From NCBI RefSeq assembly GCF_011299095.1, contig NZ_CP049889.1:947501-1011500 (forward strand): a DNA stretch of 64,000 bases, in the 5' to 3' direction. Below the pieces are notes generated by a model, which saw nothing but the letters and a program-made list of their open reading frames with translations, did not search any database and was not told where the DNA came from. Source of the DNA: Jeotgalibaca porci (lineage in GTDB: Bacteria > Bacillota > Bacilli > Lactobacillales > Aerococcaceae). Positions 1 to 64,000 of the stretch are shown piece by piece. A program made the translations under genes and the position numbers. How positions within the stretch are numbered: position 1 is the stretch's first letter; the number at the start of each line of letters is the position of its first letter.

Positions 1-1038
1 ATACACATCTTTTCCTTTGAAATCATTAACCGTTACGTTCCCGTTTAACACTTTAATTGCTAAGTAGTCGTACTCGCGTGCTGGAAGGTAAACTGTCAAA
101 TCACAACGAACCCGTTTATTTGGTACGTGGAACGTCAATTGATCTTCATCAATCGTAATTGTACTGCGAGCTTCAAATGCAGCCAAAGGTGTTTCCTCTT
201 CATACTTCGCATAAATTTTAATATCTGCTTCTACGCGCATATCATTTTTATCCCATTGTTTGAAATGGATATTTCCATTCGCTAATTGGAAGTCGAGAAT
301 AGTTGCTGTTGTATTTTCGTAGTTGAATTCATGTTTGAACTTATTGGAGACGATACCCGGAATGTTTACGTTGAAGTCGACTTCTTTCCATTCAAGGTTC
401 TCTGCAATACTGCTTACCGTAGCATTTACAAATTGACTGAACTGGGTACCCAAATGACTTAATTTGCTGCCTAGATCAGTTGCTGTTTCTTTCCACTCGT
501 CTTTGTTACCAAACTTTTCGCCAAATGATTTTACATTTGTTTCTAATTGTTCTTTTTTCAACGTTCGCATTTGTTCTTCCATTTTACGTTTTTCTTCACG
601 TAAAGCTTGCTCTTGCGAACGTAATCCTTCGAGTTCTTCTTCCAGACGTACAACTTCCATCTGTAATTCAGGCGTCATTGTACCCAATTCTTCATGAGTT
701 GCAATCGCTTGTCTGCGTTCTTCTTTCGCGCTAATTTGACGACGTAAAATTTGTAACGCTTCTGTTTTCTCGTCAACTTTTGATGAGAAATAAGAAATTT
801 CACTCGCTAGTGATTCGAGGATTTTCTCAAAGTTTTCTTTATCTTTCTTGTCAGCAGCTGCTTGAACTTCTTCAGCCGTCGGTTCCGCTTTTTCAGCTTC
901 TACGAACGGTTCTTTTGTCTCGTTCTTTTGTGCTTCTTCGACTTGTTTTTTAGCAGTATTTTCTAAAAGTTCGATTGCTTCATCGGTAGAAATAATCCCT
1001 TGTTTAACTAGCGCTAAAATACGTTCTCTTTCATTCAT
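1..1038 (-). CDS. liaX: LiaX-like DUF4097 surface/envelope-stress protein, C-terminus cut by window edge
   Basis: An open reading frame of 346 codons without a stop runs from an ATG at 1038 to the left edge, so the gene is incomplete at its 3' end. A strong AGGAGG site lies 7 bases before the ATG. The N-terminus (MNERERILALVKQGIISTDE) is a short helical SHOCT-like segment typical of YvlB/LiaX proteins. It is followed by a long charged coiled coil (about residues 40-180) and then beta-strand-rich sequence of the DUF4097 type (GNITV/NGNVTV-like repeats, 'NGNIHFKQWD', 'LNGNVTVND'). In enterococci LiaX binds daptomycin and antimicrobial peptides and tunes the LiaFSR response; that role here is inferred from the family. 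Its place next to uvrA matches the usual uvrA-yvlB order in Firmicutes, which suggests yvlC/liaY and yvlD/liaZ lie outside the window. Confidence 0.8.
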   Translation of the reverse strand, partial: MNERERILALVKQGIISTDEAIELLENTAKKQVEEAQKNETKEPFVEAEKAEPTAEEVQAAADKKDKENFEKILESLASEISYFSSKVDEKTEALQILRRQISAKEERRQAIATHEELGTMTPELQMEVVRLEEELEGLRSQEQALREEKRKMEEQMRTLKKEQLETNVKSFGEKFGNKDEWKETATDLGSKLSHLGTQFSQFVNATVSSIAENLEWKEVDFNVNIPGIVSNKFKHEFNYENTTATILDFQLANGNIHFKQWDKNDMRVEADIKIYAKYEEETPLAAFEARSTITIDEDQLTFHVPNKRVRCDLTVYLPAREYDYLAIKVLNGNVTVNDFKGKDVY

Positions 1039-1210
1039 AATATTTCCTCCTATATTGACTCAATACGAAAATTATATGTGCTTATGCCATTTGGAACGGT
1101 GGTTTCTCTTTATGTTATTATTATGCCAATTTTTCTGTATTTCGTCATAGGTCTTAAGGTTGATTTCGGGTTAAGTAGCAATACCTAGTACATTTACTGG
1201 TAAAGTAAAA

Positions 1211-1253
1211 ACATCGGCTATCCCTCCTATGTAGGAAGAATAGCCGATATTTT
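1211..1253 (-). terminator. Terminator downstream of uvrA
   Basis: An inverted repeat (ATCGGCTAT ... ATAGCCGAT) lies 13 bases after the uvrA stop and is flanked by T-rich and A-rich runs on both strands. It can end uvrA transcription before the liaX-like gene, whose own -10 (TATAAT) is at 1071-1076 on the minus strand. Confidence 0.75.
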
Positions 1254-1265
1254 TTTGTATAGAGT

Positions 1266-4100
1266 TTATCGCGCGTTATCACGTGCCAGTACTTTTTTAA
1301 GATAAACACCTGTATGGCTTTCTGGTACTTCCGCTACTTCTTCCGGAGTACCGGTCGCAATGACGGTTCCGCCGCCAACGCCGCCTTCTGGCCCCATATC
1401 GATAATATAGTCGGCTGTTTTAACAACATCCAAATTGTGCTCAATAACTAATACTGTATTTCCTTGATCTACTAAACGTTGTAACACTTCCAATAATTTA
1501 GCAATATCATGTGTATGCAAGCCCGTTGTTGGTTCATCAAGGATATACAACGTTTTACCGGTTGAGACGCGTTGGAGTTCACTAGCCAGCTTCATCCGCT
1601 GCGCTTCCCCTCCAGATAAGGTGGTCGCGGGTTGCCCCAATGTGACATATCCCAAACCAACATCTACGATTGTTTGTAATTTTCGTTTAATTTTCGGAAC
1701 TGCTTCGAAATAAATCAATGCTTCATCAATCGTCATATCCAGTACTTCGGAAATGTTTTTGCCTTTGTACTTCACTTCAAGCGTTTCGGAGTTATAACGA
1801 CGACCGTGGCATACCTCGCACGGCACATAAATATCCGGCAGGAAGTGCATTTCAATTTTTAGAATACCATCGCCGCGACAAGCTTCACAACGGCCACCTT
1901 TGACGTTAAAACTAAAGCGTCCTTTACTGTAGCCGCGCATCTTTGCTTCGTTCGTGCTGGCAAATAATGCCCGTACGTCATCAAAAACGCTTGTGTAGGT
2001 AGCTGGGTTACTTCGTGGTGTACGGCCGATTGGACTTTGATCAATGTTGATTACTTTCTCCAAGTCTGAATAGCCAGATATCCGCTTAAATTTACCCGGT
2101 TTCTCTTTCGTCCGTGTTAGTTCACGCGAAAGAGCTGGTTTTAATACGCGGTTAACTAACGAACTCTTGCCGGAGCCCGATACACCTGTTACAGCTACAA
2201 ACTTCCCGATTGGAATCGACGCATCCACATTTTTTAAGTTATTTTCCTGTGCGCCTTCTATCAAAATCGCTCCCCGATCTTCGGAACGTCTCTCAGTTGG
2301 AACCGGAATAAATGCTGTACCTGCCAAGTATTGACCGGTAATCGATTCTTTGACTTTCATCACTTCGGTAGGTTTCCCTGCCGCAACAATTTCTCCGCCG
2401 AACTCGCCGGCTCCCGGACCGATATCAATCAGATAATCCGCCTGCATCATTGTTTCTTCGTCATGCTCCACCACTATTAGAGTGTTTCCCAAGTCACGCA
2501 TGCTCTTCATGGATTCAATCAACAAGTCATTATCGCGTTGGTGCAATCCGATTGATGGCTCATCCAAAATATAGAGAACACCTGATAAATTGGAGCCGAT
2601 TTGTGTGGCCAAGCGAATCCGCTGTGCTTCCCCGCCCGATAAACTGCCGGCAATACGACTCAAGGTGAGGTACTTCAAACCCACGTTTCGCAAGAAAGTC
2701 AGCCGAGATTTAATTTCTCTTAAAATCGGTGTCGCAATTTCTTTTTCTGCGCCTTCTAATTCCAACTTTTCGAAAAAGTCAATCGCCGAATCAATGGAAT
2801 ATTGGGTCACTTCCGCGATATTTTCGTTCCCCACTTTAACCGCCAATGCTTGCTCGTTCAAACGTGCACCATGACATTTTTGACAGGCCAGTTCGGTCAT
2901 GTATTCCCGCATGACTTTACGCGTAAAATCACTCGATGATTCATGATAACGACGGTTGATGTTGTTCATGACCCCTTCAAACGGTATGTTCACATCACGA
3001 ACCGCGCCAAAATCGTTCTTATGATAAAAATGGAATTTTTTCCCTTTAGAGCCATGCAGAACTAGTTTTTGATGCTCAGCTGGTAAGTCATCAAAAGGAA
3101 CATCCATCGCAATATCATGTTGCTGGCAGAATTGACGCAACATTTCCGGATAATAATTGGAACTGATTGGATTCCATGGTGCCAGGGCTCCATCGTTAAT
3201 CGATAGTTGACGGTCCGGAACGACTAAGTCTACGTCCACTTCTAATTTAGACCCTAAACCGTCACATTCTGAACAAGCGCCATACGGTGCATTAAATGAG
3301 AACAAGCGTGGTTCGATTTCGCCGACTGTAAAGCCACATTTCGGACAGGCATAGTGTTCACTGAACAGCAGATCCTCTCCATCAATAATAGATATAATCA
3401 CATAACCTTCCGCTAAACGTAATGCTGCTTCCACGGAGTCATAGACACGCGAACGAACACCGTCTTTTACAACGATTCGGTCAATCACGATGGAAATATC
3501 GTGACTGTTATTTTTATTCAATTCGGGAACATCCGTTATATCGTAAAGTTCTTCGTCTACGAGAACGCGAACGTACCCTTGTTTTTTAATTGATTCAAAA
3601 ACTTTTTTATGTTGGCCTTTTTTACCTATCACAACAGGTGCTAAAATTTGCATACGTGTCCGTTCAGGCAGCTCCATCACTTGGTTTACAACTTGCTCGG
3701 GTGATTGACTGCTGATTTCGGTTCCATCATTCGGACAAATCGGATGACCAATTCGTGCAAAAAGAAGTCTCAGGTAGTCATTGATTTCCGTTACGGTGCC
3801 GACTGTTGAACGGGGATTGTTGCTTGTCGATTTTTGGTCGATTGCAATCGCCGGACTCAAGCCATCGATACTATCAACATCTGCTTTTTCCATTTGTCCC
3901 AGAAATTGGCGTGCATAAGCTGAAAGACTCTCGACATACCGTCTTTGTCCTTCGGCATATAAAGTGTCAAATGCAAGTGAACTTTTCCCTGAACCTGATA
4001 AGCCCGTCACAACCACTAACTGGTCACGCGGGATCGCTACATCGATATTTTTTAAGTTGTGTGAACGTGCTCCGCGCACGATAATCTGATCTTTAGCCAT
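1266..4100 (-). CDS. uvrA: Excinuclease ABC subunit A
   Basis: The 944-residue protein is the DNA-damage sensor of nucleotide excision repair. It loads UvrB at lesions as an ATP-dependent dimer. It shows the two-ABC-domain build of UvrA: Walker A GLSGSGKS at residues 33-40 and GVSGSGKS near 640, LSGGEAQR signatures in both halves, Walker [11 protein letters not shown] and [10 protein letters not shown], and zinc modules CPKCG..CSEC (first half) and CEAC..CEVC (second half). Length is normal for the family. The ATG at 4100 was chosen over an upstream in-frame ATG at 4142 because AAGGAAG sits just before it and the family N-terminus begins here. uvrB is not next to it, unlike the common uvrBA operon, so uvrB must be elsewhere. 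An ArsR gene precedes it in the same direction. Confidence 0.97.
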
Positions 4101-4177
4101 AATCTTCTTCCTTTTAGTTGAGATTCTGTTCCCTACCATCATAACATGTCTACCTCAAAAAGAACACTCGTTCGCAC

Positions 4178-4477
4178 TTAGTTGTGTGTATGTGCGGCAT
4201 GTTCAACTGCGAGGTGTAAAATGTCATAAACATGTGAGTCTTCCTGACTGTATAACATGTTTTTTCCGACGCGTCTGCTCTTTACTAACTTCGCTTCTTT
4301 CAATTTTCGGAGTTGATGGGAGACAGCAGATTGTTCCATTTCTAGTGCTTCTGCAATAGCATTTACATGCCATTCTTTCGTTTCTAATAAGTACAAAATC
4401 TTAAACCGGGTCTGGTCGCCTAACAGCTTAAACATCTGGACCGTTTGCTTCGTTATTTCTGGATTCATTTTTTCCAA
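4178..4477 (-). CDS. ArsR/SmtB-family metal-sensing repressor (CzrA-like)
   Basis: This is a 99-residue winged-helix protein of the ArsR family (FKLLGDQTRFKILYLL near the N-terminus; recognition helix region EQSAVSHQLRKLKEAKLV). The C-terminal helix carries Asp, His (+2), His (+13) and His (+16) in DSHVYDILHLAVEHAAH. This is exactly the spacing of the alpha-5 zinc/cobalt site of CzrA (D84, H86, H97, H100). No CxC arsenic/cadmium motif is present. By family it should be a DNA-binding repressor released by Zn or Co. No metal exporter is encoded beside it, so its target is unknown. The start is TTG at 4477, which has a GAGGAGG site 11 bases upstream; an ATG at 4468 is the alternative. Confidence 0.85.
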   Translation of the reverse strand: MEKMNPEITKQTVQMFKLLGDQTRFKILYLLETKEWHVNAIAEALEMEQSAVSHQLRKLKEAKLVKSRRVGKNMLYSQEDSHVYDILHLAVEHAAHTHN

Positions 4478-4512
4478 TAGCCACCACGCCTCCTCATAGA
4501 TACTTCTTTCTT

Positions 4513-4540
4513 ATTTTACCAGAAGTAGCCTAAAAGCTAC
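4513..4540 (-). promoter_or_regulatory. Possible arsR promoter/operator
   Basis: Upstream of the ArsR gene a -10-like TAAAAT (4513-4518) is preceded by the inverted repeat GTAGC(6)GCTAC at 4525-4540, lying in the spacer where a repressor could block RNA polymerase. A second inverted repeat, CTCAAGTA(20)TACTTGAG, lies at 4574-4609. The -35 is weak. Autoregulation is inference. Confidence 0.35.
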
Positions 4541-4620
4541 ATAATCCCGCTTTCGAATACCTACTGAATACGTCTCAAGTAGAATTTCTTTTTCCCACTT
4601 TTACTTGAGCCTGTTCTCTC

Positions 4621-4660
4621 TAAAAACAAAAAGCCGAGACATCATCGTCTCGACTTTTAG
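4621..4660 (-). terminator. Terminator of the pst-phoU operon
   Basis: Hairpin AGTCGAGAC(7)GTCTCGGCT is followed on the minus strand by TTTTTGTTTTTA. It starts 10 bases after the phoU stop and closes the phosphate-uptake operon. Confidence 0.85.
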
Positions 4661-4669
4661 CATTTTTAA

Positions 4670-5329
4670 TTAGTTTAATTCTGAAAGTTCTCCCGTTTTC
4701 AGGTAGACAATACGCTCGCAAATGTTTGTTACGTAATCTCCGATACGTTCCAAGTAACCAGATACAGCGATGTAGTCTGTCCCCCCTGGTACGACTTCTG
4801 CATCTTTAGCCATTTCTTTCAGACACAATTTATTAATCTCAACGAACAAATCGTCTACTTTTGTATCTGTTTCCGCAATTGTATAAGCTGCTTCCACATC
4901 AATACGTATATACGCATCAAGTGAATCTTCAACCATATCCTTCACAACTTCCGCTTGCTCTGCAATTTTCCCTTCTACTAAAGGAATACGCTTGTTGTGA
5001 AGTTCTTTAACGCGAATGACAGAACGCGCGATGCTTACAGCATGGTCACCCATACGCTCTAGATCGGAGCTCGCTTTCATAACCGTTACGATTGAACGTA
5101 AGTCGCTTGATACAGGCTGTTGTAGTGCGATTAACTTGAAGCACATTTCTTCGATTTCTAACTCTATATTGTTAATTGCCTTATCGTTCTTCTTAACACG
5201 ATTGGCCGCTTCTTTGTCGTGATTTATGAACGCTTTAACTGCAAGTAAAATATTTTCATTTACCATTAATCCCATTTTGGTAAATTGAGCATGCATGCTT
5301 TTTAACTCATCATCATATATTCTTCTCAT
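4670..5329 (-). CDS. phoU: Phosphate uptake regulator PhoU
   Basis: The 219-residue, all-helical protein has two PhoU repeats: the N-terminal half with 'SDLRSIVTVMKASSDLERMGDHA' region and the C-terminal half with 'YLERIGDYVTNICERIVYL'. E-R-x-G-D-H/Y motifs in both are the metal-cluster motifs of PhoU. PhoU links the PstSCAB importer to the PhoR kinase and damps the Pho response when phosphate is plentiful. It is the last gene of the operon, 57 bases behind pstB. The ATG at 5329 is preferred to a GTG at 5338, because the GAGGAG site is 9 bases from the ATG and would abut the GTG. Confidence 0.95.
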   Translation of the reverse strand: MRRIYDDELKSMHAQFTKMGLMVNENILLAVKAFINHDKEAANRVKKNDKAINNIELEIEEMCFKLIALQQPVSSDLRSIVTVMKASSDLERMGDHAVSIARSVIRVKELHNKRIPLVEGKIAEQAEVVKDMVEDSLDAYIRIDVEAAYTIAETDTKVDDLFVEINKLCLKEMAKDAEVVPGGTDYIAVSGYLERIGDYVTNICERIVYLKTGELSELN

Positions 5330-5386
5330 TACGCGCACTCCTCATTCAAACTGTTTTGTTGCTTTATTTTATCATGAAAATACGGA

Positions 5387-6139
5387 TTACCCAAATCTTC
5401 CGGATACATAATCTTCAGTCCGTTTGTCTTTAGGATTTGAGAAAATATCTGTTGTATCATCGAATTCAACGATTTCACCGGTTAGGAAGAAAGCTGTACG
5501 ATCCGATACACGCGCTGCTTGTTGCATGTTATGTGTCACCATAACAATCGTATACTTGCCCTTCAATTCTTGAACAAGGTCTTCGATTTTAGCTGTAGAA
5601 ATCGGGTCCAGTGCAGAGGTCGGTTCATCCATTAAGAGTACTTCTGGTTCCACAGCTAAAGCACGTGCAATACAAATACGTTGTTGCTGTCCACCTGAGA
5701 TACGTAAGGCATTTTTATTCAAATCGTCTTTTACTTCATCCCAAATCGCTGCACCCTTCAAACTACGCTCAACAATTTCATCCAAAGTCGCTTTGTCTTT
5801 AATCCCATGTGTACGTGGTCCATAAGCAATATTATCGTAGATACTCATTGGAAATGGGTTTGGATGTTGAAAGACCATCCCCACACGTTTACGTAATTGG
5901 TTCACGTCGAAATCCGATGCGTACATATCTTCGCCATCCAACAAGAGACTTCCTTCAATACGGCAACCTGGAACCAGGTCGTTCATACGATTTAAGCTCT
6001 TAAGGAATGTCGACTTCCCACATCCGGATGGTCCGATAAAAGCAGTGATTTCATTTTCTCTAATTTCCATATTTAGGTTCTTTAACGCTTGAAAATCTGA
6101 ATACCAAAGATTCATGTTTGAAATACTTAATTTACTCAT
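5387..6139 (-). CDS. pstB: Phosphate ABC transporter ATP-binding protein PstB
   Basis: This 250-residue ATPase powers phosphate import through PstC-PstA. Visible motifs: Walker [10 protein letters not shown] near residue 36, Q-loop region [13 protein letters not shown], signature RISGGQQQR, Walker [13 protein letters not shown] and the switch His in MVTHNMQQA. The [17 protein letters not shown] stretch is characteristic of PstB. It starts 2 bases after the pstA stop, showing translational coupling. Many Lactobacillales carry two pstB genes; only one is present here. Confidence 0.97.
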
Positions 6140-6141
6140 TG

Positions 6142-6957
6142 TTATTTCGCTCCTCTTGTTAATCGATTACTTAACCACGTTGATATAGCATTAATAATCA
6201 GTACTAGAATAATCAATACTACCCCTGTAGCGTAAGATTCTCTAACGTGCATCCCTTCACTCGACAACACATACATGTGGAGGGCAAGTGTACGCCCTGA
6301 TTGGAAAGCATCCGTTGGTAAGTTAGTCGACGTTCCAAGTGTATACATCAACGCCGCTGTTTCTCCAACAATACGTCCGACTGCCAAAATGACACCTGAT
6401 AAAATACCAGGCATTGCGACAGGTAAAACAACTCTAAATATCGTACGCAGTTTCCCTGCTCCTAAAGCAAAACTACCTTCCCTTAATGAAACATTTACAG
6501 AGAGTAATGCTTCTTCAGTGGAACGAATAATGACCGGTAAAACCATAATGACCGATGTTAAGATCCCTGCAATTAAAGAATACTGGAATCCCAAGAAAAG
6601 AACAAAGAATAACATCCCGAACAGACCGTAAACAATCGAAGGAATACCGGATAGCGTATCCGTTGCAACACGGATGATGTTAATAAACTTATTGTTCGCA
6701 TCTGCATATTCAATTAGGTAGAAAGCTGTAAATACGCCAATCGGTGCTGCGATTAGCAAAGCAAAGAACACTACGATGAAAGTTGTTATAATCGCCGGCA
6801 TCATAGAAACGTTACTTGTTGTGTATTTCCAGGCAAACATCTCTGGAGATAATGCGGAGATACCATTAATAAAAATAAAACCGATGATATAGAGTAAAGA
6901 AGCAAAGGTTATAAAGCTAAAAAAGTACACAAAAAATCGGATTAGTTTCGCTTCCAT
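6142..6957 (-). CDS. pstA: Phosphate ABC transporter permease PstA
   Basis: The 271-residue integral membrane protein has about six hydrophobic segments and a BPD_transp_1 domain. The EAA-loop motif is visible as [21 protein letters not shown] (about residues 160-180), where PstB docks. With PstC it forms the phosphate channel. The stop of pstC and the start of pstA are adjacent (TAGATG), so translation is coupled. PstA rather than PstC is called from its position, the short periplasmic loop and the motif [12 protein letters not shown]. Confidence 0.95.
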
Positions 6958-7818
6958 CTAGATCCCCTTCCTTTTCACGATTGAAAACGCACCGTTAATA
7001 ATGATAATAAAGATAAACAAAACAACGGCAGTTGCAATCAAGGCTTCACGGTGCTGTCCAGCAGCATATGCCATTTCCAACACAATATTTGTCGTCATTG
7101 TACGCACACCTTGTGTCAGACTGGATGGAATACGCGGTTGGTTACCTGCGACCAGGATAACGGCCATCGTTTCACCGATTGCACGTCCCACGCCTAAAAT
7201 AACAGCGGAGATGATTCCTGATTTAGCAGCTGGAACAACAACACGTAAAACGGAACGTTCATGCGTTGCGCCTAGCGCCACACTACCTTCGTAATAACTT
7301 TTCGGCACTGCGCGGAGTGAAGCTTCTGACATACCGATGATTGTCGGCAATACCATAATCCCCAACAAAATAGAAGCCGTTAAAATATTCATACCCGTAC
7401 CGCCTACCCAACTTTTCATGAGCGGAACGACCACGCGTAACGCAAAGAATCCATAGACAATAGAAGGAATAGCAGCCATCATATTGATTGCAGGCTTCAA
7501 AAATTTATAAAGTTTCGGTGGACAAAAGCGCGCCATGAAGACCGAAGTGAATACACCTGTCGGCACACCAATAATAATTGCTCCAATTGTAATCACAATC
7601 GAACCAACAATCATTGGTAAAATACCGTATTGTGGTGTTGAGTTAGATGGTGTCCATACTGAACCAAATAGGAACTTCCCGATTCCATAGTCCAACATGA
7701 ACGGGACGCCACCCTCAAAAATAAAATAAAAAATGACGATGATGGAAATAACTGAAATGGATGCGGAGGCAATAAAGATCCCTTTCATGAAATGTTCCCA
7801 AAAATATTTCTTTTGCAT
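6958..7818 (-). CDS. pstC: Phosphate ABC transporter permease PstC
   Basis: This 286-residue permease has about six membrane helices, the motif AAIPSIVYGFFALRVVVP and the EAA loop YYEGSVALGATHERSVLRVV. It pairs with PstA. The start is ATG at 7818: the sequence just before it reads AAGGGAGAGG, a good ribosome binding site, whereas a longer frame beginning at 7860 adds a charged tail with no site of its own. The gene is separated from pstS by a hairpin terminator. Confidence 0.95.
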   Translation of the reverse strand: MQKKYFWEHFMKGIFIASASISVISIIVIFYFIFEGGVPFMLDYGIGKFLFGSVWTPSNSTPQYGILPMIVGSIVITIGAIIIGVPTGVFTSVFMARFCPPKLYKFLKPAINMMAAIPSIVYGFFALRVVVPLMKSWVGGTGMNILTASILLGIMVLPTIIGMSEASLRAVPKSYYEGSVALGATHERSVLRVVVPAAKSGIISAVILGVGRAIGETMAVILVAGNQPRIPSSLTQGVRTMTTNIVLEMAYAAGQHREALIATAVVLFIFIIIINGAFSIVKRKGI

Positions 7819-7893
7819 GTTTCCCTCTCCCTTACCCTGGGCTTTCCCAAATTGAGCCATTACTTTCTTTTAACCCATATATACCAATACTAG

Positions 7894-7918
7894 AAAAAAA
7901 GGCCAGATACCTGGCCCT
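7894..7918 (-). terminator. Intra-operon terminator between pstS and pstC
   Basis: A compact hairpin GGCCAG(4)CTGGCC at 7901-7916 is followed by TTTTTTT on the minus strand. It lies between the pstS stop and the pstC start, so it should let only part of the transcripts continue and make PstS mRNA more abundant than mRNA for the membrane parts. Confidence 0.85.
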
Positions 7919-7935
7919 TTCATTCGGTCAGAAAT

Positions 7936-8835
7936 TTATTGTACTTCTTCCCATTCTGTTACTTCACCAGTAAAGATTTGACGTACTTGATCAAGTGTCA
8001 AACTTTCAATTGTGTTTGCTTTGTTTGTGATAACTGCGATACCGTCCACTGCGATTGCAGTTGATTCTAGTTCTGCAGCTTCTTCTTCTTTCAATTCACG
8101 TGAAGCCATTCCAATATCAGCTGTTCCGTCCATTGCTGCCGTCATACCCGCTGAAGATCCGTTAGATGTTACATCAATCTTAACGTCTGGGTTTAATGCC
8201 GTGTACTCTTCTACAAGAACTTCCATCAATGGTGTAACGGATGTTGATCCAACAACTGAAATAGAACCAGATTGTGAACCGTCCCCTGCATATGCTGCTG
8301 CTTCGGATACGAATTCTACGTAACCTTCTTCAGCTGCGATTTCTTGTCCTTCTGCGGAAAGAATGTAGTCGATAAAATCTTGTGCGACTGCTTCGATATC
8401 TCCACCCCAAGCAATGTTAAAGTTACGTGCGATTGGGAATGAACCATCTTGAACTGTTTCGTTCGTTGGTTCTACGCCATCAATTGGCAAACCTCTTACT
8501 GTATCATTTAATGAACCAAGTGAAACATATCCGACTGAGTTCGCGTCTCCTGCTACAGTAGATAGAACACCTTCTGTACCGTTTTGGATAACTGCTTCGA
8601 TGTATGTTTCGTCAACTTCTTCGCCATTTTCGTCTTCTGCTAAAACGCCTGTAATTTCTGTAAATGCACCACGTGTACCTGAACCGTCTTCACGAGATAC
8701 TACGATGATTTCTCCTGCTACTGCAGAACCATCTGTCGTTCCTTCTTCATCTCCTGTTGCTGCTGGATCGCAAGCTGCCAACACACCTACAGCTCCTAAA
8801 GATAATACTAACTTACTTAGGCTTTTTAATTGCAT
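7936..8835 (-). CDS. pstS: Phosphate-binding lipoprotein PstS, halves in permuted order
   Basis: The 299-residue protein is the extracellular phosphate receptor of the Pst importer. It has a lipoprotein signal peptide with lipobox LAAC, lipidated Cys22. The motif order is swapped relative to the classical PstS. The segment VVSREDGSGTRGAFTEITG, GYVSLGSLNDTV and FIDYILSAEGQE (normally the C-terminal half) comes first, at about residues 45-165. The segment SISVVGSTSVTPLMEVL, TSNGSSAGM, DIGMASREL and AVDGIAVITN plus IFTGEVTEWEEVQ (normally the N-terminal half) comes second and ends the protein. From memory, pneumococcal PstS has the same order, so this is a lineage form and not a broken gene. All phosphate-binding loops (GSTSV, SGTRG) are present. 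Confidence 0.93.
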   Translation of the reverse strand: MQLKSLSKLVLSLGAVGVLAACDPAATGDEEGTTDGSAVAGEIIVVSREDGSGTRGAFTEITGVLAEDENGEEVDETYIEAVIQNGTEGVLSTVAGDANSVGYVSLGSLNDTVRGLPIDGVEPTNETVQDGSFPIARNFNIAWGGDIEAVAQDFIDYILSAEGQEIAAEEGYVEFVSEAAAYAGDGSQSGSISVVGSTSVTPLMEVLVEEYTALNPDVKIDVTSNGSSAGMTAAMDGTADIGMASRELKEEEAAELESTAIAVDGIAVITNKANTIESLTLDQVRQIFTGEVTEWEEVQ

Positions 8836-9126
8836 TATAAATTACCATCCTTTTTCTTTAGTGTCTTGGGCTCATTGCCTTAACTCCATTCTATTCTTTA
8901 AATGTAAATTTACCGTATGGTTTAATGTAAAGATTTCACCCGTTTTAAATTTACAAAGATATTCGAGATAAATAGTCGTCTTTCTCGATTATTTACAAAT
9001 AATTGGCTTTAGAAAAGCCCATATCTACGCTGTTTTCTAGTTAATATTTAACGAATTCATGCATATAAGGTGTTTAGGGATTTATATAAGTGAGTGCTAC
9101 TAGTTTTTTGTTTATATCTGCAAAAT
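8836..9126 (-). promoter_or_regulatory. pstS upstream leader region
   Basis: This AT-rich stretch between the phoPR terminator and pstS holds no gene. Two TTTACA hexamers occur on the minus strand at 8926-8931 and 8903-8908, 23 bp apart (about two 11-bp steps). They are followed by a -10-like TAGAAT at 8888-8893 and the pstS ribosome site. A small inverted repeat TCGAGA ... TCTCGA lies near 8963-8989. A PhoP-driven pstS promoter here is plausible but not proved. Confidence 0.4.
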
Positions 9127-9168
9127 AAAAAGCCGCCTTAATTTCCGGAGAAATAAAGCGACTTTTGT
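9127..9168 (-). terminator. Terminator after phoPR
   Basis: An imperfect hairpin (AGTCGCTTTATTTC / GGAAATTAAGGCGGCT) is followed by TTTTTAT on the minus strand. It should end phoPR transcripts. It sits just downstream of the Pho-box-like repeats and so lies between them and pstS. Confidence 0.7.
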
Positions 9169-9202
9169 AAGGTTTGTAAATTTCATGTAAAGGATGTGTA
9201 AA
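9164..9202 (-). promoter_or_regulatory. Pho-box-like direct repeats
   Basis: On the minus strand three perfect TTTACA hexamers stand at 9197-9202, 9186-9191 and 9175-9180, exactly 11 bp apart with 5-bp spacers. A fourth, CTTACA, follows at 9166-9171 with a 3-bp spacer. TT(A/C/T)ACA repeats in 11-bp phase are the known binding pattern of Bacillus PhoP. The box lies between the phoR stop (9229) and pstS (8835). Confidence 0.65.
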
Positions 9203-9228
9203 GATAAGGGAATATATTTACGAATACC

Positions 9229-11004
9229 CTAATTTAACGGTAAATAAAGCGTAAAGGTCGTGCCTATTCCTAAATGACTTTTGACTTCAATACGACCATT
9301 TAAGTTTTGAACCAGATAGCGAACAATGGATAGACCCAAGCCTGTTCCACCCGAATTGCGGCTTCTGGCTTTGTCTACACGGTAAAAACGCTCGAAAATA
9401 CGGTTCAAATCTTCTTCTGGAATGCCAATTCCTGTGTCGGCAACATGAATAACAGCTTCATCATTAATTTTTTCGACCATGACCGAAACTTTTCCGCCAT
9501 TGTCCGTGTAGTTCACGCCGTTCATAATCAAGTTATTAAGTATTTGTTCTAAACGACTGCGATCGGTCAAGGCCCATACATCTTCCGACTCAGAGGTATA
9601 CATGCGTAATTTAATCTGTTTCGCCTCAGCCTGTGGTTGAATCACTTGGAAACAGGAAGCGATTATCTTCATAATATTGACCGTCTCCACGTTCAACGGA
9701 ACTTGTTTCTGTTCCACCCGTGAAAGTTCCAGAATATCGTTGACCAAAATTTCCAGGCGTTTTGATTCTTTGTAAATAATTTCCAAAAATTGTTTCAAGG
9801 TAGCCGGATTTTCCATCGCCCCATCCAACAACACTTCTGAAAATCCCTTCAGAGCCGTGACAGGCGTTCGCAGCTCATGCGAAGCATTGGCAACGAAATC
9901 AGACCGCACTTTTTCCAGGCGCCGAATTTGAGTAATATCATACAACAAAACAATCACTTGTCTTCCTTCAACATTCGGAACAATCATAGTGTTTACATCC
10001 AGAATCCGATCTTGGGGATGGTACACGTAGATTTCATCATTTCTATTTTTATTCTTTTGGAAAGTCTTCTGAATAATTTGCACCAATCCATAACTCTTCG
10101 TCATTTCTAAAAAGCTATGTCCCAATAAAGTATCATCGATTCCCAAAATCTCTTGGGCCGCCGGGTTCATCAGTTGAATTTGTTGTTTGTGATTCAAGAG
10201 AACTACTCCGATGATCAGACGATTGACTAAAACGGTCAGACGCTCATTTGATTGAATGATTTCTCTGTTTTTTGCTTCTAAATTTTCAGCCAGCTGATTA
10301 ACTGTATTTCCCAACTCAGCTACTTCGGGATAATTTATTCCAATATAATGATTAGTGTAATCGCCATCCGAAATACTTTCAATGACATCTGATATACCTT
10401 TTAAAGGCTTGGAAATACGATTGGATAAGTAATAAGCAATGAAGCCGGCCATCACAATCGCCACAAAACTAAAAACAAAAACAGATTTAATCAGCGCATC
10501 CTGTAAACTATCCAAGTCCTGTAATTCATGTGTCAAACGTAAAATTCCTACTTGTTGGCGATTCTCGTTGTAGAGCGGTACCGCAACTCTGTATTCACTT
10601 CTACCTGTATCGTTGCGGACAATCCCACTATTCCCACTTTCTTTCCCTTCTAAGACAACGCGAATTTCTTTTGTTTTTGCTTGATTCTCAACAGAAGCTT
10701 GATATGCATTCGACGAATAGATGAGTTTCCCGTCATTATTAATAAAAGCGATATCGTCTTCATCCTCCAAAAATAATTGGAAAGACTCGAGGTGTGTAAC
10801 AGCCGTTTGGACACTCGACGCATCCTTTAAGAATTGCTGTTCCAATATTTCTGATAAATAGAGCGTATGACGCTCCACATCTTCAGTCATGGACTGAGTA
10901 GTGACCTGGTACACTAATTGATTCGTATAAAAAACTACTCCCATCGATAGGAGTAGGAAAAGGCCAATAAAAAGCGCCATAAATTGAGTTGTAAATTTTC
11001 GCAT
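9229..11004 (-). CDS. phoR: Sensor histidine kinase PhoR
   Basis: The 591-residue membrane kinase is laid out as N-terminal transmembrane helix (about 7-30), extracytoplasmic PAS-like sensor (about 31-170), second helix (about 172-194), HAMP (NRISKPLKGISDVI), PAS domain (about 255-360), HisKA with H-box ASHELRTPVT, and HATPase_c with N-box NNLIMNGVNYTDNGG and G-boxes DTGIGIPEED and GGTGLGLSIV. It phosphorylates the adjacent PhoP. Its ATG overlaps the phoP stop by one base (TAATG), so the pair is translationally coupled. WalK has a similar layout, but the pst operon next door points to phosphate sensing. Confidence 0.92.
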   Translation of the reverse strand: MRKFTTQFMALFIGLFLLLSMGVVFYTNQLVYQVTTQSMTEDVERHTLYLSEILEQQFLKDASSVQTAVTHLESFQLFLEDEDDIAFINNDGKLIYSSNAYQASVENQAKTKEIRVVLEGKESGNSGIVRNDTGRSEYRVAVPLYNENRQQVGILRLTHELQDLDSLQDALIKSVFVFSFVAIVMAGFIAYYLSNRISKPLKGISDVIESISDGDYTNHYIGINYPEVAELGNTVNQLAENLEAKNREIIQSNERLTVLVNRLIIGVVLLNHKQQIQLMNPAAQEILGIDDTLLGHSFLEMTKSYGLVQIIQKTFQKNKNRNDEIYVYHPQDRILDVNTMIVPNVEGRQVIVLLYDITQIRRLEKVRSDFVANASHELRTPVTALKGFSEVLLDGAMENPATLKQFLEIIYKESKRLEILVNDILELSRVEQKQVPLNVETVNIMKIIASCFQVIQPQAEAKQIKLRMYTSESEDVWALTDRSRLEQILNNLIMNGVNYTDNGGKVSVMVEKINDEAVIHVADTGIGIPEEDLNRIFERFYRVDKARSRNSGGTGLGLSIVRYLVQNLNGRIEVKSHLGIGTTFTLYLPLN

Positions 11005-11744
11005 TATTTTGGCTCCTCAAATTTGTAGCCAAAGCCTCTTACTGTTTTGATATAAACAGGTTTCTTAGTGTTTTGTTCTATTTTTTCACGTAAGTGACTA
11101 ATATGAACATCTACAATACGTGTCTCGCCCGCATAATCGAAATTCCAGATAGCATTTAATAACTGCTCACGACTTAAAATCCGATTTGCCCGCTTCGCCA
11201 TATAGAGTAATAATTCAAATTCTTTGGGCGTAATATCAATAATTTCGCCACGCACTTGCACTTCGTATAGATTCGGGAAAATAATGATTTCACCAATTTC
11301 TACTTTTTCTTCTTTTACTTCATTCAACTCAGGTAGTTTGGTTTCTTTCGTCGGTTCTACATTTTCATTCGTGTTCAGGCTACCGATTCGACGCAAAATA
11401 GCTTTCATTCGAGCCAATACTTCACGGGGGCTGAAAGGTTTCGTCATATAATCATCTGCTCCGAGTTCCAAACCGATTATTTTTTCCAGTTCATCATCTT
11501 TAGCAGTCAACATTAAAATCGGTGTGTCTATTTTTTCTTGACGCAGTCGTCTGCAGATGTCCATGCCGTCCATTGATGGCAACATTAAATCAAGAATAAT
11601 AAAGTCAAAAGACTGAGTCATTGCCAAATCATAGCCTTCTTTCCCGTCATGAGCAGTCACAACTTGATAACCATCTTTCTCAAGGTTATAAGAAAGCAAA
11701 ATAACAATGGATTCTTCATCATCGACAACTAATACTTTTTTCAT
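11004..11744 (-). CDS. phoP: Response regulator PhoP (OmpR family)
   Basis: This 246-residue regulator has a receiver domain (acidic pocket VVDDEES, phospho-acceptor Asp in FIILDLMLP, Lys in DDYMTKPFSPRE) and an OmpR-type winged helix (TPKEFELLLYMAKRANRILS, VDVHISHLREKIEQ, VRGFGYKF). An unusually acidic linker of about 35 residues rich in Glu and Lys (about 120-155) joins them. It should bind 11-bp-spaced TTTACA repeats such as those upstream of pstS. An AGGAGGACGAG ribosome site precedes the ATG. Confidence 0.93.
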   Translation of the reverse strand: MKKVLVVDDEESIVILLSYNLEKDGYQVVTAHDGKEGYDLAMTQSFDFIILDLMLPSMDGMDICRRLRQEKIDTPILMLTAKDDELEKIIGLELGADDYMTKPFSPREVLARMKAILRRIGSLNTNENVEPTKETKLPELNEVKEEKVEIGEIIIFPNLYEVQVRGEIIDITPKEFELLLYMAKRANRILSREQLLNAIWNFDYAGETRIVDVHISHLREKIEQNTKKPVYIKTVRGFGYKFEEPK

Positions 11745-11901
11745 CTCGTCCTCCTGAAAGAATATTATTGTTCCATCTTTTCGTATTCTATCATTATGGC
11801 TGTAAAATAGAAAGTTTCTGATTATTTAGGTAAAAAGCAAATGCGTGACTAAATCGGAACGAGAATTGCTTTGTAATTATTCATATACACAATTTCATGC
11901 G

Positions 11902-11942
11902 AAAAAAGAGGAGTCAGGTATTAACCCTGACCCCTCTTTTTT
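11902..11942 (-). terminator. Terminator of ftsEX
   Basis: A strong symmetrical hairpin AAAAAAGAGG(A/G)GTCAGG ... CCTGAC(T/C)CCTCTTTTTT lies 4 bases after the ftsX stop. A- and T-runs on both sides make it work in either direction, insulating ftsEX from phoPR. Confidence 0.9.
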
Positions 11943-11945
11943 ATA

Positions 11946-12833
11946 TTAAGCTTTTAGGAAACGTGTCATTGATAACACAGATCCGATTGAGCCAAGTGAA
12001 ACACCTATGCCCATGAGACCTAATCCTAAGTACATTGTAAATGGCAGTGGCGCTAATAAGCCAAAGTTTGAACCAATTAAATATTGTGTTCCAATATCAA
12101 AAAGGAAACTATAACCAAAGACTAAAATGGCGGTAGGAATAAGCGCGCCAATAAAGCCAATGATTGCACCCTCAATTAAGAACGGCCAACGAATGTAGCT
12201 GTTTTTAGCACCTACGAGACGCATAATTTCAATTTCGGTACTACGTGAGAAAATCGTAATACGAATGGTGTTGGAAATTAAGAAGACAGCAATCAAGAGA
12301 AGACCACCGATAATCACAAGTCCGATCAATCGCATTGTGGCGATAGTGTCAAATAATTTCTCAGCAGTTGTACCACCGTACTCTACTTTAGAAACATATT
12401 CTAAGCCTTCAGCTGCTTTTGCTACTTCACCCGTTTGCTCTGGTACTTCGGTATTCAAAACATACACATCATGCAAAGGATTATCGTCGCCGCCGAATAA
12501 ATTAAATTCGTCACCGTAACTACCAATTAATTTATTCAACTCTTCATCACGTGTGGAATACGATAACGACTCCACATTTGGAATCTGTTCTAATTGTTCT
12601 TTTAATGTTGTTTTATTTGACTCATCTGCTGCCAAGTCAATAAAGACACGAACACTTACATCATTTTCGACGTCGCTCGCCAATTTGTTTACGTTAAAGA
12701 GGATTGCTATAAATGAACCCACTAAGATTAATGTCATTGCTACAGCACTGATTGCTGCTACCGACATCCACCCATTCCGAGAAAGACTCTTAAATGCATC
12801 GCGAATGTGTCGTCCCATGGTTCTAAATTTCAT
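11946..12833 (-). CDS. ftsX: Cell division protein FtsX
   Basis: The 295-residue protein is the membrane subunit of the FtsEX complex, which transmits division signals to peptidoglycan hydrolases outside the cell. It has one N-terminal transmembrane helix (about 21-45), a large extracellular loop (about 50-155), and three C-terminal helices in a FtsX/MacB-type domain (IRITIFSRSTEIEIMRLVGAKNSYIRWPF region). The ATG at 12833 overlaps the end of ftsE by 11 bases and has AAGGAG 9 bases upstream. A longer frame from 12875 lies inside ftsE and is unlikely. Confidence 0.95.
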   Translation of the reverse strand: MKFRTMGRHIRDAFKSLSRNGWMSVAAISAVAMTLILVGSFIAILFNVNKLASDVENDVSVRVFIDLAADESNKTTLKEQLEQIPNVESLSYSTRDEELNKLIGSYGDEFNLFGGDDNPLHDVYVLNTEVPEQTGEVAKAAEGLEYVSKVEYGGTTAEKLFDTIATMRLIGLVIIGGLLLIAVFLISNTIRITIFSRSTEIEIMRLVGAKNSYIRWPFLIEGAIIGFIGALIPTAILVFGYSFLFDIGTQYLIGSNFGLLAPLPFTMYLGLGLMGIGVSLGSIGSVLSMTRFLKA

Positions 12834-13509
12834 AGCCATACTCTCCTTCTTGTTGATCCCGCACAATGCGGCCATTTTCTACTGCCAATACGCGATGTTT
12901 AATATCATTTACGATTTGGCTATTATGTGTTGCCATTAAAATAGTTGTTCCTTGTGAATTAATCTCATCCAGAATATCCATAATCTCAAGAGATGTGTCA
13001 GGGTCAAGGTTTCCGGTTGGCTCATCCGCAATTAGGATTCCCGGCATATTTACAATCGCTCGCGCAATTGCAATCCGTTGTTGCTCGCCACCTGATAATT
13101 CTGTTGGGAACATCCGCGCTTTATGTTTTAGTTTAACTAAATCCAGAACTTCAAACACACGTTTTTCGATTTGTTTCGGTGTTTTTTCGACTACTTCCAT
13201 TGCATAAGCAATGTTTTCATAAACCGTTAGTTTCGGCAATAGCTTAAAGTCTTGGAACACAACGCCGACATAACGACGTAACATGGGAACTTCACGTTCC
13301 TTAATTTTCATTAAATCAAACTTGCCGATTTTAATAGAACCTTCTGATGCTTTTTCTTCACGATAAAGCATTTTAATAAAAGTAGATTTACCCGCTCCAC
13401 TTGGTCCAACAATATAAACAAACTCGCCTTGCTCAATTTTAACACTCAGTTTGTTAACTGCAGTTACGCCATTTTTGTATACTTTTGAGACATTTACCAT
13501 CTCAATCAT
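12823..13509 (-). CDS. ftsE: Cell division ATP-binding protein FtsE
   Basis: This 228-residue ABC ATPase has Walker A VGPSGAGKST, signature LSGGEQQR, Walker B ILIADEPTGNLDPDTS and switch His ATHNSQIV. The GNLDP sequence and start MIEMVNVSKVYKNG are typical of FtsE. It energises FtsX at the septum. Gene overlap with ftsX shows coupled translation. It follows prfB across a terminator that leaves little room for an obvious separate promoter. Confidence 0.96.
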   Translation of the reverse strand: MIEMVNVSKVYKNGVTAVNKLSVKIEQGEFVYIVGPSGAGKSTFIKMLYREEKASEGSIKIGKFDLMKIKEREVPMLRRYVGVVFQDFKLLPKLTVYENIAYAMEVVEKTPKQIEKRVFEVLDLVKLKHKARMFPTELSGGEQQRIAIARAIVNMPGILIADEPTGNLDPDTSLEIMDILDEINSQGTTILMATHNSQIVNDIKHRVLAVENGRIVRDQQEGEYGYEI

Positions 13510-13550
13510 GTAATCACCTATCTTTTTATTATTGGCTGAATACTATCTCT

Positions 13551-13580
13551 AAAAAAACCCCACAGAATCTGTGTGGGTTT
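13551..13580 (-). terminator. Terminator/attenuator between prfB and ftsE
   Basis: Hairpin CCCACACAG(3)CTGTGGGG with TTTTTTT on the minus strand lies 41 bases before the ftsE start. No good promoter is visible between it and ftsE, so it may act as an attenuator within a prfB-ftsEX unit. Confidence 0.8.
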
Positions 13581-13714
13581 GAACAGTGTCTGACGGTATG
13601 TCTTTTCATACGCCAAATCATTATAGCACGTTCCCACAGTATTGCTGTGTTAGTTTCTTTACAATTGTATTTCAATATATGACAGTCATGAGAGGCGGAT
13701 GCATGACTGAAGGA

Positions 13715-14831
13715 TTAATCTTCATCATTCGTAATATTCATTTTCAAGAATGCGTCGATAAATGGATCTAAATCTCCATCCATAACCGATTGCACATTTC
13801 CTGTTTCATGATTCGTACGATGATCTTTCACCATGGAGTAAGGGTGGAAAACGTAAGAACGAATTTGAGAACCCCAGCCAATTTCTTTTTGTTCGCCACG
13901 AATAGCAGCCAGTTCACTTTCGCGTTCTTCTTCTTGTTTTTGGAAAAGTTTTGCTTTCAACATCCCCATTGCCGTGTCACGGTTTTGGAACTGCGACCGT
14001 TGCGCCTGACTTTGGACAACAATACCCGTTGGAATATGCGTAATACGAATCGCCGAAGAGGTCTTGTTAATATGCTGACCACCCGCCCCACTTGCACGGT
14101 ATGTATCTACACGAATATCATCTAGACTCACTTCAATATCAGCATTATCCGCTGCGATTTCAGGCATCACATCAATGGAACAGAAGGATGTGTGTCTTCT
14201 TCCAGCAGAATCGAATGGCGATATACGCACGAGACGATGAACGCCACGTTCTGACCGTAGATTTCCATATGCATTCAAGCCTTTGATTAAGAGCGTCACA
14301 CTCTTAATCCCTGCTTCATCACCTGCTTGGTAATCCAACGTTTCAATGGTATAGCCTTTTTTATCCGCCCAGCGCGTGAACATCCGATGCAATAAACTTC
14401 CCCAGTCTTGTGATTCGGTTCCGCCGGCTCCTGGATGAATTTCTAAAATGGCATTGTTTTTGTCATGTGGTCCATTCAGAAGCATGGTTAATTCGTATTC
14501 ATTTAAGGCAGCCTCAAACTCTGCTACATTTCCCGCCAACTCTTCTTCGAATTCAGATTCAGGATCTTCCTTAACGAACTCATACATCACTTCTAGTTCT
14601 TCATACATCTCTTTCAACTTATTGAATGTTTCAAACACACTCTTTAATTGATTGGATGCATTAATCACTTCTTGTGCTGCATGTGAGTCTTCCCAAAAAC
14701 TAGGGTCCAGCATTTGATCTTCATATTCGGCAATATCCGCTTCCAGTGCCTCTAAGTCAAAGAGACCTCCCAAAGCTTTGGATTTTTTCTTCGGATGTTT
14801 CTAACAATACTTTTACTTCACTTAATTCCAT
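13715..14831 (-). CDS. prfB: Peptide chain release factor 2, programmed +1 frameshift
   Basis: RF2 reads UAA and UGA stops. The gene starts at ATG 14831 (AGGAGG upstream), runs 24 codons to an in-frame TGA at 14759-14757, and continues in the +1 frame from GAC at 14758 to the stop at 13715. The product is about 371 residues. The downstream frame carries the RF2 tripeptide SPF ([11 protein letters not shown]) and the catalytic GGQ loop ([16 protein letters not shown]). Reading only the second frame would need a TTG start and lose the N-terminal helix. secA lies directly upstream, the order usual in Firmicutes. Confidence 0.96.
14756..14771 (-). other. prfB: RF2 autoregulatory frameshift site
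   Basis: Minus-strand order is GGGAGG (internal Shine-Dalgarno, 14766-14771), TCT, then the slippery CTT TGA C. The 3-base gap between the SD-like element and CTT, and the UGA-C context, match the known RF2 recoding signal: low RF2 slows decoding of UGA and lets the ribosome slip +1. Confidence 0.95.
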
Positions 14832-14859
14832 GGTGTTTCCTCCTGTTTATAATACGCAA

Positions 14860-14891
14860 GAAGTGGCTGGGAAAAGGATCTCAGCCACTTC
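14860..14891 (-). repeat. Hairpin in the secA-prfB gap
   Basis: GAAGTGGCTG and CAGCCACTTC form a 10-bp stem in the space between secA and prfB. There is no T-run on the minus strand, so it is more likely a processing or stability hairpin than a full terminator. Confidence 0.5.
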
Positions 14892-14956
14892 GTGATTAAA
14901 GGTTCAGGTATTCAGCCAGAAGCTCTGTCCGCAATACCGTTGTTCCATTCTCTTTA

Positions 14957-17656
14957 TTAAACTTGTCCGTGACAATTTTTGAATTTTTTACCGCTTCCGC
15001 ATGGGCAAGGGTCATTGCGGCCAACTTTACCCTCTGTCATTTCAGGTGCTGCTGGTTGGATTTCCTCTTCAACTGTCGCTTCAGCTTCAACTTGCTCGGA
15101 ATTTTCCATTGTCTCTTTTTGCGCATCCATAGCCGCTTTTTGAGCACGTAGGCGTTCCATTTGTTGTGCCATCATCACTTGACGCATTTGCATTGCTGCC
15201 ATTTGCGCACGTTTGATTTGCTCTGCTTTATCGGCTGCTCCTACTTCACCTTCACGAACCGCACGGATATCAGAGTTCGACCCTACTGATTCACGTTTTA
15301 GGTTTTGACGGATTTCTGACTTCATGACAATACGTGTCACGTCGTAGTCTACGGAAGCAATCATTTCTTGGAATCGATTGTAACCTTCTGTTTGGTACTC
15401 CGTCAGTGGGTTGTTTTGTGCATATGAACGCAGGCCGATTCCTTGACGTAACTCGTCCATGTTACTGATGTGCTCTGTCCATTTTTGGTCCACAACACGT
15501 AGAATAACAACTTTTTGGAATTCAAGCATTTGGTCGCCGCTCAATTGTTTTTCTTTTTCTTCATAAACAGTTCTTGAACGGTTAATTAAATCATCTTTGA
15601 TTTCTGTAGCTGTTTTGCCTTTTAAGTCATCTTCGGAAATTGATTCTGGATGAACCAATACACTTGTTGCAAAGTCATGGATTGCTTTTAGATTCCACGT
15701 TTCTTTCTCGCCTTGCGTATGTGTTTCTACTAAACGCGTGATTGTACGTTCAATCATATTTACTGTAATTGTACGCAAGCTTTCTGTTTCTGTAATGATA
15801 TCCAGACGTTGACCGTAAATAATTTCACGTTGCTCACGCATTACTTCGTCATATTCCAGAACGCTCTTACGTGTATCGTAGTTGTTTCCTTCAACTCGTT
15901 TTTGAGCGGATTCAACTTGGCGGGAAAGCATTTTACTTTGAATCGCCATGTCGTCGGCATCTCCGTCTGTATTCAAACGACTCCAAACTTGTTGAATACG
16001 CTCTGAACCAAAACGTTTCATCAAGTCATCTTCAAGTGACAAGTAGAATTGGGATTCACCCGGATCTCCTTGACGTCCTGAACGACCACGCAATTGGTTG
16101 TCGATACGACGAGATTCATGACGTTCGGTACCAATAACAGCTAAACCGCCCACTTCTAGTACACCAGGCCCTAATTTAATATCGGTACCACGACCGGCCA
16201 TATTCGTCGCAATCGTTACCGAGCCACGTTGACCCGCGTTAATAACAATTTCAGCTTCTTTAAAGTGGTTTTTCGCGTTTAACACTTCATGCGGAACGCC
16301 TTCTTGTTTCAATAATCGAGAAAGAAGTTCAGACGTTTCAATCGCTACCGTACCCACCAATACCGGTTGTCCTTTTTCGTAGCGCGCTTTAATATCTTTC
16401 GCCACTGCTTGGTATTTGCTCTTCAAGTTAGGGAATAACAAATCCGGATAGTCTTGACGAATAATTGGTTTGTTCGTTGGAATTTGAATAACTTCCATGT
16501 TATAAATCTCACGGAACTCTTCTTCTTCTGTTTTAGCTGTTCCGGTCATACCAGACAGCTTCGTATACATACGGAAATAGTTTTGGAACGTGATTGTCGC
16601 CATTGTACGGGATTCATTTTGAATCTCTACGTTCTCTTTCGCTTCAATCGCTTGGTGAAGCCCGTCAGAGTAACGACGACCTTCCATAATACGCCCTGTA
16701 AATTGGTCTACGATTTGGACTTTACCTTCGTTTACAACGTAATCAACGTCCAGAATCATAATATAATTCGCACGTAATGCTTGATCCAAGTGGTGAACCA
16801 AGTTTGTGTTATCGACATCATATAAGTTATCGACGTGGAACGTTTTTTCAGATTTCTCAATACCTGTATCTGTTAAGGAAATAGATTTGGATGTCAAATC
16901 GATTGTGTAGTCTTCTTCTTCTTTCAAACTCTTGATGAAGAAGTCGGTACGATTATACATGGCTGTTGATTTTTCAGCTTGTCCTGAGATGATTAACGGT
17001 GTACGTGCCTCATCGACTAAAATAGAGTCGACTTCATCGACTACAGCAAAATTCAACGGACGTTGTACCATTTGGTTACGGTAAACGACCATGTTGTCAC
17101 GTAAGTAGTCAAATCCGAGCTCGTTGTTGGTACTGTAAGTGATATCTGCATTATAAGCAGCACGCTTTTCTTCAGATGATTTACCCGTAACGTTCAAGCC
17201 TACAGTCAGGCCTAAGAAACGGTATAACTCGCCCATTTCAACCGCGTCACGGCTCGCTAAATACTCGTTAACTGTAACGACGTGAACGCCATCACCAGAA
17301 ATTGCATTCAAATAAACGGGCATTGTTGCCGTTAGTGTCTTACCTTCACCGGTCTTCATTTCGGCGATGTTTCCTTTATGAAGGGTAATACCACCCATCA
17401 GTTGAACTTTATAAGGGAATAAACCTAACACACGCTTTGCAGCTTCTCTTACTACCGCGAATGCTTCTGTCAGTAGTTGATCTAATGTTTCCCCTTTTTG
17501 GTAACGTTCTTGGAATTCTGCCGTTTTATTACGTAATTCCTCGTCACTCAAAGCAGCCATCGTACTCTCCAAGGCAATGATTTTATCTGCTTGTTTTTCT
17601 AAACTCTTAATTTCTGCCTTGTCGTTTTCGAATATTCGTTTCAAAAAGTTGGCCAT
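14957..17656 (-). CDS. secA: Preprotein translocase ATPase SecA
   Basis: The 899-residue motor drives proteins through SecYEG. Motifs: Walker [12 protein letters not shown] near residue 105, [16 protein letters not shown] (Walker B and following), preprotein cross-linking domain, [30 protein letters not shown], and the zinc-binding SEC-C tail [13 protein letters not shown] at the very end. It is longer than many Gram-positive SecA proteins because of a low-complexity Met/Gln/Glu linker ([14 protein letters not shown] onward) before the zinc tail. Start [12 protein letters not shown] is the family start and has a GGAG site. It is followed by prfB. Confidence 0.98.
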
Positions 17657-17863
17657 TCTAAATCTCCTCTAATTCTGATTTATATAGTTAGTAGTATTTC
17701 TCTGATATAACATAAGGAATGCTTACACTTCACGCATCTTACTCATTTTAGCATTAATACTAGTGTTTTTGTACTGTTTTCTACTATTTCATGCCTAAAA
17801 AGAGTTAGATTGAAGGGTATTTCTCTTTGTGCCCCATCTTTTTTATTAATGATTTATAAAGCA

Positions 17864-17897
17864 CAAAAATCGCCAGAGCAATAAACGCCCTGGCGAC
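17864..17897 (-). terminator. Terminator of hpf
   Basis: Hairpin TCGCCAG(13)CTGGCGA followed by TTTTTG on the minus strand, 18 bases after the hpf stop. The remaining space to secA (17657-17860) holds the secA promoter region; an extended -10-like TGCTAAAAT is visible but has no clear -35. Confidence 0.85.
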
Positions 17898-17914
17898 TAT
17901 TATTTATTCACGTT

Positions 17915-18469
17915 TTAATCGTTATTTGTTTCGATTAAGCCGAATTTCCCATCTTTACGACGGTAAACAATACTTGTTCCATTCGTTTCTGAATCTTCGA
18001 AAATGAAGAAATTATGCCCTAGCATGTTCATTTGCAGAACCGCTTCTTCACTATCCATTGGTTTTAGTGAGATGCGTTTTGTTCTGACAATTTCTAATTG
18101 CCCATTACTTTCATCCAGGTCCTCTTCAATCATAGATGGTGATGACGTTGGAGCAAATCCTTTTTCACGAGATTTACGGTTAATCTTAGTTTTGTATTTA
18201 CGTACTTGGCGCTCTAATTTATCCACAACCAAGTCGATACTTCCATATAAATCGATTGAAGTTTCTTCAGCACGCAATACTAAGTAAGGTAGAGGAATTG
18301 TAACTTCCACCTTTGCAGTTTTATCAGTATAGACCTTCAAATTTACATGTGCAGTTGCTTCCGGCACATTATCAAAGAATCTTTCTAGTTTACTTAGTTT
18401 TTTCTCTGCATATTCTCTTATTGCTGCTGTTACCTCGATATTTTCTCCTCGGACATTGTATCTAAACAT
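17915..18469 (-). CDS. hpf: Long ribosome hibernation promoting factor
   Basis: The 184-residue protein has the long-HPF build: an N-terminal S30AE domain (about 1-100, MFRYNVRGENIEVTAAIREY onward), a linker, and a C-terminal dimerisation domain (about 125-184, RTKRISLKPMDSEEAVLQMN) that joins two 70S ribosomes into inactive 100S particles. The ATG at 18469 has AAAGGAGAG upstream; a longer frame starting at 18499 contains that site inside it and is rejected. It has its own promoter with a cre-like site. Confidence 0.95.
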   Translation of the reverse strand: MFRYNVRGENIEVTAAIREYAEKKLSKLERFFDNVPEATAHVNLKVYTDKTAKVEVTIPLPYLVLRAEETSIDLYGSIDLVVDKLERQVRKYKTKINRKSREKGFAPTSSPSMIEEDLDESNGQLEIVRTKRISLKPMDSEEAVLQMNMLGHNFFIFEDSETNGTSIVYRRKDGKFGLIETNND

Positions 18470-18543
18470 AGTGCTCTCTCCTTTCGCCTGATTCATCATC
18501 AGAAAAGACTCCTATGGACCACTCATTAGGATTCCTTAATCCC

Positions 18544-18572
18544 ATTATAATGTAAGCGGTAAGATTTTACAA
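18544..18572 (-). promoter_or_regulatory. hpf promoter with cre-like site in the spacer
   Basis: On the minus strand TTGTAA (18567-18572), a 17-bp spacer and TATAAT (18544-18549) form a near-ideal vegetative promoter. The spacer contains TGTAAGCGGTAAGA (18551-18564, plus strand), one mismatch from the CcpA cre consensus TGWAANCGNTNWCA. CcpA bound there would block transcription when preferred sugars are present. Confidence 0.75.
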
Positions 18573-18586
18573 TCGATTCCATCTAA

Positions 18587-19273
18587 TTATCGCCCAATCG
18601 AGAAAGAAGTAATTCTCTTAACCCCTGCCTCCGCAAATACGTGCTTGGCATGCATAAGTGTGCGGCCCGTTGTATACACGTCATCAAATAGTATAACGGA
18701 TGTTATGTCTTTGTTGAAGGTAGGAGCGAGTTGGAATGGTTGTGCCGTTTTTAGGCGTTCCTGTCGCTTTTTCTCGGATTGTTTCTTTTCGAATGAGATA
18801 TTTATCAACCAATTTTCATAAGGTAAAGACGCTATACGCAGTAATTCTTCACATTGATTAAAGCCACGCTTAGCATAACTCGCTTCAGAAACCGGAATCG
18901 GAACAACAACTGCGTCAGGACTCTTTTTGAGAAAAGTCTGTATGGTGGCCGACATGATCTGGGCAAAACGCGTATCACCTTGAAACTTATAGCGTTGCAG
19001 CCATTCTTTCAAGGCAGCGTCATAGTAGAAAAACGCCTCATGCGAAACATATTCACTCGGAAGACGGGCCTGCCATTTTTCACAATCCATACAGATAGTA
19101 CTTGCTTTTTGAGGACGTGAACAACCAGGACAGGCCGTTTCTTTTTCTATCCAACGAAAAGTTTGGCGACATTTTTCACATATAATCGGGCTTTCGTGCG
19201 GGTGAAACGAAAAAATCTGCTTCAACGTTAAACAAGGGGGTAATGCACGGTTACACATCAGACAATTTGGCAT
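18587..19273 (-). CDS. comFC: Competence protein ComFC (phosphoribosyltransferase-like)
   Basis: The 228-residue protein has an N-terminal four-Cys zinc motif (CLMC..., CEKC, CPGC...CMDC) and a C-terminal PRTase domain with the PRPP loop VILFDDVYTTGRTL and VVVPIPVSEASYAKRGFNQ. ComFC works with the ComFA helicase in DNA uptake during transformation. The ATG at 19273 has AAGGGAGGG 7 bases upstream and lies inside the end of comFA (23-base overlap). Length is normal, so it looks functional. Confidence 0.93.
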   Translation of the reverse strand: MPNCLMCNRALPPCLTLKQIFSFHPHESPIICEKCRQTFRWIEKETACPGCSRPQKASTICMDCEKWQARLPSEYVSHEAFFYYDAALKEWLQRYKFQGDTRFAQIMSATIQTFLKKSPDAVVVPIPVSEASYAKRGFNQCEELLRIASLPYENWLINISFEKKQSEKKRQERLKTAQPFQLAPTFNKDITSVILFDDVYTTGRTLMHAKHVFAEAGVKRITSFSIGR

Positions 19274-20615
19274 GCAGCAACCCTCCCTTTCTGGCTTCAT
19301 TGTTCATAGAAATGATTTGTCGGACTGCTCGCTTCGCGGCGCGTGTCTGCCCATAATGACCGTACCAAACCAATCCCGTTGGAAAATCCTTATGCCGCCC
19401 TGCTCTTCCTGCTATTTGAACCAAAGAAGATTCGGTAAAAACGCGGTCCTCCGTTCCAATAACAAAAACATCTATATCGCGAAACGTAACCCCACGTTCC
19501 AAAATTGTTGTGGTTATCAGGAACCGATATTGCTCCTGTCGCATCGCTTTTACTTTTTCGACCCGTTTCGGATCTTCAGCTGATACAGAGGTAAATGAAA
19601 GTTCTGGATAAAGCAGATGCAACCAATTTTCCAACTCTTTCATCAAACCAATATGTGGCATGAATAATAGAAACCGGCGTTCTGATTGAATCAATTGATG
19701 GATGTACTTCATTAGTAGGGAGCGGCGGTTTTTCTTTTGGATACTCTTACGCCAATCCCCCAGCCACTTGCACGTCACTTCCGGCAGCGGATAACGATGA
19801 TAACGTGCGGGCAGAATTGTCGCCACCAGTTTGGCTTGTTTCACTCGCTTTTGCATTTCTCGTGGAGGCGTTGCAGTTAAATAGAGCAAGGCGCCGTTCG
19901 GTTTACGCGCTTTTTCCGCACCAAAATTCAGAGTTTTATCATTATGGAATGGGAAGGAATCTACTTCATCAATAATCAATAAATCAAAGGCGGCCTTAAA
20001 TCTAAGAAGCTGATGGGTGGTCGCAATAGTCAGCTGTGTGTAACAATACGCGTCTTCCATTCCGCCGAATAATAATGCGAGAGGGATGCCGCTAAAAGCC
20101 GCTTCCAACCTCGGTGCCAATTCCAAACACACATCAATACGCGGCGATGCAATACAAATCCTCCCTTTCGCTTGTAAACAATCGGAAATCCCTTGAAAAA
20201 TCATTTCGGTCTTTCCTGAACCGGCAACGGCCCAAATCAAACGCTCGCCCCTTTCAGCCCAAGTAGTGGCAATCGCGTCGGACGCCCGTTTTTGCTCAGT
20301 CGATAATTCCCCCTCCCACGTTAAAGGCGCATGAGTTAGTTGGGGAAATTCATTTATTTCCGGCAATGAATAAAGGAGCGTACATTTTTTTAGCTTCCCC
20401 ATATTCAAACACGCTGCACAAAAGAAACAATCGTCTCCGCAATCACATGGACCTTTTATAAGCTGTTCGCTATTTCCACATCGTTGGCAGCGCCATTTCC
20501 CATTCTCCATATTGAAAGCCGGGCATTTCTGACTAACTTCTAGGATGGTGGGATCTCCTTCCCATTCTGCACTACTAATTTCTCTTCCGTACAAATTTTT
20601 ATCCACTCGCTTCAC
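19251..20615 (-). CDS. comFA: Competence DNA helicase ComFA
   Basis: This 454-residue superfamily 2 ATPase has an N-terminal four-Cys zinc finger (CQRCG ... CDCGDDCFFCAAC), Walker A AVAGSGKTEM, DEVD box LLIIDEVDSF, motif III LTATPP, and the C-terminal helicase motifs TTILERGVTF and QIAGRAGRH. It is the cytoplasmic motor thought to pull single-stranded DNA through ComEC. The intact comFA-comFC pair implies natural transformability or a recent ancestor with it. Codons are ordinary. Confidence 0.95.
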   Translation of the reverse strand: MKRVDKNLYGREISSAEWEGDPTILEVSQKCPAFNMENGKWRCQRCGNSEQLIKGPCDCGDDCFFCAACLNMGKLKKCTLLYSLPEINEFPQLTHAPLTWEGELSTEQKRASDAIATTWAERGERLIWAVAGSGKTEMIFQGISDCLQAKGRICIASPRIDVCLELAPRLEAAFSGIPLALLFGGMEDAYCYTQLTIATTHQLLRFKAAFDLLIIDEVDSFPFHNDKTLNFGAEKARKPNGALLYLTATPPREMQKRVKQAKLVATILPARYHRYPLPEVTCKWLGDWRKSIQKKNRRSLLMKYIHQLIQSERRFLLFMPHIGLMKELENWLHLLYPELSFTSVSAEDPKRVEKVKAMRQEQYRFLITTTILERGVTFRDIDVFVIGTEDRVFTESSLVQIAGRAGRHKDFPTGLVWYGHYGQTRAAKRAVRQIISMNNEARKGGLLHAKLSDV

Positions 20616-20791
20616 TCCCTTTACTTATATATAAGCAAAAAAAGGTGAAAAGCTTTTTTTTGGAGCGGAAATAGTTAAATAAATGTGTGTCGTGTCCAAA
20701 AAGTGTTCACTTAATTCGAGGGAGTATGCATCCGTTGGATGGGTTCTTCCTTTTTTGTCGTGACCATTTTTTAAGTTATCCGAGATGAGAC
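20616..20791. other. Non-coding start of the comFA-degV intergenic region
   Basis: Upstream of comFA the sequence changes from AT-rich to mixed composition with no credible gene. GTGTCCAAAAAGTGTTCACT near 20692 resembles an insertion-sequence remnant but has no partner. The repeats that follow are listed separately. Confidence 0.4.
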
Positions 20792-20852
20792 GGAAATGCC
20801 TTGCGGTCCCACGGCAGTACACAAGCAACCTCGCCGGCCGGAGGGCATTTCC
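20792..20852. repeat. GC-rich long inverted repeat
   Basis: GGAAATGCC (20792-20800) pairs with GGCATTTCC (20844-20852). The stem continues inward for about seven more positions with one mismatch (TTGCGGTC against GGCCGGAG). The loop is GC-rich, unlike the surrounding AT-rich DNA. It looks like a small palindromic element or a remnant of one. Confidence 0.7.
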
Positions 20853-20887
20853 TTCACCAACCCCGAATCACCAAGAAGAACCAAACT

Positions 20888-21035
20888 GGGGAATGAATCG
20901 GGCATCATTCCCCGGTTATGTCCCAAAGTGGGCAATGAATCGGACATCATTCCACAGTTATGTCCTAAAGTGGGCAATGAATCGGGCATCATTCCTCGGT
21001 TATGTCCTAAAGTGGGCAATGATATACCATTCATT
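20888..21035. repeat. 42-bp tandem array of hairpins
   Basis: Four registers spaced exactly 42 bp (20888, 20930, 20972, 21014) each hold an inverted repeat with an 8-nt loop. The first is perfect: GGGGAATGA(8)TCATTCCCC. The next two keep AATGA(8)TCATT within GGGCAATGA(8)TCATTCC. The fourth keeps AATGA(8)TCATT with a new loop. The linker GGTTATGTCC(T/C)AAAGTG is also conserved. The unit is a multiple of three, so open frames arise on both strands by chance. Confidence 0.9.
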
Positions 21036-21084
21036 ACTCACTTTACAAAAGACAATCACGCGAAAACAATGAATGACGTTCCCC

Positions 21085-21117
21085 CAGAAACTTATAAAAC
21101 CCTATACAACAAAAAAA
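21085..21117. repeat. Dispersed repeat, copy at degV 3' side
   Basis: CAGAAACTTATAAAACCCTA and following bases match the sequence at 35989-36020 at about 24 of 28 positions. In both places the repeat sits directly beyond the T-run of a minus-strand terminator (degV here, groEL there). Confidence 0.6.
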
Positions 21118-21140
21118 ACTGCCCAAAATGAAGGGGCAGT
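21111..21140 (-). terminator. Terminator of murE-degV
   Basis: Hairpin CTGCCC(8)GGGCAG with TTTTTTTT on the minus strand, 20 bases after the degV stop. Confidence 0.9.
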
Positions 21141-21159
21141 CGAAAAATAGCAGTCTCAT

Positions 21160-22014
21160 TTATTTAGTTGTATCTTCAGTCCAAGTAATACCTAATGCGC
21201 CTTCGCCTAAATGCGTTCCGATAACGGCGCCGAAATAACTCATTTCACAGCGAACATCAGGATGGCGGCTTTCAATTTGTTGTATCAACTCGCGGGCACT
21301 TTCTTCGCGGTTGGCATGAATAACTGTAGCTACCAAAGGATAGTCCACTGTTTCCTTCTCTTTAGCAAGTAAATCTAGAATCGCTTGTAACGCTTTCTTC
21401 TTTGTCCGTATTATTTCGTAGACAGTTATTTTCTTATCTTCAAAATGCAAAATAGGTTTGATTTTTAACATAGAGCCCATTAATGCAGCACCGCTTGATA
21501 GACGTCCGCCTTTTTGCAAATTAGTTAAATCATCCACCATAAAATAAGCAGACGTACGAGATTTCAATTGTTCAACCTGCGCAACAATTTCTTCCGCATC
21601 CAATCCCAACTTCGCTAAACGTGCAGCTTCCAATACCATCCGCGCTTGCGGATAGCAACTAATTTCTGAGTCGATTGGATAAATTTTACAATCTGGAAAA
21701 TCATCAACCAACGTGCTAGTCGTTTGGAAAGAACCACTGATACCGGAAGAAAGATGAATTGAAATAATCGCATCATACTCTTTTTCTAACTTTTGAAACA
21801 GCTCATAAACTTCTCCTACGGCCGGTTGGGAACTTGAAGGAAATGTACGCATCTCACTTAATTTCTCGTAAAATTCAGTTGCAGAGAGATCGATATCTTC
21901 ACGATATGATTTGCCATCGATATTCACAATCAATGGGAGCATATATATATTGTTTGCATCCAAAATTTCTTTGGGTATATATGCTGTACTGTCGGTAACG
22001 ATTGCCGTTTTCAT
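21160..22014 (-). CDS. DegV family fatty-acid-binding protein
   Basis: The 284-residue DegV/EDD-fold protein has the family start MKTAIVTDSTAYIP, the lipid-binding SSGISGSFQTT loop and FMVDDLTNLQKGGRLS. Members bind a fatty acid and some (FakB) hand exogenous fatty acids to the kinase FakA for phospholipid synthesis; whether this one is a FakB cannot be told. ATG 22014 has GAAAGGAAAGG upstream and lies 13 bases after the MurE-like gene's stop, so they form an operon. A second DegV is at 52213-53073. Confidence 0.9.
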   Translation of the reverse strand: MKTAIVTDSTAYIPKEILDANNIYMLPLIVNIDGKSYREDIDLSATEFYEKLSEMRTFPSSSQPAVGEVYELFQKLEKEYDAIISIHLSSGISGSFQTTSTLVDDFPDCKIYPIDSEISCYPQARMVLEAARLAKLGLDAEEIVAQVEQLKSRTSAYFMVDDLTNLQKGGRLSSGAALMGSMLKIKPILHFEDKKITVYEIIRTKKKALQAILDLLAKEKETVDYPLVATVIHANREESARELIQQIESRHPDVRCEMSYFGAVIGTHLGEGALGITWTEDTTK

Positions 22015-22027
22015 AAACCTTTCCTTT

Positions 22028-23512
22028 CTAATTCTGTAATAGCGCACGTCGGTTCATACCATTTACGGCCGCCTCTTTATCTGTAAAGTGATAAATCCAT
22101 CCATTTGAATCATAGTAACGGGTATCATTACCTCGGCCCATCATCAATACAATATCTCCGGGTTCAGCCATTTCGATGGCTTTATAGATAGCCTCCACAC
22201 GATTTTCGTAATACGCATAGTTCGTCGCGCCTTCAGGAATGCCTGGCTTCATCATTTCCCAAATTTCCGCTTGGTCTTCTCCCATCGCTTCATCCGCCGT
22301 CAAAAAAGCAAAATCCGCTTGTTCAATCCCTATTTTGGTCATAATCGGACGTTTTTCAAATTCACGCTTGCCGGTACAACCAAAAACAGCAATGACTTTT
22401 CCTTTAGCGATGTTTTTTACGGTAGCCAGTACCTTCTCCATCGCATCGGGAGAATGCGCATAATCTACATACAGACTGATATCGTCTGCTTTAGCTGCCA
22501 ACTCCATCCGGCCAGACACGCCCAATAAAGATGGAATCGTCGCGACAATCTCTGTCAAAGAATAACCCAGTGCAAATACGGAAGCCATACCCGCCAACAA
22601 GTTGGAAACATTATATTCGCCAACGAGATTGGAATGCACAGCATACGTTTCATTTAAATAAACCAGGTCAAAGGTAGTGTGTGATTCAAAATAGTGAATA
22701 TTAGTAGCGAAAAAGTCGCTCTCTGAATCCAAAATACTATACGACAAAACTTCGCCTACTGTCGCTTCACGGTAGTCTTCGAACGTTTCATCATCTTTAT
22801 TCAAAACAGCAACTTTCGCTGTCTTGTAGCTGTTACCCATTTGAGAGAACAGCAATTTCTTAGCAGCTTGATAAGCTTCCATTGTATGGTGAAGTTCCAT
22901 ATGCTCATGCGTCAAATTCGTCATGACAGCAACATCGAAGTCCACTCCCCACACGCGGCCTTTTACCAACGCTTGAGAAGAAACTTCCATTGCGCATACC
23001 GCAACATTTTCATCGTCCATCTCTTTAAATACACGTTGAAGCGTAATACTGTCCGGCGTTGTATTAATGGTTGGAATGAAGGTATCATTCACTTTAATCC
23101 CCACTGTTCCAATCACACCGGAGCCTAATTTTAGACCCTTAAGGATGGCCTCAATAATATACGTTGTTGTTGTTTTACCGTTTGTTCCGGTAATACCAAT
23201 CATTTTCAATTTGTCACTTGGATATCCGTAGAATGCGTTCGCCAACATTGCCATCGCCTTTGTTGTGTCATTTACATAAATGACAGGAACATTAATATCC
23301 AGCTGTTTGCGAGCAACTACAGCAATTGCGCCCTTTTCCACTGCTTGCGCAGCATAACCATGGCCGTCAAAATTCGCACCCTCAATACAAATAAACACAT
23401 CGCCAGATTCAACTTCGCGTGTATCCTGAGTGATCTTATTTATTTGCGCATCGGAAAAAGTACCTATCACATGCTTGAATTTAATATGATTGAATAACTG
23501 TTCTAAATTCAA
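22028..23512 (-). CDS. MurE-like Mur ligase (UDP-MurNAc-dipeptide-amino acid ligase family)
   Basis: The 494-residue protein has the three Mur ligase domains: an N-terminal UDP-binding domain, the central ATPase with GITGTNGKTTT (near 115) and AMEVSSQALVKGRV, and the C-terminal domain FGCTGKREFEKRP. MurE adds the third residue of the peptidoglycan stem peptide. The amino-acid-selecting motif is unusual. Where MurE has DNPR (diaminopimelate) or DNPA-like (lysine) this protein reads LTADEAMGEDQAEI, and the usual GKGHE is GRGNDTRYY. It may be a paralogue with another substrate. The start is TTG 23512 with AGAGGTG upstream; the longer frame from 23560 has no ribosome site. Confidence 0.8.
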   Translation of the reverse strand: MNLEQLFNHIKFKHVIGTFSDAQINKITQDTREVESGDVFICIEGANFDGHGYAAQAVEKGAIAVVARKQLDINVPVIYVNDTTKAMAMLANAFYGYPSDKLKMIGITGTNGKTTTTYIIEAILKGLKLGSGVIGTVGIKVNDTFIPTINTTPDSITLQRVFKEMDDENVAVCAMEVSSQALVKGRVWGVDFDVAVMTNLTHEHMELHHTMEAYQAAKKLLFSQMGNSYKTAKVAVLNKDDETFEDYREATVGEVLSYSILDSESDFFATNIHYFESHTTFDLVYLNETYAVHSNLVGEYNVSNLLAGMASVFALGYSLTEIVATIPSLLGVSGRMELAAKADDISLYVDYAHSPDAMEKVLATVKNIAKGKVIAVFGCTGKREFEKRPIMTKIGIEQADFAFLTADEAMGEDQAEIWEMMKPGIPEGATNYAYYENRVEAIYKAIEMAEPGDIVLMMGRGNDTRYYDSNGWIYHFTDKEAAVNGMNRRALLQN

Positions 23513-23612
23513 GATAACACCTCTTCTACTACTTTTATCTTTTATTAACTCAAAAATCATTATACATGACAGAGTAATAATTAGTCACTTTTATCATGAA
23601 TGTTTTAGAATT

Positions 23613-23641
23613 TCTTAGGAACCTAAAAATTATGTTAGAAT
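23613..23641 (+). promoter_or_regulatory. Promoter of the YvyE-family gene
   Basis: An extended -10 TGTTAGAAT (TAGAAT at 23636-23641) precedes the gene; the -35 position (TCTTAG) is weak, as is common with extended -10 promoters. Confidence 0.45.
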
Positions 23642-23675
23642 GGATATGAAAATCATTCTGGGGGAGGATATCGGC

Positions 23676-24350
23676 TTGTTAAAATCCTATTATACCATTG
23701 CTGAAAATAGTGAGTACGAAATTGTAATCCGCGGTTCGCGTTTTATCTGTTCACTACAACGCGTAGAAAACGAAGAAGAGGCAAAAGCATTTATTCAAAC
23801 CATCAAAAAAGAACATTGGAAAGCAACACATAACTGTTCGGCTTATCTCATTGGTGATCGTGATGAAATTCAAAGAGCTCATGATGATGGCGAACCATCC
23901 GGAACAGCCGGTGTTCCGATGTTGGAAGTATTAAAGAAAAATGAACTGAAATATGTTGTTGCTGTTGTGACGCGTTATTTTGGCGGAACAAAGTTAGGCG
24001 CAGGCGGCTTAATTCGCGCATACAGTAAATCTGTTTCATCAACTTTGAAAGAAATCGGCATTGTGGAACGCGCGATGCAGATCCCTGTGAAATGTACGGT
24101 GAGCTATTCTGCTTCTGGAAAATTAGAAAATAATCTGATTCAATCACCCTACAGCGTTATCGATACACTCTATACAGATCAAGTAACGTTTATCATTGGT
24201 ATCCCTGCTGATAATGTCGAAACCTTTCAATCAGACATGATTGATTTTATGAATGGGAACATTCAATTTGAAACGGGTGAGGCTCAATACGTTGAACGCC
24301 GATTAGCAGATATTGCAGAAGAGGATTGGGAAGACAGCGATGATGGTTAA
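23676..24350 (+). CDS. yvyE: YigZ/YvyE (IMPACT) family protein
   Basis: The 224-residue protein belongs to UPF0029/IMPACT. The signature is DDGEPSGTAGVPMLEVL followed by VAVVTRYFGGTKLGAGGLIRAY in the N-terminal domain; the C-terminal half is the EF-G-like DUF1949 domain. Family members bind ribosomes or translation factors, but their function is not settled. The start is TTG at 23676, placed by GGGGGAGG 8 bases before it; ATG codons at 23640 and 23646 lie upstream of this site and inside the -10 region. Confidence 0.88.
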   Translation: MLKSYYTIAENSEYEIVIRGSRFICSLQRVENEEEAKAFIQTIKKEHWKATHNCSAYLIGDRDEIQRAHDDGEPSGTAGVPMLEVLKKNELKYVVAVVTRYFGGTKLGAGGLIRAYSKSVSSTLKEIGIVERAMQIPVKCTVSYSASGKLENNLIQSPYSVIDTLYTDQVTFIIGIPADNVETFQSDMIDFMNGNIQFETGEAQYVERRLADIAEEDWEDSDDG

Positions 24351-24370
24351 TTCGGTTAATTTAAGCAAAT

Positions 24371-24415
24371 AGACGTAAAAAAGGAATGGAGATTTCTTCA
24401 AACCTTTTTACGTCT
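24371..24415. terminator. Bidirectional terminator between convergent genes
   Basis: AGACGTAAAAA(A)GG and CCTTTTTACGTCT form a long stem between the + strand YvyE-family gene and the - strand LtaS-like gene; its 3' side overlaps the latter's stop codon. Confidence 0.65.
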
Positions 24416-26255
24416 ATTTCACTTCAAAAAAGCCACTTTCTTCTAACTGCTGTGAGCCTGTAGTTGTATCATACATGACTCGGTCGTAATCTTTCAACAC
24501 TGCTCGTGCACTTTCCGGTAATTCTTCACGTGTTCGGACAGTACTGCCATCAGGCAAATAATACATCCCTTTCTCGAAAGCTGGCAGTTCTTCCCGCATC
24601 GTCATCAACAATGCTTCAAAAGGTGTCACTTTTGTATCTAAAGTTTCCCAAAGTTCCGGCATAAAGTAAATGGGGCTGACGATATCCCATTTATTGTCAG
24701 CATACGTCTGATTCCCAAACACCATCACCGGAGTGCGACTCAATAAATCGCCACTATCACGCTTCAACGCCTCACCAAAAACGTTTGGCCAGTGATCACC
24801 CCAGAAGACAACAGCTACAGGTTCGTCCCAAGCTTCAATGGCCGTCACTAATTCTGTCATTGCCCGGTCACTTTCCATCAAATCACGGTGATAGTGATTA
24901 ATGTCTTTGTTTACAAAACCTGTTTCTTGGAAAGATGGAACCTCCATATATTTCCCATTAAACGGCGTGTGATTTTGCATCGTAACCAGATGAGCGAAAT
25001 CATACCCCTCACTTTTCTTCATGTGTTCAAGAATTTCTTGATAGGCAGAGGCATCTGAAATATAAGGGTTGTTGTCAACTTTATCTTGATATGTCATGGT
25101 TTCATCATAATAAAAGTGGTCAAACCCTAAAATGTGATAATTGTCCCGCCTTTTATACATAGATGTATTAAAGGGATGCGTTGCAAAAGTAGTATGACCT
25201 TCCTCATTCATGCGTGACACGATGGAAGGGAAGTCCGTCATCTTTGGCAAAAATTGCGTAAACGGCGTAGAAATATTTACTGCAAAAGGCTCCATCGAAA
25301 AGCCTGTTAATGCTTCAAACTCAATATTCGCTGTCCCGCCGCCATATCCTTGTGATAGCATCGTCCCGCTTCGTACACGTTGAGCCAGATTCCGTGTAAA
25401 TGGAATCGGGTCGTAAGATGCATCGGCTCTTTCCAGTACCAAGGGATCCGCAAAACTTTCATTCATAATGTAAATAACATTAGATGCGATTTGTTCGTTT
25501 TTCCGTTGGGTATTTATTTCATTCGCTTGTGCAGCATATTTCGAAAATAAAGCAGTTAATGTTGCTTCATTGAGACCATCTGGCTTAACCATGGGTGCGG
25601 ACGGTAAATTATACAAAAAGCCTGCAACGAAACCAGTATTATAGTAATTCATTTTCTGGCTATAGGGAATCCATTTAGCCGTCCGGTCATAAGCCCGCTT
25701 AACGAGATTGCCTGGTTCTTGAAATTGACTGGTGTAGAATAAACCCAGACTTGTAAAAGTAAATAATAAGAGACGGACAAGTAGAGGCAACTTGACGGAG
25801 TTCCTTTTAAATAATCGGATTAACACTATTATAATCGCGATTAATGCCCCTAAGATAACGACTATCGCCACCGGAGAAATCATTTTCAGAAGGAAATCTA
25901 TTTCCAAAGCCATCTTAAAATCAGCGGGATAAAGCGGTTCTTCCCTTTGATTCATTTTTTCATAGGTCAAGTATCCCATTACCATGGAACTACTCACTAT
26001 CAGCAAGTTCACTACTTTCGCATTGTTGATTACCGCCCATAACCACAGAGCCACCAACATTAAAATGCCCCAACTGATAATAAACTTCTCCGTATGCCAT
26101 AAAAACGTAAAATTAATAACTAAGCCAATATTCAACTTATTTTGAAACCACTGTAAAATAAGTTGAATGATAAAAGTCGACAAAAGAAACGAAAGCAATT
26201 GCTTAAATAAGGGGTCACTAAAAAAGAGTGACGACCGTTTATTCACATTTCGCAT
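24414..26255 (-). CDS. LTA synthase family phosphoglycerol transferase
   Basis: The 613-residue protein has about five N-terminal transmembrane helices (to about residue 175) and an extracellular sulfatase-fold domain. Catalytic motifs: NVIYIMNESFADP (metal-binding Glu), GYGGGTANIEFEALTG (nucleophile Thr), FATHPFNTSMYKR and VVFWGDHWPNVFG (metal-binding Asp-His). LtaS-type enzymes transfer glycerol-phosphate from phosphatidylglycerol to lipoteichoic acid; related enzymes decorate other glycans, so the polymer made here is uncertain. The start ATG 26255 follows a GGTGAT site. It lies behind nadE with no terminator between. Confidence 0.88.
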   Translation of the reverse strand: MRNVNKRSSLFFSDPLFKQLLSFLLSTFIIQLILQWFQNKLNIGLVINFTFLWHTEKFIISWGILMLVALWLWAVINNAKVVNLLIVSSSMVMGYLTYEKMNQREEPLYPADFKMALEIDFLLKMISPVAIVVILGALIAIIIVLIRLFKRNSVKLPLLVRLLLFTFTSLGLFYTSQFQEPGNLVKRAYDRTAKWIPYSQKMNYYNTGFVAGFLYNLPSAPMVKPDGLNEATLTALFSKYAAQANEINTQRKNEQIASNVIYIMNESFADPLVLERADASYDPIPFTRNLAQRVRSGTMLSQGYGGGTANIEFEALTGFSMEPFAVNISTPFTQFLPKMTDFPSIVSRMNEEGHTTFATHPFNTSMYKRRDNYHILGFDHFYYDETMTYQDKVDNNPYISDASAYQEILEHMKKSEGYDFAHLVTMQNHTPFNGKYMEVPSFQETGFVNKDINHYHRDLMESDRAMTELVTAIEAWDEPVAVVFWGDHWPNVFGEALKRDSGDLLSRTPVMVFGNQTYADNKWDIVSPIYFMPELWETLDTKVTPFEALLMTMREELPAFEKGMYYLPDGSTVRTREELPESARAVLKDYDRVMYDTTTGSQQLEESGFFEVK

Positions 26256-26280
26256 CAACGTATCACCACTCTTCTATTTA

Positions 26281-27111
26281 TTATTTTTTCCAGAAATCAT
26301 CGAATAGCGTGATAGGTAACTCTCTCTTGTGGCGGGTCTTCGTATACCAACTCTCAATTTTTTCCGCATCAGCTTCAGCAATCGCTCTACCTTCTAAGTA
26401 ATCATCGATTGCTTCATACGAAACGCCTAAAGCCACTTCGTCTGGCAGTGCCGGGCGGTCATCTTCTAAATCTGCAGTTGGTACTTTTGTATATAAATGC
26501 TCCGGGCAATTTAATGCAGCCAACATCGCCTTCCCTTGGCGTTTATTTAATCGCCATAAAGGAATTAAATCAGCAGCACCGTCACCAAATTTTGTAAAGA
26601 ATCCTGTGACTGATTCAGCCGCATGGTCCGTCCCTAATACAGCGCCGGCATTATCACCCGCAATTGTATATTGAACAATCATCCGTTGACGTGCTTTAAT
26701 ATTCCCTTTGTTAAAATCGGAAACATTCTGGCCATTTTCTGCCATTGCATCTTCAATCGCATCGGTAGCTGCTTTAATATTAACTGACAACACTTTATCA
26801 GCAGCAATAAAAGTAAGAGCATCTTCTACGTCTTTCGCATCGCCTTGGATACCGTAGGGAATTTTAACAGCGATAAATTGGTAATCCTCTCGGCCCGTTT
26901 CCGCGCGCAACTCCGTCATTGCCATTTGTGCCAACTTACCCGCTAATGTAGAGTCTTGTCCGCCACTAATTCCTAAAACATATGCCTTTAAGAATGGATG
27001 TGCGAGCATATATTCTTTTAAGAACATAATGGTATGACGAATTTCTTCTTGTGGATCAATTTCTGGCTTTACACATAACGCGTTTATAATCTCTTTTTGT
27101 AATGTACGCAT
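26281..27111 (-). CDS. nadE: Ammonia-dependent NAD(+) synthetase
   Basis: The 276-residue NH3-type NadE amidates deamido-NAD to NAD. It has the PP-loop [16 protein letters not shown] near residue 45, [19 protein letters not shown] (deamido-NAD and ATP contacts) and the C-terminal [10 protein letters not shown]. It lacks the glutaminase domain of the long form. It is 19 bases behind pncB, so nicotinate salvage and the final NAD step are co-expressed. ATG 27111 has AGAGGTG upstream; GTG 27120 is too close to that site. Confidence 0.96.
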
Positions 27112-27130
27112 AAATCTCACCTCTAGACTA

Positions 27131-28603
27131 CTATAGTTTCGGAGCTTTTTTCTGAACGGTTTGTTTTAGCAGTTGAATCGTATTCATCTTATGATCCCAA
27201 GCCTTCTGTGATAAGTCCACAGGATAATCTTCAGGATTCAAAATACGAACATATTCATCCCACAATGCATTGCGGTGTTTCAATGAATATTCTTTTATTT
27301 CTTCTAATGTCGGCAACTCATATACGAGCTCGCCATCCACAAAAATGTCTTGCAAAATCGGACGGGCCGTAAAGTCGGTTACCGTTTTATTAATGTAAGT
27401 ATAAGTCGGGTGGAACATATAGAGTTCCTCTAATTGATCCGGACGTTCTTCCCATAGAGCCACGTAGTCCCCTTCTGATTTACCATCAGAATTACGCGTA
27501 ATGCGCCATACTTGTTTACGTCCTGGTGTCGAAACTTTTTCAGCATTGCTGGAAATTTTCAGTGTATCCACCATCACGCCTTCATCATTTTCAATACTTA
27601 CTAACTTGTAAACAGCACCCAATGCTGGTTGGTCAAAAGCCGTAATTAGTTTTGTACCGACTCCCCAAACATCAATTTTTGCTCCTTGCATTTTTAAGTT
27701 GAGAATCGTCATCTCATCTAAATCGCTGGATGCATAAATTTTTGCATTCGGGTATCCCGCTTCATCCAATTGTTGACGAATTTTCTTAGACTGATAAGCC
27801 ATATCCCCACTATCAATACGAACACCCAAGAAGTTAATCTTATCGCCCAACTCGTCTGCTACTTGAATAGCAGCCGGCACACCGGAACGAAGCGTGTCGT
27901 AGGTATCAATTAAGAATACACAGTCTTTATGCGATTTCGCATAGGCCATAAAGGCATCATAATCATTTCGATAAACTTGCACGAGTGAATGTGCATGCGT
28001 TCCTGCAATTGGCATGTTAAACATTTTACCGGCACGTACATTAGACGTTGCATCAAAACCGCCAATATAAGTCGCACGCGCACCCCAAATCGAAGCATCC
28101 ATTTCTTGTGCACGACGCGCCCCAAACTCCATCAACGTATCTCCCTCAGAAACATAGCTAATACGTGCTGCTTTAGTCGCAATCAATGTTTGAAAGTTAA
28201 TAATATTTAGAATAGCCGTTTCAATTAGCTGACATTGTGCGAGTGGTCCTTCTACTTGAATAATCGGCTCATTTGCAAATACCAATTCACCTTCTACAGC
28301 GGATCGTAGTGTTGCTTTAAATTCGAAGTTTTCTAAATACTCTAAAAACGCCTCTGGGTAGTCTAATACTTCACGTAAATAATCGATATCTGTCTTCGTG
28401 AAGCGTAGATTTTTCAAGTAATCGACAATACGCTCCAAGCCTGCGTAAACCGCATAGCCATTCTTAAAGGGGTACTTACGGAAATAACCTTCAAAAACAG
28501 CATGTTTATCCGCAATTCCTTGATCCCAATACGTTTTCATCATATTAATTTGATACAAATCCGTATGTAAAACTAAACTATCATCTTTATATTGTTCTTC
28601 CAA
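27131..28603 (-). CDS. pncB: Nicotinate phosphoribosyltransferase
   Basis: The 490-residue enzyme makes nicotinate mononucleotide from nicotinate, PRPP and ATP, the first salvage step to NAD. Family motifs include [14 protein letters not shown] at the N-terminus, [19 protein letters not shown] (active-site region), [18 protein letters not shown] and SSDLDE with GVGTKLI. Length is that of bacterial long PncB2-type enzymes. The start is TTG 28603, with GGAGGAG 8 bases upstream. An operator-like inverted repeat precedes it. Confidence 0.95.
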
Positions 28604-28641
28604 CCAAACCACTCCTCCAAAACAAGGTCTCATTTTTCATT

Positions 28642-28683
28642 ATTATAGCGTAAATGTAGCGGTTTTTCCCTCATTTACATTTA
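28642..28683 (-). promoter_or_regulatory. pncB promoter with operator-like inverted repeat
   Basis: On the minus strand a -10 TATAAT (28642-28647) lies next to an inverted repeat TAAATGT (28651-28657) and ACATTTA (28677-28683) separated by 19 bp, spanning the -35 area; no consensus -35 is visible. A niacin-responsive repressor such as NiaR would be the natural candidate, but that is inference. Confidence 0.4.
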
Positions 28684-28689
28684 TCTTAT

Positions 28690-28722
28690 AAAAAAGAAGC
28701 TGTAATAACCTCACAGCTTCTT
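28690..28722 (-). terminator. Terminator after the glycosyltransferase gene
   Basis: Hairpin GAAGCTGTGA ... TACAGCTTC followed by TTTTTT on the minus strand, 12 bases past the stop of the family 2 glycosyltransferase. Confidence 0.9.
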
Positions 28723-28734
28723 CGCCTATCATTT

Positions 28735-29490
28735 TTATTTCATAACAACAGAAAAAATTTTATGTAGTAATAAGTATAGTGACTTTACAAGAGAAAGCTT
28801 TTCAATTTCTCTGTATACGCGCCACTGGTACTTAATCAACGTCTTCTTATTACTTGATAAAGAGCCTTCTCTGACTTGGTAATAAGTTAAAGGCTCCAAG
28901 AGTCCATAATTATATTTTGCTTTCTTGATAACTTGTAACCACATCACAAAATCGTTTCTTCTTTTAATATCAGGAATAAAGAATACACCTAAGTTTTTAG
29001 CGTTATAAATGACTGTAGAATTTCCCGGACAGTATTTTAACAAACCGTTATAGTCTAGACGCTCTCTTGCTTTGGTAATCGTGCCCGTTGAGATTCCTTC
29101 TTCGTTCACATGTTCGTAATGTGTACTGGTAAAATCATAGTTATTTTCCCTCATAAAATGAATCTGCTTTTCCAATTTATCGATTCTCCAGCTGTCATCA
29201 CTGTCTAAAAAAGCAAAAAATTCGCCATCTGCTTCCTCAATTGCCCGATTCCGTGCCATAGCCGCACCGCAATTATTCTCTTGCAAGATTAACTTGATAC
29301 GCGGCTCATTAAGCCCGTTTACAAGCTCTACTGTTCTGTCGGTAGAGCAATCATCAACAATTAGCATTTCCCAATTCGTATACGTTTGATTCAAAACAGA
29401 ATGAATAGTGTTTAGAACAAATTTTTCTGAATTATAAGTGGGGGTGATAATGGATACTTTGCCATCAATTTTTACTTTGTTATTTTGCAC
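28735..29490 (-). CDS. Glycosyltransferase family 2
   Basis: The 251-residue cytoplasmic enzyme has a GT-A fold. Visible are VSIITPTYNSEKFV, the nucleotide-binding VDDCSTDRT and the metal-binding DSDD motif (FAFLDSDDSWR near residue 90). The C-terminus is basic and hydrophobic, suggesting peripheral membrane contact. It is 23 bases behind the TagO-like gene, so it probably adds a sugar during synthesis of a lipid-linked wall polymer or surface glycan. Donor and acceptor cannot be told. Confidence 0.88.
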   Translation of the reverse strand: MQNNKVKIDGKVSIITPTYNSEKFVLNTIHSVLNQTYTNWEMLIVDDCSTDRTVELVNGLNEPRIKLILQENNCGAAMARNRAIEEADGEFFAFLDSDDSWRIDKLEKQIHFMRENNYDFTSTHYEHVNEEGISTGTITKARERLDYNGLLKYCPGNSTVIYNAKNLGVFFIPDIKRRNDFVMWLQVIKKAKYNYGLLEPLTYYQVREGSLSSNKKTLIKYQWRVYREIEKLSLVKSLYLLLHKIFSVVMK

Positions 29491-29513
29491 TTTATTTCTC
29501 CTTATCGCATTAA

Positions 29514-30602
29514 CTAATCTTTTTTATTGATTTTATTTGCGATTTGTCTTAATTTCTTTAGAAGTGGTCGTCTATCTTCTCCCACTAACCCTATTAGTTC
29601 CACAAATAATTCTAATCCAATCAACAGTCCCACTAATATTAAAACAGTTCCGCCAACTGTGGTCATTGGAAACAATAATGCTATCAAAGAAAATATTAAA
29701 GCAATTGCATAGATTGTAAGTACTGTTTGTTTGTGTGTGAGCCCCAAAGACATCAAGCGATGATGCATATGATGTTTATCTGCAGAAGATATAGGCATAT
29801 GGTTTAGATAACGACGCAGCATCGCATAAATCGTATCGGTTATTGGAATACCTAAAACTGTTATCGGAATAATAAGAGAAATAAAGGTCACATTTTTTAA
29901 CCCATATAACGAAAGAACAGATATCATAAATCCTAAGAACAATGCTCCCGTATCACCCATAAATATTTTAGCAGGATGAAAGTTATAAGGGAAGAAACCG
30001 AGTATCGCACATACTAAGGTGAATATCATAATAAACACAGGTATATTACTTCCGCCTAAAAAGAAAAAACTGATAATTGACATTGTTCCCAATGCAATTA
30101 TTGATACACCAGAAGCCAGACCATCTAACCCATCAATCAAATTTACAGCATTCGTTATAGCAAGAATCCAAAGCATAGTCATTGGTAAAGATAATAGACC
30201 TAATTCGAAATCTCCAACTAATGGAATACTAATGAGGTTCATTCTTACATCTGCAACAAAATAAATAATAAGCGCTGCAATGATAAGCCCCAGTAACTTA
30301 AATTTGGGTTTCAACTCCTTAATATCGTCTACCACACCTGTAACAATTACGAGTGTTGCAGCTATAAAAATAGGTATAGAGACGGAATAAGAAATGGGTT
30401 GTAAAAAGAAAATTGAAAAGAAAAAAGAGAGATATATCGCTAATCCGCCCATTGTCGGCATTACTTTTGTATTAACTCTCCGTTTGTCCGGTGCATCAGT
30501 CGCCCCTACTTTAAAGGCTATTTTTCTTATAATAGGCGTAATAAATAGCGAAATAATGATTGTAAAAATTCCCATCATTAATACTCGAAACATATCATAC
30601 AT
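29514..30602 (-). CDS. tagO: Undecaprenyl-phosphate GlcNAc-1-phosphate transferase (TagO/WecA family)
   Basis: The 362-residue polytopic membrane enzyme (about eleven hydrophobic segments) starts wall teichoic acid or related glycans by moving GlcNAc-1-P from UDP-GlcNAc to undecaprenyl phosphate. The family's motifs are present: GVVDDIKELKPK, NAVNLIDGLDGLASG, PAKIFMGDTGALFLG and the cytoplasmic His motif HMHHRLMSLG. The ATG at 30602 has GAGGA six bases upstream. With the following glycosyltransferase it forms a small envelope-glycan operon; no further tag genes are nearby. Confidence 0.93.
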   Translation of the reverse strand: MYDMFRVLMMGIFTIIISLFITPIIRKIAFKVGATDAPDKRRVNTKVMPTMGGLAIYLSFFFSIFFLQPISYSVSIPIFIAATLVIVTGVVDDIKELKPKFKLLGLIIAALIIYFVADVRMNLISIPLVGDFELGLLSLPMTMLWILAITNAVNLIDGLDGLASGVSIIALGTMSIISFFFLGGSNIPVFIMIFTLVCAILGFFPYNFHPAKIFMGDTGALFLGFMISVLSLYGLKNVTFISLIIPITVLGIPITDTIYAMLRRYLNHMPISSADKHHMHHRLMSLGLTHKQTVLTIYAIALIFSLIALLFPMTTVGGTVLILVGLLIGLELFVELIGLVGEDRRPLLKKLRQIANKINKKD

Positions 30603-30744
30603 TTGAAATCCTCATTTCCATAAATTTTGCATGTTGGAATCTTAGATATCTTATCATAATTCGTACACAAAATACATTTGAAAAAGATAAACATGCTTTA
30701 TCTAATGGATTGATTAGAGAAACCCTTAAGATAAAAACCGCTAT

Positions 30745-32523
30745 TTAATCAGCCTTTAAGATAACCGTCCCACCTTCGCTTCTAGCGGGGATTTCTATCG
30801 TTAGTGTTCCTTCTGAGGCATTATAATGAGTATTTTCTGAATAAAGGTCTGAGTAGCTTGCTTCTGAAACCGGTATGGTCACTGTTGTCGGCTCATCTAA
30901 AATATTGAGTCCCACCATTACTTCTTGCCCCTCATAGTTACGACTGAAAATAACGAAGCCTTCCTTGTTTGACCCCGCAACTGTACGGCGGTCTCCTTTT
31001 GAAAAAATAAGACTATTATTTTTACGTATATTCAGTAATTTCTGATAATGTGCATGCATATCTGAACTGGCAACTGCATCCCAATCGAAATCATAGCGGT
31101 TTTCGTTGTATTCGCCCTTATCCATATTACTAGCAGTTGCTCCCGTTTGTCCCAACTCTTCCCCATAATAAATAACGGGCTGACCTTTCGCGGTAATCAA
31201 AAGAGAAGCCGCGACTTTTTGTTTGCCCCTGTCGCCACCTGCCTGTCGATACAAGAACCCATCTTCATCATGACTGGATAAGAACTGCCCCAACGTTGCA
31301 TCACTCGTTAATTGCTCATTACGAGTAATAAGTTTATCATTTGCACCCATCACATCCCAGTTTACGAAGCTACCGGCAATATTTTTGAAATCAAAATCCA
31401 GCAAACTGTCCATTTCTCCGTCATATAAATATCCGCCCGTATTCGTAATCGAGGCGCCGTAGTGTTCTCCAATCAACTTAAATGATGGTTGTTCTTTAAT
31501 AATTGCATTTTTGAATGCTTTCCAGGTAGTATCTTCAACGTGCTTAACTGTGTCTACGCGGAAGAAATCAATAGTATCGCCGCGTTCAGTGCGACTTTCT
31601 GCAATCCAAGCCGTTTGCCACGCGATTAATTGGTCGCGCACCTCAGCTTCTTCTGTTTTGAAGTCAGGTAGACCAGCCAATTCTCCTAGAACTTGATGGT
31701 TCGGAACCGGTTCATCCCGCAACATCCCTTCGAAAACAGATCCTTCTTCATCCATACCATAACCGGAATGATTCAGTACTACATCCACCATCACCTTAAT
31801 TCCGTGGTCATGAGCGGTATCAATTAGTTCTTTAAATGTTTCCAAATCACCCAAGTGTTCATCGATCTTCGTAAAGTCTTTGGCCCAATAACCGTGATAT
31901 CCGTACTGATTACTATTTTGCTGCTCACGCATGTTCCATTCGATGTTATCAACAATCGGTGTAATCCAAAGGGTATTAATCCCCAACTCTTCTAAATACG
32001 GCATTTTTTCGATTAAACCGCGGAAATCGCCACCGTGATAGGTTTCCAGATGGCTCGTATCGTAGTTTTCATTGTTAGGGTCGTCATTGGTTTTATCACC
32101 GTTATAGAAACGGTCGGTCAATGTAAAATAGATGCGCGCCTCATCCCATCCAAAAGCTAGGGATTCACTTTTTTCGTCCGGCTCGGTTAACTGAATCACT
32201 TCTTCATACGTTTCTATTCCATCAGCGGTCTGAACGGAGACGGTAATCGTTTTATCACCTATCTCCAAATCATCAGCGATTGTGACACTTAGTTCATTCA
32301 GTAAGGGATCAAACGTCATCTCAGACGGCACCCCTAATTCTTTGGCATCCACTGTTACTTGGGAAATTCCTTCACTAAAATATAGTTCTTCGTCAATCGA
32401 CACAACAACACTGTCATGAACAGATGGATTTTCTGGAAATGTCGTTATAGGGTCATTCGCTTCCGGACTACAAGCACCGAGACCGAATGTCAGTAAGGGT
32501 AAGAAATATTTTATCGCACGCAT
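30745..32523 (-). CDS. Extracellular alpha-amylase lipoprotein (GH13)
   Basis: The 592-residue protein has a lipoprotein signal (MRAIKYFLPLLTFGLGAC, Cys18), an Ig-like N-terminal domain (about 25-115) and a GH13 barrel. All four GH13 regions are seen: VDVVLNHSG, DFFRVDTVKHV (nucleophile Asp), LIGEHYG (acid/base Glu) and FLSSHDEDGF (transition-state Asp). A C-terminal beta domain follows. It is probably tethered outside the membrane and degrades starch or maltodextrins. Exact specificity (amylase, neopullulanase) is uncertain. The promoter carries two cre/LacI-type operators. Confidence 0.92.
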   Translation of the reverse strand: MRAIKYFLPLLTFGLGACSPEANDPITTFPENPSVHDSVVVSIDEELYFSEGISQVTVDAKELGVPSEMTFDPLLNELSVTIADDLEIGDKTITVSVQTADGIETYEEVIQLTEPDEKSESLAFGWDEARIYFTLTDRFYNGDKTNDDPNNENYDTSHLETYHGGDFRGLIEKMPYLEELGINTLWITPIVDNIEWNMREQQNSNQYGYHGYWAKDFTKIDEHLGDLETFKELIDTAHDHGIKVMVDVVLNHSGYGMDEEGSVFEGMLRDEPVPNHQVLGELAGLPDFKTEEAEVRDQLIAWQTAWIAESRTERGDTIDFFRVDTVKHVEDTTWKAFKNAIIKEQPSFKLIGEHYGASITNTGGYLYDGEMDSLLDFDFKNIAGSFVNWDVMGANDKLITRNEQLTSDATLGQFLSSHDEDGFLYRQAGGDRGKQKVAASLLITAKGQPVIYYGEELGQTGATASNMDKGEYNENRYDFDWDAVASSDMHAHYQKLLNIRKNNSLIFSKGDRRTVAGSNKEGFVIFSRNYEGQEVMVGLNILDEPTTVTIPVSEASYSDLYSENTHYNASEGTLTIEIPARSEGGTVILKAD

Positions 32524-32543
32524 TCTCTTTATCCTCTCTTTCG

Positions 32544-32611
32544 TGTAAGCGGTTTTATTTTCTTATAACATAGCATGACCCCTTTTTTTATACAATTTGT
32601 TACCGATAACA
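32544..32611 (-). promoter_or_regulatory. Amylase promoter with two cre/LacI-type operators
   Basis: On the minus strand TTGTAT (32590-32595), a 17-bp spacer and an extended -10 TGCTATGTT (TATGTT 32567-32572) form the promoter. TGTAAGCGGTTTTA (32544-32557) lies just after the start site and TGTTACCGATAACA (32598-32611), a near palindrome, lies just before the -35. Each is one mismatch from the cre consensus TGWAANCGNTNWCA. Carbon catabolite repression by CcpA, perhaps with a MalR-like regulator at the palindrome, is inferred. Confidence 0.7.
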
Positions 32612-32655
32612 CGTTTCAAAAATACTAAGAAAAGAGGCTGGGACAAAACCTAGCT

Positions 32656-32693
32656 AAAAAGCAGCCCGGAAGTTTTTCTTCCGGGCTGCTTTG
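32656..32693. terminator. Hairpin inside the IS1182 left end
   Basis: AAAGCAGCCCGGAAG(5)CTTCCGGGCTGCTTT is a perfect 15-bp stem followed by TTGTT. It sits between the terminal repeat and the transposase promoter and should stop transcription entering from outside. Confidence 0.8.
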
Positions 32694-32766
32694 TTATTGG
32701 TATAAAAAAAGAAAGCCACCTAGTATAATGTAAATAACGACAAATACATTCAGGAGGGGCTTTCTT

Positions 32767-34290
32767 ATGTATAAAAAATATAACACAAACCAAACCACTT
32801 TACCATTGGAATTATCCGCTTTGCTTCCCCAAGACCATCTTGTTTTTGTTATCGATGAATTTATTGAATCGTTAGATTGGTCTGCCTATCCTTTATTCGA
32901 GGCTTCCGAAGGAAGGCCTGCTTATCACCCGCGTTTGCTTATCAAGGCTTTGTTATTCGCCTACTCGGAAGGTATCTTCTCGGGACGGAAAATGGAAAAG
33001 ATGATGTTGGAGAACATCGCTATGATGTGGTTGGTAAGCCAAGAAACGATTTCCTACCGTACAATCAACCGGTTTCGGTCATCACTGTTTTGCCAAAATC
33101 TGTTACCGGAATTGTTTGCGGAATTTGCAGCGAAACTGAAGACAGAAAATATGGTCACGATGGAAACCCTCTTCGTTGATGGCACGAAAATTGAAGCAAA
33201 CGCCAATAAGTTTTCTTTTGTCTGGAAAAAGGCCATTGAGAGATACAAAGCTTCCCTTAAAGAAAAGGCGATGCAGTACTTTAAGGAAGAAATTCAACCA
33301 TTGGTTGACCAAGCCATGCAGATTGATGATTCTGATGAACTGTCCACCGCTGAGTTGGAAGAAATTGCCACTATCATTGAGCAAGAAATTCAGGACCTGT
33401 CTAGTGACATCGAGGCGAATCCAGTTAAAGGGAAAAACCCTAAAAAGCAAAGACGACGGACGCTAAAGAAACACTTGCGTAAATTGGTCAATGACTTTAT
33501 TCCACGTAAGAAAAAATATGCGGCGTATGAAGAAGTTTTGGAGGATCGGAACAGCTTCTCAAAAACGGATACCGACGCTACGTTTATGCGAATGAAAGAT
33601 GACTATATGCAAAATGGACAACTTAAGGCAGGATACAATATTCAAATTGGTACTGAAAACCAATTCGCTTTGGCCGTCGGGATATTTCCAAATCCTACGG
33701 ATACGCGGACACTCATCCCTTTTGTAGATTCCTTGACTATTTTACCGAAGACCATTGTAGCTGATGCTGGATATGGCAGTGAGGAAAACCTGGATTACTT
33801 GGACCAAATTGGTGTGGAACACCTTATCAAATATAATGCGTTTGATAAAGAACAAAAGCATAGCTATAAATCATCAGATAAAAATAGAAAAAATTGGGAA
33901 TATGTGACGGAAGAAAATTATTTTGTCCATCCGGATGGCACGAAATATTATTTCAGCCATATCAGCCGCAAGAAGAACACGAGTGGTTTCGTTCAGGTAA
34001 TCCATGTCTATAAACCGACTAATCCGGAAGAAGCCCCCCAAAAATCATTTAACTATAATTGGCACTATGAGGAATTAAAAGAACAAGAAACGAGTAAGCT
34101 TTTATCGCCCGAAGGGTCTCGGGTTTTTGCACAACGCAAAATCGATGTTGAGCCTGTTTTTGGCCAGATAAAGGCTAATTTGGGTTTCACTCGATTCCAT
34201 TTACGTGGAAAAGAAAAGGTAAAAGTTGATATTGAATTGGCCTTGATGGCCAATAACTTGAGAAAATATAATCTAAGGAAGGCTAGTTAA
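32767..34290 (+). CDS. IS1182 family transposase
   Basis: The 507-residue DDE transposase is intact. It has an N-terminal DUF772-type domain (HPRLLIKALLFAYSEGIFSG), then the catalytic residues: Asp in FVDGTKIEANANKFSF, Asp in IVADAGYGSEENLDYL and Glu in VEPVFGQIKANLGFTRF. An acidic/basic insertion with KKQRRRTLKKHLRK (about 225-240) may contact DNA. A strong AGGAGGGG precedes the ATG. With intact ends and gene the element may still be able to move. Confidence 0.95.
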   Translation: MYKKYNTNQTTLPLELSALLPQDHLVFVIDEFIESLDWSAYPLFEASEGRPAYHPRLLIKALLFAYSEGIFSGRKMEKMMLENIAMMWLVSQETISYRTINRFRSSLFCQNLLPELFAEFAAKLKTENMVTMETLFVDGTKIEANANKFSFVWKKAIERYKASLKEKAMQYFKEEIQPLVDQAMQIDDSDELSTAELEEIATIIEQEIQDLSSDIEANPVKGKNPKKQRRRTLKKHLRKLVNDFIPRKKKYAAYEEVLEDRNSFSKTDTDATFMRMKDDYMQNGQLKAGYNIQIGTENQFALAVGIFPNPTDTRTLIPFVDSLTILPKTIVADAGYGSEENLDYLDQIGVEHLIKYNAFDKEQKHSYKSSDKNRKNWEYVTEENYFVHPDGTKYYFSHISRKKNTSGFVQVIHVYKPTNPEEAPQKSFNYNWHYEELKEQETSKLLSPEGSRVFAQRKIDVEPVFGQIKANLGFTRFHLRGKEKVKVDIELALMANNLRKYNLRKAS

Positions 34291-34316
34291 CAGAATTACG
34301 CGACTTTTTAATACAA

Positions 34317-34363
34317 AACCAAAAAGATGATTGAGTTTTTTGAACTCATTCATCTTTTTGGTT
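34317..34363. terminator. Hairpin inside the IS1182 right end
   Basis: AACCAAAAAGATGA and TCATCTTTTTGGTT flank an inner TGAGTT/AACTCA stem, giving about 20 paired bases. It ends transposase transcription. Confidence 0.8.
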
Positions 34364-34397
34364 AGCTGAGATATTTTGTCCCAGCCTCCTTTTTTCT

Positions 34398-34607
34398 TTA
34401 GCTGTAGTCATTACTTCTCAGATGCCTATTATCATAGGTGATGCCCGAATCGCTCTGATAATATTCTGGGACCATCTCACTTTGGCAATTTTGGCAGCTG
34501 AAGCGTGGGGGATCCAACGGATCGCCTCCGTCCAACCAATCAAATTCATCGACTATCTCGCGAGGGATTTCCTCGACAGCCTTACATTGAAGACAGATAT
34601 AGGTCAC
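34398..34607 (-). CDS. Small zinc-ribbon protein accompanying IS91-type transposase
   Basis: The frame encodes 69 residues with two Cys pairs, ICLQCK near the start and CQNCQ about 35 residues on, and the conserved-looking DGGDPLDPPRFSCQNC. The start is probably GTG 34607, inside the end of the transposase gene (26-base overlap), so the two are coupled. I recall similar small proteins beside IS91-like transposases in other Firmicutes, but know no function for them. The last ten or so residues (DNRHLRSNDYS) may be a tail altered by the neighbouring IS1182. Confidence 0.6.
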   Translation of the reverse strand: MTYICLQCKAVEEIPREIVDEFDWLDGGDPLDPPRFSCQNCQSEMVPEYYQSDSGITYDNRHLRSNDYS

Positions 34608-35916
34608 GTTCTCGTTTAAGGCTTCTTTGTCGAAGCTCTTCCCAGTCGAACCTGAGGTTTTCAAAAACTTCCGCTTGAGCTTTTTCTTGCTGATGTTGGT
34701 GTTTTTCCGACTCAATCCGTTCAATCTCCTCTCGCAGGTATCTTCGTGCATCCCGATCGTTCGCATATAGGATGGCCAGATGACCATTTTTGGACACAAC
34801 CGTCCCCTTGAATTCGTAGAAGTTGCCGCAATGTGGACATTTCAAGGGGTCAACCCCGAATGTTTCGGTTATCCGTTCCCGCCATTTTTTCGGTTGGGTC
34901 ATCTTCCGGGCACTGATGAGTAGCTTCTCCATTTTTTCTTGAAGATGACGGACAATTTTTTGAACAACCGTCTTGATCCTTCTGCTATAGAGACCATAAT
35001 GGCGGATTGTCTTGAAATCTTTATCGGGAATATGCCGGATAAGGGAAAGGATGAATTCTTTCCCAACCATTATTTTTACCGCTTCTTTATTTGTGCGCTT
35101 GTCATGGTAGCGGAACAGGACGGTATCCCCGTCATAGTAGATGATCCGCTTGAGGGCAATCGGTCCCCGCTTCATGTAACGGCTAATGTATTGCAAGAGC
35201 GCCTTGACATTGGTTCGGCTACGTTTCGGGGCATTCACGTAGAAGCCTTCGGCATTCTTTGTGTAGGCCTTCTGCAGCAGGGGCTGGGCCTCCTTCTTCT
35301 CTTCCGGTGTCAGCGTCCGTCGCAATAGCTTCAGTACCGCATTTTGCCAATGGACACGAAGCAACTTATACGGGATATAGTCGTAGTTCTGCCATTCCCC
35401 GCCATCACTTAACCCGCCCATGGTCACAATCATGTGGACATGCGGATTGAACTCCAGCTGAGACCCGAATGTATGCAATCCGGCAATGATACCCGGTGTT
35501 ATACGCTTTTTCCGGAAATACATTTGCACGACATTGGCGGCCTCGTCCATCAATCCCTTTAGTAATTCCTTGCGATGGAGGAGGAACAACTTGCGCAACC
35601 CCTCATCAATCGTGAATACGATGTGCCGATGGATCGTGTGGTACATGTCTTCCGAAACCATCTCGCTCCAACGTTGACTCTCCCCAACCGCACAGGTTGG
35701 GCAAAACTTCCCCTTGCAGCGAATCGGGACATGCTTCACATCATGACACCCTTCGCAAACAAACAACCGAAACCCTTTCTTGATATCTCCACAATATCGA
35801 AACTTTTCTACTTCGGCTAATGCCACCGGGCGAATCCTCTTCCCATACATTTTTACAAGGGAATCCCAGTGGTCTTCCTTATCAAAGAAAATGGCGTGAA
35901 GAATATTCTTTTTCAT
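34582..35916 (-). CDS. IS91 family transposase (HUH, Y2 type)
   Basis: The 444-residue protein has an N-terminal zinc-binding domain (CEGCHDVKHVPIRCKGKFCPTC), the HUH metal motif in NPHVHMIVTMGG, and a conserved Tyr region LLQYISRYMKRGPIAL that holds the nicking tyrosine. A C-terminal CPHCG zinc motif follows. This enzyme cuts and joins single-stranded DNA in rolling-circle transposition. The frame is full-length with no internal stop. It lies between groEL and the amylase gene. Confidence 0.92.
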   Translation of the reverse strand: MKKNILHAIFFDKEDHWDSLVKMYGKRIRPVALAEVEKFRYCGDIKKGFRLFVCEGCHDVKHVPIRCKGKFCPTCAVGESQRWSEMVSEDMYHTIHRHIVFTIDEGLRKLFLLHRKELLKGLMDEAANVVQMYFRKKRITPGIIAGLHTFGSQLEFNPHVHMIVTMGGLSDGGEWQNYDYIPYKLLRVHWQNAVLKLLRRTLTPEEKKEAQPLLQKAYTKNAEGFYVNAPKRSRTNVKALLQYISRYMKRGPIALKRIIYYDGDTVLFRYHDKRTNKEAVKIMVGKEFILSLIRHIPDKDFKTIRHYGLYSRRIKTVVQKIVRHLQEKMEKLLISARKMTQPKKWRERITETFGVDPLKCPHCGNFYEFKGTVVSKNGHLAILYANDRDARRYLREEIERIESEKHQHQQEKAQAEVFENLRFDWEELRQRSLKRERDLYLSSM

Positions 35917-35988
35917 ATCTCTATTTTACCCTCTGTGGAACAAAAGGCAAATGCGTGGAACTACCGACAATACAGGATTCTGTTAGCA

Positions 35989-36020
35989 CAAAAACTTATA
36001 GAACCCTTTACTATAAAAAA
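35989..36020. repeat. Dispersed repeat, copy at groEL 3' side
   Basis: CAAAAACTTATAGAACCCTT and following bases match 21085-21117 at about 24 of 28 positions. As there, it borders the T-run of a minus-strand terminator. Confidence 0.6.
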
Positions 36021-36046
36021 AGCGACCGGGTTTCCCCAATCGCTTC
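36014..36046 (-). terminator. Terminator of groESL
   Basis: Hairpin AGCGATTGGGG ... CCCGGTCGCT followed by TTTTTTTATAG on the minus strand, about 17 bases past the groEL stop. Confidence 0.88.
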
Positions 36047-36062
36047 TACTTTAATTATTGAA

Positions 36063-37691
<1,629 letters not shown>

Positions 37692-37712
37692 TCATACTTA
37701 TTATTGTAAAAA

Positions 37713-37997
37713 TTATTCTACGATTGCTACGATATCGGATTCTTTTACTACTAAGTAATCTGTACCATCGTACTTAATTTCAGTCCCTGCATATTTCTCG
37801 AACAATACATGGTCACCGATTTTAACTGTCATTTCAACTTTTGTTCCGTTGTCCGTTACAAGACCGTTACCTGTTGCGATAACGACACCCGTTTGCGATT
37901 TTTCTTTAGCGGAAGATGGCAACACAAAGCCTCCTGCAGTTTTTTCCTCTTCTTTGGCAACATCAATAATGACGCGATTACCTAATGGTTTTAACAC
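37713..37997 (-). CDS. groES: Co-chaperonin GroES
   Basis: The 94-residue lid protein has the mobile loop [21 protein letters not shown] and ends [13 protein letters not shown]. The start is GTG 37997, with GGAGGG six bases upstream, giving [12 protein letters not shown], the family N-terminus; the longer frame from 38036 overlaps the CIRCE element and is rejected. Confidence 0.97.
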
Positions 37998-38029
37998 AAG
38001 TATCCCTCCACAAATTAATTTATTCTTTA

Positions 38030-38056
38030 TTAGCACTCATCTATCCAGAGTGCTAA
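38030..38056 (-). promoter_or_regulatory. CIRCE operator (HrcA site)
   Basis: TTAGCACTC (38030-38038), 9-bp spacer, GAGTGCTAA (38048-38056): a perfect CIRCE element between promoter and groES. It binds the HrcA repressor, giving heat-shock control. Confidence 0.97.
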
Positions 38057-38067
38057 CTTACTTTTCT

Positions 38068-38096
38068 ATCATAATCAAACTTTTTTGATAATGCAA
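38068..38096 (-). promoter_or_regulatory. groESL promoter
   Basis: TTGCAT (38091-38096), 17-bp spacer and TATGAT (38068-38073) on the minus strand form a vegetative promoter that places the CIRCE element in the start of the transcript. Confidence 0.8.
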
Positions 38097-38175
38097 GCAA
38101 ATTCACTAATTTTTTTCATTCTTGTGATATACTCTCACTTAGGACAATTATAACAAACAAGAAAGGTTTAGATAC

Positions 38176-38847
38176 ATGAAAAGAAAAATGACAACATCCA
38201 CGCGTATCATTTTCGTATACCTAGCAGCTCAACTCTTGCCTGTTCCGCTTACGTTCCTATTTCCGGCAGAGAAACAAATCGCGATGAGTTTAACCTTGGC
38301 CATTATTTTTGCCTTTCTAGGAACTATTACGATGATCGTTATTAACTATAAAGAAAAATGGACGCCTGAAGCGCCAATTATTAAAGCATCATCTGCTCCA
38401 ATTCCTAAAGTTTTACTTTGGGGTGTGTTAGGCTTCATAGCTGCGATTCTCATTCAAATTGTAGCCTCACTAATCGAACAATATCTTTTTGGTGTACCGA
38501 TTGAGTCTGCGAATACCGAAAACTTAAGAGAAATGACAAAAGCTTATCCTTTACTCATTTTTATGATTACTGTATTTGCACCTGTAATGGAAGAATTTGT
38601 TTTCCGTAAAGCTATTTTTACTCAATTGAACATGTCACGTGTTGGTCTTTATGGATCAGCTGTAATCAGTGCTTTGCTGTTTGCTTTCATCCATTTCGAT
38701 GGTCACTACCTTCTTTATGGTAGTTTGGGATTGTGGTTCTCTTATTTATACTATAAGACAAACAACATTTTTACACCGATGTTGGCTCATGGTTTAATGA
38801 ATGCTTTTGCTTCACTCCCAATTTATTTCCCTGAATTATTCCAATAA
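38176..38847 (+). CDS. ydiL: CPBP family intramembrane metalloprotease (YdiL-like)
   Basis: The 223-residue membrane protein has about six to eight hydrophobic helices and the CPBP/Abi motifs: EEFVFRKA (Glu-Glu and Arg), FAFIHFDGHY (His) and MLAHGLMNAF (second His with Asn). These are the glutamate-type intramembrane protease residues. Its place beside groESL and ydiK matches ydiL of Bacillus. Substrates are unknown; relatives process peptides or confer bacteriocin immunity. An extended -10 TGATATACT lies upstream (38128-38133). Confidence 0.88.
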   Translation: MKRKMTTSTRIIFVYLAAQLLPVPLTFLFPAEKQIAMSLTLAIIFAFLGTITMIVINYKEKWTPEAPIIKASSAPIPKVLLWGVLGFIAAILIQIVASLIEQYLFGVPIESANTENLREMTKAYPLLIFMITVFAPVMEEFVFRKAIFTQLNMSRVGLYGSAVISALLFAFIHFDGHYLLYGSLGLWFSYLYYKTNNIFTPMLAHGLMNAFASLPIYFPELFQ

Positions 38848-38871
38848 GTGTTGTAAAAAGAAAGGATTTCT

Positions 38872-39075
38872 ATGAATTTAAAAAATATCGTTCTTCAAAT
38901 CGTTATGAAATTTGCATTTGCTGGTCTTTTTATTTATTTCGCAGTGGATAGCATTAATGTATCCGGTTGGGGATTCCTAACGTGGATTAGTATCTTTTTC
39001 GCAACGAATAACATTGTTACAGCGATTCAAATGTTAGTAATGTATTTCAAGATAAAAGATAAAGTGAATAAATAA
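38872..39075 (+). CDS. ydiK: YdiK-like small membrane protein (DUF4305)
   Basis: The 67-residue protein has two transmembrane helices (about 8-25 and 32-57) and a short basic tail. It resembles YdiK/DUF4305 and stands next to the ydiL-type gene as in Bacillus, 24 bases behind it with an AAAGGA site. No function is known. Confidence 0.75.
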   Translation: MNLKNIVLQIVMKFAFAGLFIYFAVDSINVSGWGFLTWISIFFATNNIVTAIQMLVMYFKIKDKVNK

Positions 39076-39117
39076 AAAAATCCCGCACTCTTCAATTTGA
39101 AGGACGCGGGATTTTTT
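39074..39117. terminator. Bidirectional terminator between ydiK and rex
   Basis: AAAAAAATCCCGC(..)TTCAATTTGAA(..)GCGGGATTTTTT is a strong stem between convergent genes with A/T runs on both sides. Confidence 0.9.
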
Positions 39118-39126
39118 ATTTTATGC

Positions 39127-39762
39127 TTAACTGATGTTGTTATCTAAGAAATAAATCAAGGTCTGAAGTTCGTTCGTCAGGTCAACGTTTTGAACGCGGA
39201 CATTTTCTGGAACAGATAGACGAATTGGTGTAAAGTTCATAATTCCCCGAATTCCTGCTTCCACTAGATTATTAGCAGCTTTTTGTGCTACTTCTTGCGG
39301 AACAGTCAAAATGACAACGTCAATTTGTTGAATACGCAGTTGTTCAATCATTTCCCCCATTGGATAGACCGGAACCCCACTGACAATTGTCCCAACGATA
39401 TCTTCATTTACATCAAAGGCAGCGCTGATCCGTACATTATTACTTAAATGGAAGTTATAGTTTAGTAACGCATGTCCCAAGTTACCAACTCCGATTAATG
39501 CAACGTTGGTCAAACGATCTTGGTTCAATGTTTTACTGAAGAATTCCAATAAGTATTCGACATCATAACCATAGCCTCTTTTCCCAAGAGCACCAAAGTA
39601 TGAAAAATCTCTACGGATAGTTGCACTATCAACCTTTACGGCCTCGCTCAATTCTGTTGAGGAGATTCTCGTTTTTCCGGCATCGTGCAAATAGCGTAAG
39701 TAACGGTGATAGATAGGAAGACGACGGGCAGTAGCTTTTGGAATTTCATTATTAGCTGGCAT
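39127..39762 (-). CDS. rex: Redox-sensing repressor Rex
   Basis: The 211-residue repressor releases DNA when NADH rises. It has an N-terminal winged helix ([28 protein letters not shown]) and a Rossmann domain with [12 protein letters not shown]. It usually controls fermentation and NADH-oxidising genes. The ATG at 39762 gives the normal family length; a frame extending to 39855 adds 31 unrelated residues and overlaps the promoter. Its ribosome site (GCGAGAGAAAC) is weak. A Rex-like operator lies upstream. Confidence 0.94.
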
Positions 39763-39894
39763 AGTTTCTCTCGCTTTCTTCAAATTTATGTATGTAAAAT
39801 TATCTATTATAAACGTTTTGTGCTCATCAATACATAGTGCAATTATAGCATGCACTCGTGAAAAATCTAGTATTTTGTTTTAATTTGTACTTTT

Positions 39895-39912
39895 TTGTGA
39901 AGGGTATCTCAA
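39895..39912. promoter_or_regulatory. Rex-operator-like site
   Basis: TTGTGAAGGGTATCTCAA matches the Rex palindrome TTGTGAA(4)TTCACAA at 12 of 14 defined positions. It lies between the divergent rex and ABC-F genes, 130 bp before rex. A further half site TTTCACAAA is near 39957. Rex autoregulation is common in Firmicutes. Confidence 0.5.
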
Positions 39913-40065
39913 CTTGAACTTTGTTGTTATCGCTTTTATAAAAAAAATGGTGCACGTTTCACAAAGGTTAGACCGTTTTCATCATCCTTTCTTTTGGATG
40001 CGCCCAGAACGAAAAAACTATGATAAAATGATTATGCATATAATAGAAAGTTGAGGAACGACTGA

Positions 40066-42012
40066 ATGATACTCTTACAAGGACAAAATCTAGCCCGTTA
40101 TTTCGGTCCGACCGTTTTATTTGAGAATATTCAAATTACGATCCAGGACAATGAGCGCATTGCACTCGTGGGACGAAATGGTGCAGGGAAATCAACATTA
40201 CTAAAAATATTGGCCGGTATTGAACCGACAGATGCAGGGACTGTTGCGAAGAAAAAAGAAGTGACCATTGGTTATCTTGACCAACACAGTGCTGTCGATT
40301 CCACTAAAACAATCTGGGACGAAATGCTGACGGTCTTTGCACCTGTCATTTTATTAATGAAACAAGCAGAACAGGCTGCTACGCGTTTGGCGGACGAAGC
40401 TGTCATTAATGACCCCGATGCCATGGAAGCAGCTTTAAAATTATACGACACATTGCAACAAGAAATCCACAAGCAAGATGCATACGGGTATGAATCTGAA
40501 ATCCGTTCGGTTTTACATGGATTTAAGTTTTACGAAGAAGACTTGGATCGTCCTATTTCCCAGCTCTCCGGCGGTCAAAAAACGCGTTTGGCGATGGCAA
40601 AAATTCTATTGGAAAAGAATGACCTGTTGATTTTGGATGAGCCGACGAACCATTTGGACATTGATACATTGGCTTGGTTGGAGAATTACTTGCTTGGTTA
40701 CCGCGGAACGCTTTTAGTCGTTTCCCATGACCGGTATTTCTTGGATAAAATTGCAACAAACGTTTATGAAATCAGTCGCAATAAAATCCACCATTATAAA
40801 GGGAACTATTCTTGGTTTTTACAAGAAAAAGCGGCTCGTTTAGAACAAGAAATGAAGCAATATGAGAAACAACAAGAAGAAATTGCCAAACTGGAGGATT
40901 ATGTTGCACGAAACATCGTGCGTGCATCTACTACTAAAATGGCCCAAAGCCGACGGAAACGATTGGAAAAAATGGACCGTATGGATAAACCTATGGGCGA
41001 TGAACGTTCCGTACGCTTTGCTTTTGACATTAAGCGTGAGAGCGGCAATGTGGTGATGGGCGTTGAGAATGCTGCTGTTGGTTACAATGGCGAAGTTTTG
41101 GCAAAACCCATCAATCTAGATTTGCGCAAACAACAGGCAATTGGTATTGTCGGCCCAAACGGAATCGGAAAATCAACTTTATTGAAATCCATTATTGATC
41201 AAATTCCTTTTATTGAGGGTGGCGTAAAATTCGGAACGAACGTTGACCTGGGTTACTATGACCAAGAACTATCGAAGTTGTCTAAAAATAAAACAGTTTT
41301 GGCGGAAATTTGGGACTTGCACCCTACTATGAATGAAAAAGATGTTCGCAGCATTTTGGGTAGTTTTCTCTTTACCGGAAATGACGTTGAAAAAACCATC
41401 AGTTCACTCAGCGGTGGCGAGAAAGCGCGACTTGCCCTTTGTAAGTTAGCACTGGAACGGAATAACTTATTAATGTTGGATGAACCAACGAACCACTTGG
41501 ATATCGACAGTAAAGAAGTCTTGGAAAATGCTTTGATTGATTATGATGGAACGTTAGTGTTCGTATCGCATGACCGTTATTTCATTAACCGTATTGCAAC
41601 CAGCATCTTAGAACTATCGGCCGATGGAAGTAAACTCTACATCGGGGATTACGATTACTATATCGAAAAGAAACAAGAAGAAGCGGAGTTGCTTGCGCTC
41701 CTTGCTGAAGAACAAGAGGAACAACTGACTGATGAAGTCGCTCCTCCTGTAAAGTCGACTTACCATGCGAGCAAAGAAAAAGCGAAATTAGAACGTAAAC
41801 TATCTCGTGAAATCACTTCTCTAGAAGAAAAGTTGGAGGAAATTGAAAGTAAAATCGAAGAGATTGAAACCCAACTGACTTTACCCGAAGTTTTCGGAGA
41901 TCACGAAAAAGTTCAAGAATATAATGACGACCTCCTTACTCTGCAAGACCAACAAGACGTCTGTATGCACGAATGGGAAGCTAAGAATTTAGAACTGGAA
42001 GGGTTAGAATAA
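40066..42012 (+). CDS. ydiF: ABC-F family ATPase (YdiF-like)
   Basis: The 648-residue soluble protein has two ABC domains and no membrane segment: Walker A GRNGAGKST and GPNGIGKST, signatures LSGGQKTR and LSGGEKAR, Walker B LLILDEPTNHLDI and LLMLDEPTNHLDI, joined by the Lys/Arg/Gln-rich P-site-tRNA-interacting linker (about 240-320). A long C-terminal coiled coil (about 560-648) is present, as in YdiF/Uup. ABC-F proteins act on ribosomes, relieving stalls or protecting from antibiotics. Gene order next to rex and tsaD matches Bacillus ydiF, arguing for a housekeeping role. Confidence 0.93.
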   Translation: MILLQGQNLARYFGPTVLFENIQITIQDNERIALVGRNGAGKSTLLKILAGIEPTDAGTVAKKKEVTIGYLDQHSAVDSTKTIWDEMLTVFAPVILLMKQAEQAATRLADEAVINDPDAMEAALKLYDTLQQEIHKQDAYGYESEIRSVLHGFKFYEEDLDRPISQLSGGQKTRLAMAKILLEKNDLLILDEPTNHLDIDTLAWLENYLLGYRGTLLVVSHDRYFLDKIATNVYEISRNKIHHYKGNYSWFLQEKAARLEQEMKQYEKQQEEIAKLEDYVARNIVRASTTKMAQSRRKRLEKMDRMDKPMGDERSVRFAFDIKRESGNVVMGVENAAVGYNGEVLAKPINLDLRKQQAIGIVGPNGIGKSTLLKSIIDQIPFIEGGVKFGTNVDLGYYDQELSKLSKNKTVLAEIWDLHPTMNEKDVRSILGSFLFTGNDVEKTISSLSGGEKARLALCKLALERNNLLMLDEPTNHLDIDSKEVLENALIDYDGTLVFVSHDRYFINRIATSILELSADGSKLYIGDYDYYIEKKQEEAELLALLAEEQEEQLTDEVAPPVKSTYHASKEKAKLERKLSREITSLEEKLEEIESKIEEIETQLTLPEVFGDHEKVQEYNDDLLTLQDQQDVCMHEWEAKNLELEGLE

Positions 42013-42023
42013 CTTTTCTACAT

Positions 42024-42051
42024 AAACCGAGGCCTGTGCCTCGGTTTTTTT
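42024..42051 (+). terminator. Terminator of the ABC-F gene
   Basis: ACCGAGGC(4)GCCTCGGT followed by TTTTTT, 13 bases past the stop. Confidence 0.92.
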
Positions 42052-42065
42052 GTGTCGTGTTGTCG

Positions 42066-42210
42066 ATTGGAACATTTTGGAGTTGTAAGTTGAGTAAAAC
42101 GTTCCAATAAATAGTTATTGGAACATTTGGTCACTTTATTTTCGTTCAAACGTTCCAATCAGTGTAGATTGGAACATATCTCTCTTTATTTCCGATTAAA
42201 ACGTTCCAAT
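42066..42210. repeat. 51-bp tandem array of inverted repeats (ATTGGAACAT type)
   Basis: ATTGGAACAT occurs at 42066, 42117 and 42168; ACGTTCCAAT at 42099, 42150 and 42201. All steps are exactly 51 bp. Each ACGTTCCAAT is followed after 8 bases by the next ATTGGAACAT, giving hairpins with 8-nt loops and 10-bp stems (one A/C mismatch). The intervening 23-base stretches are not conserved. The array lies between two convergent terminators. Confidence 0.95.
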
Positions 42211-42220
42211 TACTGATGAC

Positions 42221-42261
42221 AAAAAAACATCTAGTCCGTATCTCACAGACTAGATGTTTTT
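42221..42261 (-). terminator. Terminator of tsaB-rimI-tsaD
   Basis: AACATCTAGTC(11)GACTAGATGTT with runs of A and T on both sides, directly after the tsaD stop. Confidence 0.9.
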
Positions 42262-43277
42262 TATTTTTCGAGCATGAGGCCCGGTCTTGCATTCAGACTC
42301 AGACTTGCGAAGTCTTGTGCTTTATATTGCGTATAGGCAGCAGCACCAATCATTGCTGCATTATCACCGCATAAATAAAGTGGTGGAATAATTAATTCAA
42401 CATCAGGGAGTTCACTGGCAACTGCATCTGTCAATGCCTGGCGAAGTCCTTTATTAGCAGCAACGCCTCCTGCCAACAACAATTGCTTGATTCCTTTTTC
42501 TTTCGCAGCACGAATGGTTTTCGCGACCAGCACATCGACAACAGCTGCTTGGAAACTTGCTGCTACGTTTTCAGGATCCAAATCGTCACCTTTTTGACGT
42601 GCATTATGAATTGCATTGATAACGGCACTCTTCAGACCACTGAAGCTGAAATCAAAGTTGTCTTCATTTATCATTGCCCGTGGGAAGTTGTAAGTATCTT
42701 TCCCTTTATGAGCCATTTCATCCAACACTTTCCCACCAGGATACGGTAGTCCCAACACGCGCCCGATTTTATCATAGGCTTCTCCCGCGGCATCGTCTCG
42801 TGTTTCACCCACGATTTCGAACTCGCCGTCAGCTGGCATGTAAACTAATTCCGTATGTCCACCGCTCACAACTAATGCCAAGAGTGGAAAATGAATCGGT
42901 CCTAATAATTGGTTGGCATAGATATGTCCTGCGATATGATTCGTCGCAATTAATGGCTTATTGTGTGCATAGGCCAATGCCTTTGCCGCACTTACACCAA
43001 TAAGTAATGATCCCACCAAGCCCGGACCTTCCGTTACTGAAACAGCAGCAACATCTGCCATTTCAATTCCGGCCGTTTCGAGTGCGGCCTCAATAATTTG
43101 TGTTATTTGTTCCACATGATGGCGGCTCGCCACTTCGGGAACAACTCCGCCAAAGCGCATATGACTTTTAATTTGTGATGCGACGATATTCGAAAGAACC
43201 TCTGAACCATTTTTGATTACAGCCGCACTCGTTTCGTCGCAACTGCTTTCGATTGCTAAAATTAATGTCTCGTTCAC
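42261..43277 (-). CDS. tsaD: tRNA N6-adenosine threonylcarbamoyltransferase TsaD
   Basis: The 338-residue protein of the Kae1/Qri7 family places threonylcarbamoyl on A37 of ANN-decoding tRNAs together with TsaB and TsaE. It has the family start [16 protein letters not shown], the iron-binding [12 protein letters not shown] His pair, [11 protein letters not shown], and [19 protein letters not shown] start at 43277 with AAAGGAG upstream. It ends the tsaB-rimI-rimI-tsaD operon; tsaE is not in the window. Confidence 0.96.
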
Positions 43278-43281
43278 GCAC

Positions 43282-43743
43282 TCACTCCTTTCCTAAAGTC
43301 AGTTGGAAAATATAAGCATCTTCCACCGGTTGTTCATAATAATTTTTACGTATATCTATTTCGATAAAACCATACTTTTTATAAAGCGCGATTGCAGCTT
43401 CGTTGGACACTCGGACTTCGAGGATGAAATTTTCAACACCCTTCTCTTTGCCATACGCCAACAAGCCTTGCAGTAATTTTTCACCAATTCCCTGTCTTTT
43501 ATGAGAAGATAAAACGGCGAAATTGTTAATGGCCAAAGTCTCAAACATTAAGCTACAGCCGATAAAACCAACTAACGTATCAGCTTCTTCATAACCTAAG
43601 TAGACATTATAGATGTTCTCCAAGTCCCTTTCAAATGAAGACAACTTCCAAGTCGTTTCACCGGCATTTGCATCCAAACAGATGGTTAAAATAGCCTCGG
43701 CATCCGTTAACGCTAAAACTCTTATATTATCCGAAATCATCAT
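43282..43743 (-). CDS. rimI: RimI-like ribosomal-protein N-acetyltransferase (second copy)
   Basis: The 153-residue GNAT protein has the acetyl-CoA loop [17 protein letters not shown] and the C-terminal [16 protein letters not shown] signature with YY(E) near the end, as in RimI. RimI acetylates the N-terminal Ala of protein S18 in E. coli; the substrate in Firmicutes is not certain. It is 4 bases upstream of tsaD and overlaps the preceding acetyltransferase gene by 4 bases, so translation is coupled. Confidence 0.88.
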
Positions 43744-44330
43744 ACTTTCGCCAAATTCAGTTTCATATCGACTGCATCTTCACCGTCGCCATGATAGTAG
43801 TTGCGTTTAATCCGAATAGCTTTGAAGCCCAACTTATTATAGAGTGCCTGCGCTTTACTATTCGAGATGCGAACTTCCAAAGTGATGCTGGAGACTTTTT
43901 CTTCTTTCGCTACTGCTGTCAAAAGTTCCAGCAATAATGAGCCTACGCCCTTACCTTGCCAAGCCGGCGCCACAGCAATGTTTGTTATATGGATATCGGT
44001 AATTTCAAAACGACTTCCCAAAAACGCAACCGGTTCGGTTCCATTATAGATTAATAAATATAACGATTTTTGTGATTTGACAATATCATTCTCTAAAGCC
44101 ACAAATCCCCAAGGCGTCTTCCCTTCATATCCTTGACGTTGAATTTCTAAAATGTCAGAAATATGTGCTCTTTGACCAATCTCTAAGTGTACTTCTTGTC
44201 CGTTTGCTAACTCATAGCGTTCCGGGAGATAATCTGTTCGTTTAGAGAAAGAATGTTTACTGTTAAGAATCGGACTTTCCTTTTGGATGGTATCCATCAA
44301 AGAATGAAAATGACTAATTAATTCTTTCAA
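43740..44330 (-). CDS. RimI-like GNAT acetyltransferase with N-terminal extension (first copy)
   Basis: The 196-residue protein has a GNAT domain (PAWQGKGVGSLLLELLTAV, NSKAQALYNKLGFKAIRIKRNYY) preceded by about 50 extra residues that the next gene's product lacks. The start is taken as TTG 44330, which follows AAAGGTG and overlaps tsaB by 17 bases; the longer frame from 44357 has a worse site. Two RimI-type genes in a row are seen in some Lactobacillales. Their shared C-terminal motif suggests an old duplication. Confidence 0.82.
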   Translation of the reverse strand: MKELISHFHSLMDTIQKESPILNSKHSFSKRTDYLPERYELANGQEVHLEIGQRAHISDILEIQRQGYEGKTPWGFVALENDIVKSQKSLYLLIYNGTEPVAFLGSRFEITDIHITNIAVAPAWQGKGVGSLLLELLTAVAKEEKVSSITLEVRISNSKAQALYNKLGFKAIRIKRNYYHGDGEDAVDMKLNLAKV

Positions 44331-45039
44331 CGTAATCACCTTTCTCCTCACCCGCATGGGCTTTTTGCCAATTCTCTTCGGCTTCGGGTTTCTTCAAATA
44401 TTCTGGAGTAAAGATATGCGCATCGACCGCGACTTCGGTTTCCGCTAGAAAGGCTAGATTCCCAGCTCTTGGTAACCAATCTTGTACCGGAGCAAAGTGA
44501 GCACGACTACCGAATATTTCTTGAATACGTTCTTTATAAAGCGGAATATCTTGTCCAATAAACATAAGCGGCTCCGTTTCCTTTTCCAACGATTGAAAAA
44601 ACACTTCGCTCTCAGCGTGAACGTCCGCCGTTTTAGAGGTTAGTTGTCCCTCTTCTATTTGGTAAACACCTGCATAAATATTTTTTCGTCTTGCATCAAT
44701 TACCGGAATAATCAATCCTTCAAATGAAAGAGCATTCGAAGCGATGAGTTTTAAACTCGAGACAGGTATAAGTGGCTTCTTCAACGTCCAAGCCAATGTT
44801 TTAGCGATTGTTGCGCCAATCCGAACACCCGTATAAGAACCAGGGCCTTTCGAAATGACCACTTGATCCAAATCGGCTGGCTGCCAGTTCGAAGCATTTA
44901 TCACGGTTTCCACCGCCGGCATCAATTGGGTACTGTGTTGAAGATTACCATTTCGCGTATATTCAGAGACGACCAGCCCGTTTTCAACGGTTGCGACGCT
45001 CATCGTCTGGTTAGATGATTCGATGGCTAAAATTTTCAA
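44314..45039 (-). CDS. tsaB: tRNA threonylcarbamoyladenosine complex dimerisation subunit TsaB
   Basis: The 241-residue inactive homologue and partner of TsaD starts MKILAIESSNQTMSVA and has KGPGSYTGVRIGATIAKTLAW and VIDARRKNIYAGVY. It supports t6A formation on tRNA. The start is TTG 45039 with GGAAGGACG upstream. A -10 TATAAT at 45072-45077 marks the likely promoter of the operon. Confidence 0.94.
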   Translation of the reverse strand: MKILAIESSNQTMSVATVENGLVVSEYTRNGNLQHSTQLMPAVETVINASNWQPADLDQVVISKGPGSYTGVRIGATIAKTLAWTLKKPLIPVSSLKLIASNALSFEGLIIPVIDARRKNIYAGVYQIEEGQLTSKTADVHAESEVFFQSLEKETEPLMFIGQDIPLYKERIQEIFGSRAHFAPVQDWLPRAGNLAFLAETEVAVDAHIFTPEYLKKPEAEENWQKAHAGEEKGDYVERIN

Positions 45040-45217
45040 AATACTTCGTCCTTCCACGTTTTATTACTAACATTATAGCTCACTATGACTTAAAAATCTC
45101 ACTGCAATTTGATATATACCCTAAGTGTTTTTATTTGCGTTATCTTGGAATTTGCTCAATAATAGTGTTAAGGGAGCTTGAAACCGTTCTCTCAATTATA
45201 TTTAGGAGGTTATAACA

Positions 45218-45421
45218 ATGGCATTAGATGACAAACTAAAAGGATTGAAAGATCAAGTAGTAGGTAAAGTAAAGGAAGAATACGGTGACGCTACGAACGA
45301 CAAGTCTAAAGAACTTGAAGGGAAAGCTCAAAAAACAAAAGGTCAGATAACTCAAAAAGTTGAAGAAGGCAAAGACAAAGCGCACGACAAGATTGATGAC
45401 TGGCAAGATAAAAACAGATAA
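45218..45421 (+). CDS. CsbD family stress protein
   Basis: The 67-residue, highly charged and probably unstructured protein (LKGLKDQVVGKVKEEYGDAT, KELEGKAQKTKGQITQKVEE) matches the CsbD family. In Bacillus csbD is a general-stress gene; molecular function is unknown. It has a strong TAGGAGGT site and its own terminator, so it is a single-gene unit. Confidence 0.9.
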   Translation: MALDDKLKGLKDQVVGKVKEEYGDATNDKSKELEGKAQKTKGQITQKVEEGKDKAHDKIDDWQDKNR

Positions 45422-45438
45422 TATTATTATGAAGATAA

Positions 45439-45479
45439 AAACTCCGGCCCATCTGAGAATGATGAGCCGGAGTTTTTTT
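45439..45479. terminator. Bidirectional terminator csbD/galT
   Basis: AACTCCGGC ... GCCGGAGTTTTTTT between convergent genes; it touches the galT stop. Confidence 0.9.
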
Positions 45480-46956
45480 ATTTAAATTGGTTCATGAAGA
45501 CGTCGAAGGCTTCTTGCCCCTCTGTTGTATATTTGAAGACACCAGCGTCTTCCAAAACACGTTGGAACTTTTGGCCAACTGCATTTTGTACCACTGTCGT
45601 AACATCTGTGTCAGCCTCTTTTTGTTGTTTCAACGTATCAGCCCAATCCTGGTGGTAAGGTGCGATTGTTACCTCTTCGCCTGCGAGATAGCTCTCAACA
45701 TCAGCTAACTCAGTTTTCAAGCGCGGCGGTAAAATTGCCAGTCCCAATACTTCAATCAAGCCGATATTTTCTTTTTTGATATGTTGTACATCTTGATGCG
45801 GATGGAAAACCCCGTCTGGAAATGCTTCTGTCGTCCGGTTATTTCTTAATACAACGTCCAACTCGTAAGCAGAGCCCTTGCGTCGCGCAATCAAAGTAAC
45901 AGCATTGTGCTTTTCAGTATCAGTAGCAGCCACAATCGCGAGTGCTTCATTGCTGTAACTTTCCCACGCTTGCATTAATTCCGTTCCCGCTTGGATAAGC
46001 GCCTGTTTATCATCACTGCGCAAACGCACAACCGACATCGGCCAGTATAGACGTTCTGCAGTAACTTCGGGTTGTGTCTGCCATTGCCACGTATCCAAAA
46101 CTTTTGCCGACTCCATTGGGAAGGTATGACGACCACCTTGATAATGTTCATGACCTAACATCGAACCGCCCACAATTGGAAGCCCAGCATTTGATCCGAC
46201 AAAATAATGTGGTAACACCGTTACCAGCTCCAATAAGTTATGAATCGTATGCGTACCCACATTCATCGGAATGTGTTTTTTTGTAAAAATAATACAGTGT
46301 TCATTATAGTAAGCGTAGGGTGAATACTGAAAACCCCAATTTTCGCCATGAATAGGGATACGAATAACACGATGATTGGTTCTTCCGGCAATTCCTGGAC
46401 GGCCGTGATACCCTTCATTCTCTGCACATAATTGGCATTTTGGATATTCGTCCGTAACCTTTTGCGCCTCAAGAATCTCCTGTCTCGTCTTTTCGGGCTT
46501 AGAAAGATTAATCGTAATCGACAAATCTCCATAAGGCGATGAAACAGTATATTCTTCATTTTTAGCAATTTGACGTGTTTTAATATAGTCATTGTCACGA
46601 CAAAGGTGATAGAAATCATCTGTTGCACGCATTGGTGCTTCTTGATAGCTTTCCCAAAATTCTTTGTTAACGGTTGAAGGCAATGGCGTCAACACGTCCA
46701 TAATTTGCGCTTCAAACTCATCTCTGGCACGCGGAGTATCCGCAATAATTTCTTCTTTAACTGCGTATGCCACCAACTGATCCAAAGAATCCAGTAACTT
46801 TGGCAGGGGCAGGGATGGTAGTAACTCAGTATCGAATTTATCCAATTGTAAAAGGTGCAAGAGACGATTCACTGCATAATAATAGTCTAATACATGAATA
46901 CGATGTTTCGCTGACGCTTTCGTCACGAAATCATGGATAATTTGATCTATGCTCAC
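45478..46956 (-). CDS. galT: UDP-glucose-hexose-1-phosphate uridylyltransferase (class II GalT)
   Basis: The 492-residue enzyme of the Leloir pathway swaps galactose-1-phosphate with UDP-glucose. It is of the long Gram-positive class with N- and C-terminal GalT domains. It shows IPIHGENWGFQYSPYAYYNEHC and GSMLGHEHYQGGRHTFPM, the latter holding the catalytic His region. GTG start 46956 has GAGGG upstream. galK and galE are not in the window; galM is 11 kb away in another unit. Confidence 0.93.
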   Translation of the reverse strand: MSIDQIIHDFVTKASAKHRIHVLDYYYAVNRLLHLLQLDKFDTELLPSLPLPKLLDSLDQLVAYAVKEEIIADTPRARDEFEAQIMDVLTPLPSTVNKEFWESYQEAPMRATDDFYHLCRDNDYIKTRQIAKNEEYTVSSPYGDLSITINLSKPEKTRQEILEAQKVTDEYPKCQLCAENEGYHGRPGIAGRTNHRVIRIPIHGENWGFQYSPYAYYNEHCIIFTKKHIPMNVGTHTIHNLLELVTVLPHYFVGSNAGLPIVGGSMLGHEHYQGGRHTFPMESAKVLDTWQWQTQPEVTAERLYWPMSVVRLRSDDKQALIQAGTELMQAWESYSNEALAIVAATDTEKHNAVTLIARRKGSAYELDVVLRNNRTTEAFPDGVFHPHQDVQHIKKENIGLIEVLGLAILPPRLKTELADVESYLAGEEVTIAPYHQDWADTLKQQKEADTDVTTVVQNAVGQKFQRVLEDAGVFKYTTEGQEAFDVFMNQFK

Positions 46957-47104
46957 AGAATACCCTCATTTCTTGATTCATCTATAATATAAGTGTCTCT
47001 CATATAATAGCATATATTGTGTTATTTGACTCTATTCCGTATAAATGTTACAATTAGTTCGAATTAGAAATATACAAATTGAATGTATAAAGGAGTACGC
47101 AAAT

Positions 47105-47716
47105 ATGAACTATGAACACATATATAAACCTGGGGAACCCGGCCATCCGACCTTCTTAGTCTTACATGGTACAGGCGGAACAGAAAAAGACCTTGTGCCT
47201 TTAGTAAATTATATTGATTCGAAAGCTGGTATTTTAAGCGTACGAGGAGATGTTTTGGAAAACGGTATGAACCGTTTTTTCCGACGTTTAGCTGAAGGTA
47301 TTTTTGATAAAGAAGATCTAGAAAAACGCACACATACGCTGTATGATTTCTTGCAGTCAGCGAGCGAAAACTACAAATTTGACAAAACGAATGTCATTGC
47401 TTTAGGATATTCAAATGGTGCAAACATCGCGGCGAGTATGTTATACTTCTACGAAGATGCCTTTAAAGGGGCTATTCTTCACCATCCGATGACACCGTTT
47501 GAAGAGCGTGAAATGAAAACAAGCGATGCTTTACCTGTTTTTATTGGCGCTGGTAACAATGACCCAATCTGTCCACCGGAAAATACACGTTTACTAATTT
47601 CTCAATTGGAGAATGTTGGAAGTAATGTTACTACCGAATGGGGTAACGCAGGTCATTCCTTGACTCAAAACGAGTTGGACGCTGCCAAAAATTGGTACAA
47701 TAAACAATTTAGCTAG
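47105..47716 (+). CDS. Alpha/beta hydrolase (carboxylesterase/phospholipase family)
   Basis: The 203-residue serine hydrolase resembles MhqD/YodD-type carboxylesterases. It has the oxyanion loop VLHGTGGTEKDLVPL, nucleophile elbow GYSNGANIAASML, an acid region ICPPENTRLL and catalytic His in WGNAGHSLTQNE. No signal peptide. The ATG at 47105 has AAAGGAG; an upstream frame to 47045 has no ribosome site and includes promoter sequence. In Bacillus relatives help detoxify quinones; substrate here is unknown. Confidence 0.85.
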   Translation: MNYEHIYKPGEPGHPTFLVLHGTGGTEKDLVPLVNYIDSKAGILSVRGDVLENGMNRFFRRLAEGIFDKEDLEKRTHTLYDFLQSASENYKFDKTNVIALGYSNGANIAASMLYFYEDAFKGAILHHPMTPFEEREMKTSDALPVFIGAGNNDPICPPENTRLLISQLENVGSNVTTEWGNAGHSLTQNELDAAKNWYNKQFS

Positions 47717-47773
47717 ACCAACTACTCACTTCCTTTCTCCAACCTATATTATAGAATGAAAGGAACATACTTA

Positions 47774-48076
47774 ATGGATAAACTACTACAACGTATTAAT
47801 GAATTAGCTAGAAAATCAAAAACAGAAATCGGCTTAACGGCGGAAGAAAAAGCAGAACAAAAAGACTTGCGCCAACAATACATCCAAAACTTCCGCGGCA
47901 CATTCAACGAGATTCTATTGAACTCGACTGTTTATGACCCAGAAGGAACGGACGTAACGCCCGAAAAACTGAAAAAAGTGCAACGTCAAGCGAACCTGGA
48001 GAAAGCACAAGAAATCTTGGCTAGCCGTAACATAACCTTTCTAGAAGATGGAACGATTGCTAGAAAAGAAGACTAA
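47774..48076 (+). CDS. DUF896 family protein (YnzC-like), extended
   Basis: The 100-residue protein begins with the DUF896 helical pair (LLQRINELARKSKTEIGLTA, EEKAEQKDLRQQYIQNFRG). Typical members are nearly 80 residues; here a C-terminal tail adds a charged helix (PEKLKKVQRQANLEKAQEIL). Relatives in Bacillus are linked with the SOS response, but the function is unclear. The ATG at 47774 has AAAGGA nine bases upstream. Confidence 0.85.
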   Translation: MDKLLQRINELARKSKTEIGLTAEEKAEQKDLRQQYIQNFRGTFNEILLNSTVYDPEGTDVTPEKLKKVQRQANLEKAQEILASRNITFLEDGTIARKED

Positions 48077-48083
48077 ACCGATA

Positions 48084-48121
48084 CAAAAAGCAGCGCGGAA
48101 AATTCCGACGCTGCTTTTTTG
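48084..48121 (+). terminator. Terminator of the DUF896 gene
   Basis: AAAAAGCAGCG ... CGCTGCTTTTTT stem just after the stop. Confidence 0.88.
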
Positions 48122-48148
48122 ATGTTATTTTAGACTTGATATGCTTTC

Positions 48149-48259
48149 TCAAAAAAGCAGACCCAAAGTCACTTCACATAAAGGCGCGGCGGCTTGCAGC
48201 CACCTTGCGCTTTTATGTTCCAGTGATTCGGGTCTTAACGCTTTTTTTCACACTCTCTT
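48149..48259 (-). repeat. Large folded 3' element, copy 1
   Basis: A 111-bp imperfect palindrome. Outer arms AAAAAAGC.GACCC and GGGTC...GCTTTTTTT, middle arms with CACATAAA / TTTATGT, and an inner GGCTTGCAGCC hairpin are visible. It is repeated almost unchanged 121 bp further on. Read on the minus strand it ends in TTTTTT after the outer stem, as a terminator would. Confidence 0.9.
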
Positions 48260-48269
48260 TTAAACCTGT

Positions 48270-48381
48270 TCAAAAAAGCAGACCCAAAGTCACTTCACAT
48301 AAAAAGCGCGGTGGCTTGTTGCCACCTTGCGCTTTTATGTTCCAGTGATTCGGGTCTTAACGCTTTTTTTCACACTCTCTT
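48270..48381 (-). repeat. Large folded 3' element, copy 2, abutting proS stop
   Basis: The tandem copy of 48149-48259 differs by a few bases and a 1-base indel, mostly in the inner hairpin (GTGGCTTGTTGCCAC), and the changes keep the pairing. On the minus strand it begins directly at the proS stop (TAAGAGAGTGTGAAAAAAA), so it forms the proS 3' untranslated region. Confidence 0.9.
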
Positions 48382-49819
48382 AGTAAGCGCGTGCTAACCA
48401 AACGGTATGTTTGGCAGGTTTTCCAGTCACGATACATGTTGTTTTTTCAACTTCTGGGTTGAAAGGAATGTTACGTGTTGTGAATCCTGTTTCTTCTTTA
48501 ATTTTCGCTTCTGTTTCTTCGGTACCATCCCAACCAGCTAGAACAAATCCAGGTGTCTCGCCTGCAGCACGTTTTGTTGCAATATGCTCTTTCAATTCAT
48601 CCAATGTGTCGATATGTGTGTATTCATGTTCTTTACGGTTACTGCGAGCTGTTTCAAGTAGACGTACTTGCATTTCAGCTAACGCGGTTTGCACGTATTC
48701 AACAATACCATCTAAACTAATTGGTTCTTTGTCATCCAAATCACGCATTTTAACCATCACTTGGTTATTTTCCATATCACGCGGTCCGAATTCAACACGC
48801 ATTGGAACGCCACGAAGTTCCCACTCATTGAACTTGAATCCTGGTGAGTTATCGCTATCATCAATCAATGCACGAATGCCTGCTTTGCGTAAATCTTTCA
48901 ATAATACTTCCAAACGCTCAACAATTTCTGGTTTTTTCTTCCATGGACCAACTGGGACTAAAACAACTTGGTTGGCTGCAACTGCTGGAGGCAATACAAG
49001 CCCTTGCTCGTCACCGTGAACCATGATTGTTGCACCGATTAGACGTGTAGAAACACCCCATGATGTTGTATGAGCCAGAACATGTTCATTGTCGCGGTTC
49101 AAATATTTAATATCAAAAGCTTCCGCGAATTTTGTGCCCATGTAATGAGAAGTACCTGCTTGCACAGCTTTTCCATCTTTCATCATTGCTTCAACAGAGT
49201 ATGTATCTACTGCTCCGGCAAAACGTTCAGATGGCGTTTTTTGACCTTCATAAACAGGAACTGCCAAGACACTCTCGATTACTTCTTTATAAACGTTCAA
49301 CATTTTCATTGTCCGTTCACGTGCGGATTCTTCATCTTCATGTGCCGTATGGCCTTCTTGCCATAGGAACTCTGATGTACGCAAGAATGGTAATGTTTTC
49401 TTTTCCCAACGGAAGACGTTCGCCCATTGGTTAATTTCCATTGGCAGGTCACGGTAAGAATTAATCCAGTCACTAAATGCTGTCCCAATCATCGTTTCAG
49501 AAGTTGGGCGCAATGCCAAACGTTCTTCTAGTTTTTCGCCAGCCGCTTCTGTTACCCATGGCAATTCTGGTGAGAAACCTTCGATATGGTCTTTTTCTTT
49601 CGTGAAAAATGACTCTGGAATTAGCATTGGGAAATAAGCATTTCGAATGCCCTCTTCTTTAAATTTGCCGTTAAATGCTTCTTGGATATGCTCCCAAATC
49701 TCATAACCGTCCGGCTTAAAAATCATACAGCCACGAACTGGTGAATAATCCATCAAGTCCGCTTGCTTAATCGTTTGGATATACCAAGCCGAAAAATCTT
49801 CTTTTTGTAAGTTACTCAT
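48380..49819 (-). CDS. proS: Prolyl-tRNA synthetase, archaeal/eukaryotic type
   Basis: The 479-residue class II synthetase charges tRNA-Pro. It is the short form without the INS editing domain: motif region RPTSETMIGTAFSDWI, motif 2 FRWEKKTLPFLRTSEFLWQEGHTAH, then VHGDEQGLVLPPAVA and anticodon domain. It ends with the C-terminal zinc-type domain and the Tyr terminus (LARAY) typical of this group. The usual bacterial form in Lactobacillales is longer (over 560 residues). Start ATG 49819 follows AAGGAG by 7 bases. A T-box leader controls it. Confidence 0.95.
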   Translation of the reverse strand: MSNLQKEDFSAWYIQTIKQADLMDYSPVRGCMIFKPDGYEIWEHIQEAFNGKFKEEGIRNAYFPMLIPESFFTKEKDHIEGFSPELPWVTEAAGEKLEERLALRPTSETMIGTAFSDWINSYRDLPMEINQWANVFRWEKKTLPFLRTSEFLWQEGHTAHEDEESARERTMKMLNVYKEVIESVLAVPVYEGQKTPSERFAGAVDTYSVEAMMKDGKAVQAGTSHYMGTKFAEAFDIKYLNRDNEHVLAHTTSWGVSTRLIGATIMVHGDEQGLVLPPAVAANQVVLVPVGPWKKKPEIVERLEVLLKDLRKAGIRALIDDSDNSPGFKFNEWELRGVPMRVEFGPRDMENNQVMVKMRDLDDKEPISLDGIVEYVQTALAEMQVRLLETARSNRKEHEYTHIDTLDELKEHIATKRAAGETPGFVLAGWDGTEETEAKIKEETGFTTRNIPFNPEVEKTTCIVTGKPAKHTVWLARAY

Positions 49820-49835
49820 AATCATTCTCCTTCTT

Positions 49836-50076
49836 TTTTTCTAAAAAAAATAAGCATACTCATCCTTCTAATAAGGACGAAATACACTTTATTCCGCGGT
49901 ACCACCTTGTTTGGCTTTAAAATGAAAGCCCCACTCTATCTTGATAACGGCAGATAGCCGATCATACTGCGGATAATCCCGATGGTAGGTTCAATATAAC
50001 AGCAGGTACTTTTCTCACAGCCACGGAAAAGCTCTCTTTAACCCTGTTCTTATTTACTAGTCCAGTTTGTATGCAT
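49836..50076 (-). promoter_or_regulatory. T-box riboswitch leader of proS
   Basis: On the minus strand the leader contains the T-box core AAGGTGGTACCGCGG (core at 49894-49907) followed by a terminator hairpin (CCTTATTAGAAGG, then TTTTTTTT). Stem I upstream carries UGAACCUACC, in which CCU (49987-49989), a proline codon, is a good specifier candidate. Uncharged tRNA-Pro should stabilise the antiterminator and switch on proS. Confidence 0.92.
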
Positions 50077-50080
50077 TCCT

Positions 50081-50109
50081 ATTGTAAGGGAAAAAGCTCT
50101 TGAATTCAA
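50081..50109 (-). promoter_or_regulatory. proS T-box promoter
   Basis: TTGAAT (50104-50109), 17-bp spacer and TACAAT (50081-50086) on the minus strand. It overlaps the terminator of the gene upstream. Confidence 0.7.
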
Positions 50110-50131
50110 CCTTACTTTCAAGAGCTTTCCG
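50088..50131 (-). terminator. Terminator upstream of proS
   Basis: AAAGCTCTTGAA ... TTCAAGAGCTTTTT on the minus strand, just after the stop of the PH-like gene at 50135. Confidence 0.8.
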
Positions 50132-50134
50132 TGT

Positions 50135-50590
50135 TTATTCGATTGTTTTGGTTGCGACTTTTGCTTCCAGTGCCATTGCCCCGTCCATAAAAGCTGGGAT
50201 ATTGTCTTTGTGCCAACGCATTCCCATAGCTACTTTACTTATCTTGACTGTCAACTCTTGCTCATCTCCGGTGAAAGTTACACTATTCATCATCCGGCCT
50301 TTCTTACACTGCACATCCACTAGTTCCCCATGCGGAATAAAGATAGGTTCTATTTTTTTATCTATTTTTCCTGTTAATTTATTCAGTGGTACTAAGACCA
50401 CACGCTCTTTTTCTAACCCCATCACATAATAAGCGCCATTTATCAGCGTTGCATAAGCGCCGAATAACAAAAATTGCCCCGTTGAAGGCATAACCTGTGC
50501 GTACACGAGTGTCTCTTGCAACTCAGGAGTCAGGAGGTTAAAAGCTGCTAAATGTTCGTGAACTTCTTCGATTTTTAATATTAAACCCAT
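50135..50590 (-). CDS. Hypothetical protein, PH-like (YokE type)
   Basis: The 151-residue cytoplasmic protein has no signal peptide. The middle part alternates short beta strands (TGQFLLFGAYATLINGAYYV, ERVVLVPLN, GRMMNSVTFTG), like bacterial PH-like domains, and helices flank it. I do not recognise a specific family. It is a single-gene unit, divergent from usp, with a GGGGGCGAGG site. Confidence 0.7.
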   Translation of the reverse strand: MGLILKIEEVHEHLAAFNLLTPELQETLVYAQVMPSTGQFLLFGAYATLINGAYYVMGLEKERVVLVPLNKLTGKIDKKIEPIFIPHGELVDVQCKKGRMMNSVTFTGDEQELTVKISKVAMGMRWHKDNIPAFMDGAMALEAKVATKTIE

Positions 50591-50669
50591 TTTCCTCGCC
50601 CCCTATTCTTTTTTCAAGTGTACTAAAATCATCAAAAAATTGCGAAAGATAACCCCTGCCAAAAGAGAA

Positions 50670-50692
50670 AACACTTTCATTTCTCAAGTGTT
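50670..50692. promoter_or_regulatory. Inverted repeat upstream of usp
   Basis: AACACTT (50670-50676), 9 bases, AAGTGTT (50686-50692) lies in the promoter region of usp; a -10-like TAAAAT follows. It could be an operator of an unidentified regulator. Confidence 0.4.
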
Positions 50693-50753
50693 TACGTTAA
50701 AATCAAAGTAGGTCAACAGCTAATTTTCACAAAAAGAAAGGGAGTTGGAGAGT

Positions 50754-51185
50754 ATGAGAAGCGATTACAAAAACATTTTGGTGCCGGTGGATGGGTCTGA
50801 ACAAGCAGAGCAATCTTTTAAAACAGCGGTAGAAATTGCAAAACGTAATAATGCAAAACTGCATATTTTATATGTGCTGGACACTCGAAACGTAAGCCTA
50901 TCCCCTGAATATCAACCTGTTACTACTGGCATGACAGATCACGTTGAAAAACAATTCGTCCAAGAAATGGTCAAATATGCAACTGAAGCAGGTGTGGAAA
51001 CGCAAGAAACAATCACAAACGGAAACCCTTTAACGTTAATCGCAGAAGCTTTCCCTAAAGAGTATGACATCGACCTCATTATTGTAGGTGCTACGGGTAA
51101 AGGCGCTATTACACGTGCATTAGTGGGATCCGTCTCGCAGTATGTCGTGAAGCATGCACCATGTGACGTTTTGGTGGCGCGCTAA
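50754..51185 (+). CDS. Universal stress protein (UspA family)
   Basis: The 143-residue single-domain protein has NILVPVDGSEQAEQSF at the start and the ATP-binding loop GATGKGAITRALVGS (G-2x-G-9x-G-S) near residue 115, so it is the ATP-binding subtype. It helps survival under starvation and stress by an unclear mechanism. The ATG at 50754 has GGGAG nine bases upstream; a TTG at 50745 overlaps that site. Confidence 0.93.
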   Translation: MRSDYKNILVPVDGSEQAEQSFKTAVEIAKRNNAKLHILYVLDTRNVSLSPEYQPVTTGMTDHVEKQFVQEMVKYATEAGVETQETITNGNPLTLIAEAFPKEYDIDLIIVGATGKGAITRALVGSVSQYVVKHAPCDVLVAR

Positions 51186-51208
51186 ACAAGTAAAATATGT
51201 AAATAATT

Positions 51209-51240
51209 AAGGGTCGGGAATTTTTCCGGCCCTCTTTTTG
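51209..51240 (+). terminator. Terminator of usp
   Basis: AGGG.CGGGAATTTTTCCGGCCCT stem followed by CTTTTTG. Confidence 0.85.
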
Positions 51241-51255
51241 ACATTTAATAGCGTT

Positions 51256-51531
51256 TCAATGTTCTTGAATATCAAAGATTTCAATTTCATAACGTGCTTC
51301 GATTTCTTCAATAACAGCATCCAGCGTCTGTTGGGCAATAAGTTGAGAACTGCTCGTAATAGCAATTCCAATTTTGGAAACATTCAACATATCTTGCTCG
51401 CCCACTTCCGCAATACTGACGTTATAACGGTTATGAATTCGTTTGATAAGTGATTTAACTGTGCTGCGTTTATCTTTTAAAGAGTAAGAGTCGTAGATTT
51501 TAAATGAAAGTACACGATTAATAAAAAACAT
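51256..51531 (-). CDS. DUF503 family protein (YlxP-like)
   Basis: The 91-residue protein has the DUF503 pattern (SLKDKRSTVKSLIKRIHNRYNVSIAEVGEQD... ITSSSQLIAQQTLDAVIEEIE). YlxP in Bacillus lies in the nusA-infB operon and resembles a ribosome-binding factor. Here the gene is alone between usp and the DUF1836 gene, an unusual place for the family. Confidence 0.9.
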   Translation of the reverse strand: MFFINRVLSFKIYDSYSLKDKRSTVKSLIKRIHNRYNVSIAEVGEQDMLNVSKIGIAITSSSQLIAQQTLDAVIEEIEARYEIEIFDIQEH

Positions 51532-51659
51532 TTAATTTGCTCCATTCTGATTATTTATAATTGACCTTTTCTTTAAGTGTTGTTACAGTTATCTAGTAAC
51601 GAAGAACGTTTCATCTAGTTATTGAAACCAGATAGCCGAAAGAGGTGATTTCTCTGGAA

Positions 51660-52226
51660 ATGAAAGACCTTTTACAGATTCGACAAGATTTATTAGAAGT
51701 GAAGTTCCTCCGTTGGGATGATTTACCTGACTTTGGAATTTATAGTGACCAAGTGCTCACTATCGTGGAAACGCAGCTCTCTTTCTTGCATTTGCCGGAA
51801 AATGAACTGTCTATTACGCCCGCAATGATTAATAATTATGTAAAAAATGGTATTCTAGACCGTCCGATTAAAAGGAAATACTATAAGCCTCATATTGCTA
51901 AGCTTATCGTTATTTCGATACTCAAACAAGTTTTGCCGCTCAGCGATATTCAAAAAGGAATCGAATTACAAATTGAATTACAAGGCGTTGAAAGAGCCTA
52001 TGACACTTTTTGTGAAACGCTCGAGGAATCATTGCAACTCGTAGCAACGATTCGAAAAGATCAGAATGAACAGCCTCATTTCAGCAACATGCATCCAGAC
52101 AATCTAGCTTTAAGTATGGTTACTTTATCGGTTGTCTCGAAGCTGTTCACACAACTCATTCTTTCATATAACGGTGTTAGTAATATGATAAAAAACGAAG
52201 GGAACGATTCGAATGAAAAACAATAA
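51660..52226 (+). CDS. DUF1836 domain protein
   Basis: The 188-residue protein contains a MerR-like helix-turn-helix region (ITPAMINNYVKNGILDRPIKRKYYKPHIAKLIVISILKQ) of the DUF1836 family. It is a probable DNA-binding regulator of unknown target. Its stop overlaps the start of the downstream degV by 14 bases. The start is set at ATG 51660; AGAGGTG lies 12 bases before it, a little far, and a CTG at 51654 would be better placed. Confidence 0.85.
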   Translation: MKDLLQIRQDLLEVKFLRWDDLPDFGIYSDQVLTIVETQLSFLHLPENELSITPAMINNYVKNGILDRPIKRKYYKPHIAKLIVISILKQVLPLSDIQKGIELQIELQGVERAYDTFCETLEESLQLVATIRKDQNEQPHFSNMHPDNLALSMVTLSVVSKLFTQLILSYNGVSNMIKNEGNDSNEKQ

Positions 52227-53073
52227 AGTCGCAATATTAGTCGATTCTTGTAACGATATCTCCGAAGAATTAACACAGAAATATGGCTTTTACACTATGC
52301 CATTGGTTATCAACTATAAAGACCGTTCTTATAAAGATCGCGTAGACATCACACCTCAAGAAGTTTATGATTCTTTTAAGGTTGAAATCCCTAAAACAAG
52401 CCTTCCTTTACGAAGTGACATTGATGCTTTACTTGACCAAATTAAGGCAGATGGTTATGACAATATTATTGCATCCATTATTTCCAGTGGTCTAAGTGGC
52501 ACGTACCAATCCATGCATTTGATTGCGGATGATCGTGATGATTTAAATATCGAAGTAATTAATACCTTAAACATCGGTATTGGCTCCGGATTCGTTGGGA
52601 TTTATGCAGCGGAACTATTGGAACAAGGTTTGGATTTCGATACTGTTGTCGACAAAACTCGTGAGGCAGTTTCCAATTCATCCGTTATCTTTGGTTTAGA
52701 GACCCTCGAATACCTAATGAAAGGCGGACGTATTGGAAAAGTCTCCGGTATTTTAGGAAGCGCGTTGAAGATCAAACCTATTATTTCCTGTAACACAGAT
52801 GGTATTTACGATACAATCGCAAAAGTACGCGGACGTAAACAGAGCATTAATAAGATGATGGAAATCGCACGCGCTAAAGTTGGCAATCACAAGAATTACT
52901 ATATCGCTTTGTGCCATGGTGATGCTTTGGATGAGATGTTGCAAATGAAAGAAGAATTGAAGGATCTTATTTCCAACGCCAAAATTTATTCTGAAGGACA
53001 AATTTCCCCTGTTCTTGGTGTCCATACTGGACCTGGGCTACTGGGAATTGGCGTCATGATTTTAGAAGACTAA
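52213..53073 (+). CDS. DegV family fatty-acid-binding protein (second copy)
   Basis: The 286-residue DegV protein (VAILVDSCNDISEEL, SSGLSGTYQSMHL, GLETLEYLMKGGRIGKVS) is a paralogue of the product at 21160-22014. It is translationally coupled to the DUF1836 protein, so that protein may regulate, or respond to, fatty-acid binding. FakB paralogues differ in chain preference; which lipid this one binds is unknown. Confidence 0.9.
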   Translation: MKNNKVAILVDSCNDISEELTQKYGFYTMPLVINYKDRSYKDRVDITPQEVYDSFKVEIPKTSLPLRSDIDALLDQIKADGYDNIIASIISSGLSGTYQSMHLIADDRDDLNIEVINTLNIGIGSGFVGIYAAELLEQGLDFDTVVDKTREAVSNSSVIFGLETLEYLMKGGRIGKVSGILGSALKIKPIISCNTDGIYDTIAKVRGRKQSINKMMEIARAKVGNHKNYYIALCHGDALDEMLQMKEELKDLISNAKIYSEGQISPVLGVHTGPGLLGIGVMILED

Positions 53074-53088
53074 TAAATAATCCCTCGC

Positions 53089-53130
53089 ACTGTTTGTATG
53101 AAGATACGGGCAGCGTGAGGGATTTTTCTT
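53089..53130 (+). terminator. Terminator of DUF1836-degV
   Basis: AATCCCTCGC ... GTGAGGGATTTTT stem after the degV stop. Confidence 0.85.
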
Positions 53131-53144
53131 TTCTACAGTGAATA

Positions 53145-53783
53145 TTAGTTGTTTTCAACCATTGAAACCCAGGCTTTTGCAATTGCTCTGTGTCCTGCCG
53201 GAGTCGGATGAACACCGTCTGTTCCAGTCAATGTTTGCTCTCCAACATCCTTCGCCTGTTGATTCAGTAAGGTATCTAATCGAATATAGTCAACAGCGAA
53301 TTCATGGGCTAATCTTTCGATAATTCTGCGTCGTAAATCTAAATCATAGCGCCAGTCTTTGCGATCGATTGGATAATGGAGAACAAAGGGTTCCAAGATA
53401 ACGATTTGAGCATGCGTCTGTTCTTTGGTTTGCTCAAGAATCTTACGGTATCTCGCTTCAAATCGTCGAAGCACTTCTTCATCGCCAAAACTTGGCGTCC
53501 CTACTCGGTGCCATGTATCATTAATACCAATCAGTATGGATACGATATCCGGTTTTAGATTGATACAATCTTTTTGCCATCTCTCTTCTAAATTATGAAT
53601 CTTATTTCCACTAATACCACGGTTTAACACTGTTAGCTTCAGTTCGGGGTAAAGTGCTTCGAGCATTCCCGCCACCATTTTTGGATAACCATTCCCCAAA
53701 TCATATGAACATCGCCGTTTGCGACCCGCATCCGTCACACTGTCGCCAATAAATAAAATGCGGTCTGACTCACTTAATAGCAT
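53145..53783 (-). CDS. SGNH/GDSL-family esterase
   Basis: The 212-residue protein has the four SGNH blocks: ILFIGDSVTDAGRKRR (nucleophile Ser), GISGNKI (Gly), ILIGINDTW (Asn) and DGVHPTPAGHRAIA (Asp and His). It has no signal peptide, so it is cytoplasmic. Relatives deacetylate xylo-oligosaccharides or other acyl sugars; substrate unknown. The gene stands alone between two terminators. Confidence 0.92.
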   Translation of the reverse strand: MLLSESDRILFIGDSVTDAGRKRRCSYDLGNGYPKMVAGMLEALYPELKLTVLNRGISGNKIHNLEERWQKDCINLKPDIVSILIGINDTWHRVGTPSFGDEEVLRRFEARYRKILEQTKEQTHAQIVILEPFVLHYPIDRKDWRYDLDLRRRIIERLAHEFAVDYIRLDTLLNQQAKDVGEQTLTGTDGVHPTPAGHRAIAKAWVSMVENN

Positions 53784-53822
53784 TTCCCATCACCTATTTA
53801 CATTTTTAGTTTTATTATAAAC

Positions 53823-53856
53823 AAAAAAGCAGGCCGAAGGAATATTCAGCCTGTTA
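53823..53856 (-). terminator. Terminator of yccF
   Basis: AACAGGCTGAATATT ... GGCCTGCTTTTTTG on the minus strand; the stem begins in the stop codon of the YccF gene. Confidence 0.85.
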
Positions 53857-54222
53857 CTTTATGCGGTAGATTTCTGCTCCAAAAGGCATTAATGCCAACT
53901 TCGCGTGTTTGAAATGTTGAAGTCCAAAAGGAATTCCGACAATTGTTAAACAGAATATGATTCCCATTATCGCTTCCTCGGTAGCCATAATCAGCCCACC
54001 CAAAAGCATCCAAATAACATTTATAACGAGCGAGACACCTGAATTGCTAAAACGTATTTCTTTTCCGAACGGAGCTGCTCCCATTTTTGCAAATTTGAAA
54101 CACTGTATTCCAATAGGCAGGCCTACAATCGTGATTGACCATAGAACGCCTACGACCATCCATGAAATCCAACTAATGAAGCCACCTAATACAAACCAAA
54201 TAATATTTCCTAAAAAAGTCAT
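53854..54222 (-). CDS. YccF domain-containing membrane protein
   Basis: The 122-residue protein has two homologous halves, each with hydrophobic helices followed by the YccF motif (ITIVGLPIGIQCFKFAKMGAAPFG and LTIVGIPFGLQHFKHAKLALMPFG). Function is unknown. The ATG at 54222 has AAAGGTG six bases upstream. A -10 TATAAT lies at 54248-54253, with a hairpin array further upstream. Confidence 0.88.
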   Translation of the reverse strand: MTFLGNIIWFVLGGFISWISWMVVGVLWSITIVGLPIGIQCFKFAKMGAAPFGKEIRFSNSGVSLVINVIWMLLGGLIMATEEAIMGIIFCLTIVGIPFGLQHFKHAKLALMPFGAEIYRIK

Positions 54223-54317
54223 AGCCATCACCTTTCTTTATAGATTCATTATAGGCTATGCCAGTTTAAGTATCATCCGTCTTAATACTGATTTTGAAAA
54301 TTCAACCGAATTTAGCT

Positions 54318-54462
54318 AGTCTGCACAACCTTGTGGGTTTTCTTCAAGTTTGTGCAGACTTTATTGAATAGTCCGCACAAGAACGGGATTTTTTCCAAAC
54401 TTGTGCAGACTATTGCCAATACTCTGCACAAAACAAGAGATTTTCCCAAAGTTGTGCAGACT
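54318..54462. repeat. About 51-bp tandem array of inverted repeats (AGTCTGCACAA type)
   Basis: AGTCTGCACAA (54318), AGTCCGCACAA (54370), ACTCTGCACAA (54421) alternate with TTGTGCAGACT (54350, 54401, 54452). Steps are 52, 51, 51 and 51 bp. Each TTGTGCAGACT pairs with the next left arm across a 9-nt loop. Inner stretches are T-rich and not conserved. It is the same design as 42066-42210 with unrelated arm sequence. Confidence 0.95.
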
Positions 54463-54484
54463 TTCCACACTTCTTGCTAAATAC

Positions 54485-54526
54485 AAAAAAAGCACAAAAC
54501 CAGAAAACTAGTTTTGTGCTTTTCGT
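54485..54526 (-). terminator. Terminator of transketolase gene
   Basis: AGCACAAAAC ... GTTTTGTGCT followed by TTTTTTTG on the minus strand, directly after the stop. Confidence 0.9.
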
Positions 54527-54530
54527 TTAA

Positions 54531-56534
54531 TTATTTTTGGAATTTTGCAACGTAAGCATCGACAACTTGATCAGCTGTGAAGCCTAGTTTAGATGTTACA
54601 GTTCCGCCAGGACCACTTGCTCCCCAACGATCGATTCCGTAAGCAAAACCATCCAAGCCTACGTAACGTTCCCAGCCAAATGTCGCTGCCATCTCGATAG
54701 ACATACGTGTACGCACATCGTTTGGTAAGACAGACTCTTTATATGCTGCATCTTGTTGTTCAAATGCATGCATGTTTGGCATAGAAACTACTGAAACATC
54801 AATGCCTTTTTCTTTCAATTGTTTTTGTGCTTCGATTGCTAAGGAAACTTCAGAACCTGTTGCAATCAAGATACCTTCAGGTTTTTCACCTTGTTGTGGT
54901 GAAAGCACATATGCACCTTTACGAACGCCGTCGTGTGCATTTTCTTTTGTACCTTCTAGAACAGCCAAGTTTTGGCGGCTCAATACTAATAATGTTGGTG
55001 TGTCTTTAGACTCAACCGCAACTTTCCATGCAGCCGATACTTCGTTTCCATCAGCTGGACGGATAACGTTTGTATTTGGCATACCACGGTAGCTTGATAA
55101 ATGCTCTACAGGTTCGTGTGTCGGGCCATCTTCTCCAACTGCAACAGAGTCATGTGTTAGAACATAAATTGTTGGCAATTCAGATATAGCTGCTAGACGA
55201 ATCGCTGCACGCAAGTAATCTGAGAATACGAAGAATGTACCAGCATAAGTCGTTGTACCACCATGTAAGGCAATACCGTTCATTGCTGCTGCCATCGCGA
55301 ACTCACGCACTCCGTACCAAATGTTACGTCCTGCGTAGTTTGTTGCGTCGAAATCTTCAGCTTCTTTGTTCATTGTGTTGTTTGATGATGAAAGGTCAGC
55401 AGAGCCTCCCCAGAAGTTCGGCAATGTTTTACCGATGGCTTGGATTGCTTCTTGGCTTGTTACACGCGTTGCTTTTTCAGCGTCGCCTACTTCGTAAACT
55501 GGTAAAGCTTCTTGCCAGTTTTCTGGTAATTTGCCAGCATATGCATCTTCAAATTGTTGTGCTAGTTCAGGATGAGCTGCACGGTATTCTTCGAACAATG
55601 CTTTCCATGCGTCTTCTTGCTTTTGACCATTGTCTTGAATAGTTGTAGCAAAACGTTCTGCAACTTCAGCAGGAACTGTAAATGATTCATGCTCCCATTG
55701 GTAGTTTTGTTTTGCGAACATTACGCCTTCTTCTCCAAGTGGTGCGCCATGCACTTTACTTGTTCCAGCGTTTTCTGCTCCAAAACCGATAACTGTTTTA
55801 ATCTCGATTAAGGTTGGTTTGTCTGTTTCTTTTTTAGCTTCTTCAATCGCATCGTTGATAGCGCCTAAGTCGTTACCATCTTCAACGAGAATATGTTGCC
55901 AGCCGTATGCTTCGAAACGGCCTTTTACATCTTCACTAAATGATTTGTCCAGTGGACCATCTAAAGAAATGTCGTTTGAATCATATAAACCAATGAGTTT
56001 ACCTAATTTTAAGTGACCAGCCAAACTTGCTGATTCGTGTGAGATACCTTCCATCAAATCGCCGTCACCACATAAGAAGTATGTATGGTGGTCAACAACG
56101 TCAAAGTTGTCGCGATTATATGTTGCTGCTAAGTGAGCCTCAGCCATCGCCATACCGACAGCGTTTGCAAAACCTTGGCCTAAAGGACCGGTTGTTGCTT
56201 CAACACCATCTGTGTAATGTACTTCTGGATGTCCAGGTGTTTTACTTTCGTATTGACGGAAGTTTTTCAAATCTTCCATGCTTACATCGTAACCTGCTAA
56301 GTGAAGTAAGCTGTACAGTAACGCGGAACCGTGTCCTGCAGAAAGTACGAAACGATCACGGTCTACCCATAAACTGTTCTTTGGGTTCGTTTTTAAGTGC
56401 TTTGTCCAAAGTGTGTATGCCATCGGTGCGGCACCCATCGGTAATCCTGGATGTCCTGAATTCGCTTTTTGGACAGCGTCGATACTTAACGTACGGACGG
56501 TATTAACTGCTAATGCATCAATCTTGTCAAACAT
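54531..56534 (-). CDS. tkt: Transketolase
   Basis: The 667-residue thiamine-diphosphate enzyme of the pentose phosphate pathway moves two-carbon units between sugar phosphates. Visible: ThDP motif [19 protein letters not shown] ... [29 protein letters not shown], substrate loop [10 protein letters not shown], and the pyrimidine domain [18 protein letters not shown] with catalytic Glu region. Length is normal. Strong AGGAGG upstream of ATG. The gene is monocistronic. Confidence 0.98.
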
Positions 56535-56596
56535 AGTTTTCCTCCTTGATACTCATACTGTCTATTATTTTACCCTAAAAAGCATCTGAATGATAC

Positions 56597-57511
56597 TCAA
56601 AATGCATGATTCTCTTGTATAATTTTTTCACAGAGTTCATGCGTCGCTTCAGAACTGGCTAAACTGACAGGGTTTTCACCAGAAACGATGCCCGAAATAA
56701 ATTGCGCGATTAACGGAGCAAATCCGCGTTTTTCCAATGTGCCTTCCCAATCGCCAAAGCTTTCAACCGTCGTATGCATGCGATTTAAGATTTCTAACTC
56801 TGTCAAATCAGTGACACGGTGAATGCCGGCCAACGATTGTACTTCGATTTTCTCTTGCTTAGCTCCTGCTTCGTAGTTCATCGAAACAATAGCAGAAGTG
56901 TTCTTTGTTTCTAGATTAAGCCAAATGCGTTTTAATTTGCCATCATCCTGAACAATGTGTGAGTGTGATGACACAATCGGGTCGTCTAACAAGAACAACG
57001 CCGTATCCAGAATATGAATAAATAAATCATAAATGGCAAAACGCACTTCTTCGTCATTGTTAACGCGATCCTTTTGAATAAAAATCATTTTTTTATCCGG
57101 AATTGCTTTTAGTTTCTCAACCATGGGTGCAAAGCGGCGATTAAAGCCAACCGTCAATAAGAGATTTTTCTCTTTTGCCAAAGCGAGTAACTCTTTTGTT
57201 TCCTCTAAATCTTCACTGACTGGCTTATCCACATAAACATGGATGCCGTTATTCAATAAAAACTTTATTGTTTCATAATGGACGTGCGTCGCATTGTGTA
57301 CAAAGGCTGCTTCGATTCCCTGACCTTTCAGCGCGGTTATATTCTCATGCGTATTCAAAAATCCGTAAGCTTGGCTTACTTCCTGACGCACGTTTTCATT
57401 TCGTGTAACCAGATGCCACTCAATATCTTTACGCATCTGCGCCATTACTGGCAAATAAGCTTTTTGTGCGATGTTACCAATACCGATAACTGCTATTTTT
57501 AACATACTCAC
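56597..57511 (-). CDS. Gfo/Idh/MocA family oxidoreductase
   Basis: The 304-residue NAD(P)-dependent dehydrogenase has an N-terminal Rossmann fold (AVIGIGNIAQKAYLP), the EKP-like motif VYVDKPVSEDLEET and GFNRRFAPMVEKL at the domain border. The substrate (a sugar, inositol or similar) is unknown. A GTG start at 57511 has AAGGA eight bases upstream; ATG at 57505 is possible. The 62-bp gap to transketolase holds the tkt ribosome site and promoter. Confidence 0.9.
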   Translation of the reverse strand: MSMLKIAVIGIGNIAQKAYLPVMAQMRKDIEWHLVTRNENVRQEVSQAYGFLNTHENITALKGQGIEAAFVHNATHVHYETIKFLLNNGIHVYVDKPVSEDLEETKELLALAKEKNLLLTVGFNRRFAPMVEKLKAIPDKKMIFIQKDRVNNDEEVRFAIYDLFIHILDTALFLLDDPIVSSHSHIVQDDGKLKRIWLNLETKNTSAIVSMNYEAGAKQEKIEVQSLAGIHRVTDLTELEILNRMHTTVESFGDWEGTLEKRGFAPLIAQFISGIVSGENPVSLASSEATHELCEKIIQENHAF

Positions 57512-57646
57512 TTATCACATCCTTTTTTTGTTTTATTGTATCATTCTTTTCCAGAACAACAGTCTGTTTTCTTGTACGAATACAACATGTATATATGCTA
57601 AGATGTAAATATAATACAAAAAAATGGTTATTGGAGGGATTTTTCT

Positions 57647-57832
57647 ATGGATGCATTAGGTTTTTTTACAGTTTTTTGGCAATTGTTTAACCTTAGTTTC
57701 ATTGTCCTTATTGTATTTTTAATCGTTTCGTTTTTTCGTTCTAACCGGAAACGTGCCGAACAACTCGAACGAATCGAAGATAAAATTGATTATCTAATCA
57801 CTCAATTAGATGGGAAAACACCTCTCAACTAG
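57647..57832 (+). CDS. Small membrane protein (DUF4083-like)
   Basis: The 61-residue protein has one N-terminal transmembrane helix (about 7-30) and a charged coiled tail (RAEQLERIEDKIDYLITQLD). TTGGAGGG before the ATG is a good ribosome site. It resembles DUF4083 proteins; function unknown. Confidence 0.7.
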   Translation: MDALGFFTVFWQLFNLSFIVLIVFLIVSFFRSNRKRAEQLERIEDKIDYLITQLDGKTPLN

Positions 57833-57907
57833 TCTACATTTTGCGTTTCCTATACGCAATGAAAACTGTTACAATATGAGCAATGAGCTTTGAAAGGAGA
57901 TATTAAT

Positions 57908-58951
57908 TTGAAAATTACAGAACGTGTTTTTGGAAAATTGAACGACAAAGATGTTATGGCGATTACCTTGGAAAATAAATCAGGTGCTTCCATCACCGCA
58001 ACGACTTTTGGGGCAACTCTTTTGGAATGGTCTGCTCCTGACAAAAATGGTAACTTCGCAAACATTACCATTGGTTTGGACAACTTGGATGATTACGTGA
58101 ATAACCGTCCCTTCTATGGTGCAACTATTGGTCGCGTTGCTGGTCGAATTGCAGATGGTAAGTTCGAGTTGAATGGAAAAAAATACCAACTCGCACAAAA
58201 TAATAACGGGAATCATTTGCACGGTGGCGTTGACGGCTTAGACACAAAAGTGTGGGATTACAAAGTTGAAGAGGAAGAAACTGAGGCGCGTATTATCTTC
58301 ACCTACGAAGACCCAGCAGAGTCAAATGACTATCCTGGCGCTCTCTCGGTTACAGTCATCTATACGTTTAACGATGAGAACGAGTGGAAGATTACTTACA
58401 AAGCAACAACCGATGCGTCAACACTTTACAACCCTACCAACCATGTTTACTTTAACTTGAATGGTGACATGGAAGGAACAATTTTGGAGCATGATCTCTA
58501 TGTAAATGCCGAAAAATTTGTCGAGTTGAATGCCAATACCATTCCAACAGGGAATAAAGTAGCGGTAGATGGAACGCCATTTGATTTCCGCACACCAACG
58601 CAAACGAAACAAGCAACAGAATCAGACCATCCTCAAACAAAAGCCGTTTCCGGATTGGATCACCCATTCGTATTGAATGCAGGAGAAAATGATATCAGTG
58701 CTTCTATCTCTGATCAAAAGAGCGGCCGTCGCATTGAGATGACAACAACAGAACCAATCGTGGTTGTGTTTATGCACAATGGTCCAAGCGGTTTTGAATA
58801 TAAAGGGAAGAACTTCCCGGCATATGTAGGTATTACTTTGGAATCACAAGGTTATCCGGATGCCATTAACCATGACAATTTCGGGAACACAATTCTAAAT
58901 CCTGGTGAAACATATCTTTCAGAAACCGTTTATAAATTCAGCGTTGAGTAA
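57908..58951 (+). CDS. galM: Aldose 1-epimerase (galactose mutarotase)
   Basis: The 347-residue enzyme converts beta- to alpha-galactose for the Leloir pathway. Motifs: GATIGRVAGRIADGKF, NNNGNHLHGGVDGLDTKVW (catalytic His), NPTNHVYFNLNGD (second His) and GITLESQGYPDAIN (catalytic Glu). The start is TTG 57908, set by AAAGGAG. Not linked to galT here. Confidence 0.95.
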   Translation: MKITERVFGKLNDKDVMAITLENKSGASITATTFGATLLEWSAPDKNGNFANITIGLDNLDDYVNNRPFYGATIGRVAGRIADGKFELNGKKYQLAQNNNGNHLHGGVDGLDTKVWDYKVEEEETEARIIFTYEDPAESNDYPGALSVTVIYTFNDENEWKITYKATTDASTLYNPTNHVYFNLNGDMEGTILEHDLYVNAEKFVELNANTIPTGNKVAVDGTPFDFRTPTQTKQATESDHPQTKAVSGLDHPFVLNAGENDISASISDQKSGRRIEMTTTEPIVVVFMHNGPSGFEYKGKNFPAYVGITLESQGYPDAINHDNFGNTILNPGETYLSETVYKFSVE

Positions 58952-58954
58952 AAA

Positions 58955-59002
58955 TAAAAAGCCACAACTGTTTACGAAAAAAACAGTTGCGGCTCTTTTT
59001 TT
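58955..59002. terminator. Bidirectional terminator galM/araC
   Basis: AAAAAGCCACAACTGTTT ... AAACAGTTGCGGCTCTTTTTTT between convergent genes. Confidence 0.9.
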
Positions 59003-59792
59003 AATTGTGCAAGGATTTTAGATAAACAACCGGAGACTTTCCAGTTATTTTTTTGAATATTTTACTGAAATAAGAATTGCTATTATAGCCCAATTTCTCT
59101 GAAACTTCTCCAACCGTAACCTCTCCACCTTGAAACAGCAGCTTTGCCGCTTCAATCTTTTGATGGTTTACATACTCACTGATTGTATACCCTGTTTCTT
59201 TTTTGAACTTCCGCGCCAAATGCGAACTGTTGACATGGAATGTCGCAGCCAAATTGGAAACATTTAGTTCTTCACGTAAATGATTCCCGATAAAAATAAC
59301 AATTTCTTTTATTAAAGGCGAGTACTTCAGTGTTGAGTAGTTTGCTACTAAATCACAATACTCAGCGAACATATTCGGTGTAACCACGTGCTCCAAATAA
59401 TCCGTTGTCGTCGCCTGTTCAATTTGAATCGCGTACTTTTCAAATACTAAATGCAAATAAATGGCGGCTACCCCACCCAGTTCACCTGCTACCCGACATA
59501 ACGTATTTCGGATAATCATACCGTTCTTACGTGTTCGCAACGGTTCGCCTTTTAAGATAGGATTTCCGTAATAATAGCCTTTATTCTGCTCGAGTCCGGC
59601 TATTTTTGTAACGTCCTCCAACATATCCCGGTTCCCGCTTTGAATAGCTTGTATAAGTAATTTATCGCGCTCCATAGATTTTTCGATAAAGTTGATGGAA
59701 TTCCCTTGGTTATCAATACCATCCTCTGAAAGTAAATCATAAAGGTTCGTGGAACTTTTAAAGTTTTCGGCCACCCATTTCACCCCAAACAT
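59001..59792 (-). CDS. AraC family transcriptional regulator
   Basis: About 263 residues. The C-terminal third holds the two AraC helix-turn-helices (LNVSNLAATFHVNSSHLARKF and VGEVSEKLGYNSNSYFSKIFKK). The N-terminal part (about 1-150) is a helical sensor without a recognisable cupin. The start is uncertain: a good promoter (59802-59830) lies inside a longer frame that begins at 59849, so translation must begin downstream, at ATG 59792 or a GTG at 59774 that has GGGGTGA before it. It follows a MATE transporter, a possible target. Confidence 0.82.
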   Translation of the reverse strand: MFGVKWVAENFKSSTNLYDLLSEDGIDNQGNSINFIEKSMERDKLLIQAIQSGNRDMLEDVTKIAGLEQNKGYYYGNPILKGEPLRTRKNGMIIRNTLCRVAGELGGVAAIYLHLVFEKYAIQIEQATTTDYLEHVVTPNMFAEYCDLVANYSTLKYSPLIKEIVIFIGNHLREELNVSNLAATFHVNSSHLARKFKKETGYTISEYVNHQKIEAAKLLFQGGEVTVGEVSEKLGYNSNSYFSKIFKKITGKSPVVYLKSLHN

Positions 59793-59801
59793 TTTTCTCT
59801 T

Positions 59802-59830
59802 ATTATACTCGAAATAAGCCAGAACTACAA
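59802..59830 (-). promoter_or_regulatory. araC-type gene promoter
   Basis: TTGTAG (59825-59830), 17-bp spacer, TATAAT (59802-59807) on the minus strand, immediately after the MATE gene. The -10 is only 9 bases before ATG 59792, so the transcript leader would be nearly absent. Confidence 0.7.
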
Positions 59831-59845
59831 AATTCCGTTTACATT

Positions 59846-61198
59846 TCATCCAGTCATGAAGCGTTTAATTCGCGTACTCACATCGTTATTCTTCACAAGG
59901 AACAGCGCATACACTAAAATGACGGTCGAGCCAATCCAGGCAAGCGGATGGCTCATAACGATACCCGAGAAGCCCCAAATACCCGTGAAAGTAATGGGAA
60001 TAATGACGCGCATAGTCATTTCCATGAGCCCTGCCAAGGTTGGCGCAACTGCTTTACCCAGTCCATGCAACGTGTAACGAATAACAAACAGAATAGAAAG
60101 CACCATATAAAAAGGCGTGGTAAAGCGTAAATAACGTTCAATAAAAAGCAGTGTCTCTGGATTTTCAGCTCCGAACAATATCCGAGACAATGTTGTGCCA
60201 TAAAAAAATAACAACACACCAATAAGCAAGCTATAGCTTAACGAAATCGCCAAACTGCCTCGGATACCTTTCCACACGCGTTCCATGAGTCCTGCTCCTG
60301 CGTTTTGTGCAGTAAAAGTAGCCATTGCAACACCAAAAGAGATGAGTGGCATAACTATCATGGCTTCAATTCTTTGACCGATCGCATGTGCTTCGACGGG
60401 CGAAGATCCCAATGTATTCACCTTTAACTGCAAGATAATAGACCCCAACGTTATAATGGCAGACTGTACACCAATCGGAAGGCTCAGCTTCGTATGCAAG
60501 TTAATTTCTCTGAATTCAAACAATAGATCTTCTTTTTTAATTCGGAAGTAACTAATTTTGCGTGATAAATAAAAATAACAAATGATACCTACCAATGCTT
60601 GCGATAAAGCCATTGCCAATGCAACCCCCGCCACACCCAAAGGTATCAAAATAACAAAAAGAACATCGAAAAGAATATTGAGTACTTGTGAAAGAATCAT
60701 GTAGTACAAAAGTTGGCGTGTACTTCCTAATGAACGTAACGAGTTAATCATGACGTGAAAAACCATCATTCCTGCTAAACCAATGATTGAAAAAATAAAA
60801 TATGTTTTGCTCTCCGGATATAACGCCACCGGTATTTGCATCATTCCTAATAAATAATCGGAAAATAAAAGCCCTAAAATGCTAATCAATAAAATGAAAA
60901 ATAAAGAAAGATAAAGACTTGCGATGAAGCTACTACGAATCCGCGACGCATCCTTCGTACCGAGTCGCTGGGCCAAAACCAAAGAAAGCCCGGATGCGAT
61001 ACCTTGAAGAAAGCCTTGTAAGAAGAATGTTAAGCTCGCGACGGCACCAATCGCACCTAACGAACTCAACCCTAATGCCCTTCCTACAATGATGGTGTCG
61101 ATTAAACTATACAGCTGCTGAAATAAATTCCCTATAATTAAAGGGATAGTGAACTTTACGAGGAGCGTCAGTGGCTTTCCTACGGTCATGTCTGTCAT
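59846..61198 (-). CDS. MATE family efflux transporter
   Basis: The 450-residue protein has twelve hydrophobic segments in two related halves (LVKFTIPLIIGNLFQQLYSL and FREINLHTKLSLPIGVQSAI), the MATE pattern. It should export drugs or metabolites using a Na+ or H+ gradient. It starts at ATG 61198 with a TTGGAGAA site. It is followed by the AraC regulator and divergent from the YczE-like gene. Confidence 0.92.
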   Translation of the reverse strand: MTDMTVGKPLTLLVKFTIPLIIGNLFQQLYSLIDTIIVGRALGLSSLGAIGAVASLTFFLQGFLQGIASGLSLVLAQRLGTKDASRIRSSFIASLYLSLFFILLISILGLLFSDYLLGMMQIPVALYPESKTYFIFSIIGLAGMMVFHVMINSLRSLGSTRQLLYYMILSQVLNILFDVLFVILIPLGVAGVALAMALSQALVGIICYFYLSRKISYFRIKKEDLLFEFREINLHTKLSLPIGVQSAIITLGSIILQLKVNTLGSSPVEAHAIGQRIEAMIVMPLISFGVAMATFTAQNAGAGLMERVWKGIRGSLAISLSYSLLIGVLLFFYGTTLSRILFGAENPETLLFIERYLRFTTPFYMVLSILFVIRYTLHGLGKAVAPTLAGLMEMTMRVIIPITFTGIWGFSGIVMSHPLAWIGSTVILVYALFLVKNNDVSTRIKRFMTG

Positions 61199-61332
61199 TT
61201 ATCATTCTCCAAGCTGGATTTATTTTATTTTTAGTCTGCGGATTCATTTTACTACAATTTTCAGATAATTAAAGATGGTTATTTCCGAACATTTTATATA
61301 TAATATTAGCTGAATTGAAATAGGAGGAAATC

Positions 61333-61962
61333 ATGAATAAAAACTTAACAATTCGACTGATTTATACCGTATTAGGAATTATTTTAATTGGATTTGCAGT
61401 AGGCTTTGTACGCATTGCCGCATTGGGAACCGATCCCTTCACTACTATCAATCTAGGGTTTACCGCTGCTACAGGCTATCGCTATGGTCTGACAAGTATG
61501 TTTACGAATATAGTTGCCACTATCTTCATTTTATTCGTCGACAGACGTCTCATTGGTTTAGGTTCTCTCTTAAACCTTCTGTTTGTAGGAAATATCTCTG
61601 ACATTTTTGTAAATATTTTTACCGATACTTTCGGCTCGGCTGAATCGCTTTGGCTAAAAACTACGTTTGCTGCTTTAGGAATGGTTATTTTGGCAATTGG
61701 TGCCGCGATGAATATTGTTGCAAACTTGGGAGTTTCTCCCTATGATGCTTTGCCTCTCGTAGCAGAAACACTTGGAAAAGGAAAAATACGTTTCCAATAT
61801 GCGCGTGTCGTACTGGATTTTACAGCAGTAGGTATTGGCTTCTTATTAGGAGCGCAAGTTGGTGTCATGACGCTTGTAACGGCCTTCTTAATGGGTCCGT
61901 TACTACAATTTTTCCGCGTCAGATTGTTTACGTTACTTCAAAATTTAGAAAGAGCAATTTAG
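61333..61962 (+). CDS. YczE/YyaS/YitT family integral membrane protein
   Basis: The 209-residue membrane protein has about five helices and the YczE pattern GFAVGFVRIAALGTDPFTTINLG and NLGVSPYDALPLVAE. Function is unknown. It has an AGGAGG site. Its 3' region carries copy 3 of a large folded repeat and a terminator. Confidence 0.88.
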   Translation: MNKNLTIRLIYTVLGIILIGFAVGFVRIAALGTDPFTTINLGFTAATGYRYGLTSMFTNIVATIFILFVDRRLIGLGSLLNLLFVGNISDIFVNIFTDTFGSAESLWLKTTFAALGMVILAIGAAMNIVANLGVSPYDALPLVAETLGKGKIRFQYARVVLDFTAVGIGFLLGAQVGVMTLVTAFLMGPLLQFFRVRLFTLLQNLERAI

Positions 61963-61971
61963 CAAAAAGAA

Positions 61972-62150
61972 GAGAGTGGGAAAAAAGGCGTTTAGATCCG
62001 AATCACTGGAGCGAATAAGCACAGGATGGGTGAAGATCATCCGCGCATTATTTCAGGAGCACAGTGGGCTGAAGCCCAAGTGTATCATTTTTGTAAGCTG
62101 CTAAAGCAGCAACAACCATGACAAAGTGGCTATCGGATCTGCCTTTTTAA
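61972..62150 (+). repeat. Large folded 3' element, copy 3 (with three inner hairpins)
   Basis: GAGAGTGGGAAAAAAGGCG and following bases match the minus strand of 48270-48381, including GATCCGAATCACTGGA at one arm and AAGTGGCTATCGGATCTGCC at the other. Between the arms lie three further hairpins: GGATG..CATCC (about 62023-62042), GGGCTGAAGCCC (62067-62078) and GCTGCTAAAGCAGC (62097-62110). This resembles a multi-branched RNA. It starts 9 bases after the stop of the YczE-like gene, in sense orientation. Confidence 0.8.
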
Positions 62151-62183
62151 GCACGTTTACGCCACAATTATTCGTTAATAGTA

Positions 62184-62217
62184 GAGGGGCTGGGAGTTTT
62201 TTCCCAGCCCCTTCTTT
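62184..62217 (+). terminator. Terminator after the YczE-like gene and repeat
   Basis: GGGGCTGGGA(7)TCCCAGCCCC followed by TTCTTT. It is separate from and downstream of the large folded element. Confidence 0.85.
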
Positions 62218-62260
62218 ATTACGCTTGAAAAGAAGTATTTACAGACTTTCAAAAAAAATA

Positions 62261-62289
62261 TTGTAAAAATCATTCAATAAGCATATAAT
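62261..62289 (+). promoter_or_regulatory. Promoter of the CofE-like gene
   Basis: TTGTAA (62261-62266), 17-bp spacer, TATAAT (62284-62289). The leader to the GTG start is about 90 nt. Confidence 0.8.
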
Positions 62290-62383
62290 TGTCCAGTACT
62301 ACCATTAGTTAATAATTTTCAGCTCTAAATCTAATTATTTGTAGTAGAATAAGGATTGACTGAATATTTAGGGAGAGATTTAA

Positions 62384-63574
62384 GTGGAGAGAGTAGTAGG
62401 AACTGTCGTTAGAGGTCTTCGTGGTCCAATTATTAATAAAGGCGATGACTTAGAACAAATCGTTGTCGACACTGTACTGAATGCAGCAAAGGTTGAAGGG
62501 TTTGAAATTAATGACCGTGATATCGTTTCTGTAACAGAATCAATCGTAGCACGCGCTCAAGGAAATTATGCATCTATCGATGACATCGCAACAGATATTG
62601 CTGCAAAATTTGGGGACGACACAATCGGCGTTATTTTCCCGATTTTAAGCCGTAACCGTTTTTCAACATGTCTACACGGTATCGCAAAAGGTGCAAAAAA
62701 AATCGTGCTGATGCTAAGCTACCCTGCTGATGAGGTTGGTAATCATTTAGTAGATTTAGAATCGCTTGATGAAAAAGGCGTGAATCCATGGACAGATACG
62801 TTGTCTGAAGCGGAATTCCGTCAACATTTCGGATATCAAAAACATACCTTTACTGGAATTGACTACATTGATTACTATAAATCAATCGTAGAAGAACATG
62901 GAATTGAATGTGAAGTTATCTTCTCAAACACTGCAAAATCTATTCTAGATTACACAAAGAGTGTTTTAAACTGTGACATCCATTCACGTTTCAGAACGAA
63001 AAAACAATTGAAAGAAAATGGCGCTGAGAAAGTATTCAGTTTGGATAACATCCTTGTTGAATCTGTCAACGGCAGTGGTTTTAACGAATCTTACGGTTTG
63101 CTAGGTGCAAACAAAGCAACCGACGACAGTGTTAAACTATTCCCACGTAACGCACAACCAATCGTTGATAATATCCAAAACCGTATCAAAGAAGCAACTG
63201 GTAAAACAGTTGAAGTCATGGTTTATGGCGATGGCGCGTTCAAAGATCCTGTTGGAAAAATTTGGGAACTGGCTGATCCAGTTGTTTCACCTGCTTATAC
63301 ACCAGGACTTGACGGTGTTCCAAGCGAAATCAAATTGAAATACCTGGCTGATAACAACTTTGCTGAGTTACAAGGTGAAGAATTACGCTCTGCTATTTCT
63401 GAGTTCATTAAAAACAAAGAAACAGATTTAGTTGGCGCAATGGAGTCCCAAGGTACAACACCACGTCAATTGACAGATTTAATCGGATCATTAGCTGACT
63501 TAACATCAGGTAGTGGAGATAAAGGAACACCATTTATCTATATCCAAGGTTACTTCGATAACTATACAATTTAA
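62384..63574 (+). CDS. CofE-like (F420-0:gamma-glutamyl ligase family) protein
   Basis: The 396-residue protein shows the F420_ligase fold: TVVRGLRGPIINKGDDLEQIV at the start, DRDIVSVTESIVARAQGNYAS and VYGDGAFKDPVGKIWELADP. In actinobacteria and archaea CofE adds glutamates to coenzyme F420. Lactobacillales do not make F420, so the protein must glutamylate, or bind, something else. The start is GTG 62384 with GGGAGAG. It is a single-gene unit with its own promoter and terminator. Confidence 0.82.
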   Translation: MERVVGTVVRGLRGPIINKGDDLEQIVVDTVLNAAKVEGFEINDRDIVSVTESIVARAQGNYASIDDIATDIAAKFGDDTIGVIFPILSRNRFSTCLHGIAKGAKKIVLMLSYPADEVGNHLVDLESLDEKGVNPWTDTLSEAEFRQHFGYQKHTFTGIDYIDYYKSIVEEHGIECEVIFSNTAKSILDYTKSVLNCDIHSRFRTKKQLKENGAEKVFSLDNILVESVNGSGFNESYGLLGANKATDDSVKLFPRNAQPIVDNIQNRIKEATGKTVEVMVYGDGAFKDPVGKIWELADPVVSPAYTPGLDGVPSEIKLKYLADNNFAELQGEELRSAISEFIKNKETDLVGAMESQGTTPRQLTDLIGSLADLTSGSGDKGTPFIYIQGYFDNYTI

Positions 63575-63582
63575 TTACAAAC

Positions 63583-63622
63583 AAAAAGAAGCGCGGATGT
63601 ATTAAATCCCCGCTTCTTTTTT
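63583..63622. terminator. Terminator of the CofE-like gene
   Basis: AAGAAGCG.GG ... CC.CGCTTCTTTTTT; it overlaps the stop codon of the convergent ECF-like gene. Confidence 0.85.
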
Positions 63623-64000
63623 GTTTGGCGTTCTTTCTTTTAATAACTTTTCAAATAGAGGTCGTAAAATCGGCTCCAAAATGATATAAAAGCCGGCGTT
63701 CCCCAGTGCGTGAGCGAAATCAAACGGCAATCCCACTGAATAGTAGACCCAAAAATTTGTCATGCCATATGTCCGATACGAGACTAAGGAGATAACAAAT
63801 CCATAGAAAAAACCGGATAATAAAGCAAATATAACAAAGATCCACTTCGTCCTTCTACTATGAATGGGACGTAAAATGAAGCCGGTGAACAAAATAATAA
63901 CCGCGTAACTAAAGAGCTGCGCAAATGTCCAGGGTCCCATCCCTAAAATCATATTTGATAAAATCAAAGAGAGCGTAGCCACAATGAGGCCGTCCCACAC
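63602..64000 (-). CDS. ECF transporter S-component-like membrane protein, 5' part outside window
   Basis: The visible 132 codons have four hydrophobic helices and end with GLPFDFAHALGNAGFYIILEPILRPLFEKLLKER, like the C-terminus of ECF vitamin-transporter substrate-binding subunits. The frame is open at the right edge, so the true start is not seen. Substrate unknown. Confidence 0.65.
   Translation of the reverse strand: MWDGLIVATLSLILSNMILGMGPWTFAQLFSYAVIILFTGFILRPIHSRRTKWIFVIFALLSGFFYGFVISLVSYRTYGMTNFWVYYSVGLPFDFAHALGNAGFYIILEPILRPLFEKLLKERTPNKKEAGI

Follow-up and report, generated by a model that had tools for sequence, protein, structure and literature searches.

A probable non-autonomous mobile repeat with a multi-branch fold at gene 3' ends in Jeotgalibaca porci and other Lactobacillales

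BOX elements occur in Streptococcus pneumoniae and S. suis, and TIR and target duplications are reported for them in the available part of the source (PMC3049150). As far as that part goes, the repeat family presented here resembles them in being small, intergenic and modular, with outer modules and optional inner hairpin modules that fold largely alone, and in combining an RNA-like fold with a MITE-like spread; it differs in the lack of duplication, the signs of insertion into terminator hairpins and the terminator at its right end. The bcr1 repeats of the Bacillus cereus group (167 nt) and Efa-1 of Enterococcus faecalis (163 nt) are also dispersed intergenic families with predicted common folds, and Efa-1 is described as two adjacent stem-loops, like module D of the present family; this comparison is by description and not by sequence, and terminator-hairpin targets are not mentioned for either repeat in the accessible text (PMC2267715). 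Extragenic palindromes are targets as well for the insertion sequences IS1397, ISKpn1 and IS621, which, according to the available section of PMC1525189, are autonomous and use REP palindromes, a repeat of defined sequence, whereas the flanks observed here are common in complementarity and not in sequence. SPRITE is another mobile-looking, terminator-like repeat for which target duplication is not established, but it consists of a single 18-bp duplex with a U-rich tract, in contrast to the multi-stem frame with nested modules of the present family. Elements of the IS200/IS605 family have hairpin ends, do not duplicate their target and move as single-stranded DNA, and group IIC introns are much larger ribozymes. 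The latter resemble the present family as mobile structured RNAs with a terminator or attC stem-loop at the insertion site (PMC7923331, available part), whereas the element studied here measures 0.1-0.3 kb and its window copy contains no known RNA according to Rfam.

The window, that is, the whole stretch of 64,000 nucleotides of Jeotgalibaca porci DNA that was analysed, contains a long-form copy of this family. Its ends were set by comparison with copies in its own genome (G000) and in a related genome (G001). The copy starts at 61972, 9 nt 3' of the TAG stop codon (61960-61962) of a 209-aa ORF, which confirms the position directly after a stop codon given in the preliminary description. The full repeated unit does not stop at 62150, the end given in the preliminary description, but extends over about 61972-62211 (240 bp, terminator hairpin included), of which 61972-62150 is the larger part, and nothing of 80 aa or more in the ORF list overlaps it. 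Its parts are as follows, where double changes are pairs changed on both sides.

61972-62211, plus strand: whole element, long form (frame, hairpin C, module D and right terminal hairpin), 240 bp
61963-61971, plus strand: left host flank CAAAAAGAA, complementary to the right flank
61972-61986, plus strand: left terminal sequence GAGAGTGGGAAAAAA, an imperfect inverted repeat of the right end
61982-61989 with 62141-62148, plus strand: stem P1, AAAAAGGC with GCCTTTTT; double changes in 2 of 8 pairs, 100% of cells paired in 30 copies
61995-62001 with 62133-62139, plus strand: stem P2, GATCCGA with TCGGATC; double changes in 5 of 7 pairs (2 of 7 in long forms)
62004-62007 with 62125-62128, plus strand: stem P3, which closes the junction, CACT with AGTG; double changes in 2 of 4 pairs (0 in long forms)
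62011-62057, plus strand: hairpin C; double changes in 8 of 14 pairs in short forms, none in 12 long forms
62059-62124, plus strand: inserted module D, 66 nt, with hairpins H1 (62060-62082) and H2 (62085-62121); absent from short forms
62184-62213, plus strand: right terminal hairpin, intrinsic-terminator-like, 13 pairs, 34 nt after 62150
62197-62211, plus strand: right terminal sequence TTTTTTCCCAGCCCC, from copy comparison
62212-62219, plus strand: right host flank TTCTTTAT, interpreted as the T tract and right arm of a host terminator that the element interrupts

The left and right ends show 12/15 identity in the G001 and window type and 7/11 in the type of genome G166. The left-end pattern AGAGTGGGAMAAA matched 37 times in G001 and 15 times in the own genome, while the control gave 0 and 0. 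A G+C-rich hairpin followed by a T run, as in intrinsic terminators, is found at 62184-62213, at the right end only and not over the whole element. The preliminary description had placed a terminator there, 34 nt past 62150, and regarded it as separate; the position stands, but not the separateness, since in the own and one related genome the repeated unit runs on through the terminator to ...CCCAGCCCC, so that the terminator is part of the element. This right terminal hairpin moves along with the element and varies among element subfamilies in G001. The flanks of the window copy, AAAAAGAA (left) and TTCTTTAT (right), are read as the putative arms of an interrupted host terminator; their complementarity score is 6, which is not significant for a single copy with a flank so rich in A.

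Two further copies, both short forms, lie in tandem after proS.

48250-48379, minus strand: short-form copy 1 after proS (G000:C1:995750-995879, minus), 124.2 bits
48129-48257, minus strand: short-form copy 2 after proS, in tandem with copy 1 (G000:C1:995629-995757, minus), 111.1 bits

The left arm GATCCGAATCACTGGA of the long form has four window matches at up to 3 mismatches against 0.43 expected, and four were reached in 0 of 100 shuffles. They are the arm itself, the two proS copies (48219-48234 and 48341-48356, minus strand, 1 mismatch) and a match at 14406 with 3 mismatches. For the right arm AGTGGCTATCGGATC, no match to the proS copies was found at up to 3 mismatches, the two matches obtained in the window being at chance level. 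The proS copies carry AGTGACTTTGGGTC instead, which pairs with their own GACCC arm; therefore, what is common to the copies is the pairing and not the letters of the right arm. The earlier statement that the outer arms are shared with proS thus holds for the left arm (with 1 mismatch), while for the right arm it holds for the pairing and not for the sequence.

The region 61960-62215 folds with -90.5 kcal/mol (z -5.8), which is unusually stable. The preliminary description had proposed a candidate multi-branch RNA, to be examined by covariation; for the frame, covariation agrees with such a fold, and the multi-branch fold is well supported. In a MAFFT alignment of frame plus hairpin C (A2, 30 of the 33 frames left after removal of near-identical ones, L038, L040 and L048 being excluded as short or divergent), 17 of 33 pairs change on both sides and the covariation score is 0.286 versus 0.126 for shuffled data. 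Among cross-family frame hits (A3, n = 54, 52 distinct rows), all 33 pairs are double-changed, with a score of 0.767 versus 0.191 shuffled in an alignment that was built by the model and so leans toward the model fold; sliding the pairing partners by 1-3 columns lowered the score to 0.067-0.127. Module D (A1, 19 of 23 sequences, four near-identical ones excluded) has 11 of 22 pairs double-changed and a score of 0.303 versus 0.118 shuffled, the count of further pair types being not above shuffles (99/500). For the whole long form, the values are 8 of 51 pairs and 0.113 versus 0.062 in 12 copies, again with further pair types not above shuffles (288/500); this alignment (A5) holds 12 of 18 long forms, six copies with module B having been excluded as misaligned, and 3 of the 21 wanted loci gave no sequence.

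The frame also shows polarity. G.T occupies 37 cells and A.C 4 in A2, and 74 versus 22 in the model-fitted A3, whereas the signal is absent in module D (4 versus 5). This large excess of G.T over A.C suggests, at the level of sequence comparison, that the frame is probably active as a single strand of given polarity. The window copy itself is somewhat decayed, with two module-D pairings broken (CACA/AGTG and UCAUU/CAUGA); its minimum-energy fold on the plus strand departs from the family fold, while that of the complementary strand matches it.

The element is modular, consisting of an outer frame with one hairpin (C) and optional small hairpin modules, B and D, at fixed points. Short forms (about 172 bp in G001) are frame plus hairpin C, and long forms add module D, 66 nt with two hairpins, at the 3' foot of C; some of them also hold the module B of about 52 nt between GAATC and ACTGG. 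Module D has a constant CAA end and also stands alone in many genomes, in tRNA operons and in the 23S-5S rRNA spacer. At E 0.001 or better, matches occur in 73 of the 395 genomes of the order, representing 18 of 80 genera. It runs antisense to the tRNA genes in the inspected tRNA-operon loci, where the tRNA-Met/tRNA-Asp spacer is a frequent site and the Ser/Met, Met/Met, Glu/Val and Ser/Asp spacers are further ones. The loci in tRNA operons belong to two families, f1 and f6 (L091, L092, L093, L110, L107, L072, L075, L079, L081, L084-L087 and L047). In G001, one D lies between the 23S and 5S rRNA genes, immediately before 5S (L083, G001:C1:1421427, plus strand), and a further match is at G001:C1:2866232 on the minus strand; a similar match adjoins 5S in G376 (L101). 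Genome G144 has 41 matches resembling D, of which some form tandem arrays of about 80 bp (L094, L109, L115, L120; G144:C21:61855-62168), and many genomes of family f4 have mostly one D-like structured element each at E 1e-3 to 1e-6 (L097, L103, L104, L105, genus g24).

The window copy had been described as a third copy, but by copy number the element is not rare. A 201-base query gave 43 BLAST pieces at E 0.01 in the own genome, and the short-form covariance model, at E 1e-4 or better, matched 28 times; two of these matches are re-hits on the opposite strand, which leaves about 26 places. The five other genomes of the genus gave 54 matches (G001, including at least eight opposite-strand re-hits), 7 (G002), 17 (G003), 15 (G004) and 0 (G005). 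Over the order, the frame model matched 101 of 395 genomes in 33 of 80 genera; no genome of family f4, which we take to be the streptococci, is among these 101. In the further families f3, f7, f8 and f9 the frame was found at E 1e-6 in 14 of 15 genomes, the single f7 genome giving no match. In family f8, G184 has 91 frame matches and G135 has 62; several of these are repeated in tandem every 124 bp or so (e.g., G184:C1:1618687-1619066). Among named genomes, the exact pattern was found only in Jeotgalibaca caeni and Desemzia incerta, in four stretches. Rfam gave 0 matches in the whole window, the best low-threshold match reaching 18.5 bits versus 60 required, and on 14 loci from other genomes it recognised known neighbouring RNAs only. 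Phages, plasmids and viral contigs as carriers gave no match in a search made partly by exact patterns only. No earlier description of the family was found in literature searches that included sequence strings, although one outside the searched literature could have been missed. The family is widespread and, apparently, undescribed, and the earlier suggestion of an undescribed mobile-repeat family is supported in that the repeat is dispersed and structured, with no description in the literature searched and no Rfam match in the window.

All 64 copies found by pattern in the collected loci lie next to the 3' end of a gene, at a distance of up to about 300 nt by automatic ORF calls, and none lies between two gene starts. 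Converging genes surround 27 of them, 14 are in sense tandem and 10 in antisense tandem contexts, and 13 have only one neighbour called; a sense stop precedes 48 of the 64. Sense orientation after a stop had been taken as a sign of a transcribed ncRNA, which is not sustained by 14 sense versus 10 antisense copies in directional contexts.

Complementarity between the two flanks of the same copy was then compared with permuted flanks. In G001 (n = 31) the observed value was reached in 4 of 20,000 permutations (3 of 20,000 in a repeat run), and for 39 copies from four genomes permuted together in 14 of 20,000. The eight copies of G166 gave 495 and 473 of 20,000 in two runs. All automatically defined ends (G001, G166 and G000, n = 44) gave 1 of 20,000; adding hand-set ends gave 0 of 20,000 (n = 55), a set that includes 11 hand-typed end motifs (four in G001, L204 and six in G000), with L204 added after its flanks had been noticed and L008 skipped because its ends were not found. 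In one set, 15 of 40 loci were scored, the others being without clear automatic ends. No excess was seen for the five copies of G000 with automatic ends (26 versus 26.4; 11,717/20,000) or for seven copies from other genomes (32 versus 34.2; 17,786/20,000), and it was weak for 11 copies of G000 with hand-set ends (648/20,000). Examples of flank pairs are TTAGCAA/TTGCTAA (L166), GAAACAAAAA/TTTTTGTTTC (L323) and AAAAAGAAGT/ACTTCTTTTTT (L204). Direct repeats at the ends showed no excess either, with a mean of 0.49 versus 0.52 permuted in 39 copies (13,392/20,000), and thus no target duplication. The flank signal comes from G001 and G166. Together with the absence of direct repeats, it is taken to reflect putative insertion into terminator hairpins with no duplication, for which G001 gives the best case.

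Dispersal is clearest in G166, where eight copies are on average 99.8% identical (99.2-100%) over 131 nt, 21 of 28 pairs being identical, while their 120-nt flanks have on average 29% (left) and 25% (right) identity, the level of unrelated DNA. Common neighbour proteins (E 1e-8) were found for 17 locus pairs between G000 (40 loci) and G001 (36 loci), with 27-58% identity in the long matches and higher values in some short ones. Between G000 and G004 there are four such pairs, with one protein at 76% (L010/L182), and between G001 and G004 seven, with two proteins at 86% (L155/L186) and 99.6% (L157/L060); the remaining genome comparisons gave one or two pairs each. From these neighbourhoods, a few sites may be shared between species or transferred together, and most are not. 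At the window locus, no empty site was seen in five relatives, which are only about 76% identical there and in which the orthologous place was matched by the downstream gene only; movement is therefore inferred from dispersal. An autonomous partner with the same left end was sought by exact pattern in G001, the one genome fully checked, and all 37 matches were element copies or internally deleted remnants. As to the possibility that the copies are just derivatives of an insertion sequence, none with the same left end was seen by exact pattern in G001. Replication direction was also considered, with the origin assumed at contig position 1; among the matches listed, the counts were 13 versus 30 in G001 (46 of 54 matches, p 0.014) and 32 versus 26 in G184 (71 of 91, p 0.51). 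The test is void, since the first 2.5 kb of G001 has no 150-aa ORF and that of G184 has no recognised origin-marker gene.

Altogether, the element is probably a structured, non-autonomous mobile repeat with a terminator of its own and with terminator hairpins as insertion sites, and membership in a mobile-repeat family is preferred to a free ncRNA. The folded element would be recognised by an enzyme acting in trans, which would place it in the hairpin of an intrinsic terminator already present, with no duplication of the target. Termination would be restored by the right hairpin of the element and by pairing of the element ends with the host arms, so that insertion would cost little, and the fold would work as a single strand of given polarity, either RNA or single-stranded DNA. 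A functional 3' UTR or small RNA under selection at every site, such as an element for stability or processing, is an unlikely alternative, even though it would fit the order-wide conserved fold with compensatory changes, the far larger number of G.T than A.C on one strand, the location at gene 3' ends and the presence of module D in the tRNA-Met/tRNA-Asp spacer of several genomes (families f1 and f6) and in 23S-5S spacers. Against it are the 14 sense and 10 antisense copies in directional contexts, the sites that mostly differ among species, the absence of matches in G005 of the same genus and the near-identical copies with unrelated flanks in G166. The strong covariation exceeds the need of a dead mobile repeat, which leaves room for a host function. 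Slightly less probable is a plain MITE, left over after internal deletion from a known insertion sequence with inverted ends. The element is indeed short and without ORF, with imperfect inverted ends (12/15) and many copies, but a target duplication was tested and is absent, an exact-pattern search of G001 gave no element sharing its left end, and the fold is conserved far beyond the need of a relic. Since the target duplication usual in MITEs is absent, the family is not filed as one; by analogy, it might be said to work like a MITE and to be built like a BOX element.

The two remaining alternatives, which name a source of the enzyme, are both very improbable. A bacterial SINE-like retroelement would have its folded RNA copied at terminators by, for instance, the reverse transcriptase of group II introns, some of which aim at terminator hairpins. 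This would agree with the single-strand polarity and the terminator setting, and RVT_1 was found in 12 of the 15 genomes tested. It was not found in the other three, G005, G086 and G151, of which G086 and G151 have at least eight and at least six frame matches, and a reverse transcriptase does not fit well as the source. For group IIC introns, the site includes the stem-loop of a terminator or of attC, but insertion is downstream of the stem-loop, or after or into it for the attC type, as far as the available part of PMC7923331 describes; site position alone is therefore not decisive. An IS200/IS605-type non-autonomous element, moved as single-stranded DNA by a Y1 transposase, would explain the hairpin ends, the lack of target duplication and the polarity signal, as well as the two hairpins and constant CAA end of module D. 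However, Y1_Tnp was not found in 4 of 14 D-bearing draft genomes (G058, G093, G101 and G036), each with at least 12 D matches, and the D model around 30 of 36 Y1 matches gave two weak hits, the better one inside a different repeat; this source does not fit well either, although in drafts a missing match does not prove that the gene is lacking.

More tentatively, and with doubt prevailing, the family may belong to an order-wide mobile class in which a folded single strand (RNA or DNA) moves, lands in the hairpins of intrinsic terminators and accepts smaller mobile hairpin modules at fixed points. If so, an RNA-like fold would evolve through module insertion. If the probable reading of a repeat that inserts into terminators is right, small mobile elements of one class would find safe landing sites there, and many gene 3' ends of lactic acid bacteria would carry decaying or active copies, which could alter termination, mRNA stability and small-RNA annotation. 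On the strength of its covariation, the fold could be proposed as a new Rfam entry, and where new copies would land is a testable prediction of the flank rule.

Several rearranged copies were noted by eye. L015 and L018 look like deletions between similar B and D hairpins. In L011, L017 and L022, copies are truncated or fused near GGATCC with other sequence, which in L011 and L017 contains TGTCATTAACTTAAG or a close form; these fusions are possibly nested insertions. An IS or IS remnant seems to lie within the right terminal hairpin of the element in L013 and to adjoin it in L038. A separate dispersed repeat (about GACTAGGGGATTATAAGTTCAGCC or parts of it) was seen by eye in G001 and G004; it is found in L202 (1101-1350, minus-strand reading), where it carries a B-like hairpin module, and in the flanks of L147, L157, L053, L060 and L189. 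Finally, a simple terminator of the same GGGTCGGGA/TCCGGCCC type is present without the frame at 51210-51233 of the window, and it may be an ordinary terminator or a remnant of the element.
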